Assembly (NCBI GenBank): GCA_944326605.1
Contig: CALVEM010000002.1
Coordinates: 124,001-188,000 of the forward strand
DNA from: Candidatus Gastranaerophilales bacterium
GTDB taxonomy: Bacteria > Cyanobacteriota > Vampirovibrionia > Gastranaerophilales > Gastranaerophilaceae
DNA: 64,000 nucleotides
Direction of reading: 5' to 3'
Part shown: positions 1 to 64,000 of the stretch, piece by piece
Numbering within the stretch: the first letter of the stretch is position 1
Layout of the letters: the number at the start of each line of letters is the position of its first letter
Made by a program: the position numbers and the translations under genes
The notes under the pieces: model-generated
What the model was told of the DNA's origin: nothing
Database searches by the model: none
What the model saw: only the letters and a program-made list of their open reading frames with translations

Positions 1-296
1 ATATCATTATCAAAAAATCTTATTACCTTATAACCATTTTGAGTAAGATATTCTGTTCTCTTTTTGTCATAATCAAGATTATCAATATGCTGCGAACCAT
101 CCAGCTCAATAACCAGCTTTTTACCTAGATTTACAAAATCAACAATATATTTTCCTATCGGAACCTGACGCCTAAACTTTATATTATTTAACCTTTTACC
201 TCTCAAATACTGCCACAAAATATTTTCACAATCAGTCTGATCTGTTCGAAGATCTTTAGCATAATTCAAGGATTTTTGAGTATAATATCTTGTCAT
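1..296 (-). CDS. DUF559-type endonuclease-like protein (3' end cut off by window edge)
   Basis: The minus strand is open from ATG at 296 to the window edge. Visible parts are an N-terminal stretch with ENILWQYLRGKRL, then KFRRQVPIGKYIVDFV, LVIELDGSQH and YLTQNGYKVIRFF. These are hallmarks of DUF559, a very-short-patch-repair-like PD-(D/E)XK fold; the D of IVDF and the E of IELDG are the likely catalytic acids. Family members run about 120 residues and 98 are seen here, so only a short C-terminal end is missing. It stands alone before a repeat and the divergent thrC. The DNA substrate is unknown. The helicase at 7216-10332 ends in a related nuclease fold. Confidence 0.85.
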   Translation of the reverse strand, partial: MTRYYTQKSLNYAKDLRTDQTDCENILWQYLRGKRLNNIKFRRQVPIGKYIVDFVNLGKKLVIELDGSQHIDNLDYDKKRTEYLTQNGYKVIRFFDND

Positions 297-321
297 CTTA
301 CAAAAAGTTTAACACAAACAC

Positions 322-396
322 GCCCTCTCTCTTTGTGAGAGGGCAGAATTTCAATGTGAGAACTCAAGTTCGAACATTAGAAATTCGGGAGAGGGT
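322..396. repeat. Intergenic copy of the palindromic element that also lies inside cca
   Basis: It starts with hairpin GCCCTCTC...GAGAGGGC, followed by AGAATTTC, a variable middle, then GAAATTC-like sequence and GGGAGAGGGT. The two ends match the copies at 6315-6387 and 6773-6846 inside cca, but the middle differs. It lies between the partial DUF559 gene and thrC. No gene is seen from 297 to 471. Confidence 0.8.
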
Positions 397-471
397 CTGT
401 AAATATAAATTGCCTTCATGAAATTTTTATATTAAAATTAATTCATATAATAAAATTGAAAAGGGAAATTT

Positions 472-1524
472 ATGTACTATCAGGGATTAATAAACACATT
501 CAGAGATTTTTTGCCGGTCACTGATGAAACTCCGGTTATAACTTTAAACGAAGGGAACACACCTTTAATTAAGGCTGACAACCTTGCAAAAAAAATCGGG
601 CTTGAAGCAGAAATTTACTTAAAATTTGAAGGCTGCAACCCGACAGGGAGTTTTAAAGACCGCGGCATGACAATGGCAGTTTCCAAAGCAAAGGAAGCCG
701 GTGCAGGGGCAATAATTTGTGCATCTACAGGCAACACTTCCGCATCCGCTGCCGCTTATGGGGCAAAAGCCGGAATGAGGACTTTTGTACTAATTCCTGA
801 CGGGTATATAGCACTCGGCAAACTTTCTCAGGCAATGATGTATGGTGCCGAGATCATAGCAATTCAGGGGAATTTTGATGAAGCTCTGGAAATGGTAAGA
901 AAAATTTCCGACAATTATCCGATTACTCTGGTTAATTCCGTTAATCCATACAGAATTGAAGGGCAAAAAACAGGTGCATTTGAAATTTGTAATGCTCTCG
1001 GTCAGGCTCCTGACTATCACTTTATACCTGTAGGCAATGCAGGCAACATAACAGCTTACTGGAAAGGTTACAAGCAGTGGCACGATCTCGGTAAGATTTC
1101 AGCATTACCGAAAATGATGGGTTTTGAAGCTGAAGGAGCTGCCGCAATCGTTAAAGGAGAAAGAATTTATAAACCCGAAACTCTTGCAACCGCAATTCGT
1201 ATAGGCAATCCGGCAAGCTGGAAATTTGCAGAAGCTGCCAGAGATGAAAGTAACGGTATGATTAACTTTGTAACCGATGAAGAAATTGTAAAAGCATACA
1301 AACTTATTGCTTCAACGGAAGGTATACTTGCAGAACCTGCAAGCGCAGCATCAGTTGCAGGTCTGATAAAAGTCAAAGACAGAGTAAAAGAAGGTTCAAA
1401 AATAGTTTGTATTTTAACAGGAAACGGGCTAAAAGACCCTGATAACGCAATAAAATATTCTAATTCAGATGTTAAAAAGACATCTGTTGATATGACAGAA
1501 ATTCTGCGTGCAATGAATATTTAG
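472..1524 (+). CDS. thrC: Threonine synthase
   Basis: This 350-residue protein of the fold type II PLP-dependent family converts O-phosphohomoserine to threonine and phosphate, the last step of threonine synthesis. The PLP lysine is Lys62 in [11 protein letters not shown], and the phosphate-binding loops [13 protein letters not shown] and [15 protein letters not shown] are present. The length matches the short bacterial/plant-like class. ATG is preceded by AAGGGAA at a normal ribosome-binding distance. The gene stands alone; asd (49576) and dapB (47420) of the same aspartate pathway lie elsewhere in the window. Confidence 0.95.
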
Positions 1525-1592
1525 ATGCAAAACTAGTTTTATTCAATGCGCAAAGCGCACGTAAAAGCCTATACACCTTTGCATCCGGCTGC
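1525..1592. repeat. Inverted repeat downstream of thrC
   Basis: GATGCAAA near 1524-1531 pairs with TTTGCATC near 1577-1584, enclosing a small GCGC-AAA-GCGC hairpin followed by ACGT. The inner part resembles the GTGCGCTT-rich repeats near 34600 and 44660. It may act as a 3' end structure between the convergent genes on either side. Confidence 0.5.
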
Positions 1593-2132
1593 TTACTGTT
1601 TATTTCTCAAATCTTCTGTAATAATACCGCCAGATCCTCGGTCAATTTCGCGCTTTACCGGTTTTCCGTTTTCATCAAACCAGGTTTTTACACTCCCGCG
1701 CTGCTCATAACTTTCTGTCACTTTGCCATTTTCGTCAAACATTGAAACATTTGTAATATCTTCAGGATATTTAGTTACACTTTCCGATTTTTTAATCCCG
1801 CTGTCATAATAGGTAAATGAATATTCTTTCTTTATAGCCTGAACATTATTCTCATCATATACAATATCAATCTGGTATGCTATTCTGTCAAATTCGTCAT
1901 ATTGACGCCCGATTTCTAAATTTCTATCACGCGCATATTCGGAAATTAGCTGACCTGAATGATTATAAGTACGTGAAATATACACATTATCAGGACTGAC
2001 TTCACAGACAATATGACCCGAAGCATCATCTTTTTCATAAACTTTTGTACCGTCCTCTTTTACATAAGACGGTAACATCTGTTTTGCATTATTCTGTTGT
2101 TCCATGGGGTTTACAAAAAAGTTTTTAAACAT
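1593..2132 (-). CDS. Hypothetical protein with YD-repeat-like segments
   Basis: A 179-residue soluble protein with no signal peptide. Its C-terminal two thirds contain tandem Y/F-D-x-x-G/D-like units (YNHSGQLISEY, YDEFDRIAYQ, FDENGKVTESY, FDENGKPVKRE), which resemble YD/RHS-type or MORN-like beta repeats. I do not recognise a family. The start is supported by a GATAAT box 6 nt upstream of ATG and the absence of a Shine-Dalgarno, as for other probably leaderless genes here. It is divergent from the TPR lipoprotein gene at 2210. Confidence 0.65.
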   Translation of the reverse strand: MFKNFFVNPMEQQNNAKQMLPSYVKEDGTKVYEKDDASGHIVCEVSPDNVYISRTYNHSGQLISEYARDRNLEIGRQYDEFDRIAYQIDIVYDENNVQAIKKEYSFTYYDSGIKKSESVTKYPEDITNVSMFDENGKVTESYEQRGSVKTWFDENGKPVKREIDRGSGGIITEDLRNKQ

Positions 2133-2196
2133 GTTTATATTATCGGATTAAATTTTATAGAACTTTAAAAATTCATACATATAAATGAAATTATGA

Positions 2197-2209
2197 TATA
2201 ATTTTATAT
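2197..2209 (+). promoter_or_regulatory. Extended -10 promoter abutting the ATG (leaderless start)
   Basis: TGATATAAT, an extended -10 with a perfect TATAAT at 2197-2202, ends 7 nt before the ATG at 2210. Transcription would begin at or within a base of the start codon. No Shine-Dalgarno is present. Confidence 0.65.
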
Positions 2210-3100
2210 ATGAAGAAATCGGTTATTTTAGTTTTATGTTTGTTATTTTCCTGCGCTTCCGTACATTCAAACGAAATTACGGAAGACTACTTTGACATTG
2301 CTGCAAACTATGTAATTTACGGACAGTACAAACAAGCAGGCGAATATCTTGATAAAATTTTGGAGATAGAACCTTCAAATTACGATGCGGCTGAACTCAA
2401 AAACATAATTGGCAGAATCTCAAATCCGCAGGCAAAATCATATCTTTCAACAAATAACAAAAATATAAAAGAAGCTTTCTTATCAAAAAAACAGGGGGAT
2501 GAAAATAGATTAATTTCCGCACTTTCTGCAAACCAAAACGACTTTTGGTCATGCTACCTGCTGGGAGATTTCTATTACTATAGCAGAAATTACTCCGAAG
2601 CTGCCCAATATTACAAAAAAGCAGTTAATCTAAAACCCAATTACGCCCAGAGTTATCTTGGGCTGGCTCAATGCTACGCCGGAATGAAAGATTATCAAAC
2701 TGCACTTTCATATATAAATAAATATATTCCTTATGATAAAAATTCGGACTTTGCTTATGCTCTGCGCGCACAATATAATCTTAATCTCGGGAATATAGTT
2801 CAGGCGCAGAATGACATAAATAAAGCCATTGATATAGAAGAAAATATTTCGTATTTATTAATTGAAGCCAAAATCCTTTATGCAAAAGGAGATTATGAAA
2901 CAGCAAAAGAAAAACTTTCCGTTTTATCAAAAAATGTTCAGACATCCGAAGTTTACAAATATCTTGGTTTGTGCGATTATTCATTAAGCAATTATACAAA
3001 CGCTCTGCTTAATCTTGATAAAGCAATCATACTCTCTGATGAAGACAATTCTTTAAATGCAAAGTATAATGAAATAAAATCAAAACTGGAACAACAATGA
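2210..3100 (+). CDS. TPR-repeat lipoprotein
   Basis: A 296-residue protein. Residues 1-20 form a lipoprotein signal with lipobox LFSC, so it is probably anchored in the periplasm or outer membrane. The rest is tetratricopeptide repeats (for example SEAAQYYKKAVNLKPNYAQSYLGLAQCYAG), a scaffold for protein contacts. Its stop overlaps the ATG of the phosphoesterase gene by the ATGA arrangement, so the two are translationally coupled. Its partner is unknown. The window holds at least four such TPR proteins. Confidence 0.8.
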   Translation: MKKSVILVLCLLFSCASVHSNEITEDYFDIAANYVIYGQYKQAGEYLDKILEIEPSNYDAAELKNIIGRISNPQAKSYLSTNNKNIKEAFLSKKQGDENRLISALSANQNDFWSCYLLGDFYYYSRNYSEAAQYYKKAVNLKPNYAQSYLGLAQCYAGMKDYQTALSYINKYIPYDKNSDFAYALRAQYNLNLGNIVQAQNDINKAIDIEENISYLLIEAKILYAKGDYETAKEKLSVLSKNVQTSEVYKYLGLCDYSLSNYTNALLNLDKAIILSDEDNSLNAKYNEIKSKLEQQ

Positions 3101-4086
3101 CCAAAAAACCGAAAAAACACCTAATAAAAAAAGAAACAACAATGGCAAGGATTAAAAACTGGACAATATCCATTCTTCTTGCAGCTGTGATGCTTTTAGG
3201 CGTACAATGTTACAGCATAAGCACATCTTCTCTAAAATTTGCACAGATAAGCGATGTTCACTACTCGACCGGAACAACCAACACTACATATAAAATGCTT
3301 GCAGAATCACCAAAACTTATTGATGACGCAATTGAACAGATAAATACAACCCCGAATGTTTCATTTGTCATGTTCACGGGAGATTTGATAGACAAAGCAT
3401 TTGAAAAAGAATTGAGTGCATTTTTACCGCATACACAAAAACTCAATGTACCCTGGTATTTTGCATTCGGCAACCATGATACAATGCTCGGCGGATATTT
3501 AACCCCGTCCGTATTTATGCAGATGGTGAACAAATACAACAAAAATTATAAATTTACAAAAAGCTATTACTCTTTCACACCGCAAAAGGGCTTCAAAGTA
3601 ATTGTTCTGGATACAATAATCCGTGAAAGACTTACTTCCAACGGCAGGCTTGGAGATGAACAACTCAAATGGCTTGATAATGAACTTAAAAATTCACAAA
3701 AAGACACAGTTCTGATTTTTATGCATATCCCTGTAATTGAACCTTATGTAAGCCCCAATCACAGGCTGATGGATGCGTACAAAATGGAAGATATTCTTGC
3801 AAAATATAAAAATCCTATAGGGGTTTTTCAAGGGCACTACCACGGGGCTAAAATTACACAAAAAGGGAATATTCTCTATGTCAGCTGCCCTTCAATGGTG
3901 ACTTATCCGAATGCTTTCAGAATGGTTACTGTTACAAACTACAGAAACAAAGTTGTATTTAATATAGAAAATAAAGAAACAGGCTTAAAAAATATTCAAA
4001 AACTTGCCAAACTGCTTGTGTTCGGAACAAGCGTATATACAGGCACAGAAAACGATCAGAATGCAACAATTACCATAAAAAAATAG
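3097..4086 (+). CDS. Calcineurin-like metallophosphoesterase, exported
   Basis: The motifs are those of the binuclear metallophosphoesterase family: QISDVHYS (D-x-H), FTGDLIDK (GD), FGNHDT (GNHD), FMHIPV (H) and FQGHYHGA (GHxH). Residues 16 onward (MARIKNWTISILLAAVMLLG) form a signal peptide, so translation may begin at ATG 3142; ATG 3097 overlaps the upstream stop. It is probably periplasmic. The substrate cannot be told (phosphodiester or phosphomonoester). It forms an operon with the TPR lipoprotein at 2210. The tandem repeat begins at its stop codon. Confidence 0.85.
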   Translation: MTKKPKKHLIKKETTMARIKNWTISILLAAVMLLGVQCYSISTSSLKFAQISDVHYSTGTTNTTYKMLAESPKLIDDAIEQINTTPNVSFVMFTGDLIDKAFEKELSAFLPHTQKLNVPWYFAFGNHDTMLGGYLTPSVFMQMVNKYNKNYKFTKSYYSFTPQKGFKVIVLDTIIRERLTSNGRLGDEQLKWLDNELKNSQKDTVLIFMHIPVIEPYVSPNHRLMDAYKMEDILAKYKNPIGVFQGHYHGAKITQKGNILYVSCPSMVTYPNAFRMVTVTNYRNKVVFNIENKETGLKNIQKLAKLLVFGTSVYTGTENDQNATITIKK

Positions 4087-4300
4087 GAGCGTAGCCGCTC
4101 CACCCGCAACTCAGATTTTAAATAAAATTTGTAAAGTCTAAACTAAAGAAGGAGCGTAGCCGCTCCACCCACAATTCAAATTTTGAATAAAAATTTGTAA
4201 AGTCTAAACTAAAGAAGGAGCGTAGCCGCTCCACCCACAATTCAAATTTTGAATAAAAATTTGTAAAGTCTAAACTAAAGAAGGAGCGCAGCCGCTCCGC
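4086..4300. repeat. Tandem array of a 65-66 bp hairpin-containing repeat (3 units plus a partial)
   Basis: Units begin at 4086, 4151, 4217 and 4283. Each opens with the palindrome GGAGCG-TAGC-CGCTCC followed by an AT-rich tail ending CTAAACTAAAGAA; the fourth copy is cut short after the hairpin. The last two full units are almost identical. GGAGCGTAGCCGCTCC-type cores also appear in repeats inside prepilin leaders. The array fills the gap between the phosphoesterase and MBL genes and could act as a stack of terminator/attenuator hairpins or as an mRNA stabiliser. Confidence 0.9.
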
Positions 4301-4325
4301 GAAAAAATTAAAGAAGGATAAAAAT

Positions 4326-5255
4326 ATGAGCGAATTTAATGTAAAATTTAGAGGTGTAAGAGGAAGTTATCCAATAGCAAACAAAGATTTTTTACAGTAC
4401 GGCGGAAATACTTCCTGCGTAGAGGTTAATGTCAACGGACATCTGATTATTCTTGATGCCGGAACAGGTCTGATAGATGTCGGAAACAGACTTTTAAAAG
4501 ACTATATATCTTCAGGTTTGAATTCCGCTGAAAGAACACCAATACGTGCGACTGTTCTTATTTCTCATATACATCAAGACCATTTGCAGGGATTTACATT
4601 TTTCAGACCGCTGCATATCCCGTCATCCAATATAAACGTTTTCGGAAACGTAAATTATAATGAAAGTTTATCTGACGAGCTTGCTGAACTTTTATTCGGT
4701 AAATCATTCCCGCTTGATTTAGGCGACATTGCCGGTAATTTGAATATAAGAGATATATCTGAAACCGAAGGAATTATTTTACGGCACGGAGAAGATCCGA
4801 TAATTAAGCGAATAGAAAACGAAAACGATGAAAAAGTTGAAAATGACGACGTTTTAATTACATGCTACCGCTCATACGCACACCCGCAGGAAGGTGTCCT
4901 TGTTTATAAAATTTCTTATAAAGATAAAGCACTTGTTTACGCAACAGATAAGGAAAGCTATGCCGGCGGTGATAAAAAACTCATTAACTTTGCCCGCGGC
5001 TGCAATCTTTTAATCCATGATTCACAATATACAACAGAAGACTACATGGATTCGTTTGCTCCTAAACAGGGTTACGGACATTCTACATTTGATATGGCAG
5101 TAGAAGCTAAAAACCAATCAGGTGCTGAAAAACTGGTATTTTTCCACTATGATCCGGATTATGACGATGCAAAGTTGAATTCTATAAAAGAAAATTACAA
5201 ACAGGATGAAAATATAATGCTTGCCTATGAAGGTCTTGAAATTGACCTGATGTAA
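4326..5255 (+). CDS. MBL-fold metallohydrolase (phosphodiesterase-like)
   Basis: A 309-residue metallo-beta-lactamase-fold protein with no signal peptide. The metal motif is SHIHQDH near residue 80. Other family marks are the N-terminal FRGVRGSYP and GGNTSCVEV, LILDAGTGL, a late ATDKE and LIHDSQYTTEDY. The RGS-P plus GGNTSCVEV start is typical of cyclic nucleotide/phosphoribosyl cyclic phosphodiesterase-like MBL enzymes (PhnP, class II PDE relatives). The substrate is unproven. AAGGA precedes the ATG. The TPR gene at 5277 follows 21 nt later. Confidence 0.85.
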   Translation: MSEFNVKFRGVRGSYPIANKDFLQYGGNTSCVEVNVNGHLIILDAGTGLIDVGNRLLKDYISSGLNSAERTPIRATVLISHIHQDHLQGFTFFRPLHIPSSNINVFGNVNYNESLSDELAELLFGKSFPLDLGDIAGNLNIRDISETEGIILRHGEDPIIKRIENENDEKVENDDVLITCYRSYAHPQEGVLVYKISYKDKALVYATDKESYAGGDKKLINFARGCNLLIHDSQYTTEDYMDSFAPKQGYGHSTFDMAVEAKNQSGAEKLVFFHYDPDYDDAKLNSIKENYKQDENIMLAYEGLEIDLM

Positions 5256-5276
5256 TTTTCAATTAAATTAATAAGT

Positions 5277-5837
5277 ATGAAAAAAGGATTATTAATACTT
5301 TTATTATTTCTTAGTTTTGTTACATCCGGCTACAGAAAACCCGATGTATATGTTATTGACGCTACAAAAAATGCTTATCTGCACAATAACATGGGGCTTC
5401 GTTATATGGATGAACGCTGCTACTATGCCGCAATTCAGGAATTTAAAATTGCAATCAGCCTTAGTCCTTCCGCACAGGCAACAGCTGTTTATTATAAAAA
5501 CCTCGGGGATGCTTATATGAAAATCGGTTATCCTGATATGGCACGCCAGCCTTATGAAGATGCGGTTAAACAGTTCAGCCTTAATTTCCAGTACTATAAA
5601 GATCTTGCTAAATGCTACAAAACGCTCGGACTTGTCTCATCCAAAATAACTGAATACAGAAATGAGGACAACCCGTTAAATAAAGTAATGCTGGGTCTTT
5701 TATATGTAGAAAGCGGCAATCCGAAGCGCGGTATAACGGTTCTGGATGAATTTGCGATGTCCGAGCCTGATTTGTTGATAACGCCTGCCGTTAAACAGTA
5801 TATAAAAGAAACCGTTAAACAGATAGATGATTTATAA
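5277..5837 (+). CDS. Exported TPR protein
   Basis: A 186-residue protein with a signal peptide (MKKGLLILLLFLSFVTSG) and TPR-like helices (NNMGLRYMDERCYYAAIQEFKIAISLSPSA, then KNLGDAYMKIGYPDMARQPYE). It is probably periplasmic. It follows the MBL gene closely and overlaps the 3' end of the convergent cca by 23 nt. No specific function can be assigned. Confidence 0.75.
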   Translation: MKKGLLILLLFLSFVTSGYRKPDVYVIDATKNAYLHNNMGLRYMDERCYYAAIQEFKIAISLSPSAQATAVYYKNLGDAYMKIGYPDMARQPYEDAVKQFSLNFQYYKDLAKCYKTLGLVSSKITEYRNEDNPLNKVMLGLLYVESGNPKRGITVLDEFAMSEPDLLITPAVKQYIKETVKQIDDL

Positions 5838-7047
5838 TTGAAATTTCTTCATCTTTTGTCATAGCAGGATTTTTAAGTTTTCGTTTCAGAATTTCATCAA
5901 AAATCTTTTGATATTGCGGCGATGGCTTTATACCGAGTTTTTGCAAATCATCACCATTAACTGTGACCTTTATTTTTTTCAAATCATCAAGGTAATGTCT
6001 TGCACCACGTTCATCTTTTAAAATTCCGTAAAGTAAAACCGATTCAAGACGAGCATTTTCAAAAGCTTTGTATAAGTCAAAATCGCCGTTTAATTTTTCT
6101 TTCGGCACATCATCAAGAATTTTTTGTTCGATTTTTGTGAGAGGCAGACGGGACAAATCGCCGAGGACTCCGACAAAAACAAGCCAGATATTTTCAGGTT
6201 TGTAATTATTAATCAATTTTTCAATATTAATAGAAGGCAGTTCAACATCATTTGGTGTTACAAGTTTATAAATTTTTTCATTAATAAATTTTTCAAAAGC
6301 AAGCTGGTATCTGAGCCCTCTCTCCTTGTGAGAGGGCAGAATTTCGCCTTTGTCTGAAGGAGAAAGGCTGAAATTCGGGTGAGGGTCAAAAGTTTCAATA
6401 AGTTCTTTTTTAACCCTTTTATAACTCATATCGTAATTAATATTATTAAGATAGTCTTGCTGCAGTTTTCTTGTATGTTCATCCAGTTCAAAACCGAAAC
6501 GTACTGAGAATTTAAGCGCTCTTATAATTCTTGTCGGATCGTCAATAAAACTTTTGTCATGCAATACACGGAGTTTTTTATTTTTCAGATCTTCAAGTCC
6601 GCCTGTATAATCAATAATTTCACCTGTTGTAACAGATTTTGCCATTGCATTTATTGTAAAATCGCGGCGCATAACATCTTCCCTTAAAGAACATCCTATT
6701 TTTTCAACAACAGGCAGATGTCCTTTGCGCGGGTAGCTTTCCGAACGTGTTGACGCAAAATCAACAATTAGCTGCCCTCTCTCTTTGTGAGAGGGCAGAA
6801 TTTCGCCTTTATCCGGAGGAGAAAGGCTGAAATTCGGGAGAGGGTTAATTGGAGATATTTTCACCCTGACTGTTCCAAAATCAGGATTTACCTGAACAAC
6901 TTCGCCAAATTTTGAGCAGTATTCTATTGCGTTTCCCACACAGGTTATATCAATATCAAAAGATTCACGCCCGAGAAGTTCATCTCTGACGACTCCGCCT
7001 ATGAAAAACAGTTTGTTTGAAGTATCCTTTATATTGATGATGTTCAT
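5815..7047 (-). CDS. cca: CCA tRNA nucleotidyltransferase with two in-frame repeat insertions
   Basis: A class II polymerase beta-superfamily enzyme that adds or repairs the 3' CCA of tRNA. It shows GGVVRDELLG, the catalytic DIDIT, RRDFTINAMA and DPTRIIRALKFSVRFGF. ATG 7047 is chosen because TAAAAT lies 7 nt upstream (leaderless type) and the GGVVRD motif follows at the usual distance. Two segments of about 24 residues reading PNFSLSP-DKGEILPSHKERG interrupt the protein. One lies between DFGTVRVKI and IVDFASTR in the catalytic head; the other lies after KKELIETFD in the helical body. Both come from the same DNA repeat in the same orientation and keep the frame. The motifs are otherwise intact, so the enzyme is probably active. 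Confidence 0.93.
   Translation of the reverse strand: MNIINIKDTSNKLFFIGGVVRDELLGRESFDIDITCVGNAIEYCSKFGEVVQVNPDFGTVRVKISPINPLPNFSLSPPDKGEILPSHKERGQLIVDFASTRSESYPRKGHLPVVEKIGCSLREDVMRRDFTINAMAKSVTTGEIIDYTGGLEDLKNKKLRVLHDKSFIDDPTRIIRALKFSVRFGFELDEHTRKLQQDYLNNINYDMSYKRVKKELIETFDPHPNFSLSPSDKGEILPSHKERGLRYQLAFEKFINEKIYKLVTPNDVELPSINIEKLINNYKPENIWLVFVGVLGDLSRLPLTKIEQKILDDVPKEKLNGDFDLYKAFENARLESVLLYGILKDERGARHYLDDLKKIKVTVNGDDLQKLGIKPSPQYQKIFDEILKRKLKNPAMTKDEEISIINHLSV
6315..6387. repeat. Palindromic element inside cca, copy 1
   Basis: The ends are GCCCTCTC...GAGAGGGC and GGGTGAGGGT, with an inner arm pair GAATTTCGCCTTT and AAAGGCTGAAATTC. It is read in frame on the minus strand as PNFSLSPSDKGEILPSHKERG. 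It is nearly identical to the copy at 6773-6846. Confidence 0.9.
6773..6846. repeat. Palindromic element inside cca, copy 2
   Basis: It has the same structure and orientation as the copy at 6315-6387 and is translated as PNFSLSPPDKGEILPSHKERG. It has a few base differences, so the two copies are not a very recent duplication or have diverged since. Confidence 0.9.
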
Positions 7048-7109
7048 GTAAAGCATTTTAGCGTAAAATGTATAAATAAACAAGATAAGAGAAGACCGGA
7101 TGACAAGAT

Positions 7110-7152
7110 GTCAGGAGGTCAAGCTGTTATCGGTGCTCCGCACTAGAATAAC
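7110..7152. repeat. Dispersed repeat before the helicase gene
   Basis: The string around CAGGAGGTCAAGCTGTTATC, followed by GGTGCT-CGCAC and AATAACTT, recurs inverted at about 60964-61003. A shortened version lies inside the prepilin leader near 24720-24745. It sits between the divergent cca and helicase genes. Confidence 0.75.
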
Positions 7153-7215
7153 TTTTGTAAACAGCCTGCCTTCCTGCCCTCTGAACTTCCGACCCTCTTG
7201 TAATAAGGAGATTAC

Positions 7216-10200
7216 ATGCTACAGGAAGCTTCCCGCGCGCTAAATTCAGCATTTAACAACAGTTTTATAAAAAAATTAAGCCAGTATCTTCACGACTGTG
7301 TAAGAGAAGAAGTTAAAAGCTCAACTTTCAGAAATTTGAAAGGGGACAAAGACAACAAATGGATTTTTCTTAAAGGTGATGAACAGTTGTTTTCTACAGG
7401 CGCTGAGTATATTTCTCTTGACGGAAGCGACCCTAAGCTTACAGAATTAATGATTCAGAGCGATCTGGGACAGAAAGATAAATACCTTATTTACGGATAT
7501 CTTTTTCTTGTCGGCAAAAGCTCAAAATCAAAAAAACAAAACGAATTTTTAACCCCGCTATTATATATGCCATGCAAACTTGAGCGAAACGGCGTAAATA
7601 TAAACTGTCTGCCGCTTGATGAAGTTTTATCGCTCAACACAGGTGCACTTGCTGCTTTAATGCGGAAAAACGATGATGAAGATGAAGTCGACCTGCTTCT
7701 TGAAGGTATTCTTGATGTTGTGCCTGATCTTCCTATAACAAAAGAAAAACTCGATATCTTCCTGACAACTTTAAAATCTCTTGTTCCCGAAATCGAAATT
7801 GCCGAAAACCTCGGAGATTATAAAGAAGAGGATAATATTACAAAGGCAAAAGATTTTTATAAAGAAAAAATAGACGGCGAAAACTTAGACGAAATTATTG
7901 AAGAAGAAACAGAACAGGAAAAACAAAAAGTTAAACTGGAAAAAATTGCGGTAACTTACCAGAGTGCAATCATTTTGACCAAACGCCCGTCAGTAACTGC
8001 AGGGGTGCTTCACGAATTAACACAGATTGCAGAAAAGCCGTCAGGAATATATAGAGAAACAGCACTGAGCATAATTAATGAAGAATACGCTCAGAGCAGG
8101 GAAAAATCAGTTCCGCTTAAAGATATGAATAAAGTTACGGATTTTTATCCGATAACTCCGCTTTCATTAAGCGACAGCCAGCTTCAGGTTATCAAAAACA
8201 TTGATAACAGTAAGTTCGTAGCCGTTCAGGGACCTCCGGGGACAGGTAAATCACAGACAATAGTAAACCTTGTCGCGCACCTTGTTGCAAACGGCAAAAC
8301 AGTTCTTGTAGCTTCCCGTATGGACAAAGCCGTTGATGTTGTTGCAGAGCGTTTAAATGAGCTCGGGGCATCACACATGGCACTCAGAGCAGGCCGTTTG
8401 AATTACCAGAGACAGTTGAGTGAAGAATTAAACAATCTGCTCTCGCAAAACAGCGATCTGGATGAAGATGTTGAAGACATTCTGCTTGTTGATGTTAAAG
8501 ACATGAAAGACCACCTTGATATGCTCAAAAATATGGAAGTAAAGTCTGAAACTATCATAAAACTTGAAAAAGACTGGCACGACAAGTTAATGGAAGTTGA
8601 AGAACAGGAAAAACTTCTCGGTAAAAAAGAATTTATCAAAAAAAGCCTCAAAAAAGGTGAAATCGATATAGTCTCAGGGATTATAAAAGTTCTTGAACAC
8701 AATATGGAAAAAGCAGGCTTTATCTCAAAAATAGCCAACTTTACAAGTCTTGGCCAGCTCAAGAAAATTCTGAATTTAAAAGAATTTGATGTAACTTATG
8801 AAAACCTAGGGAGATTAAAACAAGAGTTGGATTTTGCAAATATGGAATGGTCTTTGAGAAAAATCGAAGCCGATATTCAAAAAACAGGCAACCTCCACAT
8901 GCTCTCAGAACAAATCAGGACAATGAAACGCAAGCAAAAAACTCTTGCAACAAATATCTTGAAAAACAAACGGCGCGAAGCATTAAAAAGTCTTTTGCGC
9001 GATGAAAACAAGCGCAGAAGATTAAAAGTACATGCAAAATCTCTTGTAACAAACAGAAAACGTCTGCAAACCAATATTCTTGAAGAAGAAGATTTTAAAC
9101 CGCTTCTGGAAGCCTTCCCCTGCTGGTGCGTAACAACTTATGCAGTATCAGATTCACTGCCATTGAAACCGGGAATGTTTGATGTTGCAATTATTGATGA
9201 AGCATCACAATGCGATATCGCAAGCTGTTTCCCGATATTATTCCGTGCAAAACGCGCCGTAATCGTAGGCGATGACAAACAGCTTCCGCATTTATCATTC
9301 CTTGAAAAAGCAAAAGAACAATCTTTCTTAAGCCAGTACGGAATTCCCGATAAATACCAGTTAATGTGGCGGTTCAGAACGAATTCAATGTTTGATTTAG
9401 CAGATTACTACTCAATGAATTCCGTTATGCTGGATGAGCATTTCAGAAGTCTGCCGCCGATTATTAATTTTTCAAACCATGAATTTTACAATGACAGAAT
9501 TCGTGTAATGAGAAAAGACAAACCCGATGAAAAAGTTCTGGAGCTTGTCGAAGTTCTTGACGGCAAAGTTGATTTTGACGCTACAAGAAATCTTCCCGAA
9601 ATCGAAGCGCTGGTTAAAAGATTACATGAAATAATCATAGAAGATGAAAGACAAAATCCCGACAATCCTGTCTCAGTCGGTATAATTTCGCCGTTCAGAG
9701 CACAGGTGGAACAGCTGAAAGTTTCTGTCTCAAAAGTTCTTTCAGATTATATGATAAAAAAACACCAGATAGAAATTGGTACTGCCCATACATTCCAGGG
9801 GGATGAACGCGATATTATGCTGATTTCATGGGCTGTTGCAGATAACAGCTACAATCAAAGTCTTATATTTTTGCAGAAGCCGAACCTCTTTAACGTAGCA
9901 ATCACAAGAGGACGTAACAAAGTTATAAACTTTATTTCACGTAACCCGAGAGAACTCCCGGAAGGCCATTTCAGAAATTACGTATCATATATGCAGCTTT
10001 ATCAAGACCGCAAACAGGCAATGCTTTCAGGTGAAATAGACGAAAATATCTATAAAAATACGCTTGAACGTGAAGTTGCAGAACAAATCAGAGAACTCGG
10101 GCACAAAGTCATAGCTGGAACAGAAATTGCAGGCTTAAGCGCAGATCTGCTTATTGATGACAAGTTTGTAATCGAAATTGACGGATTAGATGACAAAATT

Positions 10201-10332
10201 AAATCTCACATTTCTAATATGAAAAAACAGGCAATAATTGAACGCTCAGGCTTTAAAGTTAAACGCATAACATACCGCGAATGGCAGTATTCTCCGAAAG
10301 CATGCCTTGACAGGGTTCTGATTGAAGAATAA
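7216..10332 (+). CDS. Superfamily I DNA helicase fused to a PD-(D/E)XK-like nuclease
   Basis: A 1038-residue protein. The N-terminal third lacks obvious motifs. The helicase core has Walker A GPPGTGKS (about 339-346), DEASQ Walker B (about 660-664), DDKQLPH, FRSLPPII, GTAHTFQGDERD and the VAITRGRNKV motif VI, as in the AAA_11/AAA_12 group (UPF1/Dna2-like). Two coiled-coil-rich inserts lie between motifs. The last 90 residues (EVAEQIRELGHKV, ADLLIDDKFVIEIDGLDD) form a VSR/DUF559-like nuclease fold with D and E-x-D in place. AAGGAG precedes the ATG. Such fusions occur in DNA repair and in phage or plasmid defence; its standalone position favours neither. Confidence 0.88.
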   Translation: MLQEASRALNSAFNNSFIKKLSQYLHDCVREEVKSSTFRNLKGDKDNKWIFLKGDEQLFSTGAEYISLDGSDPKLTELMIQSDLGQKDKYLIYGYLFLVGKSSKSKKQNEFLTPLLYMPCKLERNGVNINCLPLDEVLSLNTGALAALMRKNDDEDEVDLLLEGILDVVPDLPITKEKLDIFLTTLKSLVPEIEIAENLGDYKEEDNITKAKDFYKEKIDGENLDEIIEEETEQEKQKVKLEKIAVTYQSAIILTKRPSVTAGVLHELTQIAEKPSGIYRETALSIINEEYAQSREKSVPLKDMNKVTDFYPITPLSLSDSQLQVIKNIDNSKFVAVQGPPGTGKSQTIVNLVAHLVANGKTVLVASRMDKAVDVVAERLNELGASHMALRAGRLNYQRQLSEELNNLLSQNSDLDEDVEDILLVDVKDMKDHLDMLKNMEVKSETIIKLEKDWHDKLMEVEEQEKLLGKKEFIKKSLKKGEIDIVSGIIKVLEHNMEKAGFISKIANFTSLGQLKKILNLKEFDVTYENLGRLKQELDFANMEWSLRKIEADIQKTGNLHMLSEQIRTMKRKQKTLATNILKNKRREALKSLLRDENKRRRLKVHAKSLVTNRKRLQTNILEEEDFKPLLEAFPCWCVTTYAVSDSLPLKPGMFDVAIIDEASQCDIASCFPILFRAKRAVIVGDDKQLPHLSFLEKAKEQSFLSQYGIPDKYQLMWRFRTNSMFDLADYYSMNSVMLDEHFRSLPPIINFSNHEFYNDRIRVMRKDKPDEKVLELVEVLDGKVDFDATRNLPEIEALVKRLHEIIIEDERQNPDNPVSVGIISPFRAQVEQLKVSVSKVLSDYMIKKHQIEIGTAHTFQGDERDIMLISWAVADNSYNQSLIFLQKPNLFNVAITRGRNKVINFISRNPRELPEGHFRNYVSYMQLYQDRKQAMLSGEIDENIYKNTLEREVAEQIRELGHKVIAGTEIAGLSADLLIDDKFVIEIDGLDDKIKSHISNMKKQAIIERSGFKVKRITYREWQYSPKACLDRVLIEE

Positions 10333-10335
10333 AAT

Positions 10336-11063
10336 TTACCACGGATAATCGTCTTTAATTTCCCAACCGTCAGACATAATTTTTCCGCCGCAAGCACGAT
10401 AGGCTTCTGACGTATTTATTTGTTCTTTAGTACACAGATCCTTATCATTATCACCATAATATCCGGATATCACACCTTTTTGAGTATTAATTTTAAATTG
10501 GAAAACATCTTTTCCTATTATATTTGGTTTTTTCGGCCCGATAATATCTATAGATAATAATTGTAACTTTACATCATTCCAGCCAAAAGGTCGTATATAT
10601 GCATAAGTTCCGTCACCGTATATAAAACCGGGAACTTTATTATACGTACCATAAACCGCTGCATCCTTATTAGTTAAATATCCATAACCATTATTACTGC
10701 TATAACCACAATCCTTCATTGTTTTGCAAATCTTAATCACTTTTAAATACGGCTTCCAATAAGTTTCAAAATATTTTAAATTATCATCATAAGAACTTGA
10801 TGCTTCAGTCGCTGACCACTCAGAAGAATCCCCGTTTTCATACTGGGATTGTACTAAAGCCTGTGCAAATGTAGAATAAGCCTTTTTTAATTGCACGACA
10901 GTCTGCTTTTTTTGATAATTAGCAATTAAAGCCGGCACAGTAAGTGCGGCAACAACAGCTATTATACCCAGAGTAATTAAAACTTCAGCAAGAGTAAATG
11001 CAGTACCGGAAGCTTCTAGTCTGCCCCCTCCCCGAGATTTTTAATAATAAATCTGTTATTCAT
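10336..11063 (-). pseudogene. Prepilin-like protein, frame broken at an interrupted 10-base G tract
   Basis: ATG 11063 has a strong AAAGGAG, and after 10 codons the strand enters GGGGAGGGGG (11024-11033 on the plus strand as C5TC4). The frame from this ATG stops a few codons later at TAG. The prepilin signal (TAFTLAEVLITLG), hydrophobic N-helix and globular domain lie in the frame that would be entered if the tract had one more base. With 11 bases the product would be 242 residues ending DGWEIKDDYPW. The domain contains KPNIIGKDVFQFKI, a motif shared by the prepilins here. Relative to the clean 10-base tracts at 24648, 36981 and 42385, the internal A should reduce slippage, so this gene may be locked OFF. 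Confidence 0.85.
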
Positions 11064-11160
11064 GAAAAACTCCTTTCCTGCTTGCATCATATTTCGGCAA
11101 AAGCAGTCAAACAAAGTTCGGGATGACATTCAATGTAAACTGCGATATAAATTACTAACT

Positions 11161-11367
11161 TTATTTTTTTATAAATTTAATCTCATACCCGAGAATGTCA
11201 GCGATTGTATATGCTTCTTTTAATGTTAAACTTTCTCGATTTATTTTATTTGCCAAACTTCCACCAGTATACTTGCGTGCTGTTTTTTCCGTCATTAACT
11301 CTGCCATCTTTTTTATAGTAACAGCATTCAGTTGCAATAAAGACTTTACATAATTTTTAACATCCAT
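11161..11367 (-). CDS. Small HTH DNA-binding protein
   Basis: A 68-residue protein. KSLLQLNAVTIKKMAELM...GSLANKINRESLTLKEAYTIADILGYEI has the shape of a phage-repressor-like or LLM-class HTH domain. The start is fixed by TATAAT at 11374-11379, exactly 6 nt before the ATG at 11367, in the leaderless pattern. Its promoter overlaps the divergent promoter of the 11479 gene, and a perfect 32-bp palindrome (11419-11450) lies next to both, so it probably regulates itself and its neighbour. The prepilin relic at 10336-11063 lies directly downstream on the same strand. Confidence 0.7.
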   Translation of the reverse strand: MDVKNYVKSLLQLNAVTIKKMAELMTEKTARKYTGGSLANKINRESLTLKEAYTIADILGYEIKFIKK

Positions 11368-11386
11368 TTTTTGATTATATAAATAA

Positions 11387-11415
11387 TTGACAAAAAGAAC
11401 AAATAAGTATATAAT
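11387..11415 (+). promoter_or_regulatory. Consensus sigma-70-type promoter
   Basis: TTGACA (11387-11392), a 17-base spacer and TATAAT (11410-11415) give a perfect match to consensus. It reads rightward to the gene at 11479. It overlaps the leftward promoter of the HTH gene (TATAAT at 11374-11379, TTGTTC near 11397-11402 on the minus strand), so the two cannot be used at the same time. Confidence 0.85.
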
Positions 11416-11418
11416 AAT

Positions 11419-11450
11419 CACATTATTGTATTAATTAATACAATAATGTG
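11419..11450. promoter_or_regulatory. Perfect 32-bp palindrome, candidate operator
   Basis: The arm CACATTATTGTATTAA is followed immediately by its exact reverse complement. It covers the expected transcription start of the rightward promoter. A dimeric HTH protein, most simply the one encoded at 11161-11367, could bind here. As RNA it would form a 16-bp stem at the 5' end of the mRNA. Confidence 0.8.
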
Positions 11451-11478
11451 TTAAATATTACAAATATGGGAAAGCAAT

Positions 11479-11706
11479 ATGGATATCAAAACAATCGACG
11501 ACTGCTACATGGATTGCAATGAAATTCATCAGCTGTGCATTATTCTCAATGAATATCTAGAAAACTACATTGACGAAACCTATATCGCAGACAGAGCCAA
11601 TACTTTTGTTAAAGTTATTGCAAAAAGAATTGAAATTCTTACTGACGATCTTGATAAATTGGTTGAGGAAGAACACCACAAAAAATACAGCCGTCTAATA
11701 ATTTAA
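11479..11706 (+). CDS. Small acidic hypothetical protein
   Basis: A 75-residue, mostly helical and acidic protein (DDCYMDCNEIHQLCIILNEYLENY...RIEILTDDLDKLVEEEHHKKY). I do not recognise it. It is driven by a consensus promoter and faces the small HTH gene across the palindrome. That arrangement fits a regulated small operon or an antitoxin/toxin-like pair, but nothing in the sequence shows toxicity. Confidence 0.65.
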   Translation: MDIKTIDDCYMDCNEIHQLCIILNEYLENYIDETYIADRANTFVKVIAKRIEILTDDLDKLVEEEHHKKYSRLII

Positions 11707-11738
11707 GACAGCTGCATTTTTCAAGTTATTAATCAAAT

Positions 11739-12992
11739 TTATTTTACTTCTTTAATTATTATAGAAGCATTCTGACCGCCAAAACCGAAAGAATTTGACA
11801 GTGCAACATGAATATCGGCTTTTCTTGCTTTATGCGGAACATAATCAAGGTTTCCTACTTTTTCATCCTGATTGTCAAGATTAATTGTCGGCGGAACAAG
11901 ATGTTCATTTATCGTTTTAACGCAGGCAATACATTCAACAGCACCTGTCGCACCGAGCAAATGCCCGTGCATAGATTTTGTTGAGCTTACAAGAAGATTT
12001 TTATTTTCTTCTTTGCTGCCGAATAAACCTTCAATTGCTTTAGATTCAGCAATATCGCCTAATCCTGTGCTTGTACCGTGTGCATTAATATAATCAACAT
12101 CTGCAGGTTTCAAGCCTGCATCATCAAGTGCAAATTTCATAGAATGAGTAGCACCTTTGCCTTCAGGATCAGGAGCAACAACATCATACGCGTCAGCAGT
12201 CTGACCATAGCCGACAACTTCAGCGTAAATTTTTGCACCGCGTTTTTTTGCATGCTCATATTCTTCAAGAATTAGAACACCGGCACCTTCAGACATTACA
12301 AAGCCGTCTCTATCAACATCCCACGGGCGTGATGCTTTTTCCGGTTCATCGTTACGTTTTGAAAGTGTTCTGGCGCTTGAAAAAGCTCCGATACCAACAT
12401 CACAAATTGTTGCCTCGCATCCGCCTGCAACCATAATATCAGCATCTCCGTATTGAATTGAACGGAAAGCATCACCTATTGTATGAGTACCGGTTGCACA
12501 TGCTGATACTACAACTTTATTAGGCCCTTTAAAACCGTATTTCATGGAAATTCTGCCTGATGCCATATTCACAATCATCATAGGAATTGTAAAAGGCGAA
12601 CATTTATTAGGACCTTTTTCAAGAATACGGACATGGTTGTCTTCAAAAGTTCTGAAGCCGCCTGCGGCAGAGCTTACCATGACTCCGATTTTATAAGGAT
12701 CCACGTCATTAACTTCTTCAAGTTTTGCATCTTTTACAGCTTCATCAGCAGCAATCATTGCAAACTGAATAAATCTATCCATTTTTTTAGCTTCTTTAGG
12801 ATCCAGATATTCTTCGGGGTTAAAATTTTTAACTTCACCTGAAATTTTTACAACATGTTTTGAAACATCAATAAGTTCGGAAGTGCTTATTCCGCTTTTT
12901 CCTTCTACAAGACTATTCCAAAATTTATCAACGCCGACACCAAACGGTGTAACAGCTCCAAGTCCTGTGATAACTACTCTTCTTTTTGTCAT
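11739..12992 (-). CDS. fabF: Beta-ketoacyl-ACP synthase II
   Basis: A condensing enzyme for fatty acid elongation. Cys165 in VVSACATGTH, His in NAHGTSTGLGD and His in MHGHLLGATGAVE form the catalytic triad. At 417 residues it has the usual length. It is last in the minus-strand fab cluster, after acpP, with a stable hairpin (13080-13098) between them. Confidence 0.97.
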   Translation of the reverse strand: MTKRRVVITGLGAVTPFGVGVDKFWNSLVEGKSGISTSELIDVSKHVVKISGEVKNFNPEEYLDPKEAKKMDRFIQFAMIAADEAVKDAKLEEVNDVDPYKIGVMVSSAAGGFRTFEDNHVRILEKGPNKCSPFTIPMMIVNMASGRISMKYGFKGPNKVVVSACATGTHTIGDAFRSIQYGDADIMVAGGCEATICDVGIGAFSSARTLSKRNDEPEKASRPWDVDRDGFVMSEGAGVLILEEYEHAKKRGAKIYAEVVGYGQTADAYDVVAPDPEGKGATHSMKFALDDAGLKPADVDYINAHGTSTGLGDIAESKAIEGLFGSKEENKNLLVSSTKSMHGHLLGATGAVECIACVKTINEHLVPPTINLDNQDEKVGNLDYVPHKARKADIHVALSNSFGFGGQNASIIIKEVK

Positions 12993-13079
12993 CTCTTTAC
13001 CTTTTTAAACTATCATTTAATAAATATACGAGGGGAAAATTATTATTAAATTTTCGCCCCCGCATAAAATTATTTAGCC

Positions 13080-13098
13080 GGCGTCTTTATCTGACGCC
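13080..13098 (-). terminator. Hairpin between acpP and fabF
   Basis: GGCGTC and GACGCC form a short GC stem with a 7-base loop just after the acpP stop. The sequence after it on the coding strand is AT-rich rather than a pure T run. It is therefore better read as a partial terminator or mRNA stabiliser that would raise acpP over fabF. Confidence 0.45.
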
Positions 13099-13107
13099 AA
13101 AAGTTAC

Positions 13108-13341
13108 TTATTTGCTGTGAGCATCAATGTAGTTAACAGCATCTTGAACTGTTTGAATTTTTTCAGCTTCTTCATCAGGGATTTCGCATCCAAATTCTTC
13201 TTCAAAAGCCATTACCAATTCAACAGTATCTAAAGAGTCTGCACCCAAATCAGCAGTAAAGCTTGCTTCAGGAGTAACTAAAGCTTCATCTACGCTTAAT
13301 TGATCTACAACTACTTTTTTAACTTTTTCAAATGTACTCAT
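13108..13341 (-). CDS. acpP: Acyl carrier protein
   Basis: A 77-residue acidic protein carrying Ser36 in GADSLDTVE, the phosphopantetheine site. It has the canonical four-helix ACP sequence. I prefer ATG 13341 (MSTFEKVK) over the in-frame ATG five codons upstream, because GAGGA lies at the right distance and the family begins there. It lies between fabG and fabF. Confidence 0.96.
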
Positions 13342-13467
13342 TTCTAATTTCCTCATAATTAAATTACTATACTATTTGTTCTCTAATATTATACTTAGAG
13401 CAAGATTTTTTTGCAAGGAATTTACAATCCTCTCATCATTTTGTTAAAAATCTTTACTTTTTTTAAA

Positions 13468-13581
13468 GTGAATAAGCCTACAAGTGAATGAGTGAATAAG
13501 TCATTTCGTAAAATAGATATTGTGAATATTTTATAATATTGTTTCTGTAAAGAACTATTCACTTATTAACCTATTCACCTA
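13468..13581. repeat. GTGAATAAG-type dispersed repeat, inverted pair
   Basis: GTGAATAAG/GAGTGAATAAG units near 13468-13500 face CTATTCACTTATTAACCTATTCACC near 13554-13580 across an AT-rich loop. The same GAACTTATTCACTTATTAAC-type sequence appears in frame in the prepilin leaders near 24945-24977 and 62688-62727. The acpP-fabG gap holds nothing else recognisable. Confidence 0.75.
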
Positions 13582-13588
13582 AAGACTT

Positions 13589-14320
13589 CTATATTATTAA
13601 TGCACCAGCAACTTCGATTGCCTGACCTGAAACATAATCAGCATCAAGTGCAAGATACTTAACAGTTTTTGCAATATCTTCCGGAGTTCCAAGTCTTTTC
13701 ATCGGAATAGCCTTCATATATTCTTCGATATTAGGAAGATTTGCAGTCATGGCAGTCTGAATAAAGCCCGGGCATACAGCGTTAACTCTGATATTTCTTG
13801 AGCCGAATTCTTTTGCAAGAGTTTTTGTTAAACCTACCAGCCCTGCTTTAGAAGCTGAATAGTTTGCCTGACCCGGATTTCCGTGTAATCCTACAACGCT
13901 TGACATGTTGATAATTGAACCCTGACGGGCTTTCATCATATGTTTAATAACGGCATGAGTTACGCAATATGCACTTGTAAGGTTAATTTTGATAACTCTT
14001 TCCCACTGTTCCATATCCATTCTGATGAACAAACCGTCTTTTGTAATACCTGCATTGTTTAATAAAACATCAATTTTGCCGTGTTCAGCAATCATTTTAT
14101 CTACATTTGCCTGAACTTCTTCATCATTAGATACGTCAAATCTGTAAAAGTATGCGTTAGCTCCCAATGCTTTAATTTCATCTAAAGCCGGCTGAGCTTT
14201 TTCAGCTTCGCAAATGTCGTTAATAATAATGTCGCATCCTGCTTTTGCAAGTTCTTTAGCACAAGCAAGACCAATACCGCGCGAACCGCCAGTAATCAAT
14301 GCAATTTTTCTTTCTGTCAT
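13589..14320 (-). CDS. fabG: 3-oxoacyl-ACP reductase
   Basis: An NADPH-dependent short-chain dehydrogenase. It has TGGSRGIG cofactor loop, NNAGIT, Ser in MSSVVGLHGNPG and YSASKAG (catalytic Tyr and Lys), with 243 residues as usual for FabG. It reduces beta-ketoacyl-ACP in each elongation cycle. The cluster context with fabD, acpP and fabF makes the assignment secure. Confidence 0.96.
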   Translation of the reverse strand: MTERKIALITGGSRGIGLACAKELAKAGCDIIINDICEAEKAQPALDEIKALGANAYFYRFDVSNDEEVQANVDKMIAEHGKIDVLLNNAGITKDGLFIRMDMEQWERVIKINLTSAYCVTHAVIKHMMKARQGSIINMSSVVGLHGNPGQANYSASKAGLVGLTKTLAKEFGSRNIRVNAVCPGFIQTAMTANLPNIEEYMKAIPMKRLGTPEDIAKTVKYLALDADYVSGQAIEVAGALII

Positions 14321-14381
14321 TAATCTTTCTCCTTATTTTTGCTGTGGCAAAACCCCAGCCTACATTTTATATACTTATTTT

Positions 14382-14660
14382 TTATTTAAATCCTGTTACC
14401 AAATGTTTAATACGATTAAAAAGTAGTACACACTTGTCCTTAATTGATAAATGGAATAATGCGTTAAATTTCCGCTCCATTTTTTCTTTTGATATAACTC
14501 TACCTGTTGCCAAATAAATATTTCGTGGCATCAAATCAGGATGTTTAGCATAAAATTCAGGACTGTTATAATATTCCCGCCGTTTTTGACTAATTAACGG
14601 GGATGATTTATCTCTTTTGAACATAGATTTTGCATCCCCGTAAAGGCGGAATTTTAACAT
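14382..14660 (-). CDS. Small basic hypothetical protein within the fab cluster
   Basis: A 92-residue, strongly basic protein (KFRLYGDAKSMFKRDKSSPLISQKRREYY). Its start overlaps the fabD stop by 7 nt, which suggests coupled translation and a real gene. There is no signal peptide or known domain. The position between fabD and fabG is not standard in fab clusters. Confidence 0.6.
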   Translation of the reverse strand: MLKFRLYGDAKSMFKRDKSSPLISQKRREYYNSPEFYAKHPDLMPRNIYLATGRVISKEKMERKFNALFHLSIKDKCVLLFNRIKHLVTGFK

Positions 14661-15658
14661 GTTAAACTTCCCTCCATCATTTCTCTTAAAGTTGATATTG
14701 TCGACTCTAGAGATGCTTTATCATAAATATTAAATACTTTAGCATCAGGTACAATTTTCTTATTCAAACCTGCTAAAACTTTTCCGGGACCGATTTCTAC
14801 AAAGATTTCAACTCCGTCTGCAGCCATTTTCTGAATTGTCTGCGTCCAGTGAACTGATGAATAAATCTGTTTCGGCATTTTTACTCTGAAATCAGAACCG
14901 TTAACCGTTTCAGAAGCATCAACGTTTGTAATAACAGGAATTGAAGCATTGTTTAAATCAAGAGAATTTACAAAGCCTTCAAATTCATGCCCTGCGTTTT
15001 CCATAAATTTTGAATGGAAAGCACCCGAAACAGCGAGAGGAACAACACGCCTTACACCGTTTGCAAGCAAATAGTCAGATGCAGCTTTTACAGCGCTTTC
15101 ATCACCTGTAATTACAACCTGAGCAGGGGAGTTGTAGTTAGCCACATCTACATAACCGACTTTTGAGCCTTCCGCCAATCCTGCTTTTAACTGTTCTTCC
15201 GAGGCATTCAAAACCGCAGCCATAGCCCCGCCGTTTTTTTGACCTGCCGGACAGTCTTTTTCAGACTTATTCTTCCCACATGAAGCCTCATTCATCAAAT
15301 CAGCGCGTTTTTGGATAGCTTTTAAAGTTGTTTCCAAAGACATAACGCCTGCTTCATACATTGCGCAGTATTCGCCTAATGAATGCCCTGCAACATAATC
15401 AGGTTTAATATCCATTTGAGACTTCAAAGCCTCTAAAGCTGCAATAGACATAGTAACAATACAGGGCTGGGTATTAACGGTCTGTTTTAAAGCATCTTCA
15501 GGACCTTCAAAGCACAACGTCGTAACACTTTTCCCTAAAACTTTATCAGCGGTGTCAAAAACATTTTTTGCACCCTCAAAACTTTCATACAAATCTTTTC
15601 CCATGCCGACAGCCTGAGACCCCTGTCCCGGAAAAAGAAACGCAATTTTTTTTGTCAT
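14654..15658 (-). CDS. fabD: Malonyl-CoA:ACP transacylase
   Basis: It moves malonyl from CoA to ACP. It shows FLFPGQGSQAVGMG at the N-terminus, the nucleophile Ser93 in GHSLGEY and the catalytic His in SGAFHSKFM. At 334 residues it is slightly longer than most, because of a short insert around CGKNKSEKDCPAGQKNGGA near residues 129-146. A Shine-Dalgarno (GAGAAGGG) lies upstream of the ATG. Confidence 0.96.
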   Translation of the reverse strand: MTKKIAFLFPGQGSQAVGMGKDLYESFEGAKNVFDTADKVLGKSVTTLCFEGPEDALKQTVNTQPCIVTMSIAALEALKSQMDIKPDYVAGHSLGEYCAMYEAGVMSLETTLKAIQKRADLMNEASCGKNKSEKDCPAGQKNGGAMAAVLNASEEQLKAGLAEGSKVGYVDVANYNSPAQVVITGDESAVKAASDYLLANGVRRVVPLAVSGAFHSKFMENAGHEFEGFVNSLDLNNASIPVITNVDASETVNGSDFRVKMPKQIYSSVHWTQTIQKMAADGVEIFVEIGPGKVLAGLNKKIVPDAKVFNIYDKASLESTISTLREMMEGSLTC

Positions 15659-15755
15659 ACGTAATCCCTTCTCAAACGTCAGGCAATTATGCCCAACCTA
15701 CTCTCTAACTTTCCTCCCTCAATTATACAATAAACACGAGAAAAGTAAATAAAAA

Positions 15756-15980
15756 CTATTTTTTGTATTCACATATAGCATCTTTCACCAGTTTTATCTC
15801 AAAGGCAATAAGCCACAAACCTGCCAAATAAAAGAGTACAATAAAAATCCTGTTAAAAATATCAGCTATATCAAATTCACCGCCTGCCCATAAGAATAAA
15901 GATACAAGCAAAGAAACTCCATAAATCATGACAGTTACAATTAACAAAAGTATTCTAAAGAAAATTTTTACTATTAGCAA
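15756..15980 (-). CDS. Small two-helix membrane protein, TTG start
   Basis: A 74-residue protein with two transmembrane segments (IFFRILLLIVTVMIYGVSLLVSLFLW and IFIVLFYLAGLWLIAF). I choose TTG 15980 because GGGAAGG lies just upstream and the preceding gene ends across it (fabH stop at 15974-15976). An ATG further upstream would overlap fabH by 67 nt. It lies between fabH and fabD in the fab operon. Its function is unknown; a membrane partner of lipid synthesis is a guess. Confidence 0.6.
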   Translation of the reverse strand: MLIVKIFFRILLLIVTVMIYGVSLLVSLFLWAGGEFDIADIFNRIFIVLFYLAGLWLIAFEIKLVKDAICEYKK

Positions 15981-16984
15981 ATACCTTCCCTTAATCTTAT
16001 AATTGCTCCGCCCCAGGTCATGCCGGCGCCAAAACCACACAGAACAGCTGTTGTTCCGAGTTTTACATTGCCTTTTTCTACACTTTCTGCCAGAGCAATA
16101 GGAATTGATGCAGCAGATGTGTTTCCGTAATATTTGATATTTGTAACAACTTTTTCATCAGGATAACCCAGTCTTTCCTGAACAGCCTGAATAATTCTGA
16201 TATTTGCCTGATGCGGAATGAGATAATCTATATCTTCCGGCTTCAAACCAGCATTTGTTATAAGATTTTCAACGTAATGCGGAAGAACTTTTGCAACAAA
16301 TGTATAAACTCCGCGCCCATTCATTCTTATACCTTTTGGTTTTTCTTCATACTGTTCAACAAGCGGGCAATTTTTGCCGTCAAAAGAAAGTTCTATTAAA
16401 TTTCCGTAATTACCGTCAGCTTTAATATCAATTGCAATAATATCGTCAATACCGTCCTCTGCCTGAGTTACAACCATTGCACCGGCACCGTCGCCAAATA
16501 AAATAGAAGTGCTTCTGTCAGCCCAGTTTACAAGACGGGAATTATTATCAGTTGCAACAAGCAGAATATTTTTATACATGCCGGATGCTATATAAGCTCT
16601 TGCAATACTTAAAGCATAAATTAACCCCGAGCATGCCGCAGTAATATCAAAAGCAGGAATAGCTTTTGTAATTCCAAGTCTTGCTTGAATATGACATGCA
16701 ATTGCAGGATACAAATCCGGTGGTGCAGAAGATGCGGCAAGAATTAAATCAATCTCTTCCGGATTCATTTTAGCTTTTTCAAGAGCTTTTTGTGCAGCTT
16801 CCAGACCTAAATCAATAGCGTTCTGTTCTCCGGACACAACACGTCTTTCCTTAATTCCCGTACGGGTATAAATCCATTCGTCTGATGTTTCATATAACTG
16901 TGTCAAATCATCATTTGTAATAACTGTTTCGGGTAAACTGTATCCTACTCCCGCAATTCTCAACGGAATTAATTTATCTGTCAT
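15974..16984 (-). CDS. fabH: Beta-ketoacyl-ACP synthase III
   Basis: It starts fatty acid synthesis by condensing acetyl-CoA with malonyl-ACP. The triad is Cys118 (TAACSGL), His258 (PHQANIRI) and Asn288 (YYGNTSAASIP), with the C-terminal GFGAGMTWG loop. It has 336 residues. It begins 6 nt after the plsX stop. Confidence 0.97.
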   Translation of the reverse strand: MTDKLIPLRIAGVGYSLPETVITNDDLTQLYETSDEWIYTRTGIKERRVVSGEQNAIDLGLEAAQKALEKAKMNPEEIDLILAASSAPPDLYPAIACHIQARLGITKAIPAFDITAACSGLIYALSIARAYIASGMYKNILLVATDNNSRLVNWADRSTSILFGDGAGAMVVTQAEDGIDDIIAIDIKADGNYGNLIELSFDGKNCPLVEQYEEKPKGIRMNGRGVYTFVAKVLPHYVENLITNAGLKPEDIDYLIPHQANIRIIQAVQERLGYPDEKVVTNIKYYGNTSAASIPIALAESVEKGNVKLGTTAVLCGFGAGMTWGGAIIRLREGIC

Positions 16985-16990
16985 ATATTT

Positions 16991-18049
16991 TTATTCCTCA
17001 TAAAACTTGGCTATTTTTTCGTTTATACCTGTTTCAACTGCAAATTTTGCAACCCTAACGGCATTTTTAATTGCGTAAGCCTTGCTTCTGCCATGAGAAA
17101 TTACCGTAATCCCTTTAACACCAAGAAGCAATGCACCGCCGAATTCTTCATAGTTAATTTTGGTATAAATACGTTTCATAAAAGGTTTTGCAAGCAAACC
17201 GATAACCTTGCCGAGCAAATCTGCCTTAAATTCCTGTTTCAGCATTCTAAATAACATCTGGGATGTGCCTTCGGTAACTTTTAAAGCAACGTTTCCGACA
17301 AAACCGTCACATACAACTACATCACAGACACTCAAGAAAATTTCTTTACCTTCGATATTTCCGACAAAATTCAATTTATCCTGCTGTTCTTCAAGAAGTT
17401 TATATGTTGCCTGTGCAAGTTCATTTCCCTTGCCTGCTTCTTCCCCGATATTCAAAACACCAACTCTCGGATGTTCAATACCAAGAACGTTTTTAGAAAA
17501 AGTTGCACCCATAATAGCAAATTGATGAAGCATTTCAGGCGTACAGTTGCTGTTGGCGCCGCCATCAATTACGACAATTGGTTTTTTAACTGTAGGCAAT
17601 GTAACTGCAATTGCAGGTCTGTCAATTCCCGGGATTCTGCCTAAACCAAACAAGCTTGATGCCATAGCTGCACCTGTAGAACCTGCTGCAACAACAGCAT
17701 CGGAACTTCCCTGAGCAACAGCATCAACTGCCAGAACAATAGATGATTTTTTCTTTTTACGAATAGCCTGTCCGGGAGCTTCACCCATTTCAATAACTTC
17801 CGAGGCATGGGTAATCTTTATATCGAGTTTGGAGGTATCAATTTTAACACGATATTTTGCAGCGCCGCCTTTCCCATGATCAGTCATAAAGCCTTCCTGA
17901 CTAATTTTGTCAAGTTCCTGTTCTATTCTGTCCTGTTTTCCGACCAATTCAATTGCAACACCGTATTCTTTTGCAGCCCAAACTGCACCTGCTACAATTT
18001 CGTGAGGAGCATGGTCACCGCCCATTGCATCAATTGCTATTCTTGTCAT
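16991..18049 (-). CDS. plsX: Phosphate acyltransferase
   Basis: It converts acyl-ACP to acyl-phosphate, the first step toward phosphatidic acid with PlsY. It opens with IAIDAMGGDHAP, the family signature, followed by GSTGAAMASSLF, VIDGGANSNC and CDGFVGNVALK. It has 352 residues. The rpmF-plsX-fabH order is the common bacterial arrangement. Confidence 0.97.
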   Translation of the reverse strand: MTRIAIDAMGGDHAPHEIVAGAVWAAKEYGVAIELVGKQDRIEQELDKISQEGFMTDHGKGGAAKYRVKIDTSKLDIKITHASEVIEMGEAPGQAIRKKKKSSIVLAVDAVAQGSSDAVVAAGSTGAAMASSLFGLGRIPGIDRPAIAVTLPTVKKPIVVIDGGANSNCTPEMLHQFAIMGATFSKNVLGIEHPRVGVLNIGEEAGKGNELAQATYKLLEEQQDKLNFVGNIEGKEIFLSVCDVVVCDGFVGNVALKVTEGTSQMLFRMLKQEFKADLLGKVIGLLAKPFMKRIYTKINYEEFGGALLLGVKGITVISHGRSKAYAIKNAVRVAKFAVETGINEKIAKFYEE

Positions 18050-18090
18050 CTTATCCCTCTCAAAGTCTTATTTGTATTAAATACCCGCCG

Positions 18091-18160
18091 CGTCACCCTG
18101 AATTTATTTCAGGGTCCCGTTATTTTAATGGGATGCTGAACCCTTGTTCAGCATGACGTC
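18091..18160. repeat. Double CTGAA/TTCAG hairpin element between rpmF and plsX
   Basis: CGTCA...TGACG form the outer arms. Inside lie two hairpins, CACCCTGAA-n-TTCAGGGTC and ATGCTGAA-n-TTCAGCAT. The two inner hairpins differ but each keeps pairing. The same family occurs at 34473, 43345, 44528, 47329, 59959, 62742 and 63599. Confidence 0.88.
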
Positions 18161-18174
18161 AAGGTACATTTCTG

Positions 18175-18528
18175 TTATTCGGATTTTTCTTCTGTTTCAG
18201 AAGTTTCTTCAGCCTTTGTTTCTTCTGCAGCTTCTTCTTTAACTTCTTCTACTTTAGTTTCTTCGACAGCCGGTTGAGCCTCAACCTTTTCCGCCTTCTT
18301 AGTTGATTTTTTAGCCGGTTTCTTTTCTTCTTTAACCGGAGTATCTTCAACTCTGTCTTTAATGCTTACGGGTTTCCCTTTGTAAGTTCCGCAAGCTGTG
18401 CATACTGTGTGTGTTAATACTGTTGCTCCGCAGTTAGGGCACTTTGTAGTTTCCGGTTTTGTAGCTTTCCAGTTACTTCTTCTGTGTCCTTGAGCGGAAT
18501 GTCCTGTTCTTTTCTTAGGTACTGCCAT
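18175..18528 (-). CDS. rpmF: Ribosomal protein bL32 with a long acidic/lysine tail
   Basis: Residues 1-55 (MAVPKKRTGHSAQGHRRSNW, then CPNCG...CTACG) are a normal bL32 with a four-cysteine zinc site. The other 60 or so residues form a low-complexity tail: first a lysine/proline part (KEEKKPAKKSTKKAEK), then glutamate-rich repeats (EETKVEEVKEEAAEETKAEE). Bacterial bL32 is normally about 57-60 residues, so the tail doubles its length. No frameshift is evident; codons remain in phase to the TAA. Confidence 0.93.
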   Translation of the reverse strand: MAVPKKRTGHSAQGHRRSNWKATKPETTKCPNCGATVLTHTVCTACGTYKGKPVSIKDRVEDTPVKEEKKPAKKSTKKAEKVEAQPAVEETKVEEVKEEAAEETKAEETSETEEKSE

Positions 18529-18611
18529 TTTTCTTTTTCCTTTTTTATTTGTTTATACTACTTATATTTCTTTTGCCTGCCCTGACGCTTTAACGTAAGA
18601 GCTATAGGGAA

Positions 18612-19100
18612 TTATTCCCTGTCTATTTTGATGTTTTTGAATACATCAAGCCGCGGATCGGATAAATTTTCTTCTTTAAGAAATTTATCCCCATTACAAT
18701 TTATACCACAAACTTTTTTATTTGGTAAATTTAATATTACAGATTGATACAATAAGTCATAAATATCAATTTCATCTTCACCGTTAAGATCTGTTATAAA
18801 CTGTCCGTCTTTAAGTTCTGTTTCTTGCGCGTAATCATCCATCAGAGCCTGTTTTGCATACATCTCATCAATCTTAAAATCAAAAGGATAGTCAAATTCT
18901 TTAAGGCATAAATCGCATTCAAGTCTTAAAGTTCCCTTAACATTTCCGGTTACTTCAACAAAATCACCGAGAGATTTTATCTCAAGATCGGAAATTACCG
19001 GCGAAACACAATTTATCCCCTCAATTTTATCTTCAAAATGAAAATCAAGAGACTTTGACGGTGTATTTTCCAGCTCTTCTATTGAAATTTTGTAATCCAT
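18612..19100 (-). CDS. YceD/DUF177 family protein
   Basis: A 162-residue protein with the DUF177 signature LRLECDLCLKEFDYPFDF (paired Cys) and the late DIYDLLYQSVILNLPNKKVC. In plants and bacteria this family is linked to 23S rRNA accumulation, and its gene is usually next to rpmF, as here. It overlaps the upstream small gene by one base at 19100. Confidence 0.88.
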   Translation of the reverse strand: MDYKISIEELENTPSKSLDFHFEDKIEGINCVSPVISDLEIKSLGDFVEVTGNVKGTLRLECDLCLKEFDYPFDFKIDEMYAKQALMDDYAQETELKDGQFITDLNGEDEIDIYDLLYQSVILNLPNKKVCGINCNGDKFLKEENLSDPRLDVFKNIKIDRE

Positions 19101-19351
19101 TATCCTACGTACTGTTCTTCCTGCACTGCCACTGCCGCAATCTGGTTAGCAATAAAGCAAACTTTTTTCAAAGGTCCTAAAGTTTCTTTTTCGATCAAGA
19201 CAGCAGAAGTACTTTTTATTGCCTGTTGAAGTTCAGCATAAAGTTCTTCCGGTTTTTCAACATACAAAACCAGAGGTGCTGTTGAACCTTTTAAAAATAC
19301 CAGAACGGAAGTTCTTTTTTTAATATTTTGTGCATTAAATTGCTGTGCCAT
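19100..19351 (-). CDS. Conserved-looking small hypothetical protein
   Basis: An 83-residue protein (AQNIKKRTSVLVFLKGSTAPLVLYVEKPEELYAELQQAIKS...GPLKKVCFIANQIAAVAVQEE) with alternating beta-strand pattern. It is first in the yceD-rpmF-plsX-fab series and its stop overlaps the yceD ATG. No domain is recognised; it could be a small beta-sandwich or PH-like fold. Confidence 0.75.
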   Translation of the reverse strand: MAQQFNAQNIKKRTSVLVFLKGSTAPLVLYVEKPEELYAELQQAIKSTSAVLIEKETLGPLKKVCFIANQIAAVAVQEEQYVG

Positions 19352-19424
19352 TTCTCACTCCTTATAATTAATTAACAATCCTCTAAATTATAAAATAAAA
19401 AGAGAGAGAATGCAAATTATTACT

Positions 19425-19458
19425 AAAAAGAGAACGTAGATTATACGTTCTCTTTTTT
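19425..19458. terminator. Bidirectional rho-independent terminator
   Basis: AAAAAGAGAACGTA, a 5-base loop and TACGTTCTCTTTTTT form a perfect stem flanked by A and T runs, so it works in both directions. It ends the VOC-family gene at 19463 on the minus strand and separates it from the fab cluster. Confidence 0.9.
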
Positions 19459-19462
19459 AAAT

Positions 19463-19837
19463 TTATTTTGCCATTATTTCAATTTCATTTCCGTCAGGAT
19501 CTTTCAAAAACGCTATGTGCATATTCACCTCGGGCATAAAATACGGTTCATACAAATATTTATAGCCGAATTTATTCATTTTTTCGGTAAATTCCTCCAT
19601 GGATTTAGCCTCAAATGCAAGATGCCCGAAAGCGTTGCCGTTTTTGTAACCTTCTTTCGGAGTTTCATTGTTGTAAGTAAGTTCAACTTGAGTTTGTCCG
19701 TCTTCATCACTCAGATAATACAAAGTGCTGTCATCAAGTTTAACTTCTCCCGTCCTGTTCAAATCAAGAAGTTCCGTGTAAAATCTCATTGAAGCGTCAA
19801 TATCTTTAACCCTTATCATTGCATGTAAAAATTTCAT
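19463..19837 (-). CDS. Glyoxalase I-like VOC protein
   Basis: A 124-residue vicinal oxygen chelate fold in two halves: HAMIRVKDIDASMRFYTELLDL and FGHLAFEAKSMEEFTEKM. The likely metal ligands His5, Glu in VELTYN, His in GHLAFE and Glu in GNEIEIMAK sit at GloA-like positions, so lactoylglutathione lyase activity is plausible. The thiol cofactor used by this organism is unknown. It is a single gene with its own terminator. Confidence 0.88.
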   Translation of the reverse strand: MKFLHAMIRVKDIDASMRFYTELLDLNRTGEVKLDDSTLYYLSDEDGQTQVELTYNNETPKEGYKNGNAFGHLAFEAKSMEEFTEKMNKFGYKYLYEPYFMPEVNMHIAFLKDPDGNEIEIMAK

Positions 19838-19927
19838 ATATGCCTCCTTTAATTTTAGTTTAGCACATCAAAAACAATTTGTTAATAAAAATTTTCCGGA
19901 ATTTATATCGCAGTTTACACCAATTAT

Positions 19928-21046
19928 TTAATCGACATGTGATATAACACCGTTAGAAGCATTTTTGTCAATTTCTATTACATGTCTGATAATCGTGTGC
20001 GCCATCAATAACATATAAGGATTAATTTCATTGGTATCTGACATATTAATTTTAGCCTGAGGTTTTTCCTGTTTTTCATTCAAAGTCGTTTGAGTTGACG
20101 TTTCAAAAGACAGTACAGATGACATGGAATAATGTTTTTCATCACCTTCAATTCTTCTTATCAATTCTTCTTTCGGAAACTCTTTGACACATTCAATATT
20201 TACATGAACAGAATTTGAACTTTCCAAAATTAAAGTTGCGGTTACGTTACCAAAATTCAATGTTGTAATTGTAATAACCAGAATACTGTCAGAGCCGTCA
20301 TCTTTAGCGCCTGTTTCAATATCAAGGTCAAAACCGACGCCTTCTTGCAGCGGCAGCCAAGGCAGATATAATAAAAGCAGCATTTTCATAGTCTGCGCGG
20401 AATCGTTTTGAGAAGCTGCAGCTACACTTGCATTTATAAGTTTAGCGGTATCTTTCAACTGAGACAGGTCTGTTATTCCGAGTTTTGCAGAATTTGCCAT
20501 TGCCGTAATAAGTTTTGCAACGGCATCTTTCCCGTTTGCCTGAATCATTGAGGCAATCTGCGAAAGATTTATCAAACCGTTTGAAGAAATCGCAAGATTT
20601 TTTATAGAATTTTGAAGCTGGCTCAATACAGCTTTATTGCCTGTAAGAAGCATATTCTGAGCTTCCGTAAGCGACAACCCCTGCAGCTGAGCCAGAATTT
20701 GCGCCTGTGTCTGAGAAAGAGAACTTCTCTGCAAGGCAAACTGACTTGAAAACCGCTGGTTAAACTGTGCAAGAGTAATATTTTTTTGCAAAATGTAAAT
20801 CAACTCATTAAGGTTTTTGGGTAAATTCATCATTTCTTTAACATAAACGGACTGATCAACAGCCGCCATAGTTCCCATTTGAGGAGCGGCAGAAGAAGTT
20901 TGAGCTGCCGTAGCTGCTTGAGCGGCAGAAGCTGCAGCAGACGTAAAAGAGGCTTGCGCAGAAGGTTTTGCAGCACTTTGTCTTTGCACATTAGCCTGAT
21001 AATTTACAAATTTTGAAATCAAATGTCCTAAATTTAAATCCGCCAT
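19928..21046 (-). CDS. Large hypothetical protein with Ala/Gln-rich N-terminus (FliK-like shape)
   Basis: The start is ATG 21046 (MADLNLGHL): TATAAT at 21054-21059 lies 7 nt upstream and no Shine-Dalgarno exists. After an Ala/Ser/Gln-rich low-complexity stretch (about 25-70), helical regions lead to a beta-rich C-terminal part (GFDLDIETGAKDDGSDSILVITITTLNFGNVTATLIL), which recalls the C-terminal domain of hook-length control proteins. No other flagellar gene is in the window, so this is only a resemblance. Confidence 0.6.
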   Translation of the reverse strand: MADLNLGHLISKFVNYQANVQRQSAAKPSAQASFTSAAASAAQAATAAQTSSAAPQMGTMAAVDQSVYVKEMMNLPKNLNELIYILQKNITLAQFNQRFSSQFALQRSSLSQTQAQILAQLQGLSLTEAQNMLLTGNKAVLSQLQNSIKNLAISSNGLINLSQIASMIQANGKDAVAKLITAMANSAKLGITDLSQLKDTAKLINASVAAASQNDSAQTMKMLLLLYLPWLPLQEGVGFDLDIETGAKDDGSDSILVITITTLNFGNVTATLILESSNSVHVNIECVKEFPKEELIRRIEGDEKHYSMSSVLSFETSTQTTLNEKQEKPQAKINMSDTNEINPYMLLMAHTIIRHVIEIDKNASNGVISHVD

Positions 21047-21107
21047 AAAATAAATTATAATGATTTTCCCAGCTTTGTCCAGCAATAAAATTACGCAACT
21101 TTATAAT

Positions 21108-21512
21108 CTATTTCGTTACAGAGAATTCTGCAGCCGTCAAAACCTTATGCGGATTATCTTTAGAGTAAACTTTCATAAAATAATATCCGTCCTCATGAAG
21201 TACAAAGTAATCCGTAAAATAGTTTAATTCTTCATCCTTTAACCTTACATCACGAGTCCAGACAAGTTTGTATCCAAACTGTCCGTAGTCATTATCTTTT
21301 TTCACAACCTGAATATACAAATACCGCGACTGTACTTTTTTCGGCATCAAAATTACATAATAAATACGTGAACCGGCAGGAAAAACTTTTTCATAATCGT
21401 AGATATTATCTTTTGTTATGGGATATTTGTTAAATAAAATTCCTGCTTTATCCTTTACACAGGCAGTTGTAAACAAAAGTATCAAAAAACTTGCAAGAAT
21501 TAATCTTTTCAT
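21108..21512 (-). CDS. Small lipoprotein
   Basis: A 134-residue protein with the lipoprotein signal MKRLILASFLILLFTTAC, followed by a beta-rich domain (RIYYVILMPKKVQSRYLYIQVVKK). It probably sits in the outer or inner membrane facing the periplasm. Its ATG overlaps the stop of the TPR gene by ATGA, so they are coupled and probably act together. Confidence 0.75.
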   Translation of the reverse strand: MKRLILASFLILLFTTACVKDKAGILFNKYPITKDNIYDYEKVFPAGSRIYYVILMPKKVQSRYLYIQVVKKDNDYGQFGYKLVWTRDVRLKDEELNYFTDYFVLHEDGYYFMKVYSKDNPHKVLTAAEFSVTK

Positions 21513-23551
21513 TGTTCAAGTGCTTTAATTCTTTCTTTCACGGTTTTTGCAACAGCTTCGTCTTTATTACGCGTTAAAAATATTCTGTAATTATCAAGAG
21601 CTTCTTTCTTATCGCCATCCTGATCATAGGCAAGTGCCAGTGCATAATAAGCATAACCGTAAGCCGGATCAAGTGTTATTACGCGATGGAAGCATTCTTT
21701 TGCCTTTGATGTATCTTCTTCATTCGCATAAACTAGTCCCAGATTAAACCATCCGTCAGCATAATTCGGATTAACAACAATTGCTTTTTTATAAAAATTC
21801 AAAGCATTTTTGTTATCATTTTTTATCTTATAAATATTACCCAGTTTTAAAAGAGTAATTTCATCAGAAGGATTAAGCTTTAAAGCCTCCTGATAATTAT
21901 TGATTGCATCATCGTATTTCTGACTTTTGTAATTTTCATCACCCTTTGCAATCAAGCTTTTATTTGCCAGATTTGTATCTGTATTTGACGGCTGCTCGGG
22001 TTCTACCGTAAGTTTTATTTCTTTTATTTCAGAAGTTTCTTCCTGCGGAGCAGCCGTAACATTTGCAGGATTATTTGTTGATGATATAAAATCCGCATAC
22101 TCATTACTGTATTCCGTATTGTCAGGAGCAAGCGCAATAGCTTTTTCATAAGCTTCTGATGCTTTATCATCAAGGTCGCAGGCTCGATAAGCTTTTGCAA
22201 GACCGTAATAAGCATAAGGATCTTTTGTTCCCATAGAAACAGCCTGTTCAAAAGCTGAAGCCGCAAGAGAGAAGTTTTTATCATTCAAATAAACGTCTCC
22301 TAGAGCTGTTAAAGCCGCTGTTAAATTTCCCTTAACCGCAGTATCATCACTTTTTTGCTTTAACAATTCAGTATAAATTGCGATTGCATCATTGTACTTA
22401 TCCATAGCATGAAGAACAAGCGCCTTGTTATATTTAAGGTTGTAATCGTCTTTTTTAACAGCCAGAACTTCATCATAATATTTTAATGCATTGGGATAAT
22501 CTTTTTTCAAATGATAACATTCCGCCAGATCCTCAACCAGATCAATGTTTCTTTTATCTTTCTGAAGCTCAAGAGCTTTTTCATAATTTGCGATTACATC
22601 ATCAAGCTTGTTCATACGTTTATAAACAACACCGATGTTCTGATAAGCTCTTGCATCCTGAGGAAAATTCTGGATATAAATTCTGTAATTTGCAATAGCA
22701 GCCTCGTCTTTACCCATATCTGCAAGAAGGTTTCCGTAGTCAAGTCTCAACGAATTCAATCCAGGCTGCTGTCTGAATATTACATCATACTGGGCAAGTG
22801 CCAGATCATCTTTTTCCATCTCCTGATAAGATAAAGCCAGACTGATACGTGCGGTTATATTATCAGGGTCAGCCTCAACAGCCTTTTCCAGAAATGCGGA
22901 GGCTTTCTCGTAATTTTTCATTCTGTACAGGGCAAGCCCGAAATTTACATAATCTTTAAATGAAGCGGGATTTTTTACGTACAAATTTTCATATTCATTT
23001 GCGGCGCTTGCAAAATTTCCGTCGTTCATATAGGAATTTGCAAGGTTTTCTCTCGCCTCCGAATGCTGTGAATATGTAGCTAAAAATTTGTTGTAATTTT
23101 CTATAGCACCTTTATAATCTCTCAATTGATATTGAACATTTGCAATATTTAAATAATTATACAAATACTCAGGACACATTTGAGCGACTTTGTTATAAGC
23201 CTCGAGTGCTTCTTTGTATTTTCCCTGATTTTCATAAATACTTCCGACACTTATATAAATATAACCGTCCGCAGGTTTTAGCTCGGCGACTTTTGCATAA
23301 GCGGCAAGTGCTTTATCGTACTCGCCCATTTCACTGTAAACACCGGCAAGTTTGGTATAAAGCATTACATCATTACCGGCAAGTTTTAAAGCTTCCGTCA
23401 GCTTTTGAACAGCCGTTGTGTAATCTTCTTTATATTCCGCAGAACATGCCTGCTGGTATAACAAATTTACCTCCGGTGTCATTGCCTGAACAGGAACACC
23501 CGTAAGTATTAAAGATAATAATGCCGAAACTAATAACTGCTTTTTAATAAT
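21509..23551 (-). CDS. Exported TPR protein, probably started at ATT
   Basis: Tetratricopeptide repeats fill the protein (ALAAYAKVAELKPADGYIYISVGSIYENQGKYKEALEAYNKV and many more), with a linker near residue 490. In frame upstream of ATG 23482 there is a clear signal peptide, KKQLLVSALLSLILTG then VPVQA. The only possible start for it is ATT at 23551 (or 23548), preceded by AGGAG six bases away; a TAG closes the frame just above. ATT is a rare but known start codon (as in infC). Starting at ATG 23482 would lose the signal. It is coupled to the lipoprotein at 21108. Confidence 0.8.
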   Translation of the reverse strand: MIKKQLLVSALLSLILTGVPVQAMTPEVNLLYQQACSAEYKEDYTTAVQKLTEALKLAGNDVMLYTKLAGVYSEMGEYDKALAAYAKVAELKPADGYIYISVGSIYENQGKYKEALEAYNKVAQMCPEYLYNYLNIANVQYQLRDYKGAIENYNKFLATYSQHSEARENLANSYMNDGNFASAANEYENLYVKNPASFKDYVNFGLALYRMKNYEKASAFLEKAVEADPDNITARISLALSYQEMEKDDLALAQYDVIFRQQPGLNSLRLDYGNLLADMGKDEAAIANYRIYIQNFPQDARAYQNIGVVYKRMNKLDDVIANYEKALELQKDKRNIDLVEDLAECYHLKKDYPNALKYYDEVLAVKKDDYNLKYNKALVLHAMDKYNDAIAIYTELLKQKSDDTAVKGNLTAALTALGDVYLNDKNFSLAASAFEQAVSMGTKDPYAYYGLAKAYRACDLDDKASEAYEKAIALAPDNTEYSNEYADFISSTNNPANVTAAPQEETSEIKEIKLTVEPEQPSNTDTNLANKSLIAKGDENYKSQKYDDAINNYQEALKLNPSDEITLLKLGNIYKIKNDNKNALNFYKKAIVVNPNYADGWFNLGLVYANEEDTSKAKECFHRVITLDPAYGYAYYALALAYDQDGDKKEALDNYRIFLTRNKDEAVAKTVKERIKALEQ

Positions 23552-23596
23552 CCCACTCTCCTAATCTTTAGTTATATAACAACATTATATCAAAAA

Positions 23597-24511
23597 TTAT
23601 ATTTGTGTAAAGCTGTGAGAATAAATATCTTTATTAAGAAGAATTTTTGCGGTTTTAATAATGTTTGACTGCTCCTGTGAATTTTTGTCATATTCTATAT
23701 CGTCAATTTCTCCAAAATCATGAACCATTGCAGCAAGTTCAATATACAACCTGTCAACGTCTGACCAAGGAGAAGCTGTTTCAAGCATCCTGAAAATCCT
23801 GACAAGCTCCAAATCTTTTGCATCAACAATCGCAGCATCCAAACCTGCACCCGATGCAAGAACTCCAAAAACTCTGTTAATCAGCGGTCTTAAATCTTTA
23901 GGACAGCCGTTAGAAATATTTGACAGTCCTATTACTGTTTTTACAGGCGGATCAAAACTCTCCTTAATCATTTTAATTGTATTCAATGCCTCAAGTGCCT
24001 GACCTTGATCCACACAAACAGGTAAAATTAACGGGTCAAAAAATAACTTTTCACTGTCAAATCCTTTTTGCAAACACTTTTCATAAATCTCAAAAGCTAT
24101 CTCCAGCCTGCCATCCGAAGTCTTTGGAATTCCCGTTTCCTTATTCAAAGTCAAAGCTATAAGATTGCTGTCATATTCAAGTGCCAGATTAATCATATCA
24201 GTCAATCTGGGTTCATCCGATGATGTACTGTTTAAAAAAGTTTTACCGCTGAAAACTTCAAGCCCCTTTTTCATCTCATCAAAATTTGAAGTATCAAATG
24301 AAATTCCAAGAGTTGTATTTTTTCGAACAAGCCCTGCAAGCCACGGCAAAATCCCTGCCAGTGTCTTTTTCGCAGGACCAACGTTTAAGTCAGCATAATC
24401 CATATTCTTTTGAAGCTCAATCAAAGAATTAATAAATTCTTCATCACGCTCAATTAAAGCGTTTTGAACTGATTTTGATATAACATGAATATTCTCGCCT
24501 ATTAAAATCAT
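23597..24511 (-). CDS. Pterin-binding methyltetrahydrofolate methyltransferase-like protein
   Basis: A 304-residue TIM-barrel of the pterin-binding family. IGENIHVISK at the start, DYADLNVGPAKK (D-x-N), NSTSSDEPR and VIGLSNISNG match the CH3-H4folate:corrinoid methyltransferase group (AcsE/MeTr) more than dihydropteroate synthase. The corrinoid partner is not in the window, so its methyl acceptor is unknown. The start is of the leaderless type (TAAACT 6 nt before ATG). Confidence 0.8.
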   Translation of the reverse strand: MILIGENIHVISKSVQNALIERDEEFINSLIELQKNMDYADLNVGPAKKTLAGILPWLAGLVRKNTTLGISFDTSNFDEMKKGLEVFSGKTFLNSTSSDEPRLTDMINLALEYDSNLIALTLNKETGIPKTSDGRLEIAFEIYEKCLQKGFDSEKLFFDPLILPVCVDQGQALEALNTIKMIKESFDPPVKTVIGLSNISNGCPKDLRPLINRVFGVLASGAGLDAAIVDAKDLELVRIFRMLETASPWSDVDRLYIELAAMVHDFGEIDDIEYDKNSQEQSNIIKTAKILLNKDIYSHSFTQI

Positions 24512-24570
24512 ATATAAAGTTTAACACAAAATATTTTATTTGTACCTGAATTAAACCCGCTTTACCAGAC

Positions 24571-24599
24571 TTGACAAAATTCCGAAAATCATAAATAAT
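24571..24599 (+). promoter_or_regulatory. Promoter of the phase-variable prepilin
   Basis: TTGACA (24571-24576), 17 bases, then AATAAT (24594-24599). The predicted start is near 24606, leaving a short leader with AAAGGAG and ATG 24622. Confidence 0.7.
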
Positions 24600-24621
24600 A
24601 AAATAAAAAAGGAGTTGGAAT

Positions 24622-25679
24622 ATGTTTTATAGAGAAGCTTTGAGTTGCCCCCCCCCCAACAGGATAAAGATGTAGCAAGGGATTACAGATTTTTAAAGTT
24701 AATACTGACGGATGTTAAGAAGTCCGGAGGGCTAGCTGTTATCATTAATAATTCATGCAAAACTCAGGTGTCGGATGGAACGGCTACGTTCCTCCCCTCC
24801 CTTGAGGGGAGGGGAAGTAAAGGGGTGGGTGAAAATATCCCCTCATCCGGCACAATGTGCCACCTTCTCCCACACAGGGGAGAAGGAATAAAGGAGATCC
24901 TGAAACGAGTTCAGCATGACATGTTTAACTTTCTGAAACGAACTTATTCACATATTCACTTATTTACTTATTCACATCGTAAACGCCCAGCATTTACTCT
25001 CGCAGAGGTCTTGATTACTCTCGGTATCATCGGTGTAGTGGCGGCAATGACTATGCCTGTGTTAATTCAGGGGTACACAGAGAAGGCTACGGTTGCAAAA
25101 TTAAAAAAAGTTTATTCAAATCTAAATAATGCTTTAATAATGAGTATCAATGAATACGGCGAGCTGAACGGCTGGGGGATTACATCAAGCGACATAGATA
25201 ATAAAGGGGCAGACTTAATCGCAAAACGCATCAAAGAATTTATGATTTCCGCAAAAGATTGTAATTTTGAAGGCGGATGCTTTGGAGAAGAAGCTTATAA
25301 AACTCTTGGACCCGCTAATGAAGCTTTTTTTGGACTTGCTACTAATTTTTCAACTCTTGTTTTATCAGACGGCGTTTCTATAGGCATCTGGGCAGGAGAC
25401 GGGAACAATTCTTACGGCAGCATCATAGTTGATTTAAACGGTAAGAAAAAACCAAATACAACAGGCAAAGATGCATTCTGGTTCCGCATCAAGGAACATT
25501 CAATAGTTCCTTACGGACTTCCGGAAGAGACAGGCAACAATACTTTTGAAAATTGCGTAAATCCTGTAAATTACTATTATACCTCACGTGGATGTACGGC
25601 ATGGGTTATATTTAACGAAAATATGGATTATCTTCATTGCAAAGACTTGAGCTGGGAGGGTAAGAAAGAATGCAAATAA
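24622..25679 (+). CDS. Prepilin-like protein, frame broken at a C10 tract (phase-variable candidate, OFF here)
   Basis: AAAGGAG and ATG 24622 begin an open frame that reaches C10 at 24648-24657 and stops at a TAG soon after. The prepilin frame is one base away: with C11 the ATG would read through to a 352-residue product. That product has a leader of about 110 residues made of dispersed repeats (pieces such as SGGLAVI, CKTQVSDGTATF, LPSLEGRG, EILKRVQHD), then HRKRPAFTLAEVLITLG with the hydrophobic N-helix, then a globular domain with KKKPNTTGKDAFWFRI and the end AWVIFNENMDYLHCKDLSW. Prepilin peptidase should cut before FTLAE and discard the leader. Internal TTG 24645 could in principle start the prepilin frame but has no Shine-Dalgarno. 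Confidence 0.85.
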
Positions 25680-25924
25680 CTTAAAAATTTAACAATTATT
25701 GCCCGTTCGGGGAATTGAAATTTACTTATACAACATTTAATATACAAATGTCGATATTGCATCCAAAATTATTAACAAAAATTTACATTGAAATTTTACA
25801 GACAGGACGTAAATTTTGATTATTTCTCGTTTTTATGCCACTAGAAAAACTTGTCAATATATGTTATAATTTGGACATGAATTATATATGGGGTACTTAA
25901 TGAAAAATTAAAAAGGGGTACATT
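25680..25924. other. AT-rich intergenic region with an extended -10 promoter
   Basis: Most of this 245-bp stretch shows no gene or known repeat. At its right end an extended -10 (TG-T-TATAAT, box at 25865-25870) faces right, with a weak TAGAAA -35 at 17 bases, and would transcribe the small gene at 25925. Confidence 0.5.
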
Positions 25925-26086
25925 ATGACAGTGTTAGTTTCGAAAACCAAAAAGGAAAAAAGATCAAAGTCAAAATTCAATGATGAATTTGAAAACTATT
26001 TGAGAAATCAATGCTTAAAAACAACTTTTAACGGCATTGAAGTTGAGACATTTTCCTGGTACAAAAAAGTTCTCGGCTTGATATAG
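25925..26086 (+). CDS. Small basic hypothetical protein
   Basis: A 53-residue open frame (MTVLVSKTKKEKRSKSKF then NDEFENYLRNQCLKTTFNGIE) with AAGGGG upstream and its own extended -10 promoter about 50 bases before the ATG. A hairpin follows at 26143-26175. It is basic at the N-terminus and has no known family. The clean promoter-gene-hairpin arrangement makes it credible. Confidence 0.55.
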   Translation: MTVLVSKTKKEKRSKSKFNDEFENYLRNQCLKTTFNGIEVETFSWYKKVLGLI

Positions 26087-26133
26087 TCAGAAAGAACAAA
26101 AAGGATTTTTAAGGATAGAAAAATGATTAGCAT

Positions 26134-26176
26134 CCGAAACCGACCGTTGAAATAACAGGCCGGTTTTTAGGATGTT
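26134..26176 (+). terminator. Imperfect hairpin after the small gene
   Basis: GCATCC and AACCG/CC arms pair with GGCCGGTT and GGATG, followed by TTT. It is imperfect but ends near the 3' side of the small gene and of the convergent TPR gene. Confidence 0.4.
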
Positions 26177-26179
26177 TGT

Positions 26180-27940
26180 CTAAGAAATTTCTCTTATTAA
26201 TTCCTGCGCTTCTTCACATTCGGGGAAAGCTTCAACAATTTTGTCAAGCGTAGTAAGCGCAGCCTCTTTATCCCCTAATTTTTCATAACATCTTGCACTG
26301 CTCAAAAGTAAATTTACATTCATCGGATTTTCTTTGAGCATACTTGTGAATATAGAATTTGCCTGAGCATAATCTCCGAGTTCATAGTAACAAAGCCCCA
26401 AAAGATTTTCAGCATCATGAGTTTTTTCAAGTTCGTAAGATTTAATTAAAAACATCTTCGCATCATCATATTGTCCTTGAAGATATTTAATTTTGCCGGC
26501 TATAAAATACATAAAACCATTATTTGTCACGTGTTTTAAAACATGTTCTATTTGTTCAAAAGCTTTGTCAAATTCCTTTAAATGAATTTTATTTAACGCT
26601 GAAAATCCAAGCGCATCTATATCATGCGGATTTTTTTCAAGAGCTTTCCGGTAATATTCATCAGCCTTTGCAAAATCAGTTGTCGAATGCAGATAATTTG
26701 CATATTCAAATAAAACATCAAAATCATCAGGGGCAGCTTTCAATGCTGTATTAAATTCATCCTGTGCGTAATCAAATAATCTTTTGTTCAAATACAAAAC
26801 GCCAAGATCTTTATGAGCAGGAGCGAAATCGGGATTAAGCTCCACAACTTTTTTTAAGATTTTCTCAGCTTTATCCATGTCTCCTGTTTTTACGCAAATA
26901 TGCGCAAATTCGTAGTAAATTTCAAAAGAAACATTACCTTGAAGAAGAATTTTTTCGTAAAGCTCTTTTGCACCCATAAACTGACCGATTTTAACATAAA
27001 TTCCCGCAAGTTTTCTTGCCATAGAAACGGATTTCGGGTTCAAAAGCACAAGATGAGCCAGAATACCGATAGCATTTGTGTATTCACCTACAGCATCATA
27101 ACAGCAGGCAAGATTATATTGAAAATTATGTTTTTCAGGATGATGCGCAACAAGGAGCTTATAATGCCTTATCGCTTCTTCCATCTGACCTGACTTAACT
27201 TCAGAAAGTGCAAGAGCAATAAGATAGTTATCCTGAGGTTCAATCATATAAGCTTTTTTAAAAAACTCACATGCTTCTTTATGTTTGTTCTGTAACTGCA
27301 ATATAGAACCTATATTAAAATAGGTTATTGAATTTTCAGGTTCTAATTCACTCGCTTTAAGAAAATTTTCATAAGCTTTATCAAGAACTCCTATAGTTAC
27401 ATAGCAGGTTCCCAGATTATTATAAAGCTGGGCATGTTCAGGGTTAAGTTCAATTGCTTTTTCAAGAAATTTTACCCCTTCATCAAAATTTTTCATAGCC
27501 ATACATGCAGTTCCGGCTATATAATACAGAGTGTAATCCTCATCTTCAGCAAATTCCATGGCTTTTTTAACCGTATCAACGGCTTTTTGCGGTTCTTTAT
27601 TTTTAACATACACAACTGCCAGATTTTTATAGGCATCCGGATAGCTGCTGCGCAGTCTCAAAACTTCCTCATAAGCCGCTATGGCATGAAGAAAATCATC
27701 CTGATTGTCATAGCAATTCGCAAGATAAAACCAGCTTGCCGCATCATCCTTGTATTTTACAACTGTTTCAAAAATTCCCTGTCCTTCTTTAAACTCCCCA
27801 AGATTAATATGGCAGAGTCCGAGCAATTTCAATGCTTCAATATTTTTTTCATCATCCTCAATTACTGCGGTTAATTCCTTTTTCGCATCTTCAAATTTTT
27901 TGTCTTTTATAAGCCCGTTTATTTTATCCAAATTTTTCAT
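26180..27940 (-). CDS. Cytosolic TPR-repeat protein
   Basis: A 586-residue protein made almost wholly of tetratricopeptide repeats (such as FLEKAIELNPEHAQLYNNLGTCYVTIGVLDKAYENFLKA), without a signal peptide. It is likely a protein-interaction scaffold. The start is fixed by TATAAT at 27947-27952, 6 nt before ATG 27940 (leaderless). It stands alone. Confidence 0.85.
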   Translation of the reverse strand: MKNLDKINGLIKDKKFEDAKKELTAVIEDDEKNIEALKLLGLCHINLGEFKEGQGIFETVVKYKDDAASWFYLANCYDNQDDFLHAIAAYEEVLRLRSSYPDAYKNLAVVYVKNKEPQKAVDTVKKAMEFAEDEDYTLYYIAGTACMAMKNFDEGVKFLEKAIELNPEHAQLYNNLGTCYVTIGVLDKAYENFLKASELEPENSITYFNIGSILQLQNKHKEACEFFKKAYMIEPQDNYLIALALSEVKSGQMEEAIRHYKLLVAHHPEKHNFQYNLACCYDAVGEYTNAIGILAHLVLLNPKSVSMARKLAGIYVKIGQFMGAKELYEKILLQGNVSFEIYYEFAHICVKTGDMDKAEKILKKVVELNPDFAPAHKDLGVLYLNKRLFDYAQDEFNTALKAAPDDFDVLFEYANYLHSTTDFAKADEYYRKALEKNPHDIDALGFSALNKIHLKEFDKAFEQIEHVLKHVTNNGFMYFIAGKIKYLQGQYDDAKMFLIKSYELEKTHDAENLLGLCYYELGDYAQANSIFTSMLKENPMNVNLLLSSARCYEKLGDKEAALTTLDKIVEAFPECEEAQELIREIS

Positions 27941-27968
27941 AACTTAATTATATCTCAAACAAAATTAC

Positions 27969-27998
27969 TTTACAGATTTAAAAAACACGTGGTATAAT
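27969..27998 (+). promoter_or_regulatory. Promoter for the 28051 gene
   Basis: TTTACA (27969-27974), 18 bases, TATAAT (27993-27998). The transcript would have a leader of about 45 bases before AAAGGA and ATG 28051. Confidence 0.65.
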
Positions 27999-28050
27999 AT
28001 TATATCAACGCCTTAAAATTCATTACATTTTTGTCCGGAAAGGAACAAAA

Positions 28051-28749
28051 ATGGGAAAATCTTCAAAATATCCGTCTTTTTCCGGCGGAAGCATTTCGGT
28101 TAACGGTGAAAACAAAGCTACTACAAATAAAAAAGGGAATACCGTAGTTTCAAACTATAATATGTCAGACGCCGAAAAAAATATTTATAACTACGCTCAA
28201 AACTCTCTTGCAAATTCATTGCCTTCCGTAAATGTTTTCGATGAAGATACACAGAAAAATCTTCAATCACAGCTGGATGCATATACGCTAAACGGTCAAA
28301 AGCTTATTAACAATATGTATACCCCTATGATAGACGATTTGAAAACTGATATTGCATCACGTTTCGGCAACTTTGACAATTCTGTATTTATGGATAACTT
28401 AAACGAAATAGAATCAAATCGTGCAGAATCCATAAATAACCTTGCCCAGGATGTACTTGCCAAACGGGACGAATTAGTCAGCAATGAACTTGCACAAAGA
28501 TATACTTATCTTGGTTTTTTACAGGATCTGCAAAATAATATTAACTCCAATATCTTAAACTATATTGCGGGTTCGCAGCAAAACAGCGCGGCGGGCAACG
28601 ATTATAACGCACGCGCTTACGCAGCCAATCAGGCATCCGGCAGTACCTTAGGCAACTACGCAAACCTTGCATCAGGAGTATTAAGTACTATGGGACCATA
28701 CGGAATGGCAGCCTCAGCAGCTTTACAAATAGCAAAAAATTATGTGTAA
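28051..28749 (+). CDS. Hypothetical Asn/Ser/Ala-rich helical protein
   Basis: A 232-residue protein opening with GKSSKYPSFSGGSISVNG. The long central helices include TQKNLQSQLDAYTLNGQKLINNMYTPM and RAESINNLAQDVLAKRDELVS. The C-terminus is Ala/Gly-rich and ends MGPYGMAASAALQIAKNYV. It resembles phage structural or internal virion proteins in style, but no phage gene lies nearby. It has its own promoter and terminator. Confidence 0.7.
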   Translation: MGKSSKYPSFSGGSISVNGENKATTNKKGNTVVSNYNMSDAEKNIYNYAQNSLANSLPSVNVFDEDTQKNLQSQLDAYTLNGQKLINNMYTPMIDDLKTDIASRFGNFDNSVFMDNLNEIESNRAESINNLAQDVLAKRDELVSNELAQRYTYLGFLQDLQNNINSNILNYIAGSQQNSAAGNDYNARAYAANQASGSTLGNYANLASGVLSTMGPYGMAASAALQIAKNYV

Positions 28750-28759
28750 AAATATTTTC

Positions 28760-28793
28760 AACGGGCTTTGATAATTTAAAGCCCGTTATTTTT
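28760..28793 (+). terminator. Rho-independent terminator of the 28051 gene
   Basis: AACGGGCTTT and AAAGCCCGTT form a perfect 10-bp stem with an 8-base loop, followed by ATTTTT. It ends just before the mnmE promoter. Confidence 0.9.
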
Positions 28794-28797
28794 AGTG

Positions 28798-28809
28798 TAT
28801 AATTGTTTT
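28798..28809 (+). promoter_or_regulatory. -10 box 6 nt before mnmE
   Basis: TATAAT at 28798-28803 lies 6 bases before ATG 28810 with no Shine-Dalgarno, which points to a leaderless mnmE transcript. Confidence 0.6.
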
Positions 28810-30144
28810 ATGAACATCTTACAGGAATTTGATACAATAGCAGCAATTGCAACACCAATCGGTACCGGAGGCGTCGGAGTTATCAGAATTTCAGGCGATA
28901 AAAGCTTTGAAATTATTGATAAAATTTATTCAAAGCATAACCTTGAAGCAGGAAAAATTTCTCACGGCTGGATTGTTGACGGTGATAAAAAAATTGACGA
29001 AGTTCTGCTTCTGCCGTTTAAAAATCCGCACAGCTACACAGGAGAAGATGTTATAGAAATTCACTGCCACGGCGGTATTAATGTTGTAAGAAATATTCTT
29101 GATGTTGTTTTAAAAAACGGGGCGCGTATGGCAGAACGCGGAGAATTTACAAAACGTGCTTTCTTGAATAAAAAAATGGATTTGTCGCAGGCTGAAGCCG
29201 TTGCAGACTTAATCCACGCAAAAACCAGAGATTTTGCAAAACAATCAGCAAAAAATTTATCCGGAGTTTTGAGCATTAAAATTAAAGAAATAAGAAAAGA
29301 TATCTTCGATGTTCTTTCAAAAATTATCGCAGGGATTGATTTCCCCGAAGACGTTGCAGAGCCTGAATATGATTACATAATTTCAGAATTTGAAAAAGCA
29401 CTTGAAAAAATAGATAAAATTCTTGCGTCTGCCAATTCTTCAAATATTATGCGTCAAGGGATAAAAATTGCGATTGTCGGCAAACCCAATGTCGGTAAAT
29501 CATCGCTTTTTAATACATTACTTAATGTTGAACGTGCAATTGTAACAGATATTGCAGGCACTACCCGCGATGTTTTAAAAGAAACTCTTGACTGGGATGT
29601 TGCAATTACTCTGATTGATACCGCAGGAATTCGCGACAATGATGAAGTCGGAAAAGTTGAAGAAATCGGAATTGAATACTCCAAACAATCAGCAGATGAA
29701 GCTGATCTTGTTTTATTTTTATATGATGCTTCAAAAGGAATGAACAATGACGATAAGGTAATTCTTGATCTGATGAAAGACAAAAATCACATCATAATCG
29801 CCAACAAATCCGACCTTATATCAGAAAAACAAAAAGATGTTTTCTACCTTTCTACAAAAACCAAAGAAGGACTAGAAGAACTTAAAAACAAAATAAAAGA
29901 AATTTCATACAATTTTTCACTTGAAGATACTGAATTTGTAACCAACAACCGCCAGCAAGACTGCCTTGTAAAATGCCGAGAAAGCTTAATTCAGGCGCTT
30001 GATGCAGCAAAAGAACATCAATTGCAGGATTTAATTTCGATTGATTTAAAATCAGCACTGTTATTTTTAGACGAAATCACCGGCGAAGTAATAACCGATG
30101 ATATCCTGAACAATATTTTCGACCACTTTTGCATCGGAAAATAG
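28810..30144 (+). CDS. mnmE: tRNA uridine-5-carboxymethylaminomethyl modification GTPase
   Basis: A 444-residue protein with an N-terminal formyl-THF-binding domain (AAIATPIGTGGVGVIRISG), a helical part (RAFLNKKMDLSQAEAVADLIHAKT), a G domain (GKPNVGKSS, DIAGTTRD, DTAG, NKSD) and the C-terminal FCIGK with the catalytic Cys. With MnmG it modifies U34 of tRNA. ATG 28810 is preferred over an upstream GTG because of the -10 spacing. Confidence 0.96.
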   Translation: MNILQEFDTIAAIATPIGTGGVGVIRISGDKSFEIIDKIYSKHNLEAGKISHGWIVDGDKKIDEVLLLPFKNPHSYTGEDVIEIHCHGGINVVRNILDVVLKNGARMAERGEFTKRAFLNKKMDLSQAEAVADLIHAKTRDFAKQSAKNLSGVLSIKIKEIRKDIFDVLSKIIAGIDFPEDVAEPEYDYIISEFEKALEKIDKILASANSSNIMRQGIKIAIVGKPNVGKSSLFNTLLNVERAIVTDIAGTTRDVLKETLDWDVAITLIDTAGIRDNDEVGKVEEIGIEYSKQSADEADLVLFLYDASKGMNNDDKVILDLMKDKNHIIIANKSDLISEKQKDVFYLSTKTKEGLEELKNKIKEISYNFSLEDTEFVTNNRQQDCLVKCRESLIQALDAAKEHQLQDLISIDLKSALLFLDEITGEVITDDILNNIFDHFCIGK

Positions 30145-30146
30145 GA

Positions 30147-30464
30147 TTATAAAACAAAGTCTTCAATAAACAAAAGAACCTTCTCCAGTTTTTGATTATC
30201 CAGCTTATTTAATTCTCTGTTAATTTCATCAATAATTTGGGCGCCGGTTCTGGTTGAACTATATTTGAAGAGAAGATTTAATTCAATTTCAAGAGCATTT
30301 GCAATTTTTTCCAGCGAATTTAATGTGGGGAAATTTCTGCCTGACTCGATTATGCTGATAGAATTAGGCTCCATTCCTACAAGTTCTGCAAGCTGCTCCT
30401 GCGTCAAATTCTTTGCTTTACGAAAATATTTTATTCTCTGACCTAAAAGTTTTTTATGATCCAT
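30147..30464 (-). CDS. XRE-family regulator paired with a prepilin
   Basis: A 105-residue protein. HTH residues 5-60 (LGQRIKYFRKAKNLTQEQLAELVGMEPNSISIIESGR) are followed by a helical tail (QIIDEINRELNKLDNQKLEKVLLFIEDF). It is divergent from the prepilin at 30611. The 146-bp gap holds a palindrome (AACAATT-GA-AATTGTT, 30495-30510) that could be its operator. The start is TAAAAT 7 nt before ATG. Confidence 0.88.
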   Translation of the reverse strand: MDHKKLLGQRIKYFRKAKNLTQEQLAELVGMEPNSISIIESGRNFPTLNSLEKIANALEIELNLLFKYSSTRTGAQIIDEINRELNKLDNQKLEKVLLFIEDFVL

Positions 30465-30494
30465 AATAACAATTTTACAATTTTTCGGCAGCCT

Positions 30495-30510
30495 AACAAT
30501 TGAAATTGTT
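30495..30510. promoter_or_regulatory. 16-bp palindrome between XRE gene and prepilin
   Basis: AACAATT-GA-AATTGTT is a perfect inverted repeat lying about 30 bp from the regulator start. It is a candidate operator for the divergent XRE protein. Confidence 0.5.
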
Positions 30511-30610
30511 TTATTTTTTTATTAAAAATTATTAAATTATTTCAATATATTTGAATTTATTTTATATTAATCGGGTAAAATTATAATATAAATTTATTAT
30601 GGAGATTGTT

Positions 30611-31516
30611 ATGTCAAAAAAAATAAAACAGAAGCAGTTTGCAAAAGAAGCATTCAACTTATCCGAAGGCGCTGCGCACGTAGACACGCAGAACGATGAA
30701 AATTTATGCAAAACTCAAGTGTCGGGTGTAGCGGCTACGCTGCCCCCTCTCTCTAGCTCTCTCCCCAAAGGGGGGAGAGGGAAAAACGTTTCACCCTTCA
30801 CTCTTCGCACTTCACTAAAAAAGAAAACTGCCTTTACTCTGGCAGAAGTCCTTATCACACTCGGAATTATAGGTGTCGTGGCAGCGATGACTATGCCTGT
30901 GCTAGTTGCTAATCACAGAAAATCCGTTGTAGAAACAAGATTACAAAAATTTTATTCTGTAATGAATCAGGCAATTATACAATCAGAAATTGAGAACGGC
31001 GATAAAAGCACTTGGAATATAAACATGGAAGTTGATGGTGATTTTAATGATGTAGCCGATAATTTAGAATGGTATAATAAATATCTTGCAAAATATTTAA
31101 AAACTCTGAAAGTTGAAAAAAATTCTGATAACTATGTTATTGTATATTTCCCCGACGGAAGCGCTGTTATAATAAGACGTGGTGGAAGCACATACAACTT
31201 TTTCCCCGAAGCAAAACACCTTGGTAATTTAACTAAAGATGATATTTTTGATAATCAGAATAATCCGGATAATCCTCTGGCATATGGCAAAAATAATTTT
31301 TTCTTTGCATTTTATCCGAACTCAGATAATGAAAAGTGGAAATTTCATAAAGATAAAGGACTTGAGCCATATAAATGGATAAATGGATCAGTTGACAATA
31401 TAAGCTGGCGTAAGACTTCATACGGCTGCAGTGAAACAGGAAGTAAATTATATTGCACAGCACTTATTCAGGAAAACGGATGGAAAATTCCAAAAGATTA
31501 TCCAATCCGATTTTAA
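30611..31516 (+). CDS. Prepilin-like protein with repeat-built leader (intact)
   Basis: The start is ATG 30611, with GGAG 7 bases before it; an in-frame ATG at 30599 lacks a good site. A leader of about 70 residues contains EAFNLSEGAAHVDTQN, ENLCKTQVSGVAATLPP and LSSSLPKGGRGK, which are translated dispersed repeats. Then come KKKTAFTLAEVLITLG and the hydrophobic N-helix, with cleavage expected before FTLAE. The globular part ends NGWKIPKDYPIRF. The family motif VDxNGxKxPNxxGKD is not clear here. It has no poly-C tract and is fully open. It is divergent from the XRE gene at 30147. Confidence 0.85.
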   Translation: MSKKIKQKQFAKEAFNLSEGAAHVDTQNDENLCKTQVSGVAATLPPLSSSLPKGGRGKNVSPFTLRTSLKKKTAFTLAEVLITLGIIGVVAAMTMPVLVANHRKSVVETRLQKFYSVMNQAIIQSEIENGDKSTWNINMEVDGDFNDVADNLEWYNKYLAKYLKTLKVEKNSDNYVIVYFPDGSAVIIRRGGSTYNFFPEAKHLGNLTKDDIFDNQNNPDNPLAYGKNNFFFAFYPNSDNEKWKFHKDKGLEPYKWINGSVDNISWRKTSYGCSETGSKLYCTALIQENGWKIPKDYPIRF

Positions 31517-31526
31517 AAAATTGGTG

Positions 31527-31850
31527 TTAATAACTAAAATACCTGTCAAAATCAACATCATCAAAACTGCAAAGCAGTTTATATACCTCATCATCCTCAT
31601 CCATACGCTGAAAATTATAATTATCAAATTTCCAGTATTTGGGATTAATCCCTCTGACACTGACTATTCCTGCATCACGGAGAATAGTCAATTTTTTCTT
31701 AACGGTTTCAACAGGCAAATCAACCATCTTTGCAAGCTCAACAGCCGTAACCCAGTTATCAACAGCACCCTTCTCAGGCGTCATAAACATCAGTTCAAGC
31801 CCGACCTGCTTTAATTCTTTATCTTCAGTTTCCGGTTGATAATCGTACAT
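31527..31850 (-). CDS. Small winged-helix DNA-binding protein
   Basis: A 107-residue protein. AVDNWVTAVELAKMVDLPVETVKKKLTILRDAGIVSVRGINPKYWKF is a winged helix with a recognition helix and wing. No effector domain is present. It converges on the prepilin at 30611, 10 bp away. TAGGAT lies 6 nt before ATG (leaderless type). Confidence 0.8.
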   Translation of the reverse strand: MYDYQPETEDKELKQVGLELMFMTPEKGAVDNWVTAVELAKMVDLPVETVKKKLTILRDAGIVSVRGINPKYWKFDNYNFQRMDEDDEVYKLLCSFDDVDFDRYFSY

Positions 31851-31933
31851 ACTAACATCCTACCGTAAAAATATTTTTCCTTTATCATTCTTCTACATTA
31901 TATTTTACGGCAGGTAGCAGCAAAAACTTTAAA

Positions 31934-33184
31934 TTATTTTGAAAAAATATTAACAGCTCTCGGCAAAATCCCGAGGCAATAGGAAATTACAACCCCGTAA
32001 TTTGTAATCGGAACACCTGCTTTATTAGCAATTAATATTCGCGATAAAACTTCCCGCCTGTTTGTCATACAGGCACCGCAGTGAATTATCAGTTTGTAAT
32101 CTTTTACATCAGGGAAATCGTGTCCTGCGTAGTTGTGAATTACAAGATTTTTACCTTTTTTTCCACCCACTCCTCCAACTTTATTCGGATTTATCATATC
32201 TTGGTTAGTCACTTCGCATTCGCTCGTTCCCGTTCTTTTGCGCAGAAGATTGGGAATTTTAACCCTGCCGATATCATCTTCAATCGCATGATGAGTACAG
32301 CTTTCGAGTATTAATACCGCATCGCCGTCTTTTAGACTATCAATCGCTTTTGCACCTTGAATAAAAGCGTCCAAATCACCTTTAAGCCTTGCAAACAAAA
32401 TCGAAAAAGATGTTAAAGGAATTTCTTCAGGTACAATTTCCGCTACCTGTTTAAAAGCCTGGCTGTCTGTAATTACTAAAGAAGGCGGAGTTTTTAAATT
32501 TGCTAAAGCCTGTTTTAGCTCCGTTTCTTTCACAACATAAGGCATACAATTGCTGTCCAGCAAATCCCTTATCGTCTGCACCTGCGGTAAAATAATTCTG
32601 CCTTTCGGGGCTTCTTTGTCAATTGGAATTACAAGTATGACAGTACTTCCTGCCGGTACAAGATCTCCTGCAATTTTTGGAGAATTTACAAAATCATCAG
32701 GCAAAAGCTTTACAAGAGCTTCTTTAAATTTGAAAATAATGTCTTTATCTTGCAGCACAGATGTATACAAAACATTATCATAACCTGAAATATCAACTTT
32801 TTTAATATCACATTTATTTTCAACTATTAAATACGGGATTTTTAATTCTTCAAACTTTTTTATAAGTTCTTTTTCATAATCGCTAAGCCCGTTATAATCG
32901 CAAACAATTATTGCGACATCAATACGGTTGACAATCTTCATTGTTTTTTCAATACGTTTTTCGCCAAGTTCTGTTTTATCGTCAAGTCCTGCCGTATCAA
33001 GAAAAGTTACAGGCCCGACAGGCAAAAGCTCCATTGACTTTTCAACAACATCGGTTGTCGTTCCCGCAACATCAGACACAATTGAAATTTCCTGATTTGT
33101 AATTCTGTTTAACAATGAAGATTTGCCGGTATTTGTTCTGCCGAAAACTCCGATTTGCAAACGCATTGATTTTAATGTCTTCAT
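31934..33184 (-). CDS. hydF: [FeFe]-hydrogenase maturation GTPase HydF
   Basis: A 416-residue protein with an N-terminal TrmE-like G domain (GRTNTGKSSLLN, VAGTTTD, LDTAGLDD, ENKCD) and a C-terminal [4Fe-4S]-binding scaffold with HHAIED and HCGACMTNRREV. HydF carries the 2Fe subcluster made with HydE and HydG and delivers it to apo-hydrogenase; HydE and HydG are not in the window. ATG 33184 is chosen because GGAGG precedes it. That Shine-Dalgarno is itself part of a dispersed repeat (33186-33233). It serves the hydrogenases at 37455 and 40866. Confidence 0.94.
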   Translation of the reverse strand: MKTLKSMRLQIGVFGRTNTGKSSLLNRITNQEISIVSDVAGTTTDVVEKSMELLPVGPVTFLDTAGLDDKTELGEKRIEKTMKIVNRIDVAIIVCDYNGLSDYEKELIKKFEELKIPYLIVENKCDIKKVDISGYDNVLYTSVLQDKDIIFKFKEALVKLLPDDFVNSPKIAGDLVPAGSTVILVIPIDKEAPKGRIILPQVQTIRDLLDSNCMPYVVKETELKQALANLKTPPSLVITDSQAFKQVAEIVPEEIPLTSFSILFARLKGDLDAFIQGAKAIDSLKDGDAVLILESCTHHAIEDDIGRVKIPNLLRKRTGTSECEVTNQDMINPNKVGGVGGKKGKNLVIHNYAGHDFPDVKDYKLIIHCGACMTNRREVLSRILIANKAGVPITNYGVVISYCLGILPRAVNIFSK

Positions 33185-33185
33185 A

Positions 33186-33233
33186 AATCCCTCCACCGCT
33201 TACGCGGTCCCCCTCCCTTTGCAAGGGAGGTAA
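33186..33233. repeat. Repeat that supplies the hydF ribosome-binding site
   Basis: CCTCC-ACCGC-TTAC-GCGGT and CCCTCCCTTTGCAAGGGAGG hairpins are followed by a second partial copy near 33260-33285 (ACCTCCACCGCTCAC). The GGAGG used by hydF is the end of the first element. Confidence 0.65.
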
Positions 33234-33318
33234 TGTTTATATTTTAATTTTGGAATTACCTCCACCGCTCACACATTTTCCATCCCTTTTTCAAAGGATT
33301 GTTATTATATGAAATATT

Positions 33319-33347
33319 AAAAAAGGCCGTCATTAGACAGCCTTTTA
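33319..33347 (-). terminator. Rho-independent terminator of rpsO
   Basis: On the minus strand AAAAGGCTGTC, TAAT, GACGGCCTTTT and a T run form a strong stem (one G-T pair) 20 bases after the rpsO stop. Confidence 0.88.
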
Positions 33348-33368
33348 AAATTTTTCATAAGCCTTAAA

Positions 33369-33632
33369 CTAGCCTCTGATACCCAATTTCTTGATTAATT
33401 CTCTGTATTCATCAAGATTTTGAGATTTCAAATAAGAAAGCAGTCTTTTTCTTTTACCTACCATCATCAAAAGACCTCTTTTTGTCGCGAAATCTTTCTG
33501 ATTTGATTTAAGGTGTTCGGTAAGTTCCGTAATTTTCTGGCTCATCATAGCAACCTGAACAGCTGTTGAACCTGTGTCTTTTTCGTTTTTACCGTATTTT
33601 TTGACTATTTCCTGTTTGTTCTTTAAATTCAT
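33369..33632 (-). CDS. rpsO: 30S ribosomal protein uS15
   Basis: An 87-residue protein with the uS15 signature ([41 protein letters not shown]). It binds 16S rRNA helices 20-22 early in small subunit assembly. It is a single gene with its own terminator. Confidence 0.97.
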
Positions 33633-33728
33633 ATCAATTTTCCTTTACTTGTTGAGTGATTATTGGCGTAAGCACTCTACAAGTTGCATGATAATATATA
33701 AAGGAAAAATTGCAAGCTAATTGTAACT

Positions 33729-34214
33729 TTACGTTAACTGGGTTGATAAATAAGCCTTAAATGCTGATGTATTTGCAAAATTGAATTGATCACGTGCAAC
33801 GGAAAGGTTTATATCCGAATTAAAAAGAGTTTTGCTAGATAAATTGTATTTTTTCAATGCATCGCTATAACGTGATGTACCTTCGCCATACATTGATGTT
33901 GCATATTTCAAATCCTTTAAAGCAGAAGTCTGAGCCGACTTCATTGCTTCGTATTGTGCAAGAGCAGCGTAATATTTTTCTTCGGCTTCTGCTTTATTTT
34001 GTTCTTTTTCAACATAATATCCATTGACTGAATCTTTTATATTTTGCTGTGTATCTTCTGCGTTTTGTAAAGTCATAGCACGAGCCAAAGTAAATGCCGA
34101 CTCTAATTTTAATGCCTTGTCAAAATAATCCTGATAAGACATAAAGTTTCTAAGAGGACTTTTATTAAATTCCTGCTCGGTTAATATTCTCTGTGTCTGA
34201 TTTACTTTACTCAT
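33729..34214 (-). CDS. Hypothetical helical protein
   Basis: A 161-residue protein, almost all helical with coiled-coil-like stretches (EDTQQNIKDSVNGYYVEKEQNKAEAEEKYYAALAQYEAMKSAQTSALKDLKYATS). It has no signal peptide and no known family. It lies between rpsO and a repeat-rich region. Confidence 0.65.
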   Translation of the reverse strand: MSKVNQTQRILTEQEFNKSPLRNFMSYQDYFDKALKLESAFTLARAMTLQNAEDTQQNIKDSVNGYYVEKEQNKAEAEEKYYAALAQYEAMKSAQTSALKDLKYATSMYGEGTSRYSDALKKYNLSSKTLFNSDINLSVARDQFNFANTSAFKAYLSTQLT

Positions 34215-34685
34215 AGCAATTCTCTAATTTTTATACTCTTAAATATATAAAGTATATATACCCAAAATTATTGCCTTTTTTGTTAAGATTTGTAAAAGCA
34301 TAATGTATATTATCGGGAACAAAAAACAAACTATCGTACTTTATTTGCCTCCGGCGGGTGCTTCGCGCACGGCGGTCGCTTTTGCGGAAAAGCGACGCAA
34401 ACCGGCGACACACATTCACTCGCTAATAATTTGCAAGGCTCAGCATACAGGCGTGTAAACTCGCTATATAATCCGTCATTCTGAACTTGTTTCAGAATCT
34501 CTTTACCGCTCAAACAATACACGCCTTTGAAGTTTGCTTCGCCTGCAATTATTGCTCGTTCCGTTATCGTCGCTTTATTTATTTTACGTGCGCTTCGCGC
34601 ACCGTAATGACTTATCGTCTTAACGTCTTATCGTCGTAGTAACTTTCAATAATATTTAATATCTTATTTGTGTTAAAATAAATTT
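34215..34685. other. Gene-free, repeat-rich region before purB
   Basis: No credible gene lies here. It holds GCGGGTGCTTCGCGCACGGC- and GCGCTTCGCGCACC-type GC-rich hairpins, the composite hairpin at 34450-34524, and a block of CTTATCGTCTTAACGTCTTATCGTCG near 34610-34638. The last block is shared with 44685-44722 and with the prepilin leader at 36648-36680. A TG-T-TAAAAT box (34674-34679) lies 6 nt before the purB ATG. Confidence 0.7.
34450..34524. repeat. Composite hairpin element, copy A
   Basis: GGCGTGTA (34450) and TACACGCC (34517-34524) form the outer stem. The core contains AACTCGCTATATAA, CATTCTGAACTTGTTTCAGAATC and CTTTACCGCTCAA. The core is shared with copy B near 44512-44575, where the outer stem bases differ but still pair (CGGATG with CATCCG). 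Confidence 0.8.
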
Positions 34686-35978
34686 ATGATTGAAAGATAT
34701 TCACGAGATGAAATGGCAAAAATCTGGGATTTAGAATCTAAATTCCGCTATTATCTTAATGTCGAAATAGCTGTGGCAGAAGCTTACGCTGAACTCGGCA
34801 CTTTCCCGAAAGATGATATTGAAGAATTAAAAAAGAAAGCAAAATTCGACCTGAAAAGAATTGATGAAATTGAAGCCGAAGTCAAACACGATGTAATCGC
34901 GTTTTTGACCTGTGTTAATGAAAGTCTTGGCGACTTAGCAAAATATATGCATGTCGGAATGACAAGTTCTGACGTTATTGATACAGCTTTTGCTCTGCAA
35001 ATTCAGGACAGCGGGAAAATTATAATAAAAGATCTTGATGACACAATTCAATCAATGAAAAATTTGGCAAACAAACACAGGAATACTATTTGTATCGGAC
35101 GTTCACACGGTGTGCATGCCGAAGTTATGACATTCGGAGTAAAAGTTTGCAGCTGGATTGATATTCTTGAACGCCAGAGAGCAAATTTTATTCACGCACT
35201 TGATGAAATTAAAGTCGGACAAATATCAGGACCTGTCGGAACATACAGCAATATTCCGCCGGAAGTTGAAGAAATTACGTGCAAAAATTTAGGTTTAAGA
35301 CCTGCAAGAATTTCAACACAAATTATCGCAAGAGATTACCATGCATACTTTATGCAGTCTCTGGCTCTTATAGCAAGCGTAATAGAACAGTTTGCAACAG
35401 AAATCAGGCACCTGCAAAGGACAGAAGTTCTGGAAGTTGAAGAGGGCTTCGGCAAAAATCAAAAAGGTTCTTCTGCGATGCCTCATAAGAAAAATCCCGT
35501 ATTATCCGAAAACTTATGCGGGCTTGCGCGCGTTGTCAGAGCTAATTCAATTGTTGCGCTGGAAAATATCCCGCTCTGGCACGAAAGAGATATTTCACAC
35601 AGTTCCGCTGAGCGCATAATTTTTCCTGACAGCCTGACTTTAGTCGATTTTATGCTTAGCAGATTTAACGGAATTGTACAAAATCTCGTTGTCCATGAAA
35701 AAAATATGCTTAAAAATACAGATAAATTTGGCGGCATAGTTTTCTCTCAAAAAGTGCTTTTGAAACTTATAGAAAAAGGTTTGACAAGAGAAACTGCATA
35801 CCGTCTTGTTCAAAGAAACGCCATTGATGCCTTTGAAAATGACGGTGATTTCAGGGTTAACCTCCTCAATGACGAAGATATAACAAAACTTCTCACTCCT
35901 TTGGAGATTGATGAAATCTTCAGCAAAGAAGAATTTTTGAAGAATATTAATACAATATATTCAAGAATACTTAATTAA
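34686..35978 (+). CDS. purB: Adenylosuccinate lyase
   Basis: A 430-residue fumarase/aspartase superfamily enzyme. It splits adenylosuccinate (and SAICAR) to release fumarate in purine synthesis. GSSAMPHKKNP is the family signature loop with catalytic Ser; TSSDVIDTAFALQ and GRSHGVHAE carry other active-site residues. Its stop overlaps the convergent prepilin gene by 4 bases. It appears to be leaderless. Confidence 0.96.
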   Translation: MIERYSRDEMAKIWDLESKFRYYLNVEIAVAEAYAELGTFPKDDIEELKKKAKFDLKRIDEIEAEVKHDVIAFLTCVNESLGDLAKYMHVGMTSSDVIDTAFALQIQDSGKIIIKDLDDTIQSMKNLANKHRNTICIGRSHGVHAEVMTFGVKVCSWIDILERQRANFIHALDEIKVGQISGPVGTYSNIPPEVEEITCKNLGLRPARISTQIIARDYHAYFMQSLALIASVIEQFATEIRHLQRTEVLEVEEGFGKNQKGSSAMPHKKNPVLSENLCGLARVVRANSIVALENIPLWHERDISHSSAERIIFPDSLTLVDFMLSRFNGIVQNLVVHEKNMLKNTDKFGGIVFSQKVLLKLIEKGLTRETAYRLVQRNAIDAFENDGDFRVNLLNDEDITKLLTPLEIDEIFSKEEFLKNINTIYSRILN

Positions 35979-37023
35979 TCCTTGCAGCTTGTTGCTTTAT
36001 CCCAACCGAGTTTCTCAGGGCATCGCAAATAATCCATATTCTCGTTATATATAACCCATGCCGTGTAACCTTGATTACGCCCGAAAGTAACACCCGACTT
36101 ACCTTCCGGATCTCCAAAAGGAACAACTGTATTTTTTTCAAGTATAAAAGAAAAAAGATCTTTACCATCTTGATTAGGGCCTTTAAAACCGTTTATATCA
36201 ACAAATACTTTTCCCCGCGTTCCGAGACTTTCAATCGCAATTAATGTTCCGTCAGCAAGAATTAATTTATATGGACGTGTAGCGCTGTCAATTCCATACC
36301 ATGTAGTTCCGTCAAAATATTTATAGGTAACATTAGCCGGAAAACATCCTTTTTCAAAACCGCAATCTTTAGTAACTTTTAAATAAGGGATTAATTTTTC
36401 AGCAATGTTCTTTGCTCCTTCCTGTGACCATTTCTCACCTAATCCCCATTCTGTAATATTAATATTTTCAGAAGACGCAGACGTATAAGCCTGTGATAAT
36501 ATTGAGTAAGCTTTTTTTAAACGCGTAACAGTAACTTTTTCAGTGTTATTTTGCGTTAAAACAGGCATAGTCATAGCAGCAACCACACCTATAATACCGA
36601 GGGTGACTAAAACCTCTGCCAATGTAAAGGCACATTTCTTTAGACGATAGGACGTTAAGACGTTAGGACGATAAGTTCGTTTCAGGGTAGTGTGAAGAGA
36701 GAAGGGTGAAGCTTTTTTCCCACGCCCCTCAAGGGAGGGGAGGAACGTAGCCATTACATCCGACAAACAGGGACTGTATAAATTGTTCGGCTGGACTACG
36801 TGCGTAGCACCCTCCCTGATTAGGGAGGGTAAGGGTGGGTATTGATTGTTGTTACCCATCCTCTTATCCTTCCCTAACAAGGGAAGGAAGAGTTTATTGT
36901 TTTCGATACTTGCTTTGCATCTTCGCCTCTTTGCATCTTCGCATCTAATTGCGTCTTTGCCTCCGGAGAAGCCTAAAGTGCCCCCCCCCCGAAGCTCCGG
37001 AATAACTCATTTAATCTTTTCAT
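35975..37023 (-). CDS. Prepilin-like protein, frame broken at a G10 tract (phase-variable candidate, OFF here)
   Basis: ATG 37023 follows AGAGGAG. After 11 codons the strand enters G10 (C10 at 36981-36990 on the plus strand) and then meets TAG. One more G would put the ATG in the prepilin frame for a 349-residue product; I checked this frame and it is open. The leader of about 130 residues holds tandem GATGCGAAGATGCAAAG-type units, LPSLIREGATHV, LPSLEGRGK and RPNVLTSYRLKKC. Then comes AFTLAEVLVTLGIIGVV. The globular domain has DINGFKGPNQDGKDLFSFIL and ends AWVIYNENMDYLRC, like the prepilin at 24622. It has a good promoter with an inverted repeat over the -10. Confidence 0.85.
36902..36960. 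repeat. Tandem GCATCTTCGC-type short repeats
   Basis: Units such as TTGCATCTTCGCCTCTTTGCATCTTCGCATC run in tandem just downstream of the G10 tract. They are part of the prepilin leader if the frame is ON. Confidence 0.6.
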
Positions 37024-37057
37024 AGACAGTCTCCTCTTATTATCAATATTAAAATAT

Positions 37058-37092
37058 AAGTTTATAATAAACTTATTTTTATAAATTTTCAA
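37058..37092 (-). promoter_or_regulatory. Prepilin promoter with an inverted repeat over the -10
   Basis: On the minus strand TTGAAA (37087-37092), 17 bases and TATTAT (37064-37069) form a promoter for the gene starting at 37023. A perfect inverted repeat AAGTTTA-TTA-TAAACTT (37058-37074) covers the -10, a natural repressor site. Confidence 0.65.
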
Positions 37093-37137
37093 GTTTATAA
37101 AAATAATTATAAAAAACTCTTGCTATAATAAAATATA

Positions 37138-37146
37138 TGGTATAAT
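37138..37146 (+). promoter_or_regulatory. Extended -10 promoter of the hydrogenase operon
   Basis: TG-G-TATAAT with TATAAT at 37141-37146; a weak TTGCTA lies 15 bases upstream. The start of transcription would be near 37153, with GAGGAA before ATG 37175. Confidence 0.6.
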
Positions 37147-37174
37147 ATTATTATATAAATATTTGAGGAAGTTT

Positions 37175-37420
37175 ATGTCTAAAATTAAAATAACTGTTTG
37201 TATGGGAAGTTCTTGTTTTGCACGCGGTAATCAGCAGAATTTAGCGTTCATTGAAGCGTTTATGAAAGCGCATGATCTGGAAGCTGATATAGATCTTGCA
37301 GGCGCCCGCTGTGAAAATAAATGTGCGGCAGGACCTAATATTACAATTAACGGTGTTGAATATCACGGAGTTGATGAAAAAAAACTTGAAGAAATTTTGA
37401 CAAAACTTATTAAAGAATAA
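37175..37420 (+). CDS. Thioredoxin-like [2Fe-2S] ferredoxin (NuoE/HndA C-terminal type)
   Basis: An 81-residue protein. CMGSSCFARGN and GARCENKCAAGPN give the four cysteines that bind [2Fe-2S] in the thioredoxin-fold family. Such proteins pass electrons to or from hydrogenase and NADH modules. ATG 37175 is chosen because GAGGAA precedes it; a TTG four codons upstream is less likely. It is first in the hydrogenase operon. Confidence 0.88.
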   Translation: MSKIKITVCMGSSCFARGNQQNLAFIEAFMKAHDLEADIDLAGARCENKCAAGPNITINGVEYHGVDEKKLEEILTKLIKE

Positions 37421-37454
37421 ATTCTTTAATGCATCTTTATAATGGAGAAATATA

Positions 37455-39164
37455 ATGAATAAACAGTATCCGGTATACACCTTAGTCAATGAATGCCATG
37501 ATTGCTACAAGTGCATCAGAGAATGTCCCGTAAAAGCTATTAAAATTGAAGACGGACACGCGTCAGTTATTCCGGAAAAATGTATTGCCTGCGGCAATTG
37601 CGTTAAGGCCTGCCCTTCAAATGCAAAAAGGGTAAGAAACGACATTGATAAAGCAAAAAATTTAATTCTTGCGCAAAAAGATGTATATGTTTCGCTCGCA
37701 CCTTCATGGCGCGCTTCTTTTGAAAATTCGGCGGAAAAAATGATTGCCTTATTGAAACGGCTCGGATTTAAAGAAGTATCAGAAACAGCGCTCGGCGCCC
37801 AGGAAGTTTCCATTAAAACAGCTCAAATGCTTAACAGTACGGAGCACGGACTTTTTATATCAAGTGCATGCCCTGTTATTGTTGATTACATAAGACTTTA
37901 CATGCCTGAATTCACCAAATACATAACACCTATAGGTTCGCCTTTAATGACACATTCAAAACTTCTTAAAGAAACATACGGAGATGATATTTCTATTGTC
38001 TTTATAGGTCCTTGTATCGGGAAGAAAAATGAAGTTACATATTCAGGACTGTTTGATGTCGCACTTACGTTTGAAGAACTCAGAATGTGGATTAACGACG
38101 AAATAATTGATATCTCAACAATTGCAAAAGATAAAAGATATCAGTTTGTTCCGGAATCCGCCTATGAAGGAACTTTATATCCGATAGACGGAGGAATGAA
38201 TGAAACAATTAAGAAATCCGGAGTAAATGATAATGTTCAACTGTTAGAGGTCTGCGGACTGCATGCACTTCAACGGGCGTTAAAAAATCTTGATGTAGAA
38301 AAGCTGGATAAAACAATATTTATAGAAGCTCTTGCGTGTGAAGGCGGATGCGTCGGCGGTCCCTGCATATCGTCAGAAAAAGCCGGAATTGTTATGGTAT
38401 CTGATATTTTAACCAAGGAAAAGAAACGCGACAAAATCCCTGCAGATCCAAAAGTTGTTGTAAATTATGATATTCAGCCCAAGAAAGTTGTTCATTCGGA
38501 TTATCCGCTTGAAGATATTCTTGCAACACTTAAAAAAATCGGCAAACACACGGTTGATGATGAATTAAACTGCGGCGGATGCGGATATGCGACCTGCCGC
38601 GATCTTGCAAAAGCCTTATTAGACGGCGATGCAGAGCCATCAATGTGTGTATCTTATATGAGAAAAATTGCAATGAGAAAAGCTGCCGCAATGATACGCT
38701 GCATGCCGGCAGCAGTTGTAATGGTTGACAATAATATGAATATTATGGAAGCCAATGACAGCTTTATGAAAATGTTTACAGGCGATATGTATGACGTATT
38801 CAAAAGCCGTCCCGAAGGGTTAAAAGGAGCAGCAATTGACAGAATTGTAGATTTTGCAGACATTTTCAGAACAATTCTGAAAACGGGCAAAGATCTTCAT
38901 AAAGAACGTTACCATGTTAAAAACCGTCTTTATGATATTTCAGCTTTCACTATTGAGGAAAATGAAATTGTCGGCGCAGTAATAACCGATGTCACAACAG
39001 CGGAAACGAACAGGGAAAAAATTTCACAAAAAGCTCATGAAGTTATTTCAAAAAATATTTCTATTGTACAGGAAATTGCCTGCCTGCTAGGCGAACACAT
39101 GGTAGAAACGGAAACTCTGCTAAGCTCTATTGCAGAAGATTATGACGAAAGGAGTGAAGAGTGA
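37455..39164 (+). CDS. Sensory-type [FeFe]-hydrogenase with PAS domain (group C-like)
   Basis: A 569-residue protein. Two [4Fe-4S] sites come first (Cys14-17-20-24 and Cys43-46-49-53). Then comes an H-cluster domain with altered loops: ISSACPVIVDY for TSCCPxW, FIGPCIGKKNE, and ALACEGGCVGGPC. Then LNCGGCGYATCRDLAKALLDG, a further Fe-S-type motif, and a PAS domain near 425-520 (AAVVMVDNNMNIMEANDSFMKMF). This order matches the putative sensory group C hydrogenases. It lies next to a SpoIIE-type phosphatase, as expected for an H2-sensing pair. The ligand and output are inferred, not shown. Confidence 0.88.
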   Translation: MNKQYPVYTLVNECHDCYKCIRECPVKAIKIEDGHASVIPEKCIACGNCVKACPSNAKRVRNDIDKAKNLILAQKDVYVSLAPSWRASFENSAEKMIALLKRLGFKEVSETALGAQEVSIKTAQMLNSTEHGLFISSACPVIVDYIRLYMPEFTKYITPIGSPLMTHSKLLKETYGDDISIVFIGPCIGKKNEVTYSGLFDVALTFEELRMWINDEIIDISTIAKDKRYQFVPESAYEGTLYPIDGGMNETIKKSGVNDNVQLLEVCGLHALQRALKNLDVEKLDKTIFIEALACEGGCVGGPCISSEKAGIVMVSDILTKEKKRDKIPADPKVVVNYDIQPKKVVHSDYPLEDILATLKKIGKHTVDDELNCGGCGYATCRDLAKALLDGDAEPSMCVSYMRKIAMRKAAAMIRCMPAAVVMVDNNMNIMEANDSFMKMFTGDMYDVFKSRPEGLKGAAIDRIVDFADIFRTILKTGKDLHKERYHVKNRLYDISAFTIEENEIVGAVITDVTTAETNREKISQKAHEVISKNISIVQEIACLLGEHMVETETLLSSIAEDYDERSEE

Positions 39165-39222
39165 AGAGTGAAATGTGAAGAGAAAATTTGTTGTTCACTC
39201 TTCACGCTTCACCCTTCACTTT
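39148..39222. repeat. AGTGAAGAGTGAAGAG inverted element between hydrogenase and phosphatase
   Basis: AGTGAAGAGTGAAGAGTGAA faces CACTCTTCACGCTTCACCC and TTCACTT across a short loop. It separates AAAGGAG (about 39149) from ATG 39229. Similar TTCACCCTTCACTCTTC sequences lie in the prepilin leaders near 30788-30815 and 36690-36712. Confidence 0.8.
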
Positions 39223-39228
39223 TATAAA

Positions 39229-40392
39229 ATGTTCATAGACATTGATTGCAGCCAGATGAAAAAATATAACCAGAATGCTTACGGGGATTACTTTATCTCA
39301 AAAAGATATCCCGATGAAGCAAAGCTGATTGCTGTCCTCTCAGACGGTCTGGGCAGCGGAATTAAGGCAAATATTTTATCGTGTATGACTGCAACAATGC
39401 TTTTAAAATTCATAGAAGGCGACCAAATTCCCATAAGCAAAGCTGCGGAAATCATTATGAACTCGCTTCCTGTATGTCAGGTAAGGAAAATAAGTTATTC
39501 AACATTTTCGGCAATAGAAGTTGATGACGACGGCAAAGCTAAAATAGTCGAAGAAGGGAACCCGAAATTTATCTGGATGAGGGATAACGAAGTTCTGGAA
39601 CCGCAATTTAAATCAATTCCTTCCAAAACCTTTAAAAATCGTTGTCTGAAAGTTTATAAAATACAATTGAAACTCGGCGACAGACTTATTTTCTGTTCAG
39701 ACGGAGTAACCCAGTCAGGACTCGGCGGCGGTCGATTAAAACTGGGTTTAAGACGTGAAGGATTGATTGTTCTCTTAGAGGATAAGCTAAAAGAACATCC
39801 CGATATTTCAAGTACGGAACTTTCACAATACATAGTCAATCAGGCAAGAAATATTGAAACGGACAGACTGCCGAAAGACGATATTTCTGCGTGTGTTTTA
39901 TATTTCAGAGAACCGCGTCAGGCTCTTGTATTCACCGGACCGCCATACCATCAGGAAAAAGATAAAGAATATGCACAAATATTTGATAAATTTAAAGGTA
40001 AAAAGGCAATAGCAGGCGGTACAACAGCAAATTTGATTTCCAGAGAATTAAACAGACCTATAACAATGGACACTACAATAAGTATCGGTAAACTTCCTGC
40101 CTGTTCTTATATGGACGGGGTTGATCTTGTAACAGAGGGAATTTTAACTTTAACCAAAACATTAGAATATCTGGAAGCAAATACACCCGATATTGACAAC
40201 GCGGCAGGTAAGCTGGTAAAATTCTTATTAGACAGTGACTGCATTACATTCATGGTGGGTGCAAAACTAAATCAAGCACATTACGATCCTGCTCTTCCCA
40301 TTGAAATCGAAATCAGGAAAAATATAATCAAAAAAATGGCAAATGTGCTTCAGGATAAATATTTCAAAAAGGTTAATATACAATATATGTAA
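39229..40392 (+). CDS. SpoIIE-type serine phosphatase
   Basis: A 387-residue PP2C-fold protein: AVLSDGLGSGIKAN (metal-binding DG), IFCSDGVTQSG and KDDISACVLYF are the conserved metal sites. The C-terminal part (from about residue 240) is a separate domain with KKAIAGGTTANLISREL. ATG 39229 begins MFIDIDCSQMKKYNQNAYG, a normal family start. A GTG at 39175 would add 18 residues encoded by the repeat (VVHSSRFTLHF). In sensory hydrogenase loci such a phosphatase is the likely output partner. Sporulation is not implied. Confidence 0.87.
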   Translation: MFIDIDCSQMKKYNQNAYGDYFISKRYPDEAKLIAVLSDGLGSGIKANILSCMTATMLLKFIEGDQIPISKAAEIIMNSLPVCQVRKISYSTFSAIEVDDDGKAKIVEEGNPKFIWMRDNEVLEPQFKSIPSKTFKNRCLKVYKIQLKLGDRLIFCSDGVTQSGLGGGRLKLGLRREGLIVLLEDKLKEHPDISSTELSQYIVNQARNIETDRLPKDDISACVLYFREPRQALVFTGPPYHQEKDKEYAQIFDKFKGKKAIAGGTTANLISRELNRPITMDTTISIGKLPACSYMDGVDLVTEGILTLTKTLEYLEANTPDIDNAAGKLVKFLLDSDCITFMVGAKLNQAHYDPALPIEIEIRKNIIKKMANVLQDKYFKKVNIQYM

Positions 40393-40470
40393 AAAGATTG
40401 AAAAAATAAATTCATAATTATAAAATTGTAATAAAAAGCATAATGAAGGTTAATCAGGAAGGATAAAAAA

Positions 40471-40728
40471 ATGAGTGAAAAAGTAAGTGTTAAAGTATGT
40501 TTAGGAACAACATGTTTTGTGATGGGTTCATCAAATTTGCAGGAATTGATAGAAACAGTTCCCAAAAAATACGGTGACAGAGTAGAAGTTTCAGGTGTTC
40601 CATGCTTAGGTTTATGCTCAATTGACTGGGAATTTTCAAAAGCTCCTTACGTAAAAGTTGACGATGACGTAATCAAAGAAGCAACAGTTGAAAAAGTACT
40701 CAAAGCAATTGATGAAAAGTTAAAATAA
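40471..40728 (+). CDS. Thioredoxin-like [2Fe-2S] ferredoxin
   Basis: An 85-residue protein. CLGTTCFVMGSSN and GVPCLGLCSID give the four cluster cysteines. It is related to the protein at 37175 but clearly diverged, so each may serve one of the two hydrogenases. AAGGA precedes ATG. A hairpin follows, then the catalytic hydrogenase. Confidence 0.87.
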   Translation: MSEKVSVKVCLGTTCFVMGSSNLQELIETVPKKYGDRVEVSGVPCLGLCSIDWEFSKAPYVKVDDDVIKEATVEKVLKAIDEKLK

Positions 40729-40762
40729 GTTTTATACAATTGAAGAAGAAGAAAAATAAAAC

Positions 40763-40801
40763 AATAATAGCAGGTTGAATATATGTCAATCTGCTATTAT
40801 T
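40763..40801 (+). terminator. Hairpin between ferredoxin and hydrogenase
   Basis: AATAATAGCAG and CTGCTATTATT form an 11-bp stem with an inner TTGA/TCAA pair; T residues after it are few. It may be a leaky terminator that sets expression of the next gene. Confidence 0.6.
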
Positions 40802-40865
40802 TTGAAAAATTTTATGTTCATGCCATAATATATTTATATGGAATAGTAAAGAGGTAAAAAGATAT

Positions 40866-42344
40866 ATGGCAATGAACACCAGCACTCCAAAAGAAACATC
40901 ACATTTAAAAAGAGAGATATTAGTACGTCTTATAAAAGCATATTTGAGTGATAATTTTGAAGAGAACACAAGACTCATACCTTATGCAATGCGTCCGAAA
41001 AACAGCGATGTCCCTAATTACAGATGCTGTATTTTTAAAGAACGTGCAATTTTAAGAGACAGAGCAATTGCAGGGCTGGGATTTTCCATTGAAGACACTG
41101 ACGATAGTGTTTTATTGTCAGAACTGGCAAATAAAGCCGAAAAAAGAGAGGTTCCGGACGAACACCCGCTGACGGTTCTTACTACTGCGTGCAAGGGGTG
41201 CGTTCCTTCAAGAATTTACGTAACGGATTTGTGTCAGGGTTGTGTTGCAAGACCGTGTGTAAACACTTGTAAATTCGGAGCCATTTCAATTCAAAACGGC
41301 AAATCAGTTATTGATCCCGAAAAATGTAAAAACTGCGGAATGTGTGTACAGGTTTGTCCGTATCAGGCAATCCAGAAAATTATTGTTCCGTGCGAAAACG
41401 CATGTCCGGTTGGCGCAATTGCAAAAGACGAAAACGGTCATGCAAAAATAGATTTTGACAAATGTATTTCCTGCGGCAAATGTGCCTCAGCCTGTCCTTT
41501 TGGTGCCGTGCATGAAAAAAGCCAGATTATTGATGTTTTAAAGCATGTGAAAGCCGGCAAAAAAGTGATAGCAATGGTTGCGCCTGCAATGTTCGGACAG
41601 CTTCCGTGCAAGCCGCAGCAGCTTAAAGAGGCCATTATGGAACTCGGGTTTGCAGATGTTTACGAAGTTGCTCAGGGTGCTGATGTTACAACAAAAACAG
41701 AAGCTGCTGAATTTGAAGAAAGATTGATGAAGGGTGCAGAATTTATGACAACTTCCTGCTGTGCAGGCTACAATGAACTTGTTGATAAACATATTCCGGA
41801 TATGAAACCTTTCCGTTCCGACACAAAAACACCGATGTATTACACTGCGGAAATCGTAAAACGTGAAAATCCTGATGCAGTAACCGTATTTTTCAGCCCT
41901 TGTGTTGCTAAAAAACGTGAAGCATTGCAAAACCCGAATGTCGATTATGTTTTAAACTATGAAGAAATCGGTGCATGGATGATTGCGCTGGGCATTCAGG
42001 TTGCAGAATGTGAAGAAAGCGAATTTAAAACACAGGCGTCGGCAGAAGGCAGAAATTACTGTGTAACAGGCGGTGTTGCAAAAGCTGTTCAAACATTACT
42101 GCCGGAAGAAATTCCCGCACATCCTGTAATCATTGACGGTCTGACAAAGCAATCTGTCAGAGACTTGAAAAAATACGCTAAAAACGGAATGTGTGAACTC
42201 GGAAACCTTATTGAAGTTATGGCATGTACAGGCGGCTGCTTAGGCGGGAATTCAACCGTTAACGCCTTCAAACCGGCTTTAAAACAGGTTACAAATTACG
42301 TTAACGAGAGCAAGTCAATTAAAGAACAGGTAAAAGAAGGATAA
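40866..42344 (+). CDS. [FeFe]-hydrogenase, catalytic (group B-like)
   Basis: A 492-residue protein. After a unique N-terminal part come Cys-rich ferredoxin motifs (CKGCVPSRIY, CQGCVARPCVNTC, CKNCGMCVQVCP, CISCGKCASACP). Then come the H-cluster loops TSCCAGY, FFSPCVAKKREA and MACTGGCLGGN. The TSCC-A and SPC variants, rather than TSCCPxW and MPC, place it with group B monomeric enzymes. It probably disposes of fermentation electrons as H2 with ferredoxin as donor. AAGAGGT precedes ATG. Its stop is only 13 nt before the phase-variable prepilin, so the two are co-transcribed. Confidence 0.92.
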   Translation: MAMNTSTPKETSHLKREILVRLIKAYLSDNFEENTRLIPYAMRPKNSDVPNYRCCIFKERAILRDRAIAGLGFSIEDTDDSVLLSELANKAEKREVPDEHPLTVLTTACKGCVPSRIYVTDLCQGCVARPCVNTCKFGAISIQNGKSVIDPEKCKNCGMCVQVCPYQAIQKIIVPCENACPVGAIAKDENGHAKIDFDKCISCGKCASACPFGAVHEKSQIIDVLKHVKAGKKVIAMVAPAMFGQLPCKPQQLKEAIMELGFADVYEVAQGADVTTKTEAAEFEERLMKGAEFMTTSCCAGYNELVDKHIPDMKPFRSDTKTPMYYTAEIVKRENPDAVTVFFSPCVAKKREALQNPNVDYVLNYEEIGAWMIALGIQVAECEESEFKTQASAEGRNYCVTGGVAKAVQTLLPEEIPAHPVIIDGLTKQSVRDLKKYAKNGMCELGNLIEVMACTGGCLGGNSTVNAFKPALKQVTNYVNESKSIKEQVKEG

Positions 42345-42357
42345 AGGAGGTCTGAAA

Positions 42358-43118
42358 ATGTTAATAAATAAAGTCTCAGAAGTGCCCCCCCCCCGCAAAA
42401 CTCGCGTACGAGAAGGGCTTTCACGTTAGCCGAAGTTTTAATTACACTCGGGATTATTGGAGTCGTTGCGGCTATTACAATTCCTTCTGTTATAAATGAT
42501 GCGCAGGACAAACAGTATAAAGCTATGTTTAAAAAACAATATTCTGTCATTGCGCAAGCAATTCAACTGGTATACGCAAAAGAGAATACTTATATTACTC
42601 CGCAAACTGACGGCTGGGAAAAAATGCCTTACTATGTATGTGCAATAGGAAAAGAATTGAAATCAATCGGATCAGGCATAAAATGTGAAGTAATATCAAA
42701 CAGTCAGGATTACACTATTAATTCTATTCCTAAAAATAAAAATGTACACTGGCATAAAAATGAGGAATGGTTTGATAAAACAGGGAAACCATTGGCAATG
42801 AATGGTGGTGGAGCAGATGGATACGGACTTTTAACGTTTTTATTGCCTGACGGTGCATTAATAAATTTTAACTGTGGATATGAAGTCTTTATAGATGTAA
42901 ACGGATATAAAAAACCTAATACTGTCGGTAGAGATATATTTTATTTCTTTATAAAAGACAATCAATTTACACCTGTTTTCTGGACATCTGAACGAGGGAA
43001 TAATGTAAACGGATGCAGTGGCGCGGCTAACTGGACAACACTTACACCATATAACTATAAAGAGGATTGCGAAACAGGTTCGGGGTGGGGCTGCTCACCA
43101 GTATACATTATGGAATAA
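42358..43118 (+). CDS. Prepilin-like protein, frame broken at a C10 tract (phase-variable candidate, OFF here)
   Basis: A perfect AAAGGAGG (42343-42350) precedes ATG 42358. Nine codons later the frame meets C10 (42385-42394) and ends at TAG. The prepilin frame (RTRRAFTLAEVLITLG) is reached with C11, giving 253 residues with a short leader of about 20. The globular domain has DVNGYKKPNTVGRDIFYFFI, and the C-terminal end (YNYKEDCETGSGWGCSPVY) differs from the other prepilins. It lies at the end of the hydrogenase operon, so ON/OFF switching would not affect upstream genes. No other start serves the prepilin frame. Confidence 0.87.
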
Positions 43119-43162
43119 CTATTCTGGCACAAAACTTCTTTTTGTCATATAATAAAGAAGCT

Positions 43163-44317
43163 ATGGAAATTAAGAAGAGAAAAATAAGTATTATAGGCTC
43201 TACAGGCTCTATCGGGCGTCAGGCGCTGGAGGTTATTGAAAAATTAGGTGATAAATTTAAAATTATCGCCCTTGCTGGCGGTAATAACGTAGAACTTTTA
43301 AAAAAACAGGCTGAAAAATATCAGCCGGAATTTGTGTCTTGTAACAGTCATCCTGAACTTGTTTCAGGATCTCACAATGCAAAAATTCTAACTGGAATGG
43401 CAGGCTTAGAACAAATTTGTTCAAACAAAGAAAACGATATTATACTCGTTGCCTGCTCGGGCAAAGTCGGTCTCCGTCCGACATTAACCGCTATCAAAAA
43501 CGGCATTGATATTGCGCTTGCCAATAAAGAAACTCTCGTAATGGCAGGCGATATTGTAATGAGTGAGGCAAAAAAATACGGGGTAAATATTATCCCTGTT
43601 GACAGCGAACACTGCGCAATCCACCAGTGTATAAAAGATATCAATCAGGTTGATAAATTAATTATTACCGCATCAGGAGGTCCGTTTCTTCACAAATCCG
43701 TTGAAGATATGAAAAATGCCACGGTTGAACAGGCACTTGCACATCCCAGATGGAATATGGGCAAAAAAATTACCGTTGACAGCGCAACTTTGATGAATAA
43801 AGGGTTGGAAATTATTGAAGCACATCATTTATTCGGCTTTGATTATGATGACATTGATGTTGTTGTTCATCCTCAAAGTGTAGTGCATTCGGCAATAGAA
43901 TATGTTGACGGAAGCGTTATTGCACAATTAGGGCTTCCGAGCATGCATATTCCGATACAGTATGCAATAACTTATCCTGAAAGATTTGAAGGAATTAAAT
44001 CAAAAAGCTTCAGCTTTGCAGAAACTGCAAGGCTGGATTTTGAAAAACCAGATTACGAAAAATTCCCCACTGTAAAACTTGCTTATGAAATGGGAAGAAC
44101 AGGCGGAACTGCAACTGTATGTATGAATGCAGCAAATGAAGAAGCAGTATTTGCCTTTCTTGACGGAAAGATAAAACTTTATAATATCTATGAAATAACA
44201 AAAAAAATGTGTGATGAGCATAAAGTTATTCAAAATCCGACAATAGATGAAATTTTTGCAGTAGACGAACAAATTCGCGAGAAAACAAAAGAATATATTG
44301 CGAAATTTTCATATTAA
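43163..44317 (+). CDS. dxr: 1-deoxy-D-xylulose 5-phosphate reductoisomerase with an in-frame repeat
   Basis: A 384-residue enzyme that makes MEP, the second step of the non-mevalonate isoprenoid path. It shows GSTGSIGRQALEV (NADPH), PVDSEHCAIHQC, SGGPF, HPRWNMGKKITVDSATLMNKGLE and VHPQSVVHS. ATG 43163 is chosen from the family N-terminus. Residues about 62-73 (HPELVSGSHN) are the translation of a CTGAA/TTCAG hairpin repeat (43345-43380) sitting in a loop between FVSCN and AKILTGMAG. The active-site residues are intact. Confidence 0.96.
   Translation: MEIKKRKISIIGSTGSIGRQALEVIEKLGDKFKIIALAGGNNVELLKKQAEKYQPEFVSCNSHPELVSGSHNAKILTGMAGLEQICSNKENDIILVACSGKVGLRPTLTAIKNGIDIALANKETLVMAGDIVMSEAKKYGVNIIPVDSEHCAIHQCIKDINQVDKLIITASGGPFLHKSVEDMKNATVEQALAHPRWNMGKKITVDSATLMNKGLEIIEAHHLFGFDYDDIDVVVHPQSVVHSAIEYVDGSVIAQLGLPSMHIPIQYAITYPERFEGIKSKSFSFAETARLDFEKPDYEKFPTVKLAYEMGRTGGTATVCMNAANEEAVFAFLDGKIKLYNIYEITKKMCDEHKVIQNPTIDEIFAVDEQIREKTKEYIAKFSY
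43345..43380. repeat. CTGAA/TTCAG hairpin repeat inside dxr
   Basis: CATCCTGAACTTGTTTCAGGATC is identical in type to the intergenic copies and is read in frame as HPELVSGS. Confidence 0.9.
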
Positions 44318-44409
44318 ATATTATAGGAAGTTAATTATCCCTCTCTCGGGAGAGGGGAAAAGGGAGAAGGTTTTGTTATGCGGGAACTGTGCGTCCCCGC
44401 ACCCCGCAC

Positions 44410-44455
44410 CCAATATTCTTTTTCTTTTTTGCGATGAAAAGAAAAAGAATATTGG
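44410..44455. repeat. Perfect 19-bp inverted repeat
   Basis: CCAATATTCTTTTTCTTTT, an 8-base loop TTGCGATG, then the exact reverse complement. It is polypurine/polypyrimidine in the arms. It could act as a terminator for dxr or be a MITE-like remnant. Confidence 0.8.
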
Positions 44456-44511
44456 ATAAGAAAAAGAAACACGCTGACCGTTTAATCTGCACTAAATTCA
44501 ACTAGACGGAT

Positions 44512-44575
44512 GAACTCGCTATATATTCGTCATGCTGAACTTGTTTCAGCATCTCTTTACCGCTCAAGCAGCATC
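44512..44575. repeat. Composite hairpin element, copy B
   Basis: It shares AACTCGCTATATA, CATGCTGAACTTGTTTCAGCATC and CTTTACCGCTCAA with copy A at 34450-34524. The outer arms CGGATG/CATCCG and the inner stem base pair differ from copy A in a compensatory way. Confidence 0.8.
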
Positions 44576-44737
44576 CGCTTTGCTGCTGTTTCATTAAGCA
44601 CTAATGTTAAAGCCCCTCTCTCTAACTCTCTCCCCAAACGGGCGAGAGAAAAATTTTTTTCGTGCGCTTAAGCGCACCGTAATGACTTATCGTCTTAACG
44701 TCCTATAGTCTTATAGACTTCTAATAATATTTATATG

Positions 44738-46939
44738 TTATAGAATATCAAGCGGGTCGACGTCTGCGACCATTTTTATATCTTTTGGCAGGGTAATTTT
44801 ATTTAAAAAACTTGAAATAAATTTGTGTCCTTTTTCGTCAAGTTTATTTTTTATAAGAATTTGAAAACGATATTGGCTGTTAATCCGTTCAATTACGCAC
44901 GGTGTCGGGCCGAGAACCTCAAGGCGTTCCGATATCCCGAATTTTTCAATCATTGTGCAGAGCCGCAGGGCAATTTCCTGAGCAGATTTTTCAGCGCGAA
45001 AATTATTTTCCGAGCTTAGAACAAGTCTTATAATCTGGCTGAACGGCGGATAATCAAATTCTTCGCGCGCTGTGATTTCTGTATCGTAAAATTCTCTGTA
45101 ATTCTGAGATTTAGCACTTTCAAGGGCATAGAAATCAGGATTGTAAGTTTGAAATAGCACTTTTCCCGCAAACTCTCCCCTGCCTGCACGCCCTGCGACC
45201 TGTGTCAGAAGCTGAAAACCTCTTTCGGATGCCCTAAAATCAGGGAGATTAAAACTTGCATCAGCGGAAATTACCCCGACAAGCGTAACATTCGGGTTAT
45301 CCAGACCTTTTGCAATCATCTGTGTACCAACTAAAATATCAATATCTCCGCGCTGGAATTTTTCAAGTAATCTTATATGTTCCCCTTTGCGCACGAGAAT
45401 GTCACTGTCTATTCGTTCGACCGCATTTTCAGGAAAAAGTTCTTTTACATACTGCTCAATTTTTTGCGTTCCCGTACCGCTGTTTTTAAAGGCATCCGAG
45501 CCGCATTCGGGGCATACATCAGGGAAATATTCAGCATGGTTGCAATAATGGCATTTTAACATTTGATCTTTTGAATGCCATATCATTGGGATTGCGCAAT
45601 TCGGGCATTGAATAACATGACCGCAAGCCTGACATTGTGTAAATGTTGAAAACCCGCGTCTGTTTATGAGCAAAATAACTTGCTGTCCTTTTGCTAGAGT
45701 TTCTTTAATCTCTGTCTGCAAAGGTATTGAGATAATATTCCTGTAAGCTGCGCGCCCGTGCTCCTGCATATTTATAACGGTTACAGGCGGAACTTTTGCA
45801 TCATTGTAGCGTTTTTTAAGTTCAAAAAGATTGCCTGAATTTAAGGCTCTGTAATATGTTGAAATATCAGGGGTTGCTGAACCTAAAAGAAGCGGGCAGT
45901 TATGAAATTGCGCAAGTTTTCTTGCTACCACACGCGCATCATAGCGAGGTGCAGGAGTTGTTTGTTTATATGCGCTTTCATGCTCCTCGTCAATTATTAT
46001 CAAACCGATATTTTTTAAAGGCGCAAAAACAGCGGAGCGAGCACCTGCAAGAATTTTTATTTCATCTTTGTAAAGTTTCTGCCATACATCATATCTTTCG
46101 CCATCTGATATACTGCTGTGCCAGATTGCAACATCTTTTGTTCCAAATTTTTTGGCAAGACGCCTGGTCAGCTGAGATGCAAGAGCAATTTCAGGAGCAA
46201 GAAAAAGCACATTTTTACCTGCTTTTATTGTATCGTCAATAAGCTTAAAATAAACCTCTGTTTTTCCTGACGCAGTAACACCATGCAAAAGGATTTCATC
46301 TTTACCGGAAATTTTATTTTTTATCCCTTCATAAACTTTTTTCTGGTTTCCTGAAAGCTCAAAAAGAGGTTCTCTCTCAGTTATATTTAAAATATCAAGC
46401 GGATTTCTGTATAATTCCTCCTGAATAAGTTTTACACAACCAGCCTGTTCCAGCTTTTTTATTGTTGCACGTGTTGTTTTTGCATATTTTTCAAACAAAA
46501 TAAGCGGCATTTTACCTGATTTTTCAAGTAATTCCAAAACTTGAATTTGTCTTTTTGTAGCTCCGTCAAATTTCACAAATTCCACAAGCTGTTCTGTTTT
46601 GGAAGCCTTTTCAATCAGCTTCATCGGAATTGCAGCGTTCAAAACCGTTACTAAATCACAACAATAGTAGTTGGCGACCCATTCAAGCAGTTTTAAATAA
46701 TCAATTGAAAAAAGCGGGGTTTCATCAAGAATTTTGTTAATCTTTTTAACCTTAAAATCCCCCGGTAAATAATCGGAAAATCCGACACAAAAGGCATTAA
46801 TCAGCCCCTGTCTGCCAAAAGGGACAAGCAAAGCCTGTCCGATTTGAATTTTATCTTTCATCTCATCAGGGATTAAGTAGCTGAATGTCTTAACCCCGAG
46901 AGCTTTAATATTAACAAGAGCTGATGCGTATTTACTCAA
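44738..46939 (-). CDS. priA: Primosomal protein N' (replication restart helicase)
   Basis: A 733-residue DEAH-type helicase with an N-terminal DNA-binding domain (VNIKALGVKTFSYLIPD), Walker A GVTASGKTEVYF, IIDEEHESAYKQ, GSATPD and the zinc module CQACGHVIQCPNC...CHYCNH...CPECGSD. It ends with motifs V/VI (GTQMIAKGLD, QVAGRAGRG). It reloads the replisome at stalled forks. The PC4-like gene lies directly upstream. Confidence 0.96.
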   Translation of the reverse strand: MSKYASALVNIKALGVKTFSYLIPDEMKDKIQIGQALLVPFGRQGLINAFCVGFSDYLPGDFKVKKINKILDETPLFSIDYLKLLEWVANYYCCDLVTVLNAAIPMKLIEKASKTEQLVEFVKFDGATKRQIQVLELLEKSGKMPLILFEKYAKTTRATIKKLEQAGCVKLIQEELYRNPLDILNITEREPLFELSGNQKKVYEGIKNKISGKDEILLHGVTASGKTEVYFKLIDDTIKAGKNVLFLAPEIALASQLTRRLAKKFGTKDVAIWHSSISDGERYDVWQKLYKDEIKILAGARSAVFAPLKNIGLIIIDEEHESAYKQTTPAPRYDARVVARKLAQFHNCPLLLGSATPDISTYYRALNSGNLFELKKRYNDAKVPPVTVINMQEHGRAAYRNIISIPLQTEIKETLAKGQQVILLINRRGFSTFTQCQACGHVIQCPNCAIPMIWHSKDQMLKCHYCNHAEYFPDVCPECGSDAFKNSGTGTQKIEQYVKELFPENAVERIDSDILVRKGEHIRLLEKFQRGDIDILVGTQMIAKGLDNPNVTLVGVISADASFNLPDFRASERGFQLLTQVAGRAGRGEFAGKVLFQTYNPDFYALESAKSQNYREFYDTEITAREEFDYPPFSQIIRLVLSSENNFRAEKSAQEIALRLCTMIEKFGISERLEVLGPTPCVIERINSQYRFQILIKNKLDEKGHKFISSFLNKITLPKDIKMVADVDPLDIL

Positions 46940-46989
46940 ACAATCTCCTTTAAAATAACGGTCAGTCCAAGTGGAAAAGTAGGCTTCGC

Positions 46990-47220
46990 CTACTCAGCCA
47001 TAAACTCCTTGCGTGCTTCCTGTATTGCTTCTTCCAATAAATCAAGCTGATCGGGAGTGAACGTTACGCCTTTTTTAGTCGGAAGCCAGGTAGATCCGCC
47101 GTCTGTTGTGTAAAATATTCTCATATTTAAATAGCTTTTTCCTTTGTATTCGCTTATGGAAATTTGTAATTGTTCTGTATCGCTTCTTTCAATAGCAGCT
47201 AAAAGTTTTGCATCTGACAT
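46990..47220 (-). CDS. PC4/p15-like single-stranded nucleic acid-binding protein
   Basis: A 76-residue protein. LQISISEYKGKSYLNMRIFYTTDGGSTWLPTKKGVTFTPDQLDLLEEAIQEA matches the bacterial transcriptional coactivator p15/PC4 family: four strands and a helix that bind single-stranded DNA. It sits 50 bp upstream of priA on the same strand, so a role near replication or repair is plausible. GGAG precedes ATG. Confidence 0.85.
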   Translation of the reverse strand: MSDAKLLAAIERSDTEQLQISISEYKGKSYLNMRIFYTTDGGSTWLPTKKGVTFTPDQLDLLEEAIQEARKEFMAE

Positions 47221-47328
47221 AATTTTCTCTCCTTATTAAATAATTACATTTTAATCTTAGCACAGAAAATTTTTTTTATGATAGAGTTAAGAATATATTT
47301 ATATATTTTGAAATTTCCTGTCTATAAT

Positions 47329-47387
47329 TGTCATTCTGAATTCGTTTCAGAATCTTATTGAGATCCTGAAATAAATTCAGGATGACA
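47329..47387. repeat. Double CTGAA/TTCAG hairpin before dapB
   Basis: TGTCATTCTGAA-n-TTCAGAATC and GATCCTGAA-n-TTCAGGATGACA form two hairpins with outer TGTCA/TGACA arms. Each hairpin has different but paired stem bases. Confidence 0.85.
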
Positions 47388-47419
47388 GAAACAAAAAATT
47401 AAAATAAGGAGAAAAATTT

Positions 47420-48166
47420 ATGATAAAAGTTGCAGTATGCGGTGCTTTAGGGAAAATGGGAAAAGAAGTTGTTCAGGCAGTAACTGATTGCCCTGATACA
47501 GAACTTATTGCACAGATTGATATAGCAGGTGCTGAATTTAAAACTATTGAAGAAGCGCATAAAACCTGCAAAATTGATATTCTGGTGGACTTTACCCAGC
47601 CAAAATCTATTTTTGAAAACGCAAAATACTGCCTTAATAACGGAATAAAAATCGTAATCGGCACAACAGGGTTGTCAGATGAGCAAATCGCTGAATTAAA
47701 AACATTATCAAAAGAAAAAAATACAGGCTGTCTGATTGCTCCGAATTTTTCAACAGGAGCAGTTTTGATGATGATGTTTGCCCGTCAGGCTTCAAAATAC
47801 TTTGATAATGCGGAAATCATAGAACTTCACCACAACCAGAAAAAGGATGCTCCCTCAGGAACTTCTATTAAAACTGCAGCGATGATGGCAGAAGTTAAAG
47901 ACGATTTTACAAAAGGCAACTGCCCTGAAACAGAAACAATAGAAGGGGCAAGAGGCGGAACCTCTTATTCAAACATTCATATACATTCAGTGCGGATGCC
48001 GGGTTACATCGCATCACAGGAAGTAATTTTCGGTTCATCCGGTCAGATTATGACAATAAGACACGATTCAATGGACAGAAAATGCTATATGCAAGGTGTT
48101 TTGTTAGCCGTTAAGCATGTTTATAAAAACAATGATTTTATTTACGGCTTAGATAATATTTTATAG
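47420..48166 (+). CDS. dapB: 4-hydroxy-tetrahydrodipicolinate reductase
   Basis: A 248-residue enzyme of the lysine/diaminopimelate pathway. It has the GALGKMGKEV nucleotide loop, GTTGLS, the active-site ELHHNQKKDAPSGTS and an end DFIYGLDNIL. AAGGAG precedes ATG. It provides precursors for peptidoglycan and shares the aspartate path with asd (49576). Confidence 0.96.
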   Translation: MIKVAVCGALGKMGKEVVQAVTDCPDTELIAQIDIAGAEFKTIEEAHKTCKIDILVDFTQPKSIFENAKYCLNNGIKIVIGTTGLSDEQIAELKTLSKEKNTGCLIAPNFSTGAVLMMMFARQASKYFDNAEIIELHHNQKKDAPSGTSIKTAAMMAEVKDDFTKGNCPETETIEGARGGTSYSNIHIHSVRMPGYIASQEVIFGSSGQIMTIRHDSMDRKCYMQGVLLAVKHVYKNNDFIYGLDNIL

Positions 48167-48179
48167 CAGGTTGTATTTA

Positions 48180-48340
48180 AAGCCCCTCTCTCTAACTCTC
48201 TCCACAAAGGGGCGAGAGGAATAAAAGAATACTCCCCCTCCCTTGAGGGAAGGGGGAAGGGGGTTGGTGATTATACAGAGCCAAGATGATAAAATCATCC
48301 CTCACCCAGCCCTCTCCCATTGGAGAGGGAGTATTCCACC
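48180..48340. repeat. Composite CCCCTCTC / CTCCCTTGAGG repeat after dapB
   Basis: CCCCTCTCTCTAACTCTCTCC-n-GGGGCGAGAGG is followed by CTCCCCCTCCCTTGAGGGAAGGGGG. Outer arms GAATACTCCC (about 48225) and GGGAGTATTC (about 48337) enclose the second part. The same modules occur in prepilin leaders (30750-30783, 24797-24822, 62820-62995). Confidence 0.8.
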
Positions 48341-48396
48341 CTACTACTGAAATGTTTCCAACAACGTTTATACCAAACCGAAAGTCTAACACACTT

Positions 48397-48612
48397 TTAC
48401 ACAGATTTTATTAATTCATTTATATCAACATCTAAAGCTTTAGCTATATCAATGATTTTAAGTATAGTCGGATTTTGTCGTGCGGTCTCAATAAAACTTA
48501 TTGTTATCCTTGAGGTATCAACAAGTTCTGCCAGTTCTTCCTGCGAAATTCCTTTTTTCATCCTTGCAAACTTTATATTTAAACCCAAAGTTTTTAAACG
48601 TTCATTTGTCAT
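48397..48612 (-). CDS. Small XRE-family regulator paired with a prepilin relic
   Basis: A 71-residue protein that is almost only an HTH domain: LGLNIKFARMKKGISQEELAELVDTSRITISFIETARQNPTILKIIDIAKALDVDINEL. It is divergent from the prepilin at 48667 with about 54 bp between them. Confidence 0.88.
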   Translation of the reverse strand: MTNERLKTLGLNIKFARMKKGISQEELAELVDTSRITISFIETARQNPTILKIIDIAKALDVDINELIKSV

Positions 48613-48631
48613 AATTTATTATTCTAAAGAA

Positions 48632-48660
48632 TTGACAAAAATTTAACTATTAGATATCAT
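48632..48660 (+). promoter_or_regulatory. Promoter of the prepilin relic
   Basis: TTGACA (48632-48637), 17 bases, TATCAT (48655-48660). The leaderless position 6-7 bases downstream falls on an ATA codon at 48667. Confidence 0.65.
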
Positions 48661-48666
48661 AAAATT

Positions 48667-49391
48667 ATAATTAATATATTTAACAAAAATAAAAGATACA
48701 TAACACCTGGATTTACTTTAGCAGAAGTTTTAATAACCCTTGGAATTATCGGTGTAGTAGCTGCCATGACTATACCTGCATTGACGGCAAAATACAGAAG
48801 CAAAGTCGCGGTTACACAACTAAAAAAGATGTATTCTGTCATGTCTCAGGCATTATTATATACAGTGCAAGAAGATGGAGATTACTCGACAACTATACCA
48901 TACGATAGCACAGAAAGTGTAAAAAGCTGGTATTATGATACACTAAAACCGTATCTAAAAATAACAAATGAGTGTATTAATAAAGCAGGATACTGGGCAG
49001 ATACAGGGACAAAACTTCTTAACGGAAATACACCAAAATGGAATAACGGTAATGTAGGCATAGGTTTAGGTATTGTTGTTTTTAATACTGCTGACGGTTA
49101 CTCAGTAATCATAGACAGTTTTGCCTCCGGCGACGCTGAATTCTGGGGAGCAGATATTGAAAGCGGGAATTTCATAGTTATTTATGTAGACATTAACGGA
49201 AAAAAAAGCCGAATGTTATAGGAAAAGATACTTTTGTATTTATATTGTCAGGCAGAGGCTTTGTGCCGGCAGGACATACTAAATCCGATGAAGAGGTTGA
49301 TGCTGACTGCAGCAAGTCAGGTCAAGGCTATTACTGTTTTGAAAAAATAATGCGCAACAGCTGGGAAATTGATAAAGAAAACTTGTGGTAG
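48667..49391 (+). pseudogene. Prepilin-like protein without ATG start and with an A8 frameshift
   Basis: A good promoter is followed by an in-frame NIFNKNKRYITPGFTLAEVLITLG. The only possible starts near the leaderless position are ATA 48667 or ATT 48670, and no Shine-Dalgarno is present. The frame runs to NGKKSRML and stops at 49221. The expected family continuation (KPNVIGKDTFVFIL, ending NSWEIDKENLW at 49391) is in another frame. The break is at a run of eight A (49200-49207); nine A would read NGKKKPNVIGKD as in the prepilin at 24622. It is a decayed gene, or it depends on rare starts and slippage at A8. It is divergent from the XRE gene at 48397. Confidence 0.8.
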
Positions 49392-49459
49392 TTAAATTTC
49401 TTTACATAAACTTAACGCCTTATTGTATTTATGGTTTAATCTAAAAAAATAACGACGTT

Positions 49460-49553
49460 AGGGTTTTCAGCCCTGAATATTGTTAATTACAAATGAGTAG
49501 GTTGGGGTTTCTACCCCAACAATCATAATGTTGGGCTGAAAGCCCAACCTACA
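49460..49553. repeat. GTAGGTTGGG hairpin group
   Basis: AGGG-TTTTCAG-CCCT, then GTAGGTTGGGG-n-CCCCAAC, then GTTGGGCT-GAA-AGCCCAACCTAC. The outer ends GTAGGTTGGG and CCCAACCTAC pair over the whole group. It lies between the prepilin relic and asd. Confidence 0.75.
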
Positions 49554-49575
49554 GCTAAATTTGAAAGGCAGGAGA

Positions 49576-50592
49576 ATGACAAAACCATACATTGCAATAT
49601 TAGGAGCAACGGGAGTTGTAGGCAGAGAAATTACTAAAATCGTTGATGAATTGAAAATTGAATTTAACGGGATTAAATTCCTGTCAAGTGCGCGTTCCGC
49701 AGGTACAAGACTTGAATTTCAAGGAAAGACCTACACCGTTGAAGAAGCAAAACCTGAAAGTTTTGACGGCGTTAATATAGTTCTTGCCTCCGCAGGTGCA
49801 TCAACTTCAAAACTTTTTGCTCCGGAAATTGTTAAAAGAGGCGGGGTTTTAGTTGATAATTCATCTGCTTTCAGAATGGAGGCTGATGTTCCGCTTGTTA
49901 TAGCTTATGTTAACGATGAAGATTTGAGACGTCATAAAGGAATTGTCGCAAACCCGAACTGTTCAACATCTCAATTAATGCTTGTTTTAAAACCGTTAAT
50001 TGACAAAAACCCTATGAAAAGGCTTATTGTTTCAACATATCAGGCTGTTTCAGGGGCAGGTCTTGCTGCAATCAACGAGCTTACGGATAATACAAAAGCC
50101 CGTCTTGCAGGTGAAAATTTTGAAAACAAATGTTTCAAAAAACCGATTGCCTTCAATGTAATTCCGCAAATTGATGTTTTCTGTGAAAACGGCTATACAA
50201 AAGAAGAAATGAAAGTTGTTAACGAAACAAAAAAAATTCTTCACCTTCCTCAAGATTTGCCTATTTCCTGTACGGCAGCCAGAGTTCCTGTCTATAACGG
50301 GCATTCTGAAGCTGTTGATATTGAATTTGAAAACGAAATTACCCCTGATGAAGTGCGTGAGATTTTGAAAAATTCATTCGGAGTGAAAGTCATTGATAAC
50401 CCCGATAACTTTGAATATCCGACAACAAGAGATGCGTCAGGAGTTGATCCGGTATTTGTCGGCCGTATCAGAAAAAATCTCGCATTCAAAAACGGAATTT
50501 CACTATGGTGCGTTGCAGATAATTTGAGAATAGGTGCGGCGCTTAATACCGTCAGAATATGTAAAAAACTTATAGAAATGGAGCTTTACTAA
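49576..50592 (+). CDS. asd: Aspartate-semialdehyde dehydrogenase
   Basis: A 338-residue enzyme that makes aspartate semialdehyde, the branch point to lysine/DAP and threonine. It has LGATGVVGREI (NADP loop), the active Cys in ANPNCSTSQL, QAVSGAGLAAI and RVPVYNGHSEA. ATG 49576 gives the normal family N-terminus; a TTG five codons upstream is less likely. It links thrC (472) and dapB (47420). Confidence 0.96.
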   Translation: MTKPYIAILGATGVVGREITKIVDELKIEFNGIKFLSSARSAGTRLEFQGKTYTVEEAKPESFDGVNIVLASAGASTSKLFAPEIVKRGGVLVDNSSAFRMEADVPLVIAYVNDEDLRRHKGIVANPNCSTSQLMLVLKPLIDKNPMKRLIVSTYQAVSGAGLAAINELTDNTKARLAGENFENKCFKKPIAFNVIPQIDVFCENGYTKEEMKVVNETKKILHLPQDLPISCTAARVPVYNGHSEAVDIEFENEITPDEVREILKNSFGVKVIDNPDNFEYPTTRDASGVDPVFVGRIRKNLAFKNGISLWCVADNLRIGAALNTVRICKKLIEMELY

Positions 50593-50594
50593 AT

Positions 50595-50831
50595 ATGAAA
50601 ATTTCAAAATTAACAATTACCCCGTTATCAAAAGGCTGGACGCAAACTGTTATAGTATCCCCTTCTGCTGAAAGAGCCGGAACTTTAATTAAAGACAGAC
50701 TGAATTCCGGAGTTAATGATACTACTCAAAGATTACCTCGAATTTATAGAAAAATTCCGAAATTTTTAAAAGGGTTTGTTAATCCTGCTTCCAAAGTTAT
50801 AGACAAAAACAAATTTTCCGCAGAAGTGTAA
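50595..50831 (+). CDS. Small basic hypothetical protein
   Basis: A 78-residue basic protein (KISKLTITPLSKGWTQTVIVSPSAERAGTLIKDRLNSG...PRIYRKIPKFLKGFVNPASK) starting 3 bases after the asd stop, so it is probably in the same transcript. No known family. Confidence 0.55.
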   Translation: MKISKLTITPLSKGWTQTVIVSPSAERAGTLIKDRLNSGVNDTTQRLPRIYRKIPKFLKGFVNPASKVIDKNKFSAEV

Positions 50832-50921
50832 TATTTCTTAATATTTCTCCAAAATAAGACAATTTTATACACATAAAATGTGTTTATACAAATAGGGATA
50901 AAATTTGGGGGATAAATTATT

Positions 50922-51059
50922 ATGGAAAAAACAACAAATCAAAAATGTCATGAAACTGTGATTAAGGAGTCAAAAAAACTTGAAAAACAGGAGAAAAAAG
51001 AAGTAGATATTCCAAGATTAACCTGTGACTATCTTGATCAGACATTACAAATTGCTTAA
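50922..51059 (+). CDS. Very small charged hypothetical protein
   Basis: A 45-residue open frame (MEKTTNQKCHETVIKESKKL, then EKQEKKEVDIPRLTCDYLDQTLQIA). It is directly followed by a strong terminator, and TTGGGGGAT lies before the ATG. The gene-terminator arrangement supports a real small gene. Function unknown. Confidence 0.55.
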   Translation: MEKTTNQKCHETVIKESKKLEKQEKKEVDIPRLTCDYLDQTLQIA

Positions 51060-51062
51060 ATC

Positions 51063-51089
51063 AAAAGACCGCCTGAGCGGTCTTTTTTT
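51063..51089 (+). terminator. Rho-independent terminator
   Basis: AAAAGACCGC, CTGA, GCGGTCTTTTTTT is a strong stem with a T run, 3 bases after the small gene. Confidence 0.95.
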
Positions 51090-51165
51090 ATGACATTATA
51101 AAAACTTAACATTCAGGCAATTTTTTATATGCTTTTCCTTTATTAATACAAAAGGAGAATAAAAT

Positions 51166-51348
51166 ATGAAACTTGCCAAAGATTTTGACAGAATACCAAC
51201 ACTATATGACGATATTACAAAAGAAATTATGGAAGCTAAATTCAAAAAATATTATGAACAACAGACCAGAAAAGTAAAAGAAGGGACATACAAACTCGGC
51301 GATGTGTTAGGGGATGTCCTCGGAAAAGTATTGGATAAAACTGTTTAA
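51166..51348 (+). CDS. Small hypothetical protein
   Basis: A 60-residue protein (KLAKDFDRIPTLYDDITKEIMEAKFKKYYEQQTRKVKEG) ending in GDVLGDVLGKVLDKTV, a short repeated motif. AAAGGAG precedes ATG at good spacing. It lies between a terminator and rfaE2. No family is recognised. Confidence 0.6.
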   Translation: MKLAKDFDRIPTLYDDITKEIMEAKFKKYYEQQTRKVKEGTYKLGDVLGDVLGKVLDKTV

Positions 51349-51419
51349 TATTACTTTTTGTTAAAACAGTGCGACTTTCTAACCTGTTTTTGATACAATA
51401 ATTGTAAGGAAACAGGGAT

Positions 51420-51884
51420 ATGTTAGTAAAAAGAGAAGATGTCAGAGCCTTAATAGATGTAATTCATCACTCCGGTAAAACCGTTGTTTGTACTAACGGC
51501 TGCTTTGATATACTTCATGCCGGGCATGTAAGATACCTTGAAAAAACAAAATCTTTTGCTGACTACTCAATAGTTTTGTTAAACTCCGACAAGTCCGTAA
51601 AAAGTATAAAAGGACCGTCACGTCCGATAAACAACGAAAATGACCGTGCGGAAATATTAAGCGCTTTGAGATATGTTGATTATGTGGTACTATTTGATGA
51701 AGACAGTCCTAAAAATCTCTTAGATGAAATCAAGCCTGATGTTTATACAAAAGGTGCGGATTACAATATGGAAACTCTGCCTGAAGCCGATATTATGAAA
51801 AAAAACGGCACAAGAGTTGAATTCATAGAATTTGTGGAAGGTAAATCCACAACAAATATTATCGAAAAAATGCAAAAGAGATAA
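51420..51884 (+). CDS. rfaE2: D-glycero-beta-D-manno-heptose 1-phosphate adenylyltransferase-like
   Basis: A 154-residue nucleotidyltransferase with TNGCFDILHAGHVRYLEK (HxGH), NSDKSVKSIKGPSRPI, DEDSPKNLLDEIKPD, KGADYN and EGKSTTNIIEKM. This is the separate C-terminal-type domain of HldE/RfaE that makes ADP-heptose precursor for LPS core. No kinase domain is fused. AAGGAAACAGGG precedes ATG. The lipid A genes follow. Confidence 0.92.
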   Translation: MLVKREDVRALIDVIHHSGKTVVCTNGCFDILHAGHVRYLEKTKSFADYSIVLLNSDKSVKSIKGPSRPINNENDRAEILSALRYVDYVVLFDEDSPKNLLDEIKPDVYTKGADYNMETLPEADIMKKNGTRVEFIEFVEGKSTTNIIEKMQKR

Positions 51885-51902
51885 ATTTGAAGGAGAACAT
51901 CT

Positions 51903-52235
51903 ATGAGTGCTTATGTTTATATATTATTTGACAAACCTGACGAAAATTTAATAATAGGTGTAACTTCAAATCTCATAATGCACATGCACGAAATCAAAAA
52001 TAAAATCAGTAAAATTTATGAAAATGAATTTCCTACTAATAAACTTGCATATTACGAAAAATACAACGACCTTGATGAAGCCATTATAAGAAAAAAAGAG
52101 CTTGAAGAACTGACAAAAGAAGATTTGATATCTCTAATAACACGTGATAACCAGCACTGGGAAGATATGCACGATACAATTTTAAAAATTTGGTCAGACT
52201 CGTTAAAATCAAACAATATAGACCAAGCAACATAG
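51903..52235 (+). CDS. GIY-YIG-family protein with degenerate active site
   Basis: A 110-residue protein. YVYILFD and LIIGVTSNL match the GIY-YIG strands, and KLAYYEKYNDLDEAIIRKKELEEL matches the usual UPF0213-like C-terminal half. The catalytic Arg normally following TSNL (as in TSNLERRI) is missing: here TSNLIMHMHEI. It may have lost nuclease activity. It sits between rfaE2 and lpxD. Confidence 0.75.
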   Translation: MSAYVYILFDKPDENLIIGVTSNLIMHMHEIKNKISKIYENEFPTNKLAYYEKYNDLDEAIIRKKELEELTKEDLISLITRDNQHWEDMHDTILKIWSDSLKSNNIDQAT

Positions 52236-52267
52236 ATTAAAATTATTTAACACAAAGGAGAAGATAT

Positions 52268-53371
52268 ATGAAAACCTTTACATTAGAAGAAATTACACAG
52301 ATAACAGGCGGTATGCTGACAAAAGTTCAGGACGTAAAAATTGCACAAATTGCTCCGCCGCTGCTTTCTGACGAAAACACTCTGGCTCTGGCACTTGGCG
52401 AAGAAGAAATTGCAAATCTTGCAAAATCAAAAGCAAAAGCTGCTCTTGTCCCTTTAGGTGTTCAAATTGACGGGCTGACAACAATAGAAGTTGAAAGACC
52501 AAGACTTGCGATGATGAAACTTCTTAATCTTTTCTATACTGCTCCTGAAGTAAATAAAGGCGTTCACCCGACAGCCGTGGTGCATGAAACAGCAAAACTG
52601 GGAGAAAACGTTCAAATAGGTCCGAATGTTGTAATTTCCCGCGATGCCGTAATAGGTGATAACACAAAAATTTTAGCAAACTGCTATGTCGGAGGGGGCG
52701 CAGTTGTTGGTAAAAACTGCTTCTTCCACCCCGGTGTAAATATCGGCGACAGAGTAAAGGTAGGTAATGATGTTATCCTTCATCACGGAGTATCTTTAGG
52801 TGCCGACGGCTTCAGCTTTGTAACAGAAAACCCTGATAACATTGAACAGGCAAGAAAAGACGGAGAAATTAAAGAAGCGCTGACAAAACAGGTTATCTTT
52901 AAAATTCCGTCAATCGGTTCCGTTGTAATCGGCAACAATGTAGAAATCGGTGCAAATACCGCAATCGACAGAGGCACCATTGAAAATACAACAATCGGCG
53001 ATGATACAAAAATTGATGACCTTGTAATGATCGGACATAACTGCAAAATCGGTAAGGGCTGTTTCATTGTTTCTCAGGTTGGTATTGCAGGAAGCTGCGT
53101 AATCGGTGACAGAGTAACAATTGCAGGTCAGGCAGGACTGGCAGACCATATTGAAATCGGATCTGATACAATTATCACGGCAAAAGCAGGGGTTACAAAA
53201 TCATTCCCTGAAAAATCAATTGTAGTAGGTATTCCTGCAATGCCGAGAAAAGATTTTATCAAACAATTGAAAACAATGAAAGACGCTCAGGAAATCTTTG
53301 CAAAATTCAGAAAGTATGAACCGTTATTAAAAGAATTTGAGGATAACATAAACCATGACCACAATTCTTAA
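52268..53371 (+). CDS. lpxD: UDP-3-O-(3-hydroxyacyl)glucosamine N-acyltransferase
   Basis: A 367-residue left-handed beta-helix protein: hexapeptide repeats ([32 protein letters not shown] and more), [13 protein letters not shown] and the catalytic His in [11 protein letters not shown]. It adds the second acyl chain to lipid A precursor. The N-terminal uridine-binding domain is present. Its 3' end overlaps lpxC by 17 nt. Confidence 0.95.
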
Positions 53372-54173
53372 AGAAATTTCCGTCTCCGGCAACGGTTTGA
53401 TGAAAAATAAACCGTGTACGGTTAACTTTTTCCCGTCAAAAACAGGTAAAATACGTTACTTTGTAAAAGGCGGCGAACCGTTTGAAGCTAGTGTTGAAAA
53501 TGTTTTATCCACAGAGCATTGCGTTGTACTGGGGGATAAAAAATCCAGAGCAATGCTGACGGAACATTTAACGGCAGCTCTTGCTTTCTGCGGAATTGAC
53601 AGCATTGATATCTGTATGGATGAAACGGAAGTGCCTGCACTGGACGGAAGTTCTAAAAAATGGGTTGAACTGTTTGAAAAAGCGGGTGTTGAAAAACATT
53701 TGTTTGAAAAACCTAAATACTATACAGTATCAGAACCTGTTTATTACCTCAACGGAAAAACAAGTTTAGTCATTCTGCCGGATAAAGAATTGTATATTTC
53801 TTACGCGGTTAATTACGATCACCCTGATTTAACACGACGTTGGGCTGTATACAATCCAAAAAATAAACAGGAAATAATTGAGGCAAGAACTTTCGGTTTT
53901 TATAAAGACTTAAGAAAATTCCAGATGCTCGGTTTTGCTCAGGGCGTCACAATTGAAAACACTCTCGGGCTGCAAGATACAGGCTACACTTCACAACTCA
54001 GATCTGAAAATGAACCGGTAAAACATAAAATTCTGGACTTGATAGGTGATTTGTATCTTACAGGCGTTAACCCGTTAAATTTGAAATGCCAGATTTTAGT
54101 AAAAGAGGCAGGTCATGCAGTGCATATAAAAACAGCCAAAATGTTGAAAGATAAATTAATTGAATGTAAATAA
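53355..54173 (+). CDS. lpxC: UDP-3-O-acyl-GlcNAc deacetylase
   Basis: A 272-residue zinc enzyme, the committed step of lipid A synthesis. The zinc and catalytic residues appear in [37 protein letters not shown] (His, Asp) and GHAVH. It is slightly shorter than the usual ~300 residues. It overlaps lpxD; fabZ follows after a repeat-containing gap. Confidence 0.94.
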
Positions 54174-54175
54174 AA

Positions 54176-54240
54176 TTCTGAAACAAATTCAGAATTACAA
54201 AACCTACCCTCCCTTGAGGGGAAGGGAAGTAAAGGGGTGA
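54176..54240. repeat. Hairpin repeats between lpxC and fabZ
   Basis: ATTCTGAA-n-TTCAGAAT is followed by CCCTCCCTTGAGGGGAAGGG. Both belong to the families also found in prepilin leaders. Confidence 0.75.
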
Positions 54241-54318
54241 CAGCCGGCAGGCAAACCTGAACCATAAAATAAATTTCAAATGACAGAACATAGATAATAA
54301 TAAATAAGGAGAGAAAAT

Positions 54319-54771
54319 ATGACAGAAGAAACAAAAACAGAAGCTTTAAGTTTTGACATTATGGATATCATGAAGATGATTCCGCACAGATATCCGTTTT
54401 TATTGGTTGACAGAATAACAGAATGTATTCCGGGCAAAAGTGCAAAAGGATACAAAAATTTAACGATGAACGAAGAATTTTTCCAGGGGCACTTTCCGAA
54501 CAATCCGATTATGCCCGGTGTATTACAGTTAGAAGCTATGGCTCAATGCTCGGCTCCGATTTTAATGACAATGCCTGAATTTAAAGGCAAACTGACATTA
54601 TATGCAGGTGTTGACGGTGTAAGATTTAAAAATATCGTAAGACCCGGTGACAAATTTGAAATGGAAGTAGAACTTACAAAAGTAAAAGGACCTGTATGCA
54701 AAGCTCACGGTATAGGCAGAGTTGACGGCAAAGTGTGCGTTGAAGCCGACATGACTTTTGCATTGAAATAA
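54319..54771 (+). CDS. fabZ: 3-hydroxyacyl-ACP dehydratase
   Basis: A 150-residue hot-dog fold enzyme: HRYPFLLVDRI and GHFPNNPIMPGVLQLEAMAQ hold the catalytic His and Glu. It dehydrates 3-hydroxyacyl-ACP. Its place in the lpxD-lpxC-fabZ-lpxA order balances fatty acids and lipid A. GGAG precedes ATG. Confidence 0.96.
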   Translation: MTEETKTEALSFDIMDIMKMIPHRYPFLLVDRITECIPGKSAKGYKNLTMNEEFFQGHFPNNPIMPGVLQLEAMAQCSAPILMTMPEFKGKLTLYAGVDGVRFKNIVRPGDKFEMEVELTKVKGPVCKAHGIGRVDGKVCVEADMTFALK

Positions 54772-54888
54772 TAGATTTTATTAAAATCTATTTTCCATTT
54801 AATTCAAAAAAGTAAATCAATGTTAAGATTTACTTTTTTGTTGGCAAAAAAAATTTTTACAAGCTTTATATAGTCCGGAGAAAATAAA

Positions 54889-56484
54889 ATGAGAATAACT
54901 AATATACAAAATTATAACATTACCCCTAACATTAACACTTATAAGTATACATCCCGCCCGAACAAAAATGAGCAAAGTCCGGCAGCGCCAAATACACAAC
55001 TCCCGACAACCGCACAGTATCTGGCATTTACCGGCGGCTACAGTCTTGATCTTGCAAAAACTATTCAGCAGCTTGACAAACTTGCCGAAAAGAACTCATC
55101 AATATACCCCGCAAACATAAGGGAATGGGCAGGGATGATTCTGGAAGAAGGTAACAAAGCAAAAGAAACTTTAATTAACATACACAAAAAATATTTTGCA
55201 AACCTTAAAGAATGTTTTAGTTTAGATGAAATAAAAGAAAAATTTCCGGAATTCAAGAATACAATATCTGCAGAAAATGTATCTGCTGTAAAAGATTCCA
55301 TTGTTGATAAATTCCGTAAAGGTGAACTGGAATACTTTGACAATGACGAAGATTTAACCGTTCAGTTAATAAAATTATACTGGGGTGAAGGTTTTTCATT
55401 AAATGACCTAAAAAGGTACGCAGCAGGTCAAGATCTTTACCATACAATGAAAAAGCTTAATATCCCGACTGCAAGCAGAGATTACGGGCATATTTTAAAA
55501 TTTTCAGATCCGGAATATAATGAACGTTTAATGCGTGAGATGACGGAAAAACGCCTTGCAGCTCTTGACAGAAAAGCTCAAATTGAACAGGGTGAACCTG
55601 TCTACATTAAACGCGGTCCGCTTTCTGCAGAACATAAACAGCGAATATCAGACGGACTGAAAAAATATTATCAGGAAAACCCTGAAAAAATTTATGAAAT
55701 GTCTGAAAGACAAAAAGAGTTCTACAGGCAAAATCCCGAAAAATCGGAAGAATTAACACGTGTTCTAAAAAAAGCCTGGAACATGTATGGTGCAGACAGA
55801 ATTAAAGCGGCTTTATCAAAATTCCTGAAAGGACGCAAAATCGAAAGTTTTGATTTCGAAACATCTCCGGAAAAATTCAATCAAGAACAATCATCCGCCT
55901 TAAAAGCATTCTGGGGCTTGAACGAATGGGCTAGAAAAGCTTTTTCTAAAAATATGAAATATGGCTGGAAAAAAGTAAGAGAAGAAAATGAAACCTTTTT
56001 TACATTAAGATCTACTCCAACGCAGTTAACACGATATATTGAACAAAAAGCCGGAATGAAACCGGGGACTTTAAATAATGATACTTTATTCAATCCTTAT
56101 ACACATAAAAGTTCAATAGATGAAACTGCAAATGAAATATGCACAAAATATACAGATATTAAAGGCATAAATAATGTAATGGCAGATACATACCAGATTG
56201 CCGTGCTGAATATTGTCGGAACTCTTAAAGATAATAGACCGCGAAAGAAAAACAAAGCTTTTGATGAACTATTAGCCCTTGCGACATATACTGTAAAAAA
56301 TAATATTGCAAAAGACGGAAGTTACAAAGTTCAATATACAGAAGAATCACAGCATGATTTCGTCAGACTTGCAGCATACGCGGCTCAGAGCAGATGCGAA
56401 GAACTTATTAATATCGTAAATAAAGCTCTTGATGATGCATTTGATCTGGCGAGTGATGTTCATCCTGAATTCATATTAAAATAA
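54889..56484 (+). CDS. Large hypothetical protein with a NUMOD3-like segment
   Basis: A 531-residue protein. The N-terminus is low-complexity (NIQNYNITPNINTYKYTS) and leads to YLAFTGGYS. Near residues 245-270, LSAEHKQRISDGLKKYYQENP resembles the NUMOD3 DNA-binding motif of homing-type nucleases, followed by RQNPEKSEELTRVLKKAW, a second similar unit. No GIY-YIG or HNH catalytic motif is visible. The rest is helical and unrecognised. It lies between fabZ and lpxA and is not part of lipid A synthesis in other bacteria. Confidence 0.7.
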   Translation: MRITNIQNYNITPNINTYKYTSRPNKNEQSPAAPNTQLPTTAQYLAFTGGYSLDLAKTIQQLDKLAEKNSSIYPANIREWAGMILEEGNKAKETLINIHKKYFANLKECFSLDEIKEKFPEFKNTISAENVSAVKDSIVDKFRKGELEYFDNDEDLTVQLIKLYWGEGFSLNDLKRYAAGQDLYHTMKKLNIPTASRDYGHILKFSDPEYNERLMREMTEKRLAALDRKAQIEQGEPVYIKRGPLSAEHKQRISDGLKKYYQENPEKIYEMSERQKEFYRQNPEKSEELTRVLKKAWNMYGADRIKAALSKFLKGRKIESFDFETSPEKFNQEQSSALKAFWGLNEWARKAFSKNMKYGWKKVREENETFFTLRSTPTQLTRYIEQKAGMKPGTLNNDTLFNPYTHKSSIDETANEICTKYTDIKGINNVMADTYQIAVLNIVGTLKDNRPRKKNKAFDELLALATYTVKNNIAKDGSYKVQYTEESQHDFVRLAAYAAQSRCEELINIVNKALDDAFDLASDVHPEFILK

Positions 56485-56618
56485 TATAAAAATATTGTGA
56501 CTGACGCGGATTTGTACTATAATTGATTTTATAATAAAAGAGAGGGCAAAAACGGAGGCGAAGCCTCTGGCAAAGAAATCATAAGCAACACAAAAATCGA
56601 CAAAGAGGATAAAAAAAA

Positions 56619-57425
56619 ATGATAGACAAAACCGCAATTATTCATCCGTCAGCTAAAATCGCTGATGATGCAATCATAGGACCTTACGTTGTTATAGGCG
56701 AAAATGTTACAATAGGACACAGAACAAGAGTAATCTCAAATGCTCATATTGAATTTGCCGAAATCGGCGATGATTGTACAATTTCTCCGTTCGCTACAAT
56801 AGGTTCCGAACCTCAAGATTTGGGCTACAAAGGCGAACCGACAAAAGTTGTTATAGGCGACGGCACAATCATAAAAGAAAATGTAACCGTTCACAGAGGC
56901 GCTGCCTGCGGAGATTTTACAACAAGAATAGGTAAAAAATGCCTGCTTATGGTAGGCTCGCATGTCGCTCATAACTGTGTTCTTGCTGATGAAGTAATTC
57001 TGGCAAACCTCGTAACTTTAGGCGGGCATGTTCATGTAGGCTTTGGCGCATTTGTCGGCGGTATGAGCGTATTCCACCAGAATATAAGAATAGGTGATAT
57101 GGCAATCATAAGCGGTTTCTCTGCTTCTCGTCAGGATATTCTGCCATACTCAAAAGGCGAAGGCAGACCGCCTGTTCCGCGCGGCTTGAATGTTATTGCG
57201 ATGAAACGCAGAGGGGTTTCTCAGGAAATCAGAACAGCTACAAACGAGGCGTTCAAACTTTTGATTTCCGAAGAATACAACACAACTCAGGCAATCGAAA
57301 AGATTAAAGCTGAAATTCCGATGAATGAATATATTGAAAAAATGATTGAATTTATTCAGACATCAAAACGCGGGGTGCTTTTAAAAACCCACAAGTCAGG
57401 CCACGAATCTCTAGAAGATAATTAA
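56619..57425 (+). CDS. lpxA: UDP-N-acetylglucosamine acyltransferase
   Basis: A 268-residue left-handed beta-helix enzyme starting lipid A synthesis. It has hexapeptide repeats (IHPSAKIADDAIIGPYVVIGENVTIG), the catalytic His in GSHVAHNCVLAD, and the LpxA marks GSEPQDLGYKGEPT and NVTVHRGA. GAGGAT precedes ATG. Confidence 0.96.
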   Translation: MIDKTAIIHPSAKIADDAIIGPYVVIGENVTIGHRTRVISNAHIEFAEIGDDCTISPFATIGSEPQDLGYKGEPTKVVIGDGTIIKENVTVHRGAACGDFTTRIGKKCLLMVGSHVAHNCVLADEVILANLVTLGGHVHVGFGAFVGGMSVFHQNIRIGDMAIISGFSASRQDILPYSKGEGRPPVPRGLNVIAMKRRGVSQEIRTATNEAFKLLISEEYNTTQAIEKIKAEIPMNEYIEKMIEFIQTSKRGVLLKTHKSGHESLEDN

Positions 57426-57431
57426 ATATAA

Positions 57432-57567
57432 TTTTCCCTCGCCCGAACGAGCAAATAGAGGACTAAGCTTAGACCATTTTATTTATTGAGAGCGAGTGGC
57501 TTGCGGGAGAGGGAAATTTTTCAATGCGAAGGATGAGCATTTGAAAAATGGGTGAGGGGGAAAAGAG
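57432..57567. repeat. Hairpin-rich repeat between lpxA and the peptidase
   Basis: ATTTTCCCTCGCCCG pairs with CGGGAGAGGGAAATTTT, and TTTTTCAATGC pairs with GCATTTGAAAAA. It ends in GGGTGAGGGGGAAAAGAGG, which provides the ribosome-binding site of the peptidase. It resembles the GGGAGAGGGT element of cca. Confidence 0.7.
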
Positions 57568-57574
57568 GTATTAT

Positions 57575-58696
57575 ATGCAAAAAACAATCTGGGAAAAATA
57601 CGCAGAAGTTCTTGTTGATTATTCGACAAACGTTCAAAAAGGCGATCTTGTACAAATCAGGGCAGCAAGCATTTATGCAAAAGAGCTTGTTAAAGCTGTT
57701 TATAAAAGAGTTATTCAAAAAGGAGCACATCCGATTTTGAGAACTTCATTTGAAGATATGTCTGATATTTTTATAAAATATGCATATGATGAACAGCTTG
57801 ATTATATTGATCCGATTGTAAAACTTGAATATGAAACTGTTGATAAATTCATTTCAATCGGCGCGCCGATGAATACCAAAAATATGGCGCGTGCTGATAT
57901 GAAAAAGCTTGCACGCCGTTCAAAAGCATCTCAAGGTTTGTCTAAACTTCTTATGGACAGATCAGCAAAAGGCGAAGCCTCATGGGTTGTCGCAGATGTT
58001 CCGACACATGCACTCGCTCAGGAAGCTAAAATGTCTTTTGATGAATACTCGGAATTCCTATTCAAGTCCTGCTACCTTGATCTGGATAATCCTGTTGCAA
58101 AATTGAAAGAACTTGATGAAAAGCAGACCAAATGGGCGACTTATTTAAACGGTGTAAAAAAAATACGCATAACAGGCGAGAAAACTGATATAACCTTTGG
58201 TGTTGAAGGCAGAAAATGGATTAGCTGTTCAGGAATTAACAACTATCCTGACGGTGAAGTTTTCACATCACCTGTTGAAGATGATATTAACGGCGAAATC
58301 TACTTTGATTTTCCTCAAAACTACCGTGGCAATTCCGCAACCGGTGTTCATCTCTGGATTGAAAACGGGCAAATAGTAAAATTTGATGCAGATACAGGCC
58401 GTGATTTCCTTGAAGCAATGCTGAATACTGATGAAGGCTCAAAAGGCATCGGAGAAATTGCAATCGGAACAAATGATGAAATTCAGGAAATTACAGGTAA
58501 TATTCTTTTTGATGAAAAAATCGGCGGAGCAATCCACATGGCAGTCGGCGCATCGTACCCCGAAACAGGCGGGAAAAATGTCTCAGGCGTTCACTGGGAT
58601 ATGATTAAAAATATGAAACCATCTGCTGACAATACAGGCGGAAAAATCTATGCCGATGACAAACTTATCTATGAAAACGGGAAGTTTATCATATGA
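57575..58696 (+). CDS. M29-family aminopeptidase (aminopeptidase T/S type)
   Basis: A 373-residue metallopeptidase. Family marks are WEKYAEVLVDYSTNVQKGDLV, a middle VKKIRITGEKTDITFGVEGRKW, FPDGEVFTSPVED-like NYPDGEVFTSPVEDD (metal Glu), EFALGTN-like EIAIGTNDE, FDEKIGGAIHMAVGASYPETGG (Glu, His) and HWDMI (His, Asp). It is a soluble aminopeptidase. ATG 57575 is chosen because AAAGAGG precedes it; an upstream in-frame ATG lies in the repeat. Confidence 0.9.
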   Translation: MQKTIWEKYAEVLVDYSTNVQKGDLVQIRAASIYAKELVKAVYKRVIQKGAHPILRTSFEDMSDIFIKYAYDEQLDYIDPIVKLEYETVDKFISIGAPMNTKNMARADMKKLARRSKASQGLSKLLMDRSAKGEASWVVADVPTHALAQEAKMSFDEYSEFLFKSCYLDLDNPVAKLKELDEKQTKWATYLNGVKKIRITGEKTDITFGVEGRKWISCSGINNYPDGEVFTSPVEDDINGEIYFDFPQNYRGNSATGVHLWIENGQIVKFDADTGRDFLEAMLNTDEGSKGIGEIAIGTNDEIQEITGNILFDEKIGGAIHMAVGASYPETGGKNVSGVHWDMIKNMKPSADNTGGKIYADDKLIYENGKFII

Positions 58697-59277
58697 TAGT
58701 CAGAAATTTTACTGATAAAGATATTGAAGAAGCTTCAAAAATTACCCATCTTGTGTGGGGTGATTTGTATTCAAAAGAAAGCGCAAAACTTCAAAAACTT
58801 ATCTATGATTTTACGCTTGAATACTATTATTTGAACAAGACATTTTCTTTTGCTCTTGATGAGAACGGTGTAAAAGGGCTTGTTTTTGCATCATTAAAAA
58901 AAGATAAAAACAACAGTGTTGAAAATTTTAAAACAAAAATTCAAGACCTGTCAGATGATGATAGAATAGTTGCTCTCAATCTTCTGGATTACGTTGAAAA
59001 TACCGGTAAAGAAGTCAAAGACGTAATGAATGAAGATGATTTGATGATGGGACTTTTCATCAGTACACAACAAGGCGGAGGCAGAATGCTTCTTGCCAAA
59101 CTTGTTGAGACAGCAAAAAACATGGATATAAAAAATATTTATCTTTGGACTGATACAACCTGTGATTTTGACTACTATCAAAAAAATAAATTTACGCTTG
59201 TTAAAGAAATTGAAAGTTGTGTGAATAACAAAAAAATAAATACACTAATTTTCAAAAAAGAAATTCAGAAGGAGTAA
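58693..59277 (+). CDS. GNAT-like acetyltransferase
   Basis: A 194-residue protein starting MIVRNFTDKDIEEASKITHLVWGDLY, typical of GNAT folds, with GLFISTQQGGGRMLLAKLVETAKNMDIKNIYLWTDTTCDFDYYQKNKFTLVKE (an acetyl-CoA loop of the R/Q-x-x-G-x-G type, then a YYxxxxF strand). The substrate is unknown. Its ATG overlaps the peptidase stop (ATGA), so the two are coupled. Confidence 0.82.
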   Translation: MIVRNFTDKDIEEASKITHLVWGDLYSKESAKLQKLIYDFTLEYYYLNKTFSFALDENGVKGLVFASLKKDKNNSVENFKTKIQDLSDDDRIVALNLLDYVENTGKEVKDVMNEDDLMMGLFISTQQGGGRMLLAKLVETAKNMDIKNIYLWTDTTCDFDYYQKNKFTLVKEIESCVNNKKINTLIFKKEIQKE

Positions 59278-59279
59278 TT

Positions 59280-59612
59280 ATGATAAAAATTTTACCTGAC
59301 ATGTCATCACCTGTTGCCAAAAGAATTGCGCAATTAAAATCTGATATGGTATTTTCAGCAGCCCTTGGGAATTATAAAGTTTTTAAACAGGCAATCAAAG
59401 AGCACGCAAAGTTAGCTGTGGATAATTTTGAACTGTCCAAAAATATATCAGGGCCGTCAGTAAAGGCTCCTTTATTTTCTAAAGCAGGATTGAGAATGGC
59501 AAAAGTCTGGATTTTAAATATGTTCAGAATAAAAACTCCTGAGGAAAAACTTCTCAAAAAAATGGCAAAGCAGGAAAAATTAAAACAGGAAGCTCAAAAG
59601 TATACATATTAA
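59280..59612 (+). CDS. Hypothetical basic protein
   Basis: A 110-residue basic protein (RIAQLKSDMVFSAALGNYKVFKQAIKEHAKLA...RIKTPEEKLLKKMAKQEKLKQEAQKYTY) whose ATG lies 2 bases after the GNAT stop. GAAGGAG overlaps the end of the GNAT gene. No domain is recognised. Confidence 0.65.
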   Translation: MIKILPDMSSPVAKRIAQLKSDMVFSAALGNYKVFKQAIKEHAKLAVDNFELSKNISGPSVKAPLFSKAGLRMAKVWILNMFRIKTPEEKLLKKMAKQEKLKQEAQKYTY

Positions 59613-59761
59613 ATTAATAATATTTCCGTCATACAGATGATTAAGATTTTACAGTTTCTGTTAATATATTATTGAGGGTAAGCCCTTTTTTATCATATCC
59701 ATACCTCTGCGGCACAAACTACAAATTTGTAAAACCGGTAGAGGAAAGGAGGTGGTAAAAA

Positions 59762-59833
59762 GTGGATTTCAGTGTAACTGAAAAAGCGCTAGTAATCATT
59801 TTACTGATAATACTAGCACTTAAACTACTTTAG
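59762..59833 (+). CDS. 23-residue hydrophobic membrane peptide
   Basis: GTG at 59762 is preceded by a perfect AAAGGAGG 11 bases away and starts MDFSVTEKALVIILLIILA, ending in LKLL. This is one transmembrane helix with a short polar N-end. A GC hairpin follows at once (59836-59873). The arrangement resembles small holin-like or type I toxin peptides of other bacteria (tiny hydrophobic peptide, very strong ribosome-binding site, compact terminator). No antisense RNA promoter could be proven. Confidence 0.6.
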   Translation: MDFSVTEKALVIILLIILALKLL

Positions 59834-59835
59834 AG

Positions 59836-59873
59836 GGCTTTTAAAGGGGCAAGCGGTAACTTGTCCCGCCCTT
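59836..59873 (+). terminator. Hairpin after the small membrane peptide
   Basis: GGGCTTTTAAAGGGGCAAG, CGGTAA, CTTGTCCCGCCC, followed by TTATTTAT: a strong stem with an AT tail. Confidence 0.7.
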
Positions 59874-59958
59874 ATTTATATTATAACTTATGTTTATATA
59901 AAATTCAAGTGTATTTTAAGGTAAGTTATACGCAGTTTACATCAACAATATCTAAACT

Positions 59959-60021
59959 GTCACCCTGAACTCGTCTCAGGGTCTAATTAATATGAGATGC
60001 TGAAACTAGTTCAGCATGACG
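59959..60021. repeat. Double CTGAA/TTCAG hairpin
   Basis: CTGTCACCCTGAA-n-CTCAGGGTC and GATGCTGAA-n-TTCAGCATGACGG. The right flank GTTTACACTTAATTGGTGTAAACAGCGATA is another small hairpin; its partner sequence TATATCGCAGTTTACA recurs near 11135-11150 and 19900-19920. Confidence 0.8.
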
Positions 60022-60067
60022 GTTTACACTTAATTGGTGTAAACAGCGATAAAACTACCTTCCTAAT

Positions 60068-60925
60068 TTATAATATTAATTTGAAACTCAATGTTTCAAC
60101 TATCGTCTGGATATTCATATTCAGACGGTATTCTTTTTTTGCGGTTTCAATTGCTTTTATATCGGAAATAAGCTTTACTTTCACAGATAAGTTATCAAGA
60201 TTTGTTTTTAAAAGAGCATCAATATAATTCTGCATCTGGGTAAAAACCTCTAACGGGTCAGCCATTTTTGCAATTTCAAGAATTTTGTCATTGAAGTCAA
60301 GAACTTCACTGCGCTCAAGTTCCGGATATCCTTCCATCGCATCTTTTACAAGCGAAAAACTTCTGTCTTCCTCCTTCATTGACGGAACATAAAAACACTG
60401 CGCGCGCGAAACAACCGTTGTTATCATATCCGATTTATCTTTTGTCAAAAATATAAATGTAGTATTTGAAGGCGGTTCTTCAAAAGTTTTGAGTAATGCG
60501 TTAGCGGCATCTGCCTGAAAATTCAACTGATTTAGCCCCTGAATATTTCCTTCTTTATCTCTGTCGCAAAAGATTAAAACTCTGTGATAATCAGATGTTA
60601 CAAGAAGGTCATTTTTAATCATTCTTGCCTGATCAATTGAAATTACGGTTTTTGATGTGTCGTCAGAAGGTTTGTTGTCAACTTTTGAAATCGTCAAAAC
60701 GGCAGGATGATTGTTCTCTCTAATCCAGCGGCAATTGAGACACTGACAACTTTGAGTATGATCTCCGGTACAATTTAGCATTCTTGCAATCTCCAGTGCA
60801 AGATCATACTGCGATTGAATATCAGAACCGTAAAAAAGAATGCAATGCGCTATTTGACGGTTTTGCGATGATATACCGTTATCAAAATATTTCATTAAAA
60901 ATGGATATTGTTCTCTTACATTCAT
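60068..60925 (-). CDS. holB: DNA polymerase III delta' subunit
   Basis: A clamp-loader AAA+ protein of about 285 residues. HCILFYGSDIQSQYDLALEIARMLNCT is the modified P-loop, CQCLNCRWIRENNHP is the zinc module, and NALLKTFEEPPSNTTFIFLT and VSRAQCF (SRC-like) are the hallmark motifs. The P-loop lysine is not conserved, which is normal for delta' of many bacteria. ATG 60925 is chosen because AAGGA precedes it. It is just downstream of holA. Confidence 0.92.
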   Translation of the reverse strand: MNVREQYPFLMKYFDNGISSQNRQIAHCILFYGSDIQSQYDLALEIARMLNCTGDHTQSCQCLNCRWIRENNHPAVLTISKVDNKPSDDTSKTVISIDQARMIKNDLLVTSDYHRVLIFCDRDKEGNIQGLNQLNFQADAANALLKTFEEPPSNTTFIFLTKDKSDMITTVVSRAQCFYVPSMKEEDRSFSLVKDAMEGYPELERSEVLDFNDKILEIAKMADPLEVFTQMQNYIDALLKTNLDNLSVKVKLISDIKAIETAKKEYRLNMNIQTIVETLSFKLIL

Positions 60926-60963
60926 ATATTTATCCTTGTTATTATTGAAGGCAGGCTTTAACA

Positions 60964-61025
60964 TAAGTTATTTTCGTGCGCAGCACCGATAACAGCTTGA
61001 CCTCCTGCCCTCCGGCCTTCTCAGC
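60964..61025. repeat. Dispersed repeat between holA and holB
   Basis: It contains GATAACAGCTTGACCTCCTG, the reverse complement of the element at 7110-7152, plus GCGCAGCACC. It is part of the same family as the segment in the prepilin leader near 24724. Confidence 0.75.
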
Positions 61026-61027
61026 TT

Positions 61028-61987
61028 CTAACATCTAAACAACGCATTTTCCACCTCTTTTTCAACATCAAGCGCAAGACCCGATTTAATCCTGTATTCC
61101 GCATCTGTTAAATTTTCTTTAAGCTTGACTAAATCACGCAGGTTATTTTTTTTGAGTTTCTGCAAGGTTAATTTTACAACATATTCATGCATTCCGGTCA
61201 TTCTTGAAAGCTCCATAGGCGTTGCACTTTGTGACTTCGCTTTAAGAATTATCCAGCGTCTGAGCATTGTCTGCAATGTAGACAAAATTTCAAGCGGATA
61301 TCTTGTATCAAGCAGCTTTCGGTATTCAAGAAGCGCCCTGTCTTTCTCGTTTTCCATTAAAAAATCTGAAAAAGCAAACAAATCCTCATTGGAAATACAA
61401 ATTTCCCGTACCATGTCGGCTGTAACAATATCCTTCGGATAGGCAAAAAGCTTTAGTTTATCAAGTTCGCTGTCTATCTGGCGAAGATTGTTTCCTATTT
61501 GTGAAATTATTGCAGTCAGTGCATCTTTATCAAGTTTTATTCCTTTAGCTTTTCCCTGCTTAATAATCCAGCTTTCAAGCTCTGTTGTTTTGTATGTAGG
61601 AATTACACTGCATTCCACCGCATTATATTTTTTCAGTAGTTTGAAGAATTTTTTACGGCTGTCTAATTTTTTTCCCTCGTTTCGCGGAAGCTGCGCAACA
61701 AAAACTATATCAAGGTTTTCGTTATTACCTTCAAGCGCACTCTCGATTTCTTTAATTTCTTTATCTTCAAAAGTCTTAGAAAAATAATCAAGACAGTTGA
61801 TTACAATAAGCATTTTCCCGAACATCATCGGTTGTGAGCGCAGGATTGAAATTAAATCGGGGAACTTTAAATTGTCATAAGTTTTAAATGACATTTCAAG
61901 GAAGTTTTTATCTAACCCTTTTTTGAGTTTCTCTATTTCCTGTTCAATATTGTAATCTTCTTCGCCGTAAAAAAAGTATACTGCCAT
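61028..61987 (-). CDS. holA: DNA polymerase III delta subunit
   Basis: A 319-residue protein: VYFFYGEEDYNIEQEIEKLKK at the start, LIVINCLDYFSK, LDIVFVAQLPRNEGKKLD, WIIKQGKAKGIKLDKDALTAIISQIGNNLRQIDSELDKL and the C-terminal clamp-loader collar. It opens the sliding clamp. TAATAA lies upstream with TTGAAT at 17 bases and no Shine-Dalgarno (leaderless type). Confidence 0.93.
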   Translation of the reverse strand: MAVYFFYGEEDYNIEQEIEKLKKGLDKNFLEMSFKTYDNLKFPDLISILRSQPMMFGKMLIVINCLDYFSKTFEDKEIKEIESALEGNNENLDIVFVAQLPRNEGKKLDSRKKFFKLLKKYNAVECSVIPTYKTTELESWIIKQGKAKGIKLDKDALTAIISQIGNNLRQIDSELDKLKLFAYPKDIVTADMVREICISNEDLFAFSDFLMENEKDRALLEYRKLLDTRYPLEILSTLQTMLRRWIILKAKSQSATPMELSRMTGMHEYVVKLTLQKLKKNNLRDLVKLKENLTDAEYRIKSGLALDVEKEVENALFRC

Positions 61988-62023
61988 ACTAAATTATTAG
62001 CAAAAACAAATTTAATATTCAAA

Positions 62024-63184
62024 TTACCAAGGATAATCTTCACCTATCTGCCAGCCGTCCTGAACAATAACCTTTGCACATGCATAACCGCCTTTATCCG
62101 CATTTTTATTACACATGTGTAAAGTCGGTTGCAGACATTCATCTCCAATACAAGAGCCCGAAGGAGACAAACCGTTTGCCTTGTTAATCCAAAATGAAAA
62201 TAAATCTTTGCCGAGTACATTAGGTCTTTTATAACCGTTAATATCAACCATAATTGTTCTATAACTCCCGTCATCAGGAGTCCAGGAATCAACAAATATT
62301 ATTGACCCGTCTGCTAATTTTCTTACAGAAGTGTCTGTCCCATTTGCACTAAATTCTGTAATTGTTTGCCCGTTAAGATATTTATAATTAATAAGTGTGT
62401 TAATCTCTCTGCCTGATGTTTTGCCTATACTTTTTAAAAAAGGAACTATGTATTTTTCCACAAAAACATCTGAGGCTAAAGTTAAATCCCAGTATTCTAT
62501 TTCACCGTTTTCACTTTCTGAAAGTTTTACGGCTTGAGCAAGCTGTGAATAGGTCTTTTTCAATCCGGCTACAGTTACCTGTTTTTGATAGTTCGCGATT
62601 AAAGCAGGCATTGTTAAAGCAGCAACTACACCGATAATTCCTAAGGTTATCAAGACCTCAGCGAGTGTAAACGCTGCGCGTTTACGAGGTGAATAAGAAA
62701 ATAAGTTAATAAGTGAATAAGTTCGTTTCAAAAAGTTATTCTCGTCATCCTGAACTCGGTTCAGGATCTTTTTACCTACTCCCTCTCCTATGGGAGAGGG
62801 CTGGGGTGAGGGCTGATTTTCATTTTCACCCTCCCCTTTACTTCCCCTGTCTTGCTCACTCGCTAATAACGGGGCTGCAACGCCGCCGCCTTCGCGCCAC
62901 CGTTTCGCCCTCAGCTCGTTTGCGCTCCCCTCAAGGGAGGGGATATTTTCTTTTTGTCCTCTCGCCCCTTTGGGGAGAGAGTTAGAGTGAGGGGGCAGCG
63001 TAGCCGCTGCATCCGACACACCGATTTTGCATAAATTTTCAATGTCATGCACGGCTTGCGTAGCACCACCACTATAACATACTAAGGACTGACATGAATT
63101 GTTCTGCGTATCTACGTGCGTAGCACCTTCCGCCAGAGTAAATGCAGAATTTTTCATATTTTTATTATCAATCTGACACAGCAT
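62024..63184 (-). CDS. Prepilin-like protein with a very long repeat-built leader (intact)
   Basis: A 386-residue open frame. The start is fixed by TTGACA (63214-63219), 17 bases, TAAAAT (63191-63196) and ATG 6 bases on (leaderless). Residues 10-19 read MKNSAFTLAE, a first prepilin signal, cut by GATHVDTQNN. After it come about 140 residues of translated repeats (AAATLPPHSNSLPKGARGQ, NIPSLEGSANELRAKRWREG, QPSPQPSPIGEG, KKILNRVQDDE). Then a second, complete signal KRAAFTLAEVLITLG with its hydrophobic helix. The globular domain has DINGYKRPNVLGKDLFSFWI and ends DGWQIGEDYPW. It is divergent from the XRE gene at 63279. Confidence 0.87.
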   Translation of the reverse strand: MLCQIDNKNMKNSAFTLAEGATHVDTQNNSCQSLVCYSGGATQAVHDIENLCKIGVSDAAATLPPHSNSLPKGARGQKENIPSLEGSANELRAKRWREGGGVAAPLLASEQDRGSKGEGENENQPSPQPSPIGEGVGKKILNRVQDDENNFLKRTYSLINLFSYSPRKRAAFTLAEVLITLGIIGVVAALTMPALIANYQKQVTVAGLKKTYSQLAQAVKLSESENGEIEYWDLTLASDVFVEKYIVPFLKSIGKTSGREINTLINYKYLNGQTITEFSANGTDTSVRKLADGSIIFVDSWTPDDGSYRTIMVDINGYKRPNVLGKDLFSFWINKANGLSPSGSCIGDECLQPTLHMCNKNADKGGYACAKVIVQDGWQIGEDYPW

Positions 63185-63190
63185 ATCATG

Positions 63191-63219
63191 ATTTTACATC
63201 ATTATATCACTATTGTCAA
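63191..63219 (-). promoter_or_regulatory. Leaderless promoter of the prepilin at 63184
   Basis: On the minus strand TTGACA (63214-63219), a 17-base spacer and TAAAAT (63191-63196), 6 bases before the ATG. Confidence 0.8.
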
Positions 63220-63254
63220 TATAAACTGATATAAAAAATCATCACACAATATAT

Positions 63255-63269
63255 TTATACATTGTATAA
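63255..63269. promoter_or_regulatory. 15-bp palindrome before the XRE gene
   Basis: TTATACA-T-TGTATAA is a perfect inverted repeat 9 bases before ATG 63279. It contains TATAAA of a possible -10. It is a candidate operator for the regulator. Confidence 0.5.
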
Positions 63270-63278
63270 ATTATTATT

Positions 63279-63584
63279 ATGGAAAGCATAAAAAATTTAT
63301 TCGGAAAAAGGATTAAAGAATTAAGGAAAGAACGCTCGCTCACGCAGGAGAAACTTGCGGAACTTATCGGGATTGATACAAGAAATTTGATAAAAATTGA
63401 AAACGGTGAAACCTTCCCGCGTGTAAATACATTGGATAAACTCATTGAAGTTTTTGATATTACTCCGAATGAAATCTTAAAAACAGAACATTTAAAAGAT
63501 ACAGAGATTTTGAAAAATAAAATAATAGACAAGCTTAACAGTGATGAAAAGCTTGTCCGTATGATATATAAAATGCTATTTTAA
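63279..63584 (+). CDS. XRE-family regulator paired with a prepilin
   Basis: A 101-residue protein: HTH (FGKRIKELRKERSLTQEKLAELIGIDTRNLIKIENGETFPRVNTLDKLIEVFDI) and a helical tail (TEILKNKIIDKLNSDEKLVRMIYKMLF). It is built like the protein at 30147, which also faces a prepilin. Confidence 0.9.
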   Translation: MESIKNLFGKRIKELRKERSLTQEKLAELIGIDTRNLIKIENGETFPRVNTLDKLIEVFDITPNEILKTEHLKDTEILKNKIIDKLNSDEKLVRMIYKMLF

Positions 63585-63598
63585 ATTTTTTATTTTTG

Positions 63599-63655
63599 TT
63601 ATCCTGAATTTATTTCAGGATCTCACATAGATTCTGAACCAAGTTCAGAATGACG
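63599..63655. repeat. Double CTGAA/TTCAG hairpin
   Basis: TATCCTGAA-n-TTCAGGATC then GATTCTGAA-n-TTCAGAATGACG, between the convergent XRE and ROK genes. It may end both transcripts. Confidence 0.85.
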
Positions 63656-63687
63656 TGGTAGACAAAAATAAAAAATATTCCTCATTT

Positions 63688-64000
63688 TTAACTTTCAATT
63701 AATAAGCTTGCGCCTATGACACCTGCTGTGTTTCCGAGTTCTGCCGGAACTACTTCCACAACAGAGCCTGCGACTTTCATTGCACGTTTATACAAAGCTT
63801 CTTTCAACGGATTTAAAAGAAGTTCTCCTGCATCAGCCACGCCGCCGCCGACAATAATTCTTTCAGGGTTAAGCAAGTTTACAACACTTGCCATACCGAT
63901 TCCTATATATTCACCCATAATTGTGAAAATTCTTTGTGCAACAGGGTCGCCGGCTTTTGCAGCTTCGCAGACAATATAAGGTGTAATTACTCCGCCTTCT
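63688..64000 (-). CDS. ROK-family sugar kinase (N-terminal part beyond the window)
   Basis: The C-terminal 103 residues are seen (EGGVITPYIVCEAAKAGDPVA at the edge, then GIGMASVVNLLNPERIIVGGGVADAGELLL and VPAELGNTAGVIGASLL). The GIGMASVVNLLNPE-IIVGGG part is typical of ROK glucokinases. The ATP loop and the CXCGxxGC zinc motif would lie outside the window. The sugar is unknown; glucose is the default guess. Confidence 0.87.
   Translation of the reverse strand, partial: EGGVITPYIVCEAAKAGDPVAQRIFTIMGEYIGIGMASVVNLLNPERIIVGGGVADAGELLLNPLKEALYKRAMKVAGSVVEVVPAELGNTAGVIGASLLIES

Follow-up and report, generated by a model that had tools for sequence, protein, structure and literature searches.

Homopolymeric tracts and a proposed default-OFF switch of prepilin genes in Candidatus Gastranaerophilales

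Introduction

Why should a prepilin gene possess a start codon and a Shine-Dalgarno sequence and then be thrown out of frame, by a single base, at a run of exactly ten C residues? The gene in question (positions 24622 to 25679) lies in a 64,000-nucleotide stretch of DNA from Candidatus Gastranaerophilales, the whole of which is referred to here as the window. A preliminary description of the gene proposed that it encodes a phase-variable, pilin-like surface protein. The analysis presented here examines the reading frames of the gene, the recurrence of its tract across the genome and in related genomes, and the orientation of such tracts on the chromosome. The best explanation, favoured with considerable confidence, is phase variation by slipped-strand mispairing in which OFF is the default state maintained by selection; there are no reads, clones or expression data, and switching itself is inferred.

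Reading frames of the window gene

The Shine-Dalgarno sequence, the ATG and the C10 tract are all present as first described, as is the stop that closes the ATG frame early (Table 1). From upstream of the tract to a stop of its own at 25677-25679, the prepilin frame is uninterrupted. As the preliminary description predicted, C11 or C8 restores this frame to the ATG, and C14 does so too; the C11 version encodes a product of 352 residues. A working start downstream of the tract would have refuted the phase-variable reading, and none was found at this gene: an in-frame ATG at 24921 has no Shine-Dalgarno sequence at a usable distance.

Table 1. Features of the switch gene and of the other tract prepilins in the window
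Feature	Position	Strand	Basis or remark
Shine-Dalgarno AGGAG	24610..24614	+	Sequence; 7 bases upstream of ATG
ATG and OFF frame, 17 codons, stop TAG 24673-24675	24622..24675	+	At present tract length
C10 tract, proposed switch	24648..24657	+	ATG and prepilin frames joined at 11, 8 or 14
Post-tract leader extension from dispersed repeats	24658..24992	+	Open in prepilin frame
Prepilin: FTLAEV processing motif, hydrophobic helix, globular domain, stop 25677-25679	24993..25679	+	Pfam, TIGRFAM, fold model
Third tract prepilin	35975..37023	-	ATG 37023, G10 at 36990-36981, one base short
Second tract prepilin	42358..43118	+	ATG 42358, C10 at 42385-42394, one base short

Three other prepilins with 10-base tracts had been counted in the window; there are only two (tracts at 36981-36990 and 42385-42394), and the one-base offset claimed for them holds at both. 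The tract of the gene at 35975..37023 has the opposite sense relative to its gene, and the identical sense on the chromosome, when compared with that of the 24622 gene. Prepilins near about 30818, 48709 and 62612 are without 10-base tracts. The window contains no C/G runs of length 7-9 and only three longer ones, each of exactly 10 bases; that such tracts exceed chance expectation is borne out by dinucleotide shuffles, which predict 0.19 C8 matches where the window has nine (overlapping ones, all within its three C10 runs).

Identity of the product and its leader

The protein from position 24921 onward, used as the query, carries the prepilin motif above the Pfam cut-off (N_methyl, PF07963, 24.1 bits), and the match to TIGR02532 is likewise above cut-off. 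The structure model (pLDDT 80.5) has a long N-terminal helix (residues 27-79) and a small strand-rich domain in a pilin-like fold. VIA-align ranks type IV pilins highest, at Z scores of only 3-4.5, and the best Foldseek match is the gonococcal pilin at an E value of 0.13; Foldseek alone gives no significant match against the PDB. The product is best described as a type IV-type prepilin whose predicted structural likeness to type IV pilins is weak. It shares with type IV prepilins the FTLAEV processing motif and the long N-terminal helix; its best structural matches, though weak, are pilins. It differs from them in a leader with a homopolymer and an extension derived from repeats, and in a globular domain for which no Pfam family was matched. 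An A24_N_bact prepilin peptidase is found once in the genome, which also contains T2SSE-family ATPases.

The leaders that precede the processing site, at 100-240 residues, are of unusual length. Dispersed repeats of the CCTCCCTTGAGGGGAG and GTGCTACGCACGTAGA types occur in prepilin leaders of the window at 24658-24992, 30640-30820 and 62700-63150. At two of these places, near 63130 and near 30650, the repeat has an FTLAEG-like copy on its 5' side and the true FTLAEV on its 3' side, which looks, from sequence alone, as if the repeat had been inserted at the motif and had duplicated it. No sign of purifying selection was seen on the leader extension: paralogues differ about equally at all three codon positions, and most gaps between them do not have a length divisible by three, so that only the openness of the frame is kept.

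Tract prepilins across the genome

The assembly of this genome comprises 2.05 Mb in 26 contigs and contains 109 N_methyl prepilins, about 70 of which have a C/G tract, mostly of exactly C10. There are 89 tracts of C8 or longer. Among the runs of at least 7 in the stretches fetched from this genome, one each has length 7, 8, 12 and 16, two have length 11, ten have length 9, and 74 of the 90 are exactly C10. Of the 71 prepilins with a tract no more than 800 nt upstream, 69 have no stop in the prepilin frame between tract and motif. Where tract and motif are separated by at least 150 nt (n=50), the prepilin frame is open in 48/50 and either other frame in 0/50, which indicates that the frame crossing the tract is kept open. 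No in-frame start with a Shine-Dalgarno sequence was found between tract and motif in the 69 tract prepilins; 5 of 15 tractless prepilins have one.

These frames bear on the idea that out-of-frame prepilins are unexpressed cassettes that recombine into an expression locus, the tract and the 5' repeats serving as shared homology. Prepilins that are otherwise unlike one another do indeed have 5' modules in common, and 5' ends differ within a single family. Each tract gene, however, has its own ATG and nearly all have a Shine-Dalgarno sequence; the extension is open in the prepilin frame in nearly all cases and in neither other frame; and in-frame C11 and C8 copies occur at separate loci rather than at one. 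Such a silent reservoir is considered very unlikely.

Several irregular loci accompany this repertoire. Two tract prepilins (C1:119731 and C7:79279) have a frame broken between tract and motif and are possible pseudogenes. In the same genome, tracts lie near contig ends at C5:152250, C7:5, C7:111174, C8:80, C18:49305 and C20:26274, where the prepilin 5' repeats have probably interrupted the assembly and left some genes truncated. The locus designated L213 has, at 20-104, five C tracts in the roughly 90 bases that precede a prepilin, with lengths of 11-23 bases. The 5' module was also looked for in viral contigs, with the tract allowed to vary in length, and gave no match.

The modal tract length leaves prepilins out of frame

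The frame relation was determined for every tract with an upstream ATG and Shine-Dalgarno sequence, which resolved 68 prepilin tracts of this genome and 45 from the same genus. A few of the 45 loci are from outside the genus, or are loci of this genome fetched twice with differing edges; the picture is unchanged. The length that joins ATG and prepilin frame (the ON length) is 2 mod 3 in 108 of the 113 resolved tracts, and C10 prepilin copies are out of frame in 90 of 91 cases. The 113 tracts include both senses (poly-Pro or poly-Gly leaders), all three ATG-to-tract phases and 58 leader clusters, and for this reason the rule does not reflect one ancestral frame that was copied. Nominal probabilities for the rule assume that genes are independent and hence are too small; counts by cluster point the same way.

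Intact prepilin genes also occur at other lengths in the combined set, namely C9 (12 copies), C11 (6 copies), C8 and C13, a change of length in the DNA itself. Most of those with C9 fall two bases short, and those with C11 join the two frames. About 6% of the genus sample has an ON length, 8 or 11. C10 prepilins that are in frame are exceptions, one in this genome (C1:252243, absent from the frame-rule set because of its weak Shine-Dalgarno sequence) and one in a relative (L137).

All tract lengths given here are those of assembly consensus sequences, which hide length variants within a population. Could a true C11 have been undercalled throughout by sequencing or assembly? Homopolymers are error-prone and some contigs do end at tracts, yet the six non-prepilin C10 genes of this genome (two GT2, a GT8-methyltransferase, a radical SAM, an AAA/M41 peptidase and a TrbI-like gene), all of which would be frameshifted by such an error, are in frame as called. 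Tract lengths are thus not systematically undercalled, and the default OFF state belongs to the prepilins. Independently assembled genomes, apparently the work of different assemblers to judge from their contig names, show this geometry as well, and C11 is readily called elsewhere. An artefact of this kind is scarcely credible.

Relatives and other lineages

The window locus is matched in all 33 same-genus genomes. Most of these contain many exact copies of the motif GC10GA (up to 115 per genome), which is rare in the family's other genera. Genes of the same family as the window prepilin, 69-77% identical to it, occur in four species; strict orthology has not been established by synteny. The relative in G033 has G11 and is in frame (ON), with its sense opposite to that of the window gene; those in G001 and G003 have G10 (OFF), and the one in G038 has no tract. 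The variation in length among intact genes (C8-C13; G10 versus G11) is thus observed between loci or species and not between strains, and no second strain of the species was found in the collections searched.

Two genomes of other lineages, G041 and G045 (the latter Candidatus Scatousia excrementigallinarum), were reached via prepilin relatives. Their modal tract is C11 and their ON residue is 1 mod 3; C11 prepilins are OFF in 33 of 33 cases, and three C10 copies flanked by G are in frame. Default OFF has therefore persisted while length and frame both changed. In G042, two of eight copies are in frame. That genome also contains two tract families with different modal lengths, G-C10-T and A-C12/13-G.

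Homopolymers are known slippage sites. Together with the uniform C10 and its uniform one-base offset across the genus, this lends some support to a programmed frameshift, in which C10/G10 is a fixed recoding site and the pilin is made by RNA polymerase slippage (+1 nt) or by -1 ribosomal frameshifting. Such recoding requires a constant direction and site length, and neither holds: frames are no less intact in genes at C9 (two bases short) or at C11 (in frame), and the modal C11 of G041 and G045 would need the opposite shift, which speaks against it. Poly-C and poly-G senses would both need the same recoding, and the six other C10 genes are read straight through in frame. A programmed frameshift is improbable on these grounds. 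Phase variation of a pilin, as proposed in the preliminary description, agrees with every comparison that was carried out and is supported by the frame geometry of the 113 prepilins, the length variants, the G11 relative and the in-frame controls; in the absence of reads, switching has not been observed directly.

Tract orientation and replication

Along any one contig the tracts keep a single orientation with few flips, and the canonical G-Cn-G tracts of G030, G007 and G039 have few switch points per genome. At the flip on contig C1 of G007, GC skew passes from negative to positive and tRNA direction changes (origin-like); the flip on C2 coincides with the reverse change of skew and tRNA direction. 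Most stretches of the window's own genome agree with a fixed orientation. Judged by these markers, the G-run is on the leading strand regardless of gene direction, and the sense of the tract within the gene follows from this (22 C and 46 G among the prepilins of this genome). The DNA flanks are also conserved: G precedes 72 of 74 C10 tracts, and G or A follows, then mostly A. The GC10GA motif read backwards is nearly absent.

Proposed mechanism

At C10, a ribosome starting at ATG 24622 would terminate after 17 codons, and the gene would be OFF. Slipped-strand mispairing would occasionally yield C9 and C11, and the gain of one base at replication, giving C11 (C8 or C14 would be equivalent), would join the ATG to the prepilin frame and turn the gene ON. 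Because a prepilin peptidase is present, a cleaved leader would make all ON lengths equivalent, with the same mature pilin released from each; this cleavage is inferred and untested. Prepilin frames are set one step from the usual length, with mode+1 ON in the genus and mode-1 ON in the two other-lineage genomes. With about 70 such switches, each cell would express a small, random and heritable subset of pilins. Change of tract length within a population, arrival of ON pilins at the surface, and a benefit in adhesion or in phage/immune diversity are inferred.

A fuller model, for which belief and doubt are about evenly balanced, may be described as a pilin lottery. A lineage-specific tract length would be held by a process dependent on the replication strand, and the frame offset would set the odds of expression, with prepilins rarely ON, glycosyltransferases and others usually ON, and each cell displaying a few pilins drawn at random from a repertoire of about 70. 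In Campylobacter jejuni, polyG tracts gain bases at 8-9 and lose them at 10-11 (PMC8224891 Table 2), and at such rates lengths should cluster narrowly and 11 should be rare. A gain/loss balance computed with these rates peaks at 9, with length 11 at about 3%; here the peak is at 10. Reported Campylobacter tract lengths are 53% at 9 and 26% at 10 (PMC6321876). C10 is held more narrowly than this, a point against slippage as a complete account, since ordinary slippage alone need not give such narrowness.

Comparison with known systems

In Neisseria, poly-C or poly-G tracts near the 5' ends of genes switch surface and pilus-associated proteins; such loci are few per genome, and pilin variety arises by recombination with silent copies. 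The position of the homopolymer near the 5' end of a gene for a surface or pilus protein is alike in Gastranaerophilales, which would differ in having tens of separately switched prepilins in place of silent-copy recombination. The closer likeness is to the Campylobacter jejuni phasome, in which homopolymers of 8-12 G/C within reading frames undergo one-base slips that turn surface-structure genes ON or OFF at many loci (PMC6321876, PMC4965091, PMC8224891). Gastranaerophilales differ from Campylobacter in that one gene type (prepilins) and one length dominate, and in that the modal length is OFF in nearly every copy, whereas the ON share of tracts in draft Campylobacter genomes is reported to be near neutral drift (PMC6321876). 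The leading-strand-fixed G-run with conserved G..GA flanks is a further feature of Gastranaerophilales; strand behaviour in Campylobacter was not compared. Campylobacter-like polyG switching is thus already known, and the default-OFF rule, the held length and the replication-locked orientation are new here. In the one open-access literature collection searched, no paper joining Gastranaerophilales and phase variation was found, nor was default-off switching at such scale found described for the group.

Implications

If the interpretation is true, a very large phase-variable repertoire of a single type exists in these cyanobacterial relatives from the gut, a group in which the cell surface has received little study. 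Gene callers working from consensus assemblies are predicted to miss or truncate most pilins here. Ordinary metagenomic reads could test the mechanism at about 70 loci simultaneously, and, because tract orientation is locked to the strand, the effect of replication on homopolymer slippage can be examined in a natural setting. Prepilins that are OFF and other genes that are ON at the same modal length would show selection on the default state of a switch.

Follow-up and report, generated by a model that had tools for sequence, protein, structure and literature searches.

A prepilin gene directly behind a [FeFe] hydrogenase-type gene is probably a phase-variable type IV prepilin, that is, a slipped-strand contingency locus whose C/G tract has a set-point of ten bases, the length at which the pilins rest OFF. 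The gene (42358-43118) lies in the window, the whole 64-kb stretch of DNA analysed here, which corresponds to C2:124001-188000 of a 2.05 Mb, 26-contig Gastranaerophilales genome (G000). A tract of ten C separates its start codon from the prepilin motif and leaves the two in different frames, and the switchable reading of this pilin is strongly indicated by the sequence.

The prepilin locus behind the hydrogenase gene

The features of the locus are listed in Table 1. The hydrogenase stop codon TAA occupies 42342-42344, and the pilin ATG at 42358 follows 13 nt downstream of it. The original prediction had set AAAGGAGG itself 13 nt past the stop; the element is present, but it overlaps the stop codon and the distance belongs to the ATG. 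Its description of an ATG, a C10 tract and a one-base offset to RRAFTLAEV agrees with the sequence: the motif is out of frame with ATG 42358, and joining them takes one additional base or the loss of two. Between the last upstream stop (42369-42371) and the motif the prepilin frame holds no ATG, GTG or TTG. ATG 42358 is therefore the only start found, and an internal start in the prepilin frame was rejected for this pilin, there being no candidate before the motif. The list of open reading frames starts the pilin at an internal ATG, 42525. No known RNA element was found near the pilin.

Table 1. Coordinates of the features (positions in the window, or contig and position in the genome where a contig is named)
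Feature	Position	Strand	Remarks
First C10 prepilin of the window	24622-25679	+	Tract 24648-24657, needs +1
Second tract prepilin of the window	35975-37023	-	Tract 36981-36990, G10 in mRNA sense, needs +1
Second Fe_hyd_lg_C protein	37455-39164		Weak PAS match; hydrogenase neighbourhood (37455-42344)
SpoIIE-type phosphatase	39175-40392		Hydrogenase neighbourhood
85-aa ORF	40471-40728		Hydrogenase neighbourhood
[FeFe] hydrogenase-type gene (Fe_hyd_lg_C)	40866-42344	+	Pfam; upstream of the pilin
Ribosome-binding site AAAGGAGG	42343-42350	+	From the sequence; overlaps the hydrogenase stop codon
Leader frame from ATG	42358-42429	+	OFF product at tract length 10; 23 codons, then TAG
Prepilin (ON) frame	42372-43118	+	Without own start codon before the motif
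C10 tract	42385-42394	+	Length 11 (or 8) joins the prepilin frame to the ATG
RRAFTLAEV cleavage/methylation motif	42411-42437	+	Pfam PF07963, NCBIfam TIGR02532
Mature pilin coding region	42420-43118	+	232 aa
Promoter-like site before dxr	43124-43153	+	Consensus match only
dxr, 1-deoxy-D-xylulose 5-phosphate reductoisomerase	43163-44317	+	Next gene
Non-pilin tract genes of this genome (L149, L151, L153-L155)	C2:27094, C2:120805, C3:13884, C4:50277, C5:26905		In frame at 10

The N-terminus has the features of a class III signal, RRA/FTLAEVLITLGIIGVVAA, with G or A before the cut, F at +1, E at +5 and a hydrophobic stretch (Pfam, NCBIfam), and the N_methyl/TIGR02532 domains mark a surface-structure gene. 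Residue -1 is Ala here and Gly in the counterparts of two relatives, G047 and G008. One structure prediction of low confidence (mean pLDDT 51) gives a helix at 3-55. T2SSE ATPase matches are found in the genome as well, four above the cut-off and one below, which may serve other systems. The pilin body shares 75% identity with a pilin that lacks a tract and lies at another place in G015, against 58-61% with the syntenic relatives, and this suggests that bodies change under a conserved switch. Two related pilins, G000:C7:98912 (L116) and G008:C47 (L222), differ in the tract: one lacks it and starts directly in frame, whereas a leader with G10 precedes the other, which points to gain or loss of the switch module.

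A hydrogenase match is present in 33 out of 33 genomes of the genus. Among the 29 loci readable past the stop (30 fetched), a prepilin follows the hydrogenase stop at no more than 75 nt in only three, those of this genome, G047 and G008, and all three prepilins carry a C10 tract, have an ATG 27 nt before it and need +1. In the relatives without the pilin that were inspected, a GC-rich hairpin with a T-run stands within about 20 nt of the hydrogenase stop, usually followed by a TATAAT-like site and then dxr. The pilin of this genome occupies the terminator's place. A terminator between the two genes, which would have spoken against the joint transcription originally proposed, was looked for on the + strand and none was predicted. 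Hydrogenase transcripts should therefore run into the pilin. Co-transcription of the two genes is plausible from this anatomy (no + strand terminator, a gap of 13 nt, the terminator of the relatives missing), short of proof. That H2 metabolism and the fibre are linked in general is not supported, as the arrangement occurs in 3 of 29 genus genomes only and the other tract pilins lie elsewhere.

It is also possible, if rather unlikely, that the pilin is transcribed from a separate promoter within the hydrogenase gene and stands behind that gene only incidentally. A promoter-like site matching at 10 of 12 positions does lie there (41745-41774), and the place is common to very few genomes of the genus. 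Furthermore, some tract genes of other clades are found downstream of the hydrogenase: at 6 of 80 GTDB loci another tract stands about 120 nt after the stop, in the two cases inspected (L304, L317) behind a terminator-like hairpin. However, this AT-rich stretch contains many promoter-like matches (44, against 24.9 expected), the hydrogenase terminator is missing here and the Shine-Dalgarno (SD) sequence of the pilin overlaps the hydrogenase stop.

A common tract length and register

C or G runs longer than six bases occur in the 64-kb window as three C10 tracts only, all in prepilin leaders and all needing +1. For runs of at least ten bases in 64 kb, a zero-order model predicts 0.0028 of C and 0.0016 of G. 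The designation as third C10 prepilin is correct within the window but not for the genome, which has 71 tract prepilins: a C/G run of at least seven was found within 700 nt upstream of 71 of the 109 N_methyl matches. Tracts of ten number 74 in this genome and up to 169 per genome in the genus. The leaders of the other two window prepilins (24658-24977 and 36980-36641) are 320-340 nt long and open in the ON frame only; repeat-like stretches occur in both, for instance CCTCCCCTCCCTTGAGGGG. A prepilin without a tract (motif from 30818) is preceded at about 45 nt by a G6 run (30770-30775), which may be a tract that has contracted. Six contig ends of this genome (C5, C7 at both ends, C8, C18 and C20) have a tract no more than about 130 nt away; the assembly thus breaks there, perhaps at shared leader repeats.

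To define the register, we paired an ATG that has an SD-like motif and lies ahead of the run with the prepilin frame behind the run, and counted the bases needed to join them. This was done for three species, this genome as well as G042 and G007 with 20 sampled stretches each. Tracts lacking such an ATG or a pilin-like downstream frame were set apart (18 of 89 in this genome, 8 of 39 in G042 and 1 of 49 in G007). Each species is represented by one consensus genome, and leader homology inflates every count given here, including that of the length-10 prepilins, among which 129 of 132 need +1 and would be ON at 11 (58/60 in this genome, 26/26 in G042 and 45/46 in G007). Prepilins of length 9 need +2 throughout (7/7 and 1/1, that is, 8/8 across the three species), and six out of eight with length 11 are in frame, the remaining two needing +2. 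ON and OFF lengths are both present in this set, in-frame alleles making up 9 of 150 tract pilins. These two count among the exceptions, as does a 16-base tract that is in frame. The homopolymer lies inside the reading frame and sets the frame by its length, as at a contingency locus. The register rule is looser in the 80 GTDB hydrogenase loci, which reach past the genus and share some assemblies with the genus set; they gave +1 in 14 of 16 tracts of length 10 and in four of five of length 9. In contrast to the nearly constant +1 within the genus, the length-11 tracts of these other clades need +2 (3/3).

The leaders themselves vary widely, their part beyond the tract measuring between about 10 and about 680 nt, whereas tract and +1 are common to the 58 of 60 length-10 pilins of this genome. 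This bears out the original view that the tract, and not the repeats, is the common device. Where at least 150 nt separate tract and motif, the ON frame is open in 48 of 50 leaders and either other frame in none (0/50), and a stop within 30 nt after the tract was found in 59 of 61 cases for the length-10 frame and in 30 of 61 for the third frame; these counts are not independent, because many leaders share two cassette types. Judged from the open frames, the leaders appear to be translated. In 20 of the 71 tract pilins the ON frame has a start codon, preceded by a weak SD, downstream of the tract, so in those a bypass of the tract is possible.

Non-pilin genes behave differently. Those with a ten-base tract are in frame at ten in 8/8 cases, five in this genome (radical SAM, family 2 glycosyltransferase, AAA/M41 peptidase-like, methyltransferase and TrbI-like; Table 1) and three in G042. 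A further glycosyltransferase-like gene of this genome is also in frame and was kept outside this count for its short upstream frame; two length-10 cases of G042 were skipped for the same reason, one in frame and one not. Fisher's test for 2/132 pilins against 8/8 non-pilins in frame gives p = 1.5e-11, which is a guide only since the genes share ancestry. The +1 offset of the pilins is therefore not a uniform sequencing error, and ten is a set-point relative to which pilins and other genes have different registers.

Counting exact runs on either strand and in any gene, the 33 genomes of the genus hold 148 of length 9, 1621 of length 10 and 150 of length 11. Length 10 thus makes up 84.5% of the tracts of 9-11, and runs of exactly ten are absent from 4 of the 33 genomes. 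One genome, G002, deviates, with lengths of 8-14, mixed registers and mixed strand (L205-L221); many of its tracts lie in non-pilin genes, some glycan-related by eye. Loss of mismatch repair was rejected as the cause, because two MutS-type matches are present in G002, as in six of the seven other genomes searched (one in G013). The one strain pair considered, L242/L268, was discarded for the comparison of tract lengths, as identical contig coordinates reveal one assembly. A fixed tract length had been named at the outset as an argument against switching, and the consensus genomes come close to it. We read the near-fixed length as a set-point, yet it also keeps programmed slippage alive.

Replication strand and competing explanations

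The strand that carries the C or the G run agrees between neighbouring tracts in 70 of 72 pairs in this genome, 33 of 33 in G042 and 44 of 46 in G007, the disagreements being single switches. The coding strand, by contrast, is often not shared by neighbouring tract pilins (same/different: 29/26, 17/8 and 25/20, respectively). When all exact runs of ten in G007 (73) and G043 (44) are considered, each genome shows two within-contig switch points (on C1 and C2). Few switch points per genome is the pattern that origin and terminus would give. In G007 the G run lies on the G-rich strand, the sign of the GC skew matching in 16 of 17 stretches longer than 6 kb, with the other near zero; in G042 all nine tract-bearing stretches with a skew beyond two standard deviations match (9/9), the weaker ones being mixed. 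Whether a gene has G10 or C10 in the mRNA sense thus depends on its direction relative to replication. A constant G strand together with mixed coding strands points to DNA replication, not RNA, as the process shaping the tract.

The mechanism we infer for living cells is that slippage of the DNA polymerase would alter the C/G tract by one base and thereby switch the gene. At length 10 a ribosome starting at ATG 42358, probably on a transcript shared with the hydrogenase, whose terminator is missing, would terminate after 23 codons. At length 11 it would continue into MLINKVSEVPPPPQNSRTRRA/FTLAEV..., and this product could be cut by prepilin peptidase and assembled by the pilus machine. The pilin would be one of about 70 in the genome with a common resting length and +1 register, and cells in a population would therefore carry different pilin mixtures. 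Slippage is favoured by the tract and register having been kept at the hydrogenase locus in G047 and G008. Against it, tract lengths scatter much less than in the stationary distribution that we computed with C. jejuni rates (mode 9, 43%), and the direction is almost constantly +1 in the genus, which two-sided slippage does not require.

A more far-reaching reading, which we offer tentatively, is that a process dependent on the replication strand, whether intrinsic or relying on a factor, keeps the tract at ten. Registers would have evolved around this length such that pilins rest OFF (ON at +1) and other tract genes ON, giving a combinatorial display, able to reset itself, of at least about 70 alternative pilins. 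To our knowledge, a display of about 70 pilins would be the largest single-family phasome known.

The uniformity of length 10 and +1 within the genus would be accounted for equally well by programmed recoding, and the stop directly after the run fits this too. Here the DNA would stay at ten, and slippage of the RNA polymerase (+1) or a -1 ribosomal shift would yield a small, steady share of full-length product. We consider this unlikely. Nothing at the RNA level would call for the replication-strand rule, the same run is in frame in non-pilin genes, the length-11 tracts of other clades need +2 (3/3) and the registers of G002 are mixed. Furthermore, no stable RNA structure follows the tract at the one locus analysed (42385-42440, z -0.01).

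An error of sequencing or assembly, by which real tracts of 11 were written as 10, is very improbable. It is true that G tracts are difficult to sequence and that their lengths in databases may be incorrect, as the passages cited on B. breve point out (PMC9187656). However, a collapse from 11 to 10 was rejected because of the non-pilin genes with the same run in frame (8/8), the same assembly contains runs of 11, 12 and 16, and genomes from several projects and assemblers, judged by their titles, agree. Just as improbable is a decaying pseudogene family at a mutational hot spot, for although the consensus shows the majority of copies out of frame, it was rejected on the leaders open in the ON frame alone (48/50 against 0/50), besides which the register is uniform and the tract at one locus was kept between species while the body diverged to 58-61%.

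Slipped-strand phase variation is thus the reading we retain. If it is true, a common, little-studied gut lineage related to cyanobacteria shows its pili in chance combinations. The rules found here (exactly ten, ON at 11, the G run on one replication strand, non-pilins in frame) make both the equilibrium length of a homopolymer and the effect of replication direction on slippage testable from existing metagenome reads. In addition, gene prediction programs will shorten or overlook dozens of pilin genes in genomes of this kind.

Relation to known systems

A literature search covering few subscription papers yielded no report of pilins subject to phase variation in Melainabacteria, Gastranaerophilales or Vampirovibrionia, nor any account of tracts of this kind obeying a replication-strand rule. 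New here are the scale, the uniformity of the register and the strand rule. Programmed transcriptional slippage likewise joins out-of-frame ORFs at a homopolymer, but the survey, in the part cited, concerns A and T runs, and a replication-strand rule would not be expected for it (PMC1088944). Repeat-mediated phase variation in Neisseria resembles the present case in its large set of repeat-bearing genes; an array of a single family, length and register is not described in the part of that source covered here (PMC5084427).

The phasome of Campylobacter jejuni is similar in several respects, according to the passages cited: its C/G homopolymers of 7-13 lie in surface genes and show an indel bias towards 9-10 (PMC8224891, PMC4965091). 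Insertion is favoured there at 8-9 and deletion at 10-11, and these rates give a length attractor comparable to that of the genus tracts but broader (PMC8224891). In the same passages the number of loci is 12-29, compared with 74 tracts of ten here and up to 169 in the genus, so that the scale, if our reading is true, lies above these figures (PMC8224891, PMC4965091). The tracts described here also differ in belonging mostly to one gene family, where looked at, and in the predominance of length 10 (84.5% of 9-11).

The pilus G-tract of Bifidobacterium breve UCC2003 appears to be the closest precedent met. In this gut commensal, as far as the cited part describes it, slippage in a G-tract of sortase-pilus genes yields a mixed G11/G12 population at two loci (PMC9187656). 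As with the pilins of this study, the host lives in the gut, the consensus is out of frame and a change of one base joins two frames; the G run lies inside the first pilus gene, and fusion of the frames allows pili to be formed (PMC9187656). The differences are that B. breve has sortase pili at two loci in the passages cited, whereas here type IV prepilins at about 70 loci share one length and register and follow a strand rule (PMC9187656).
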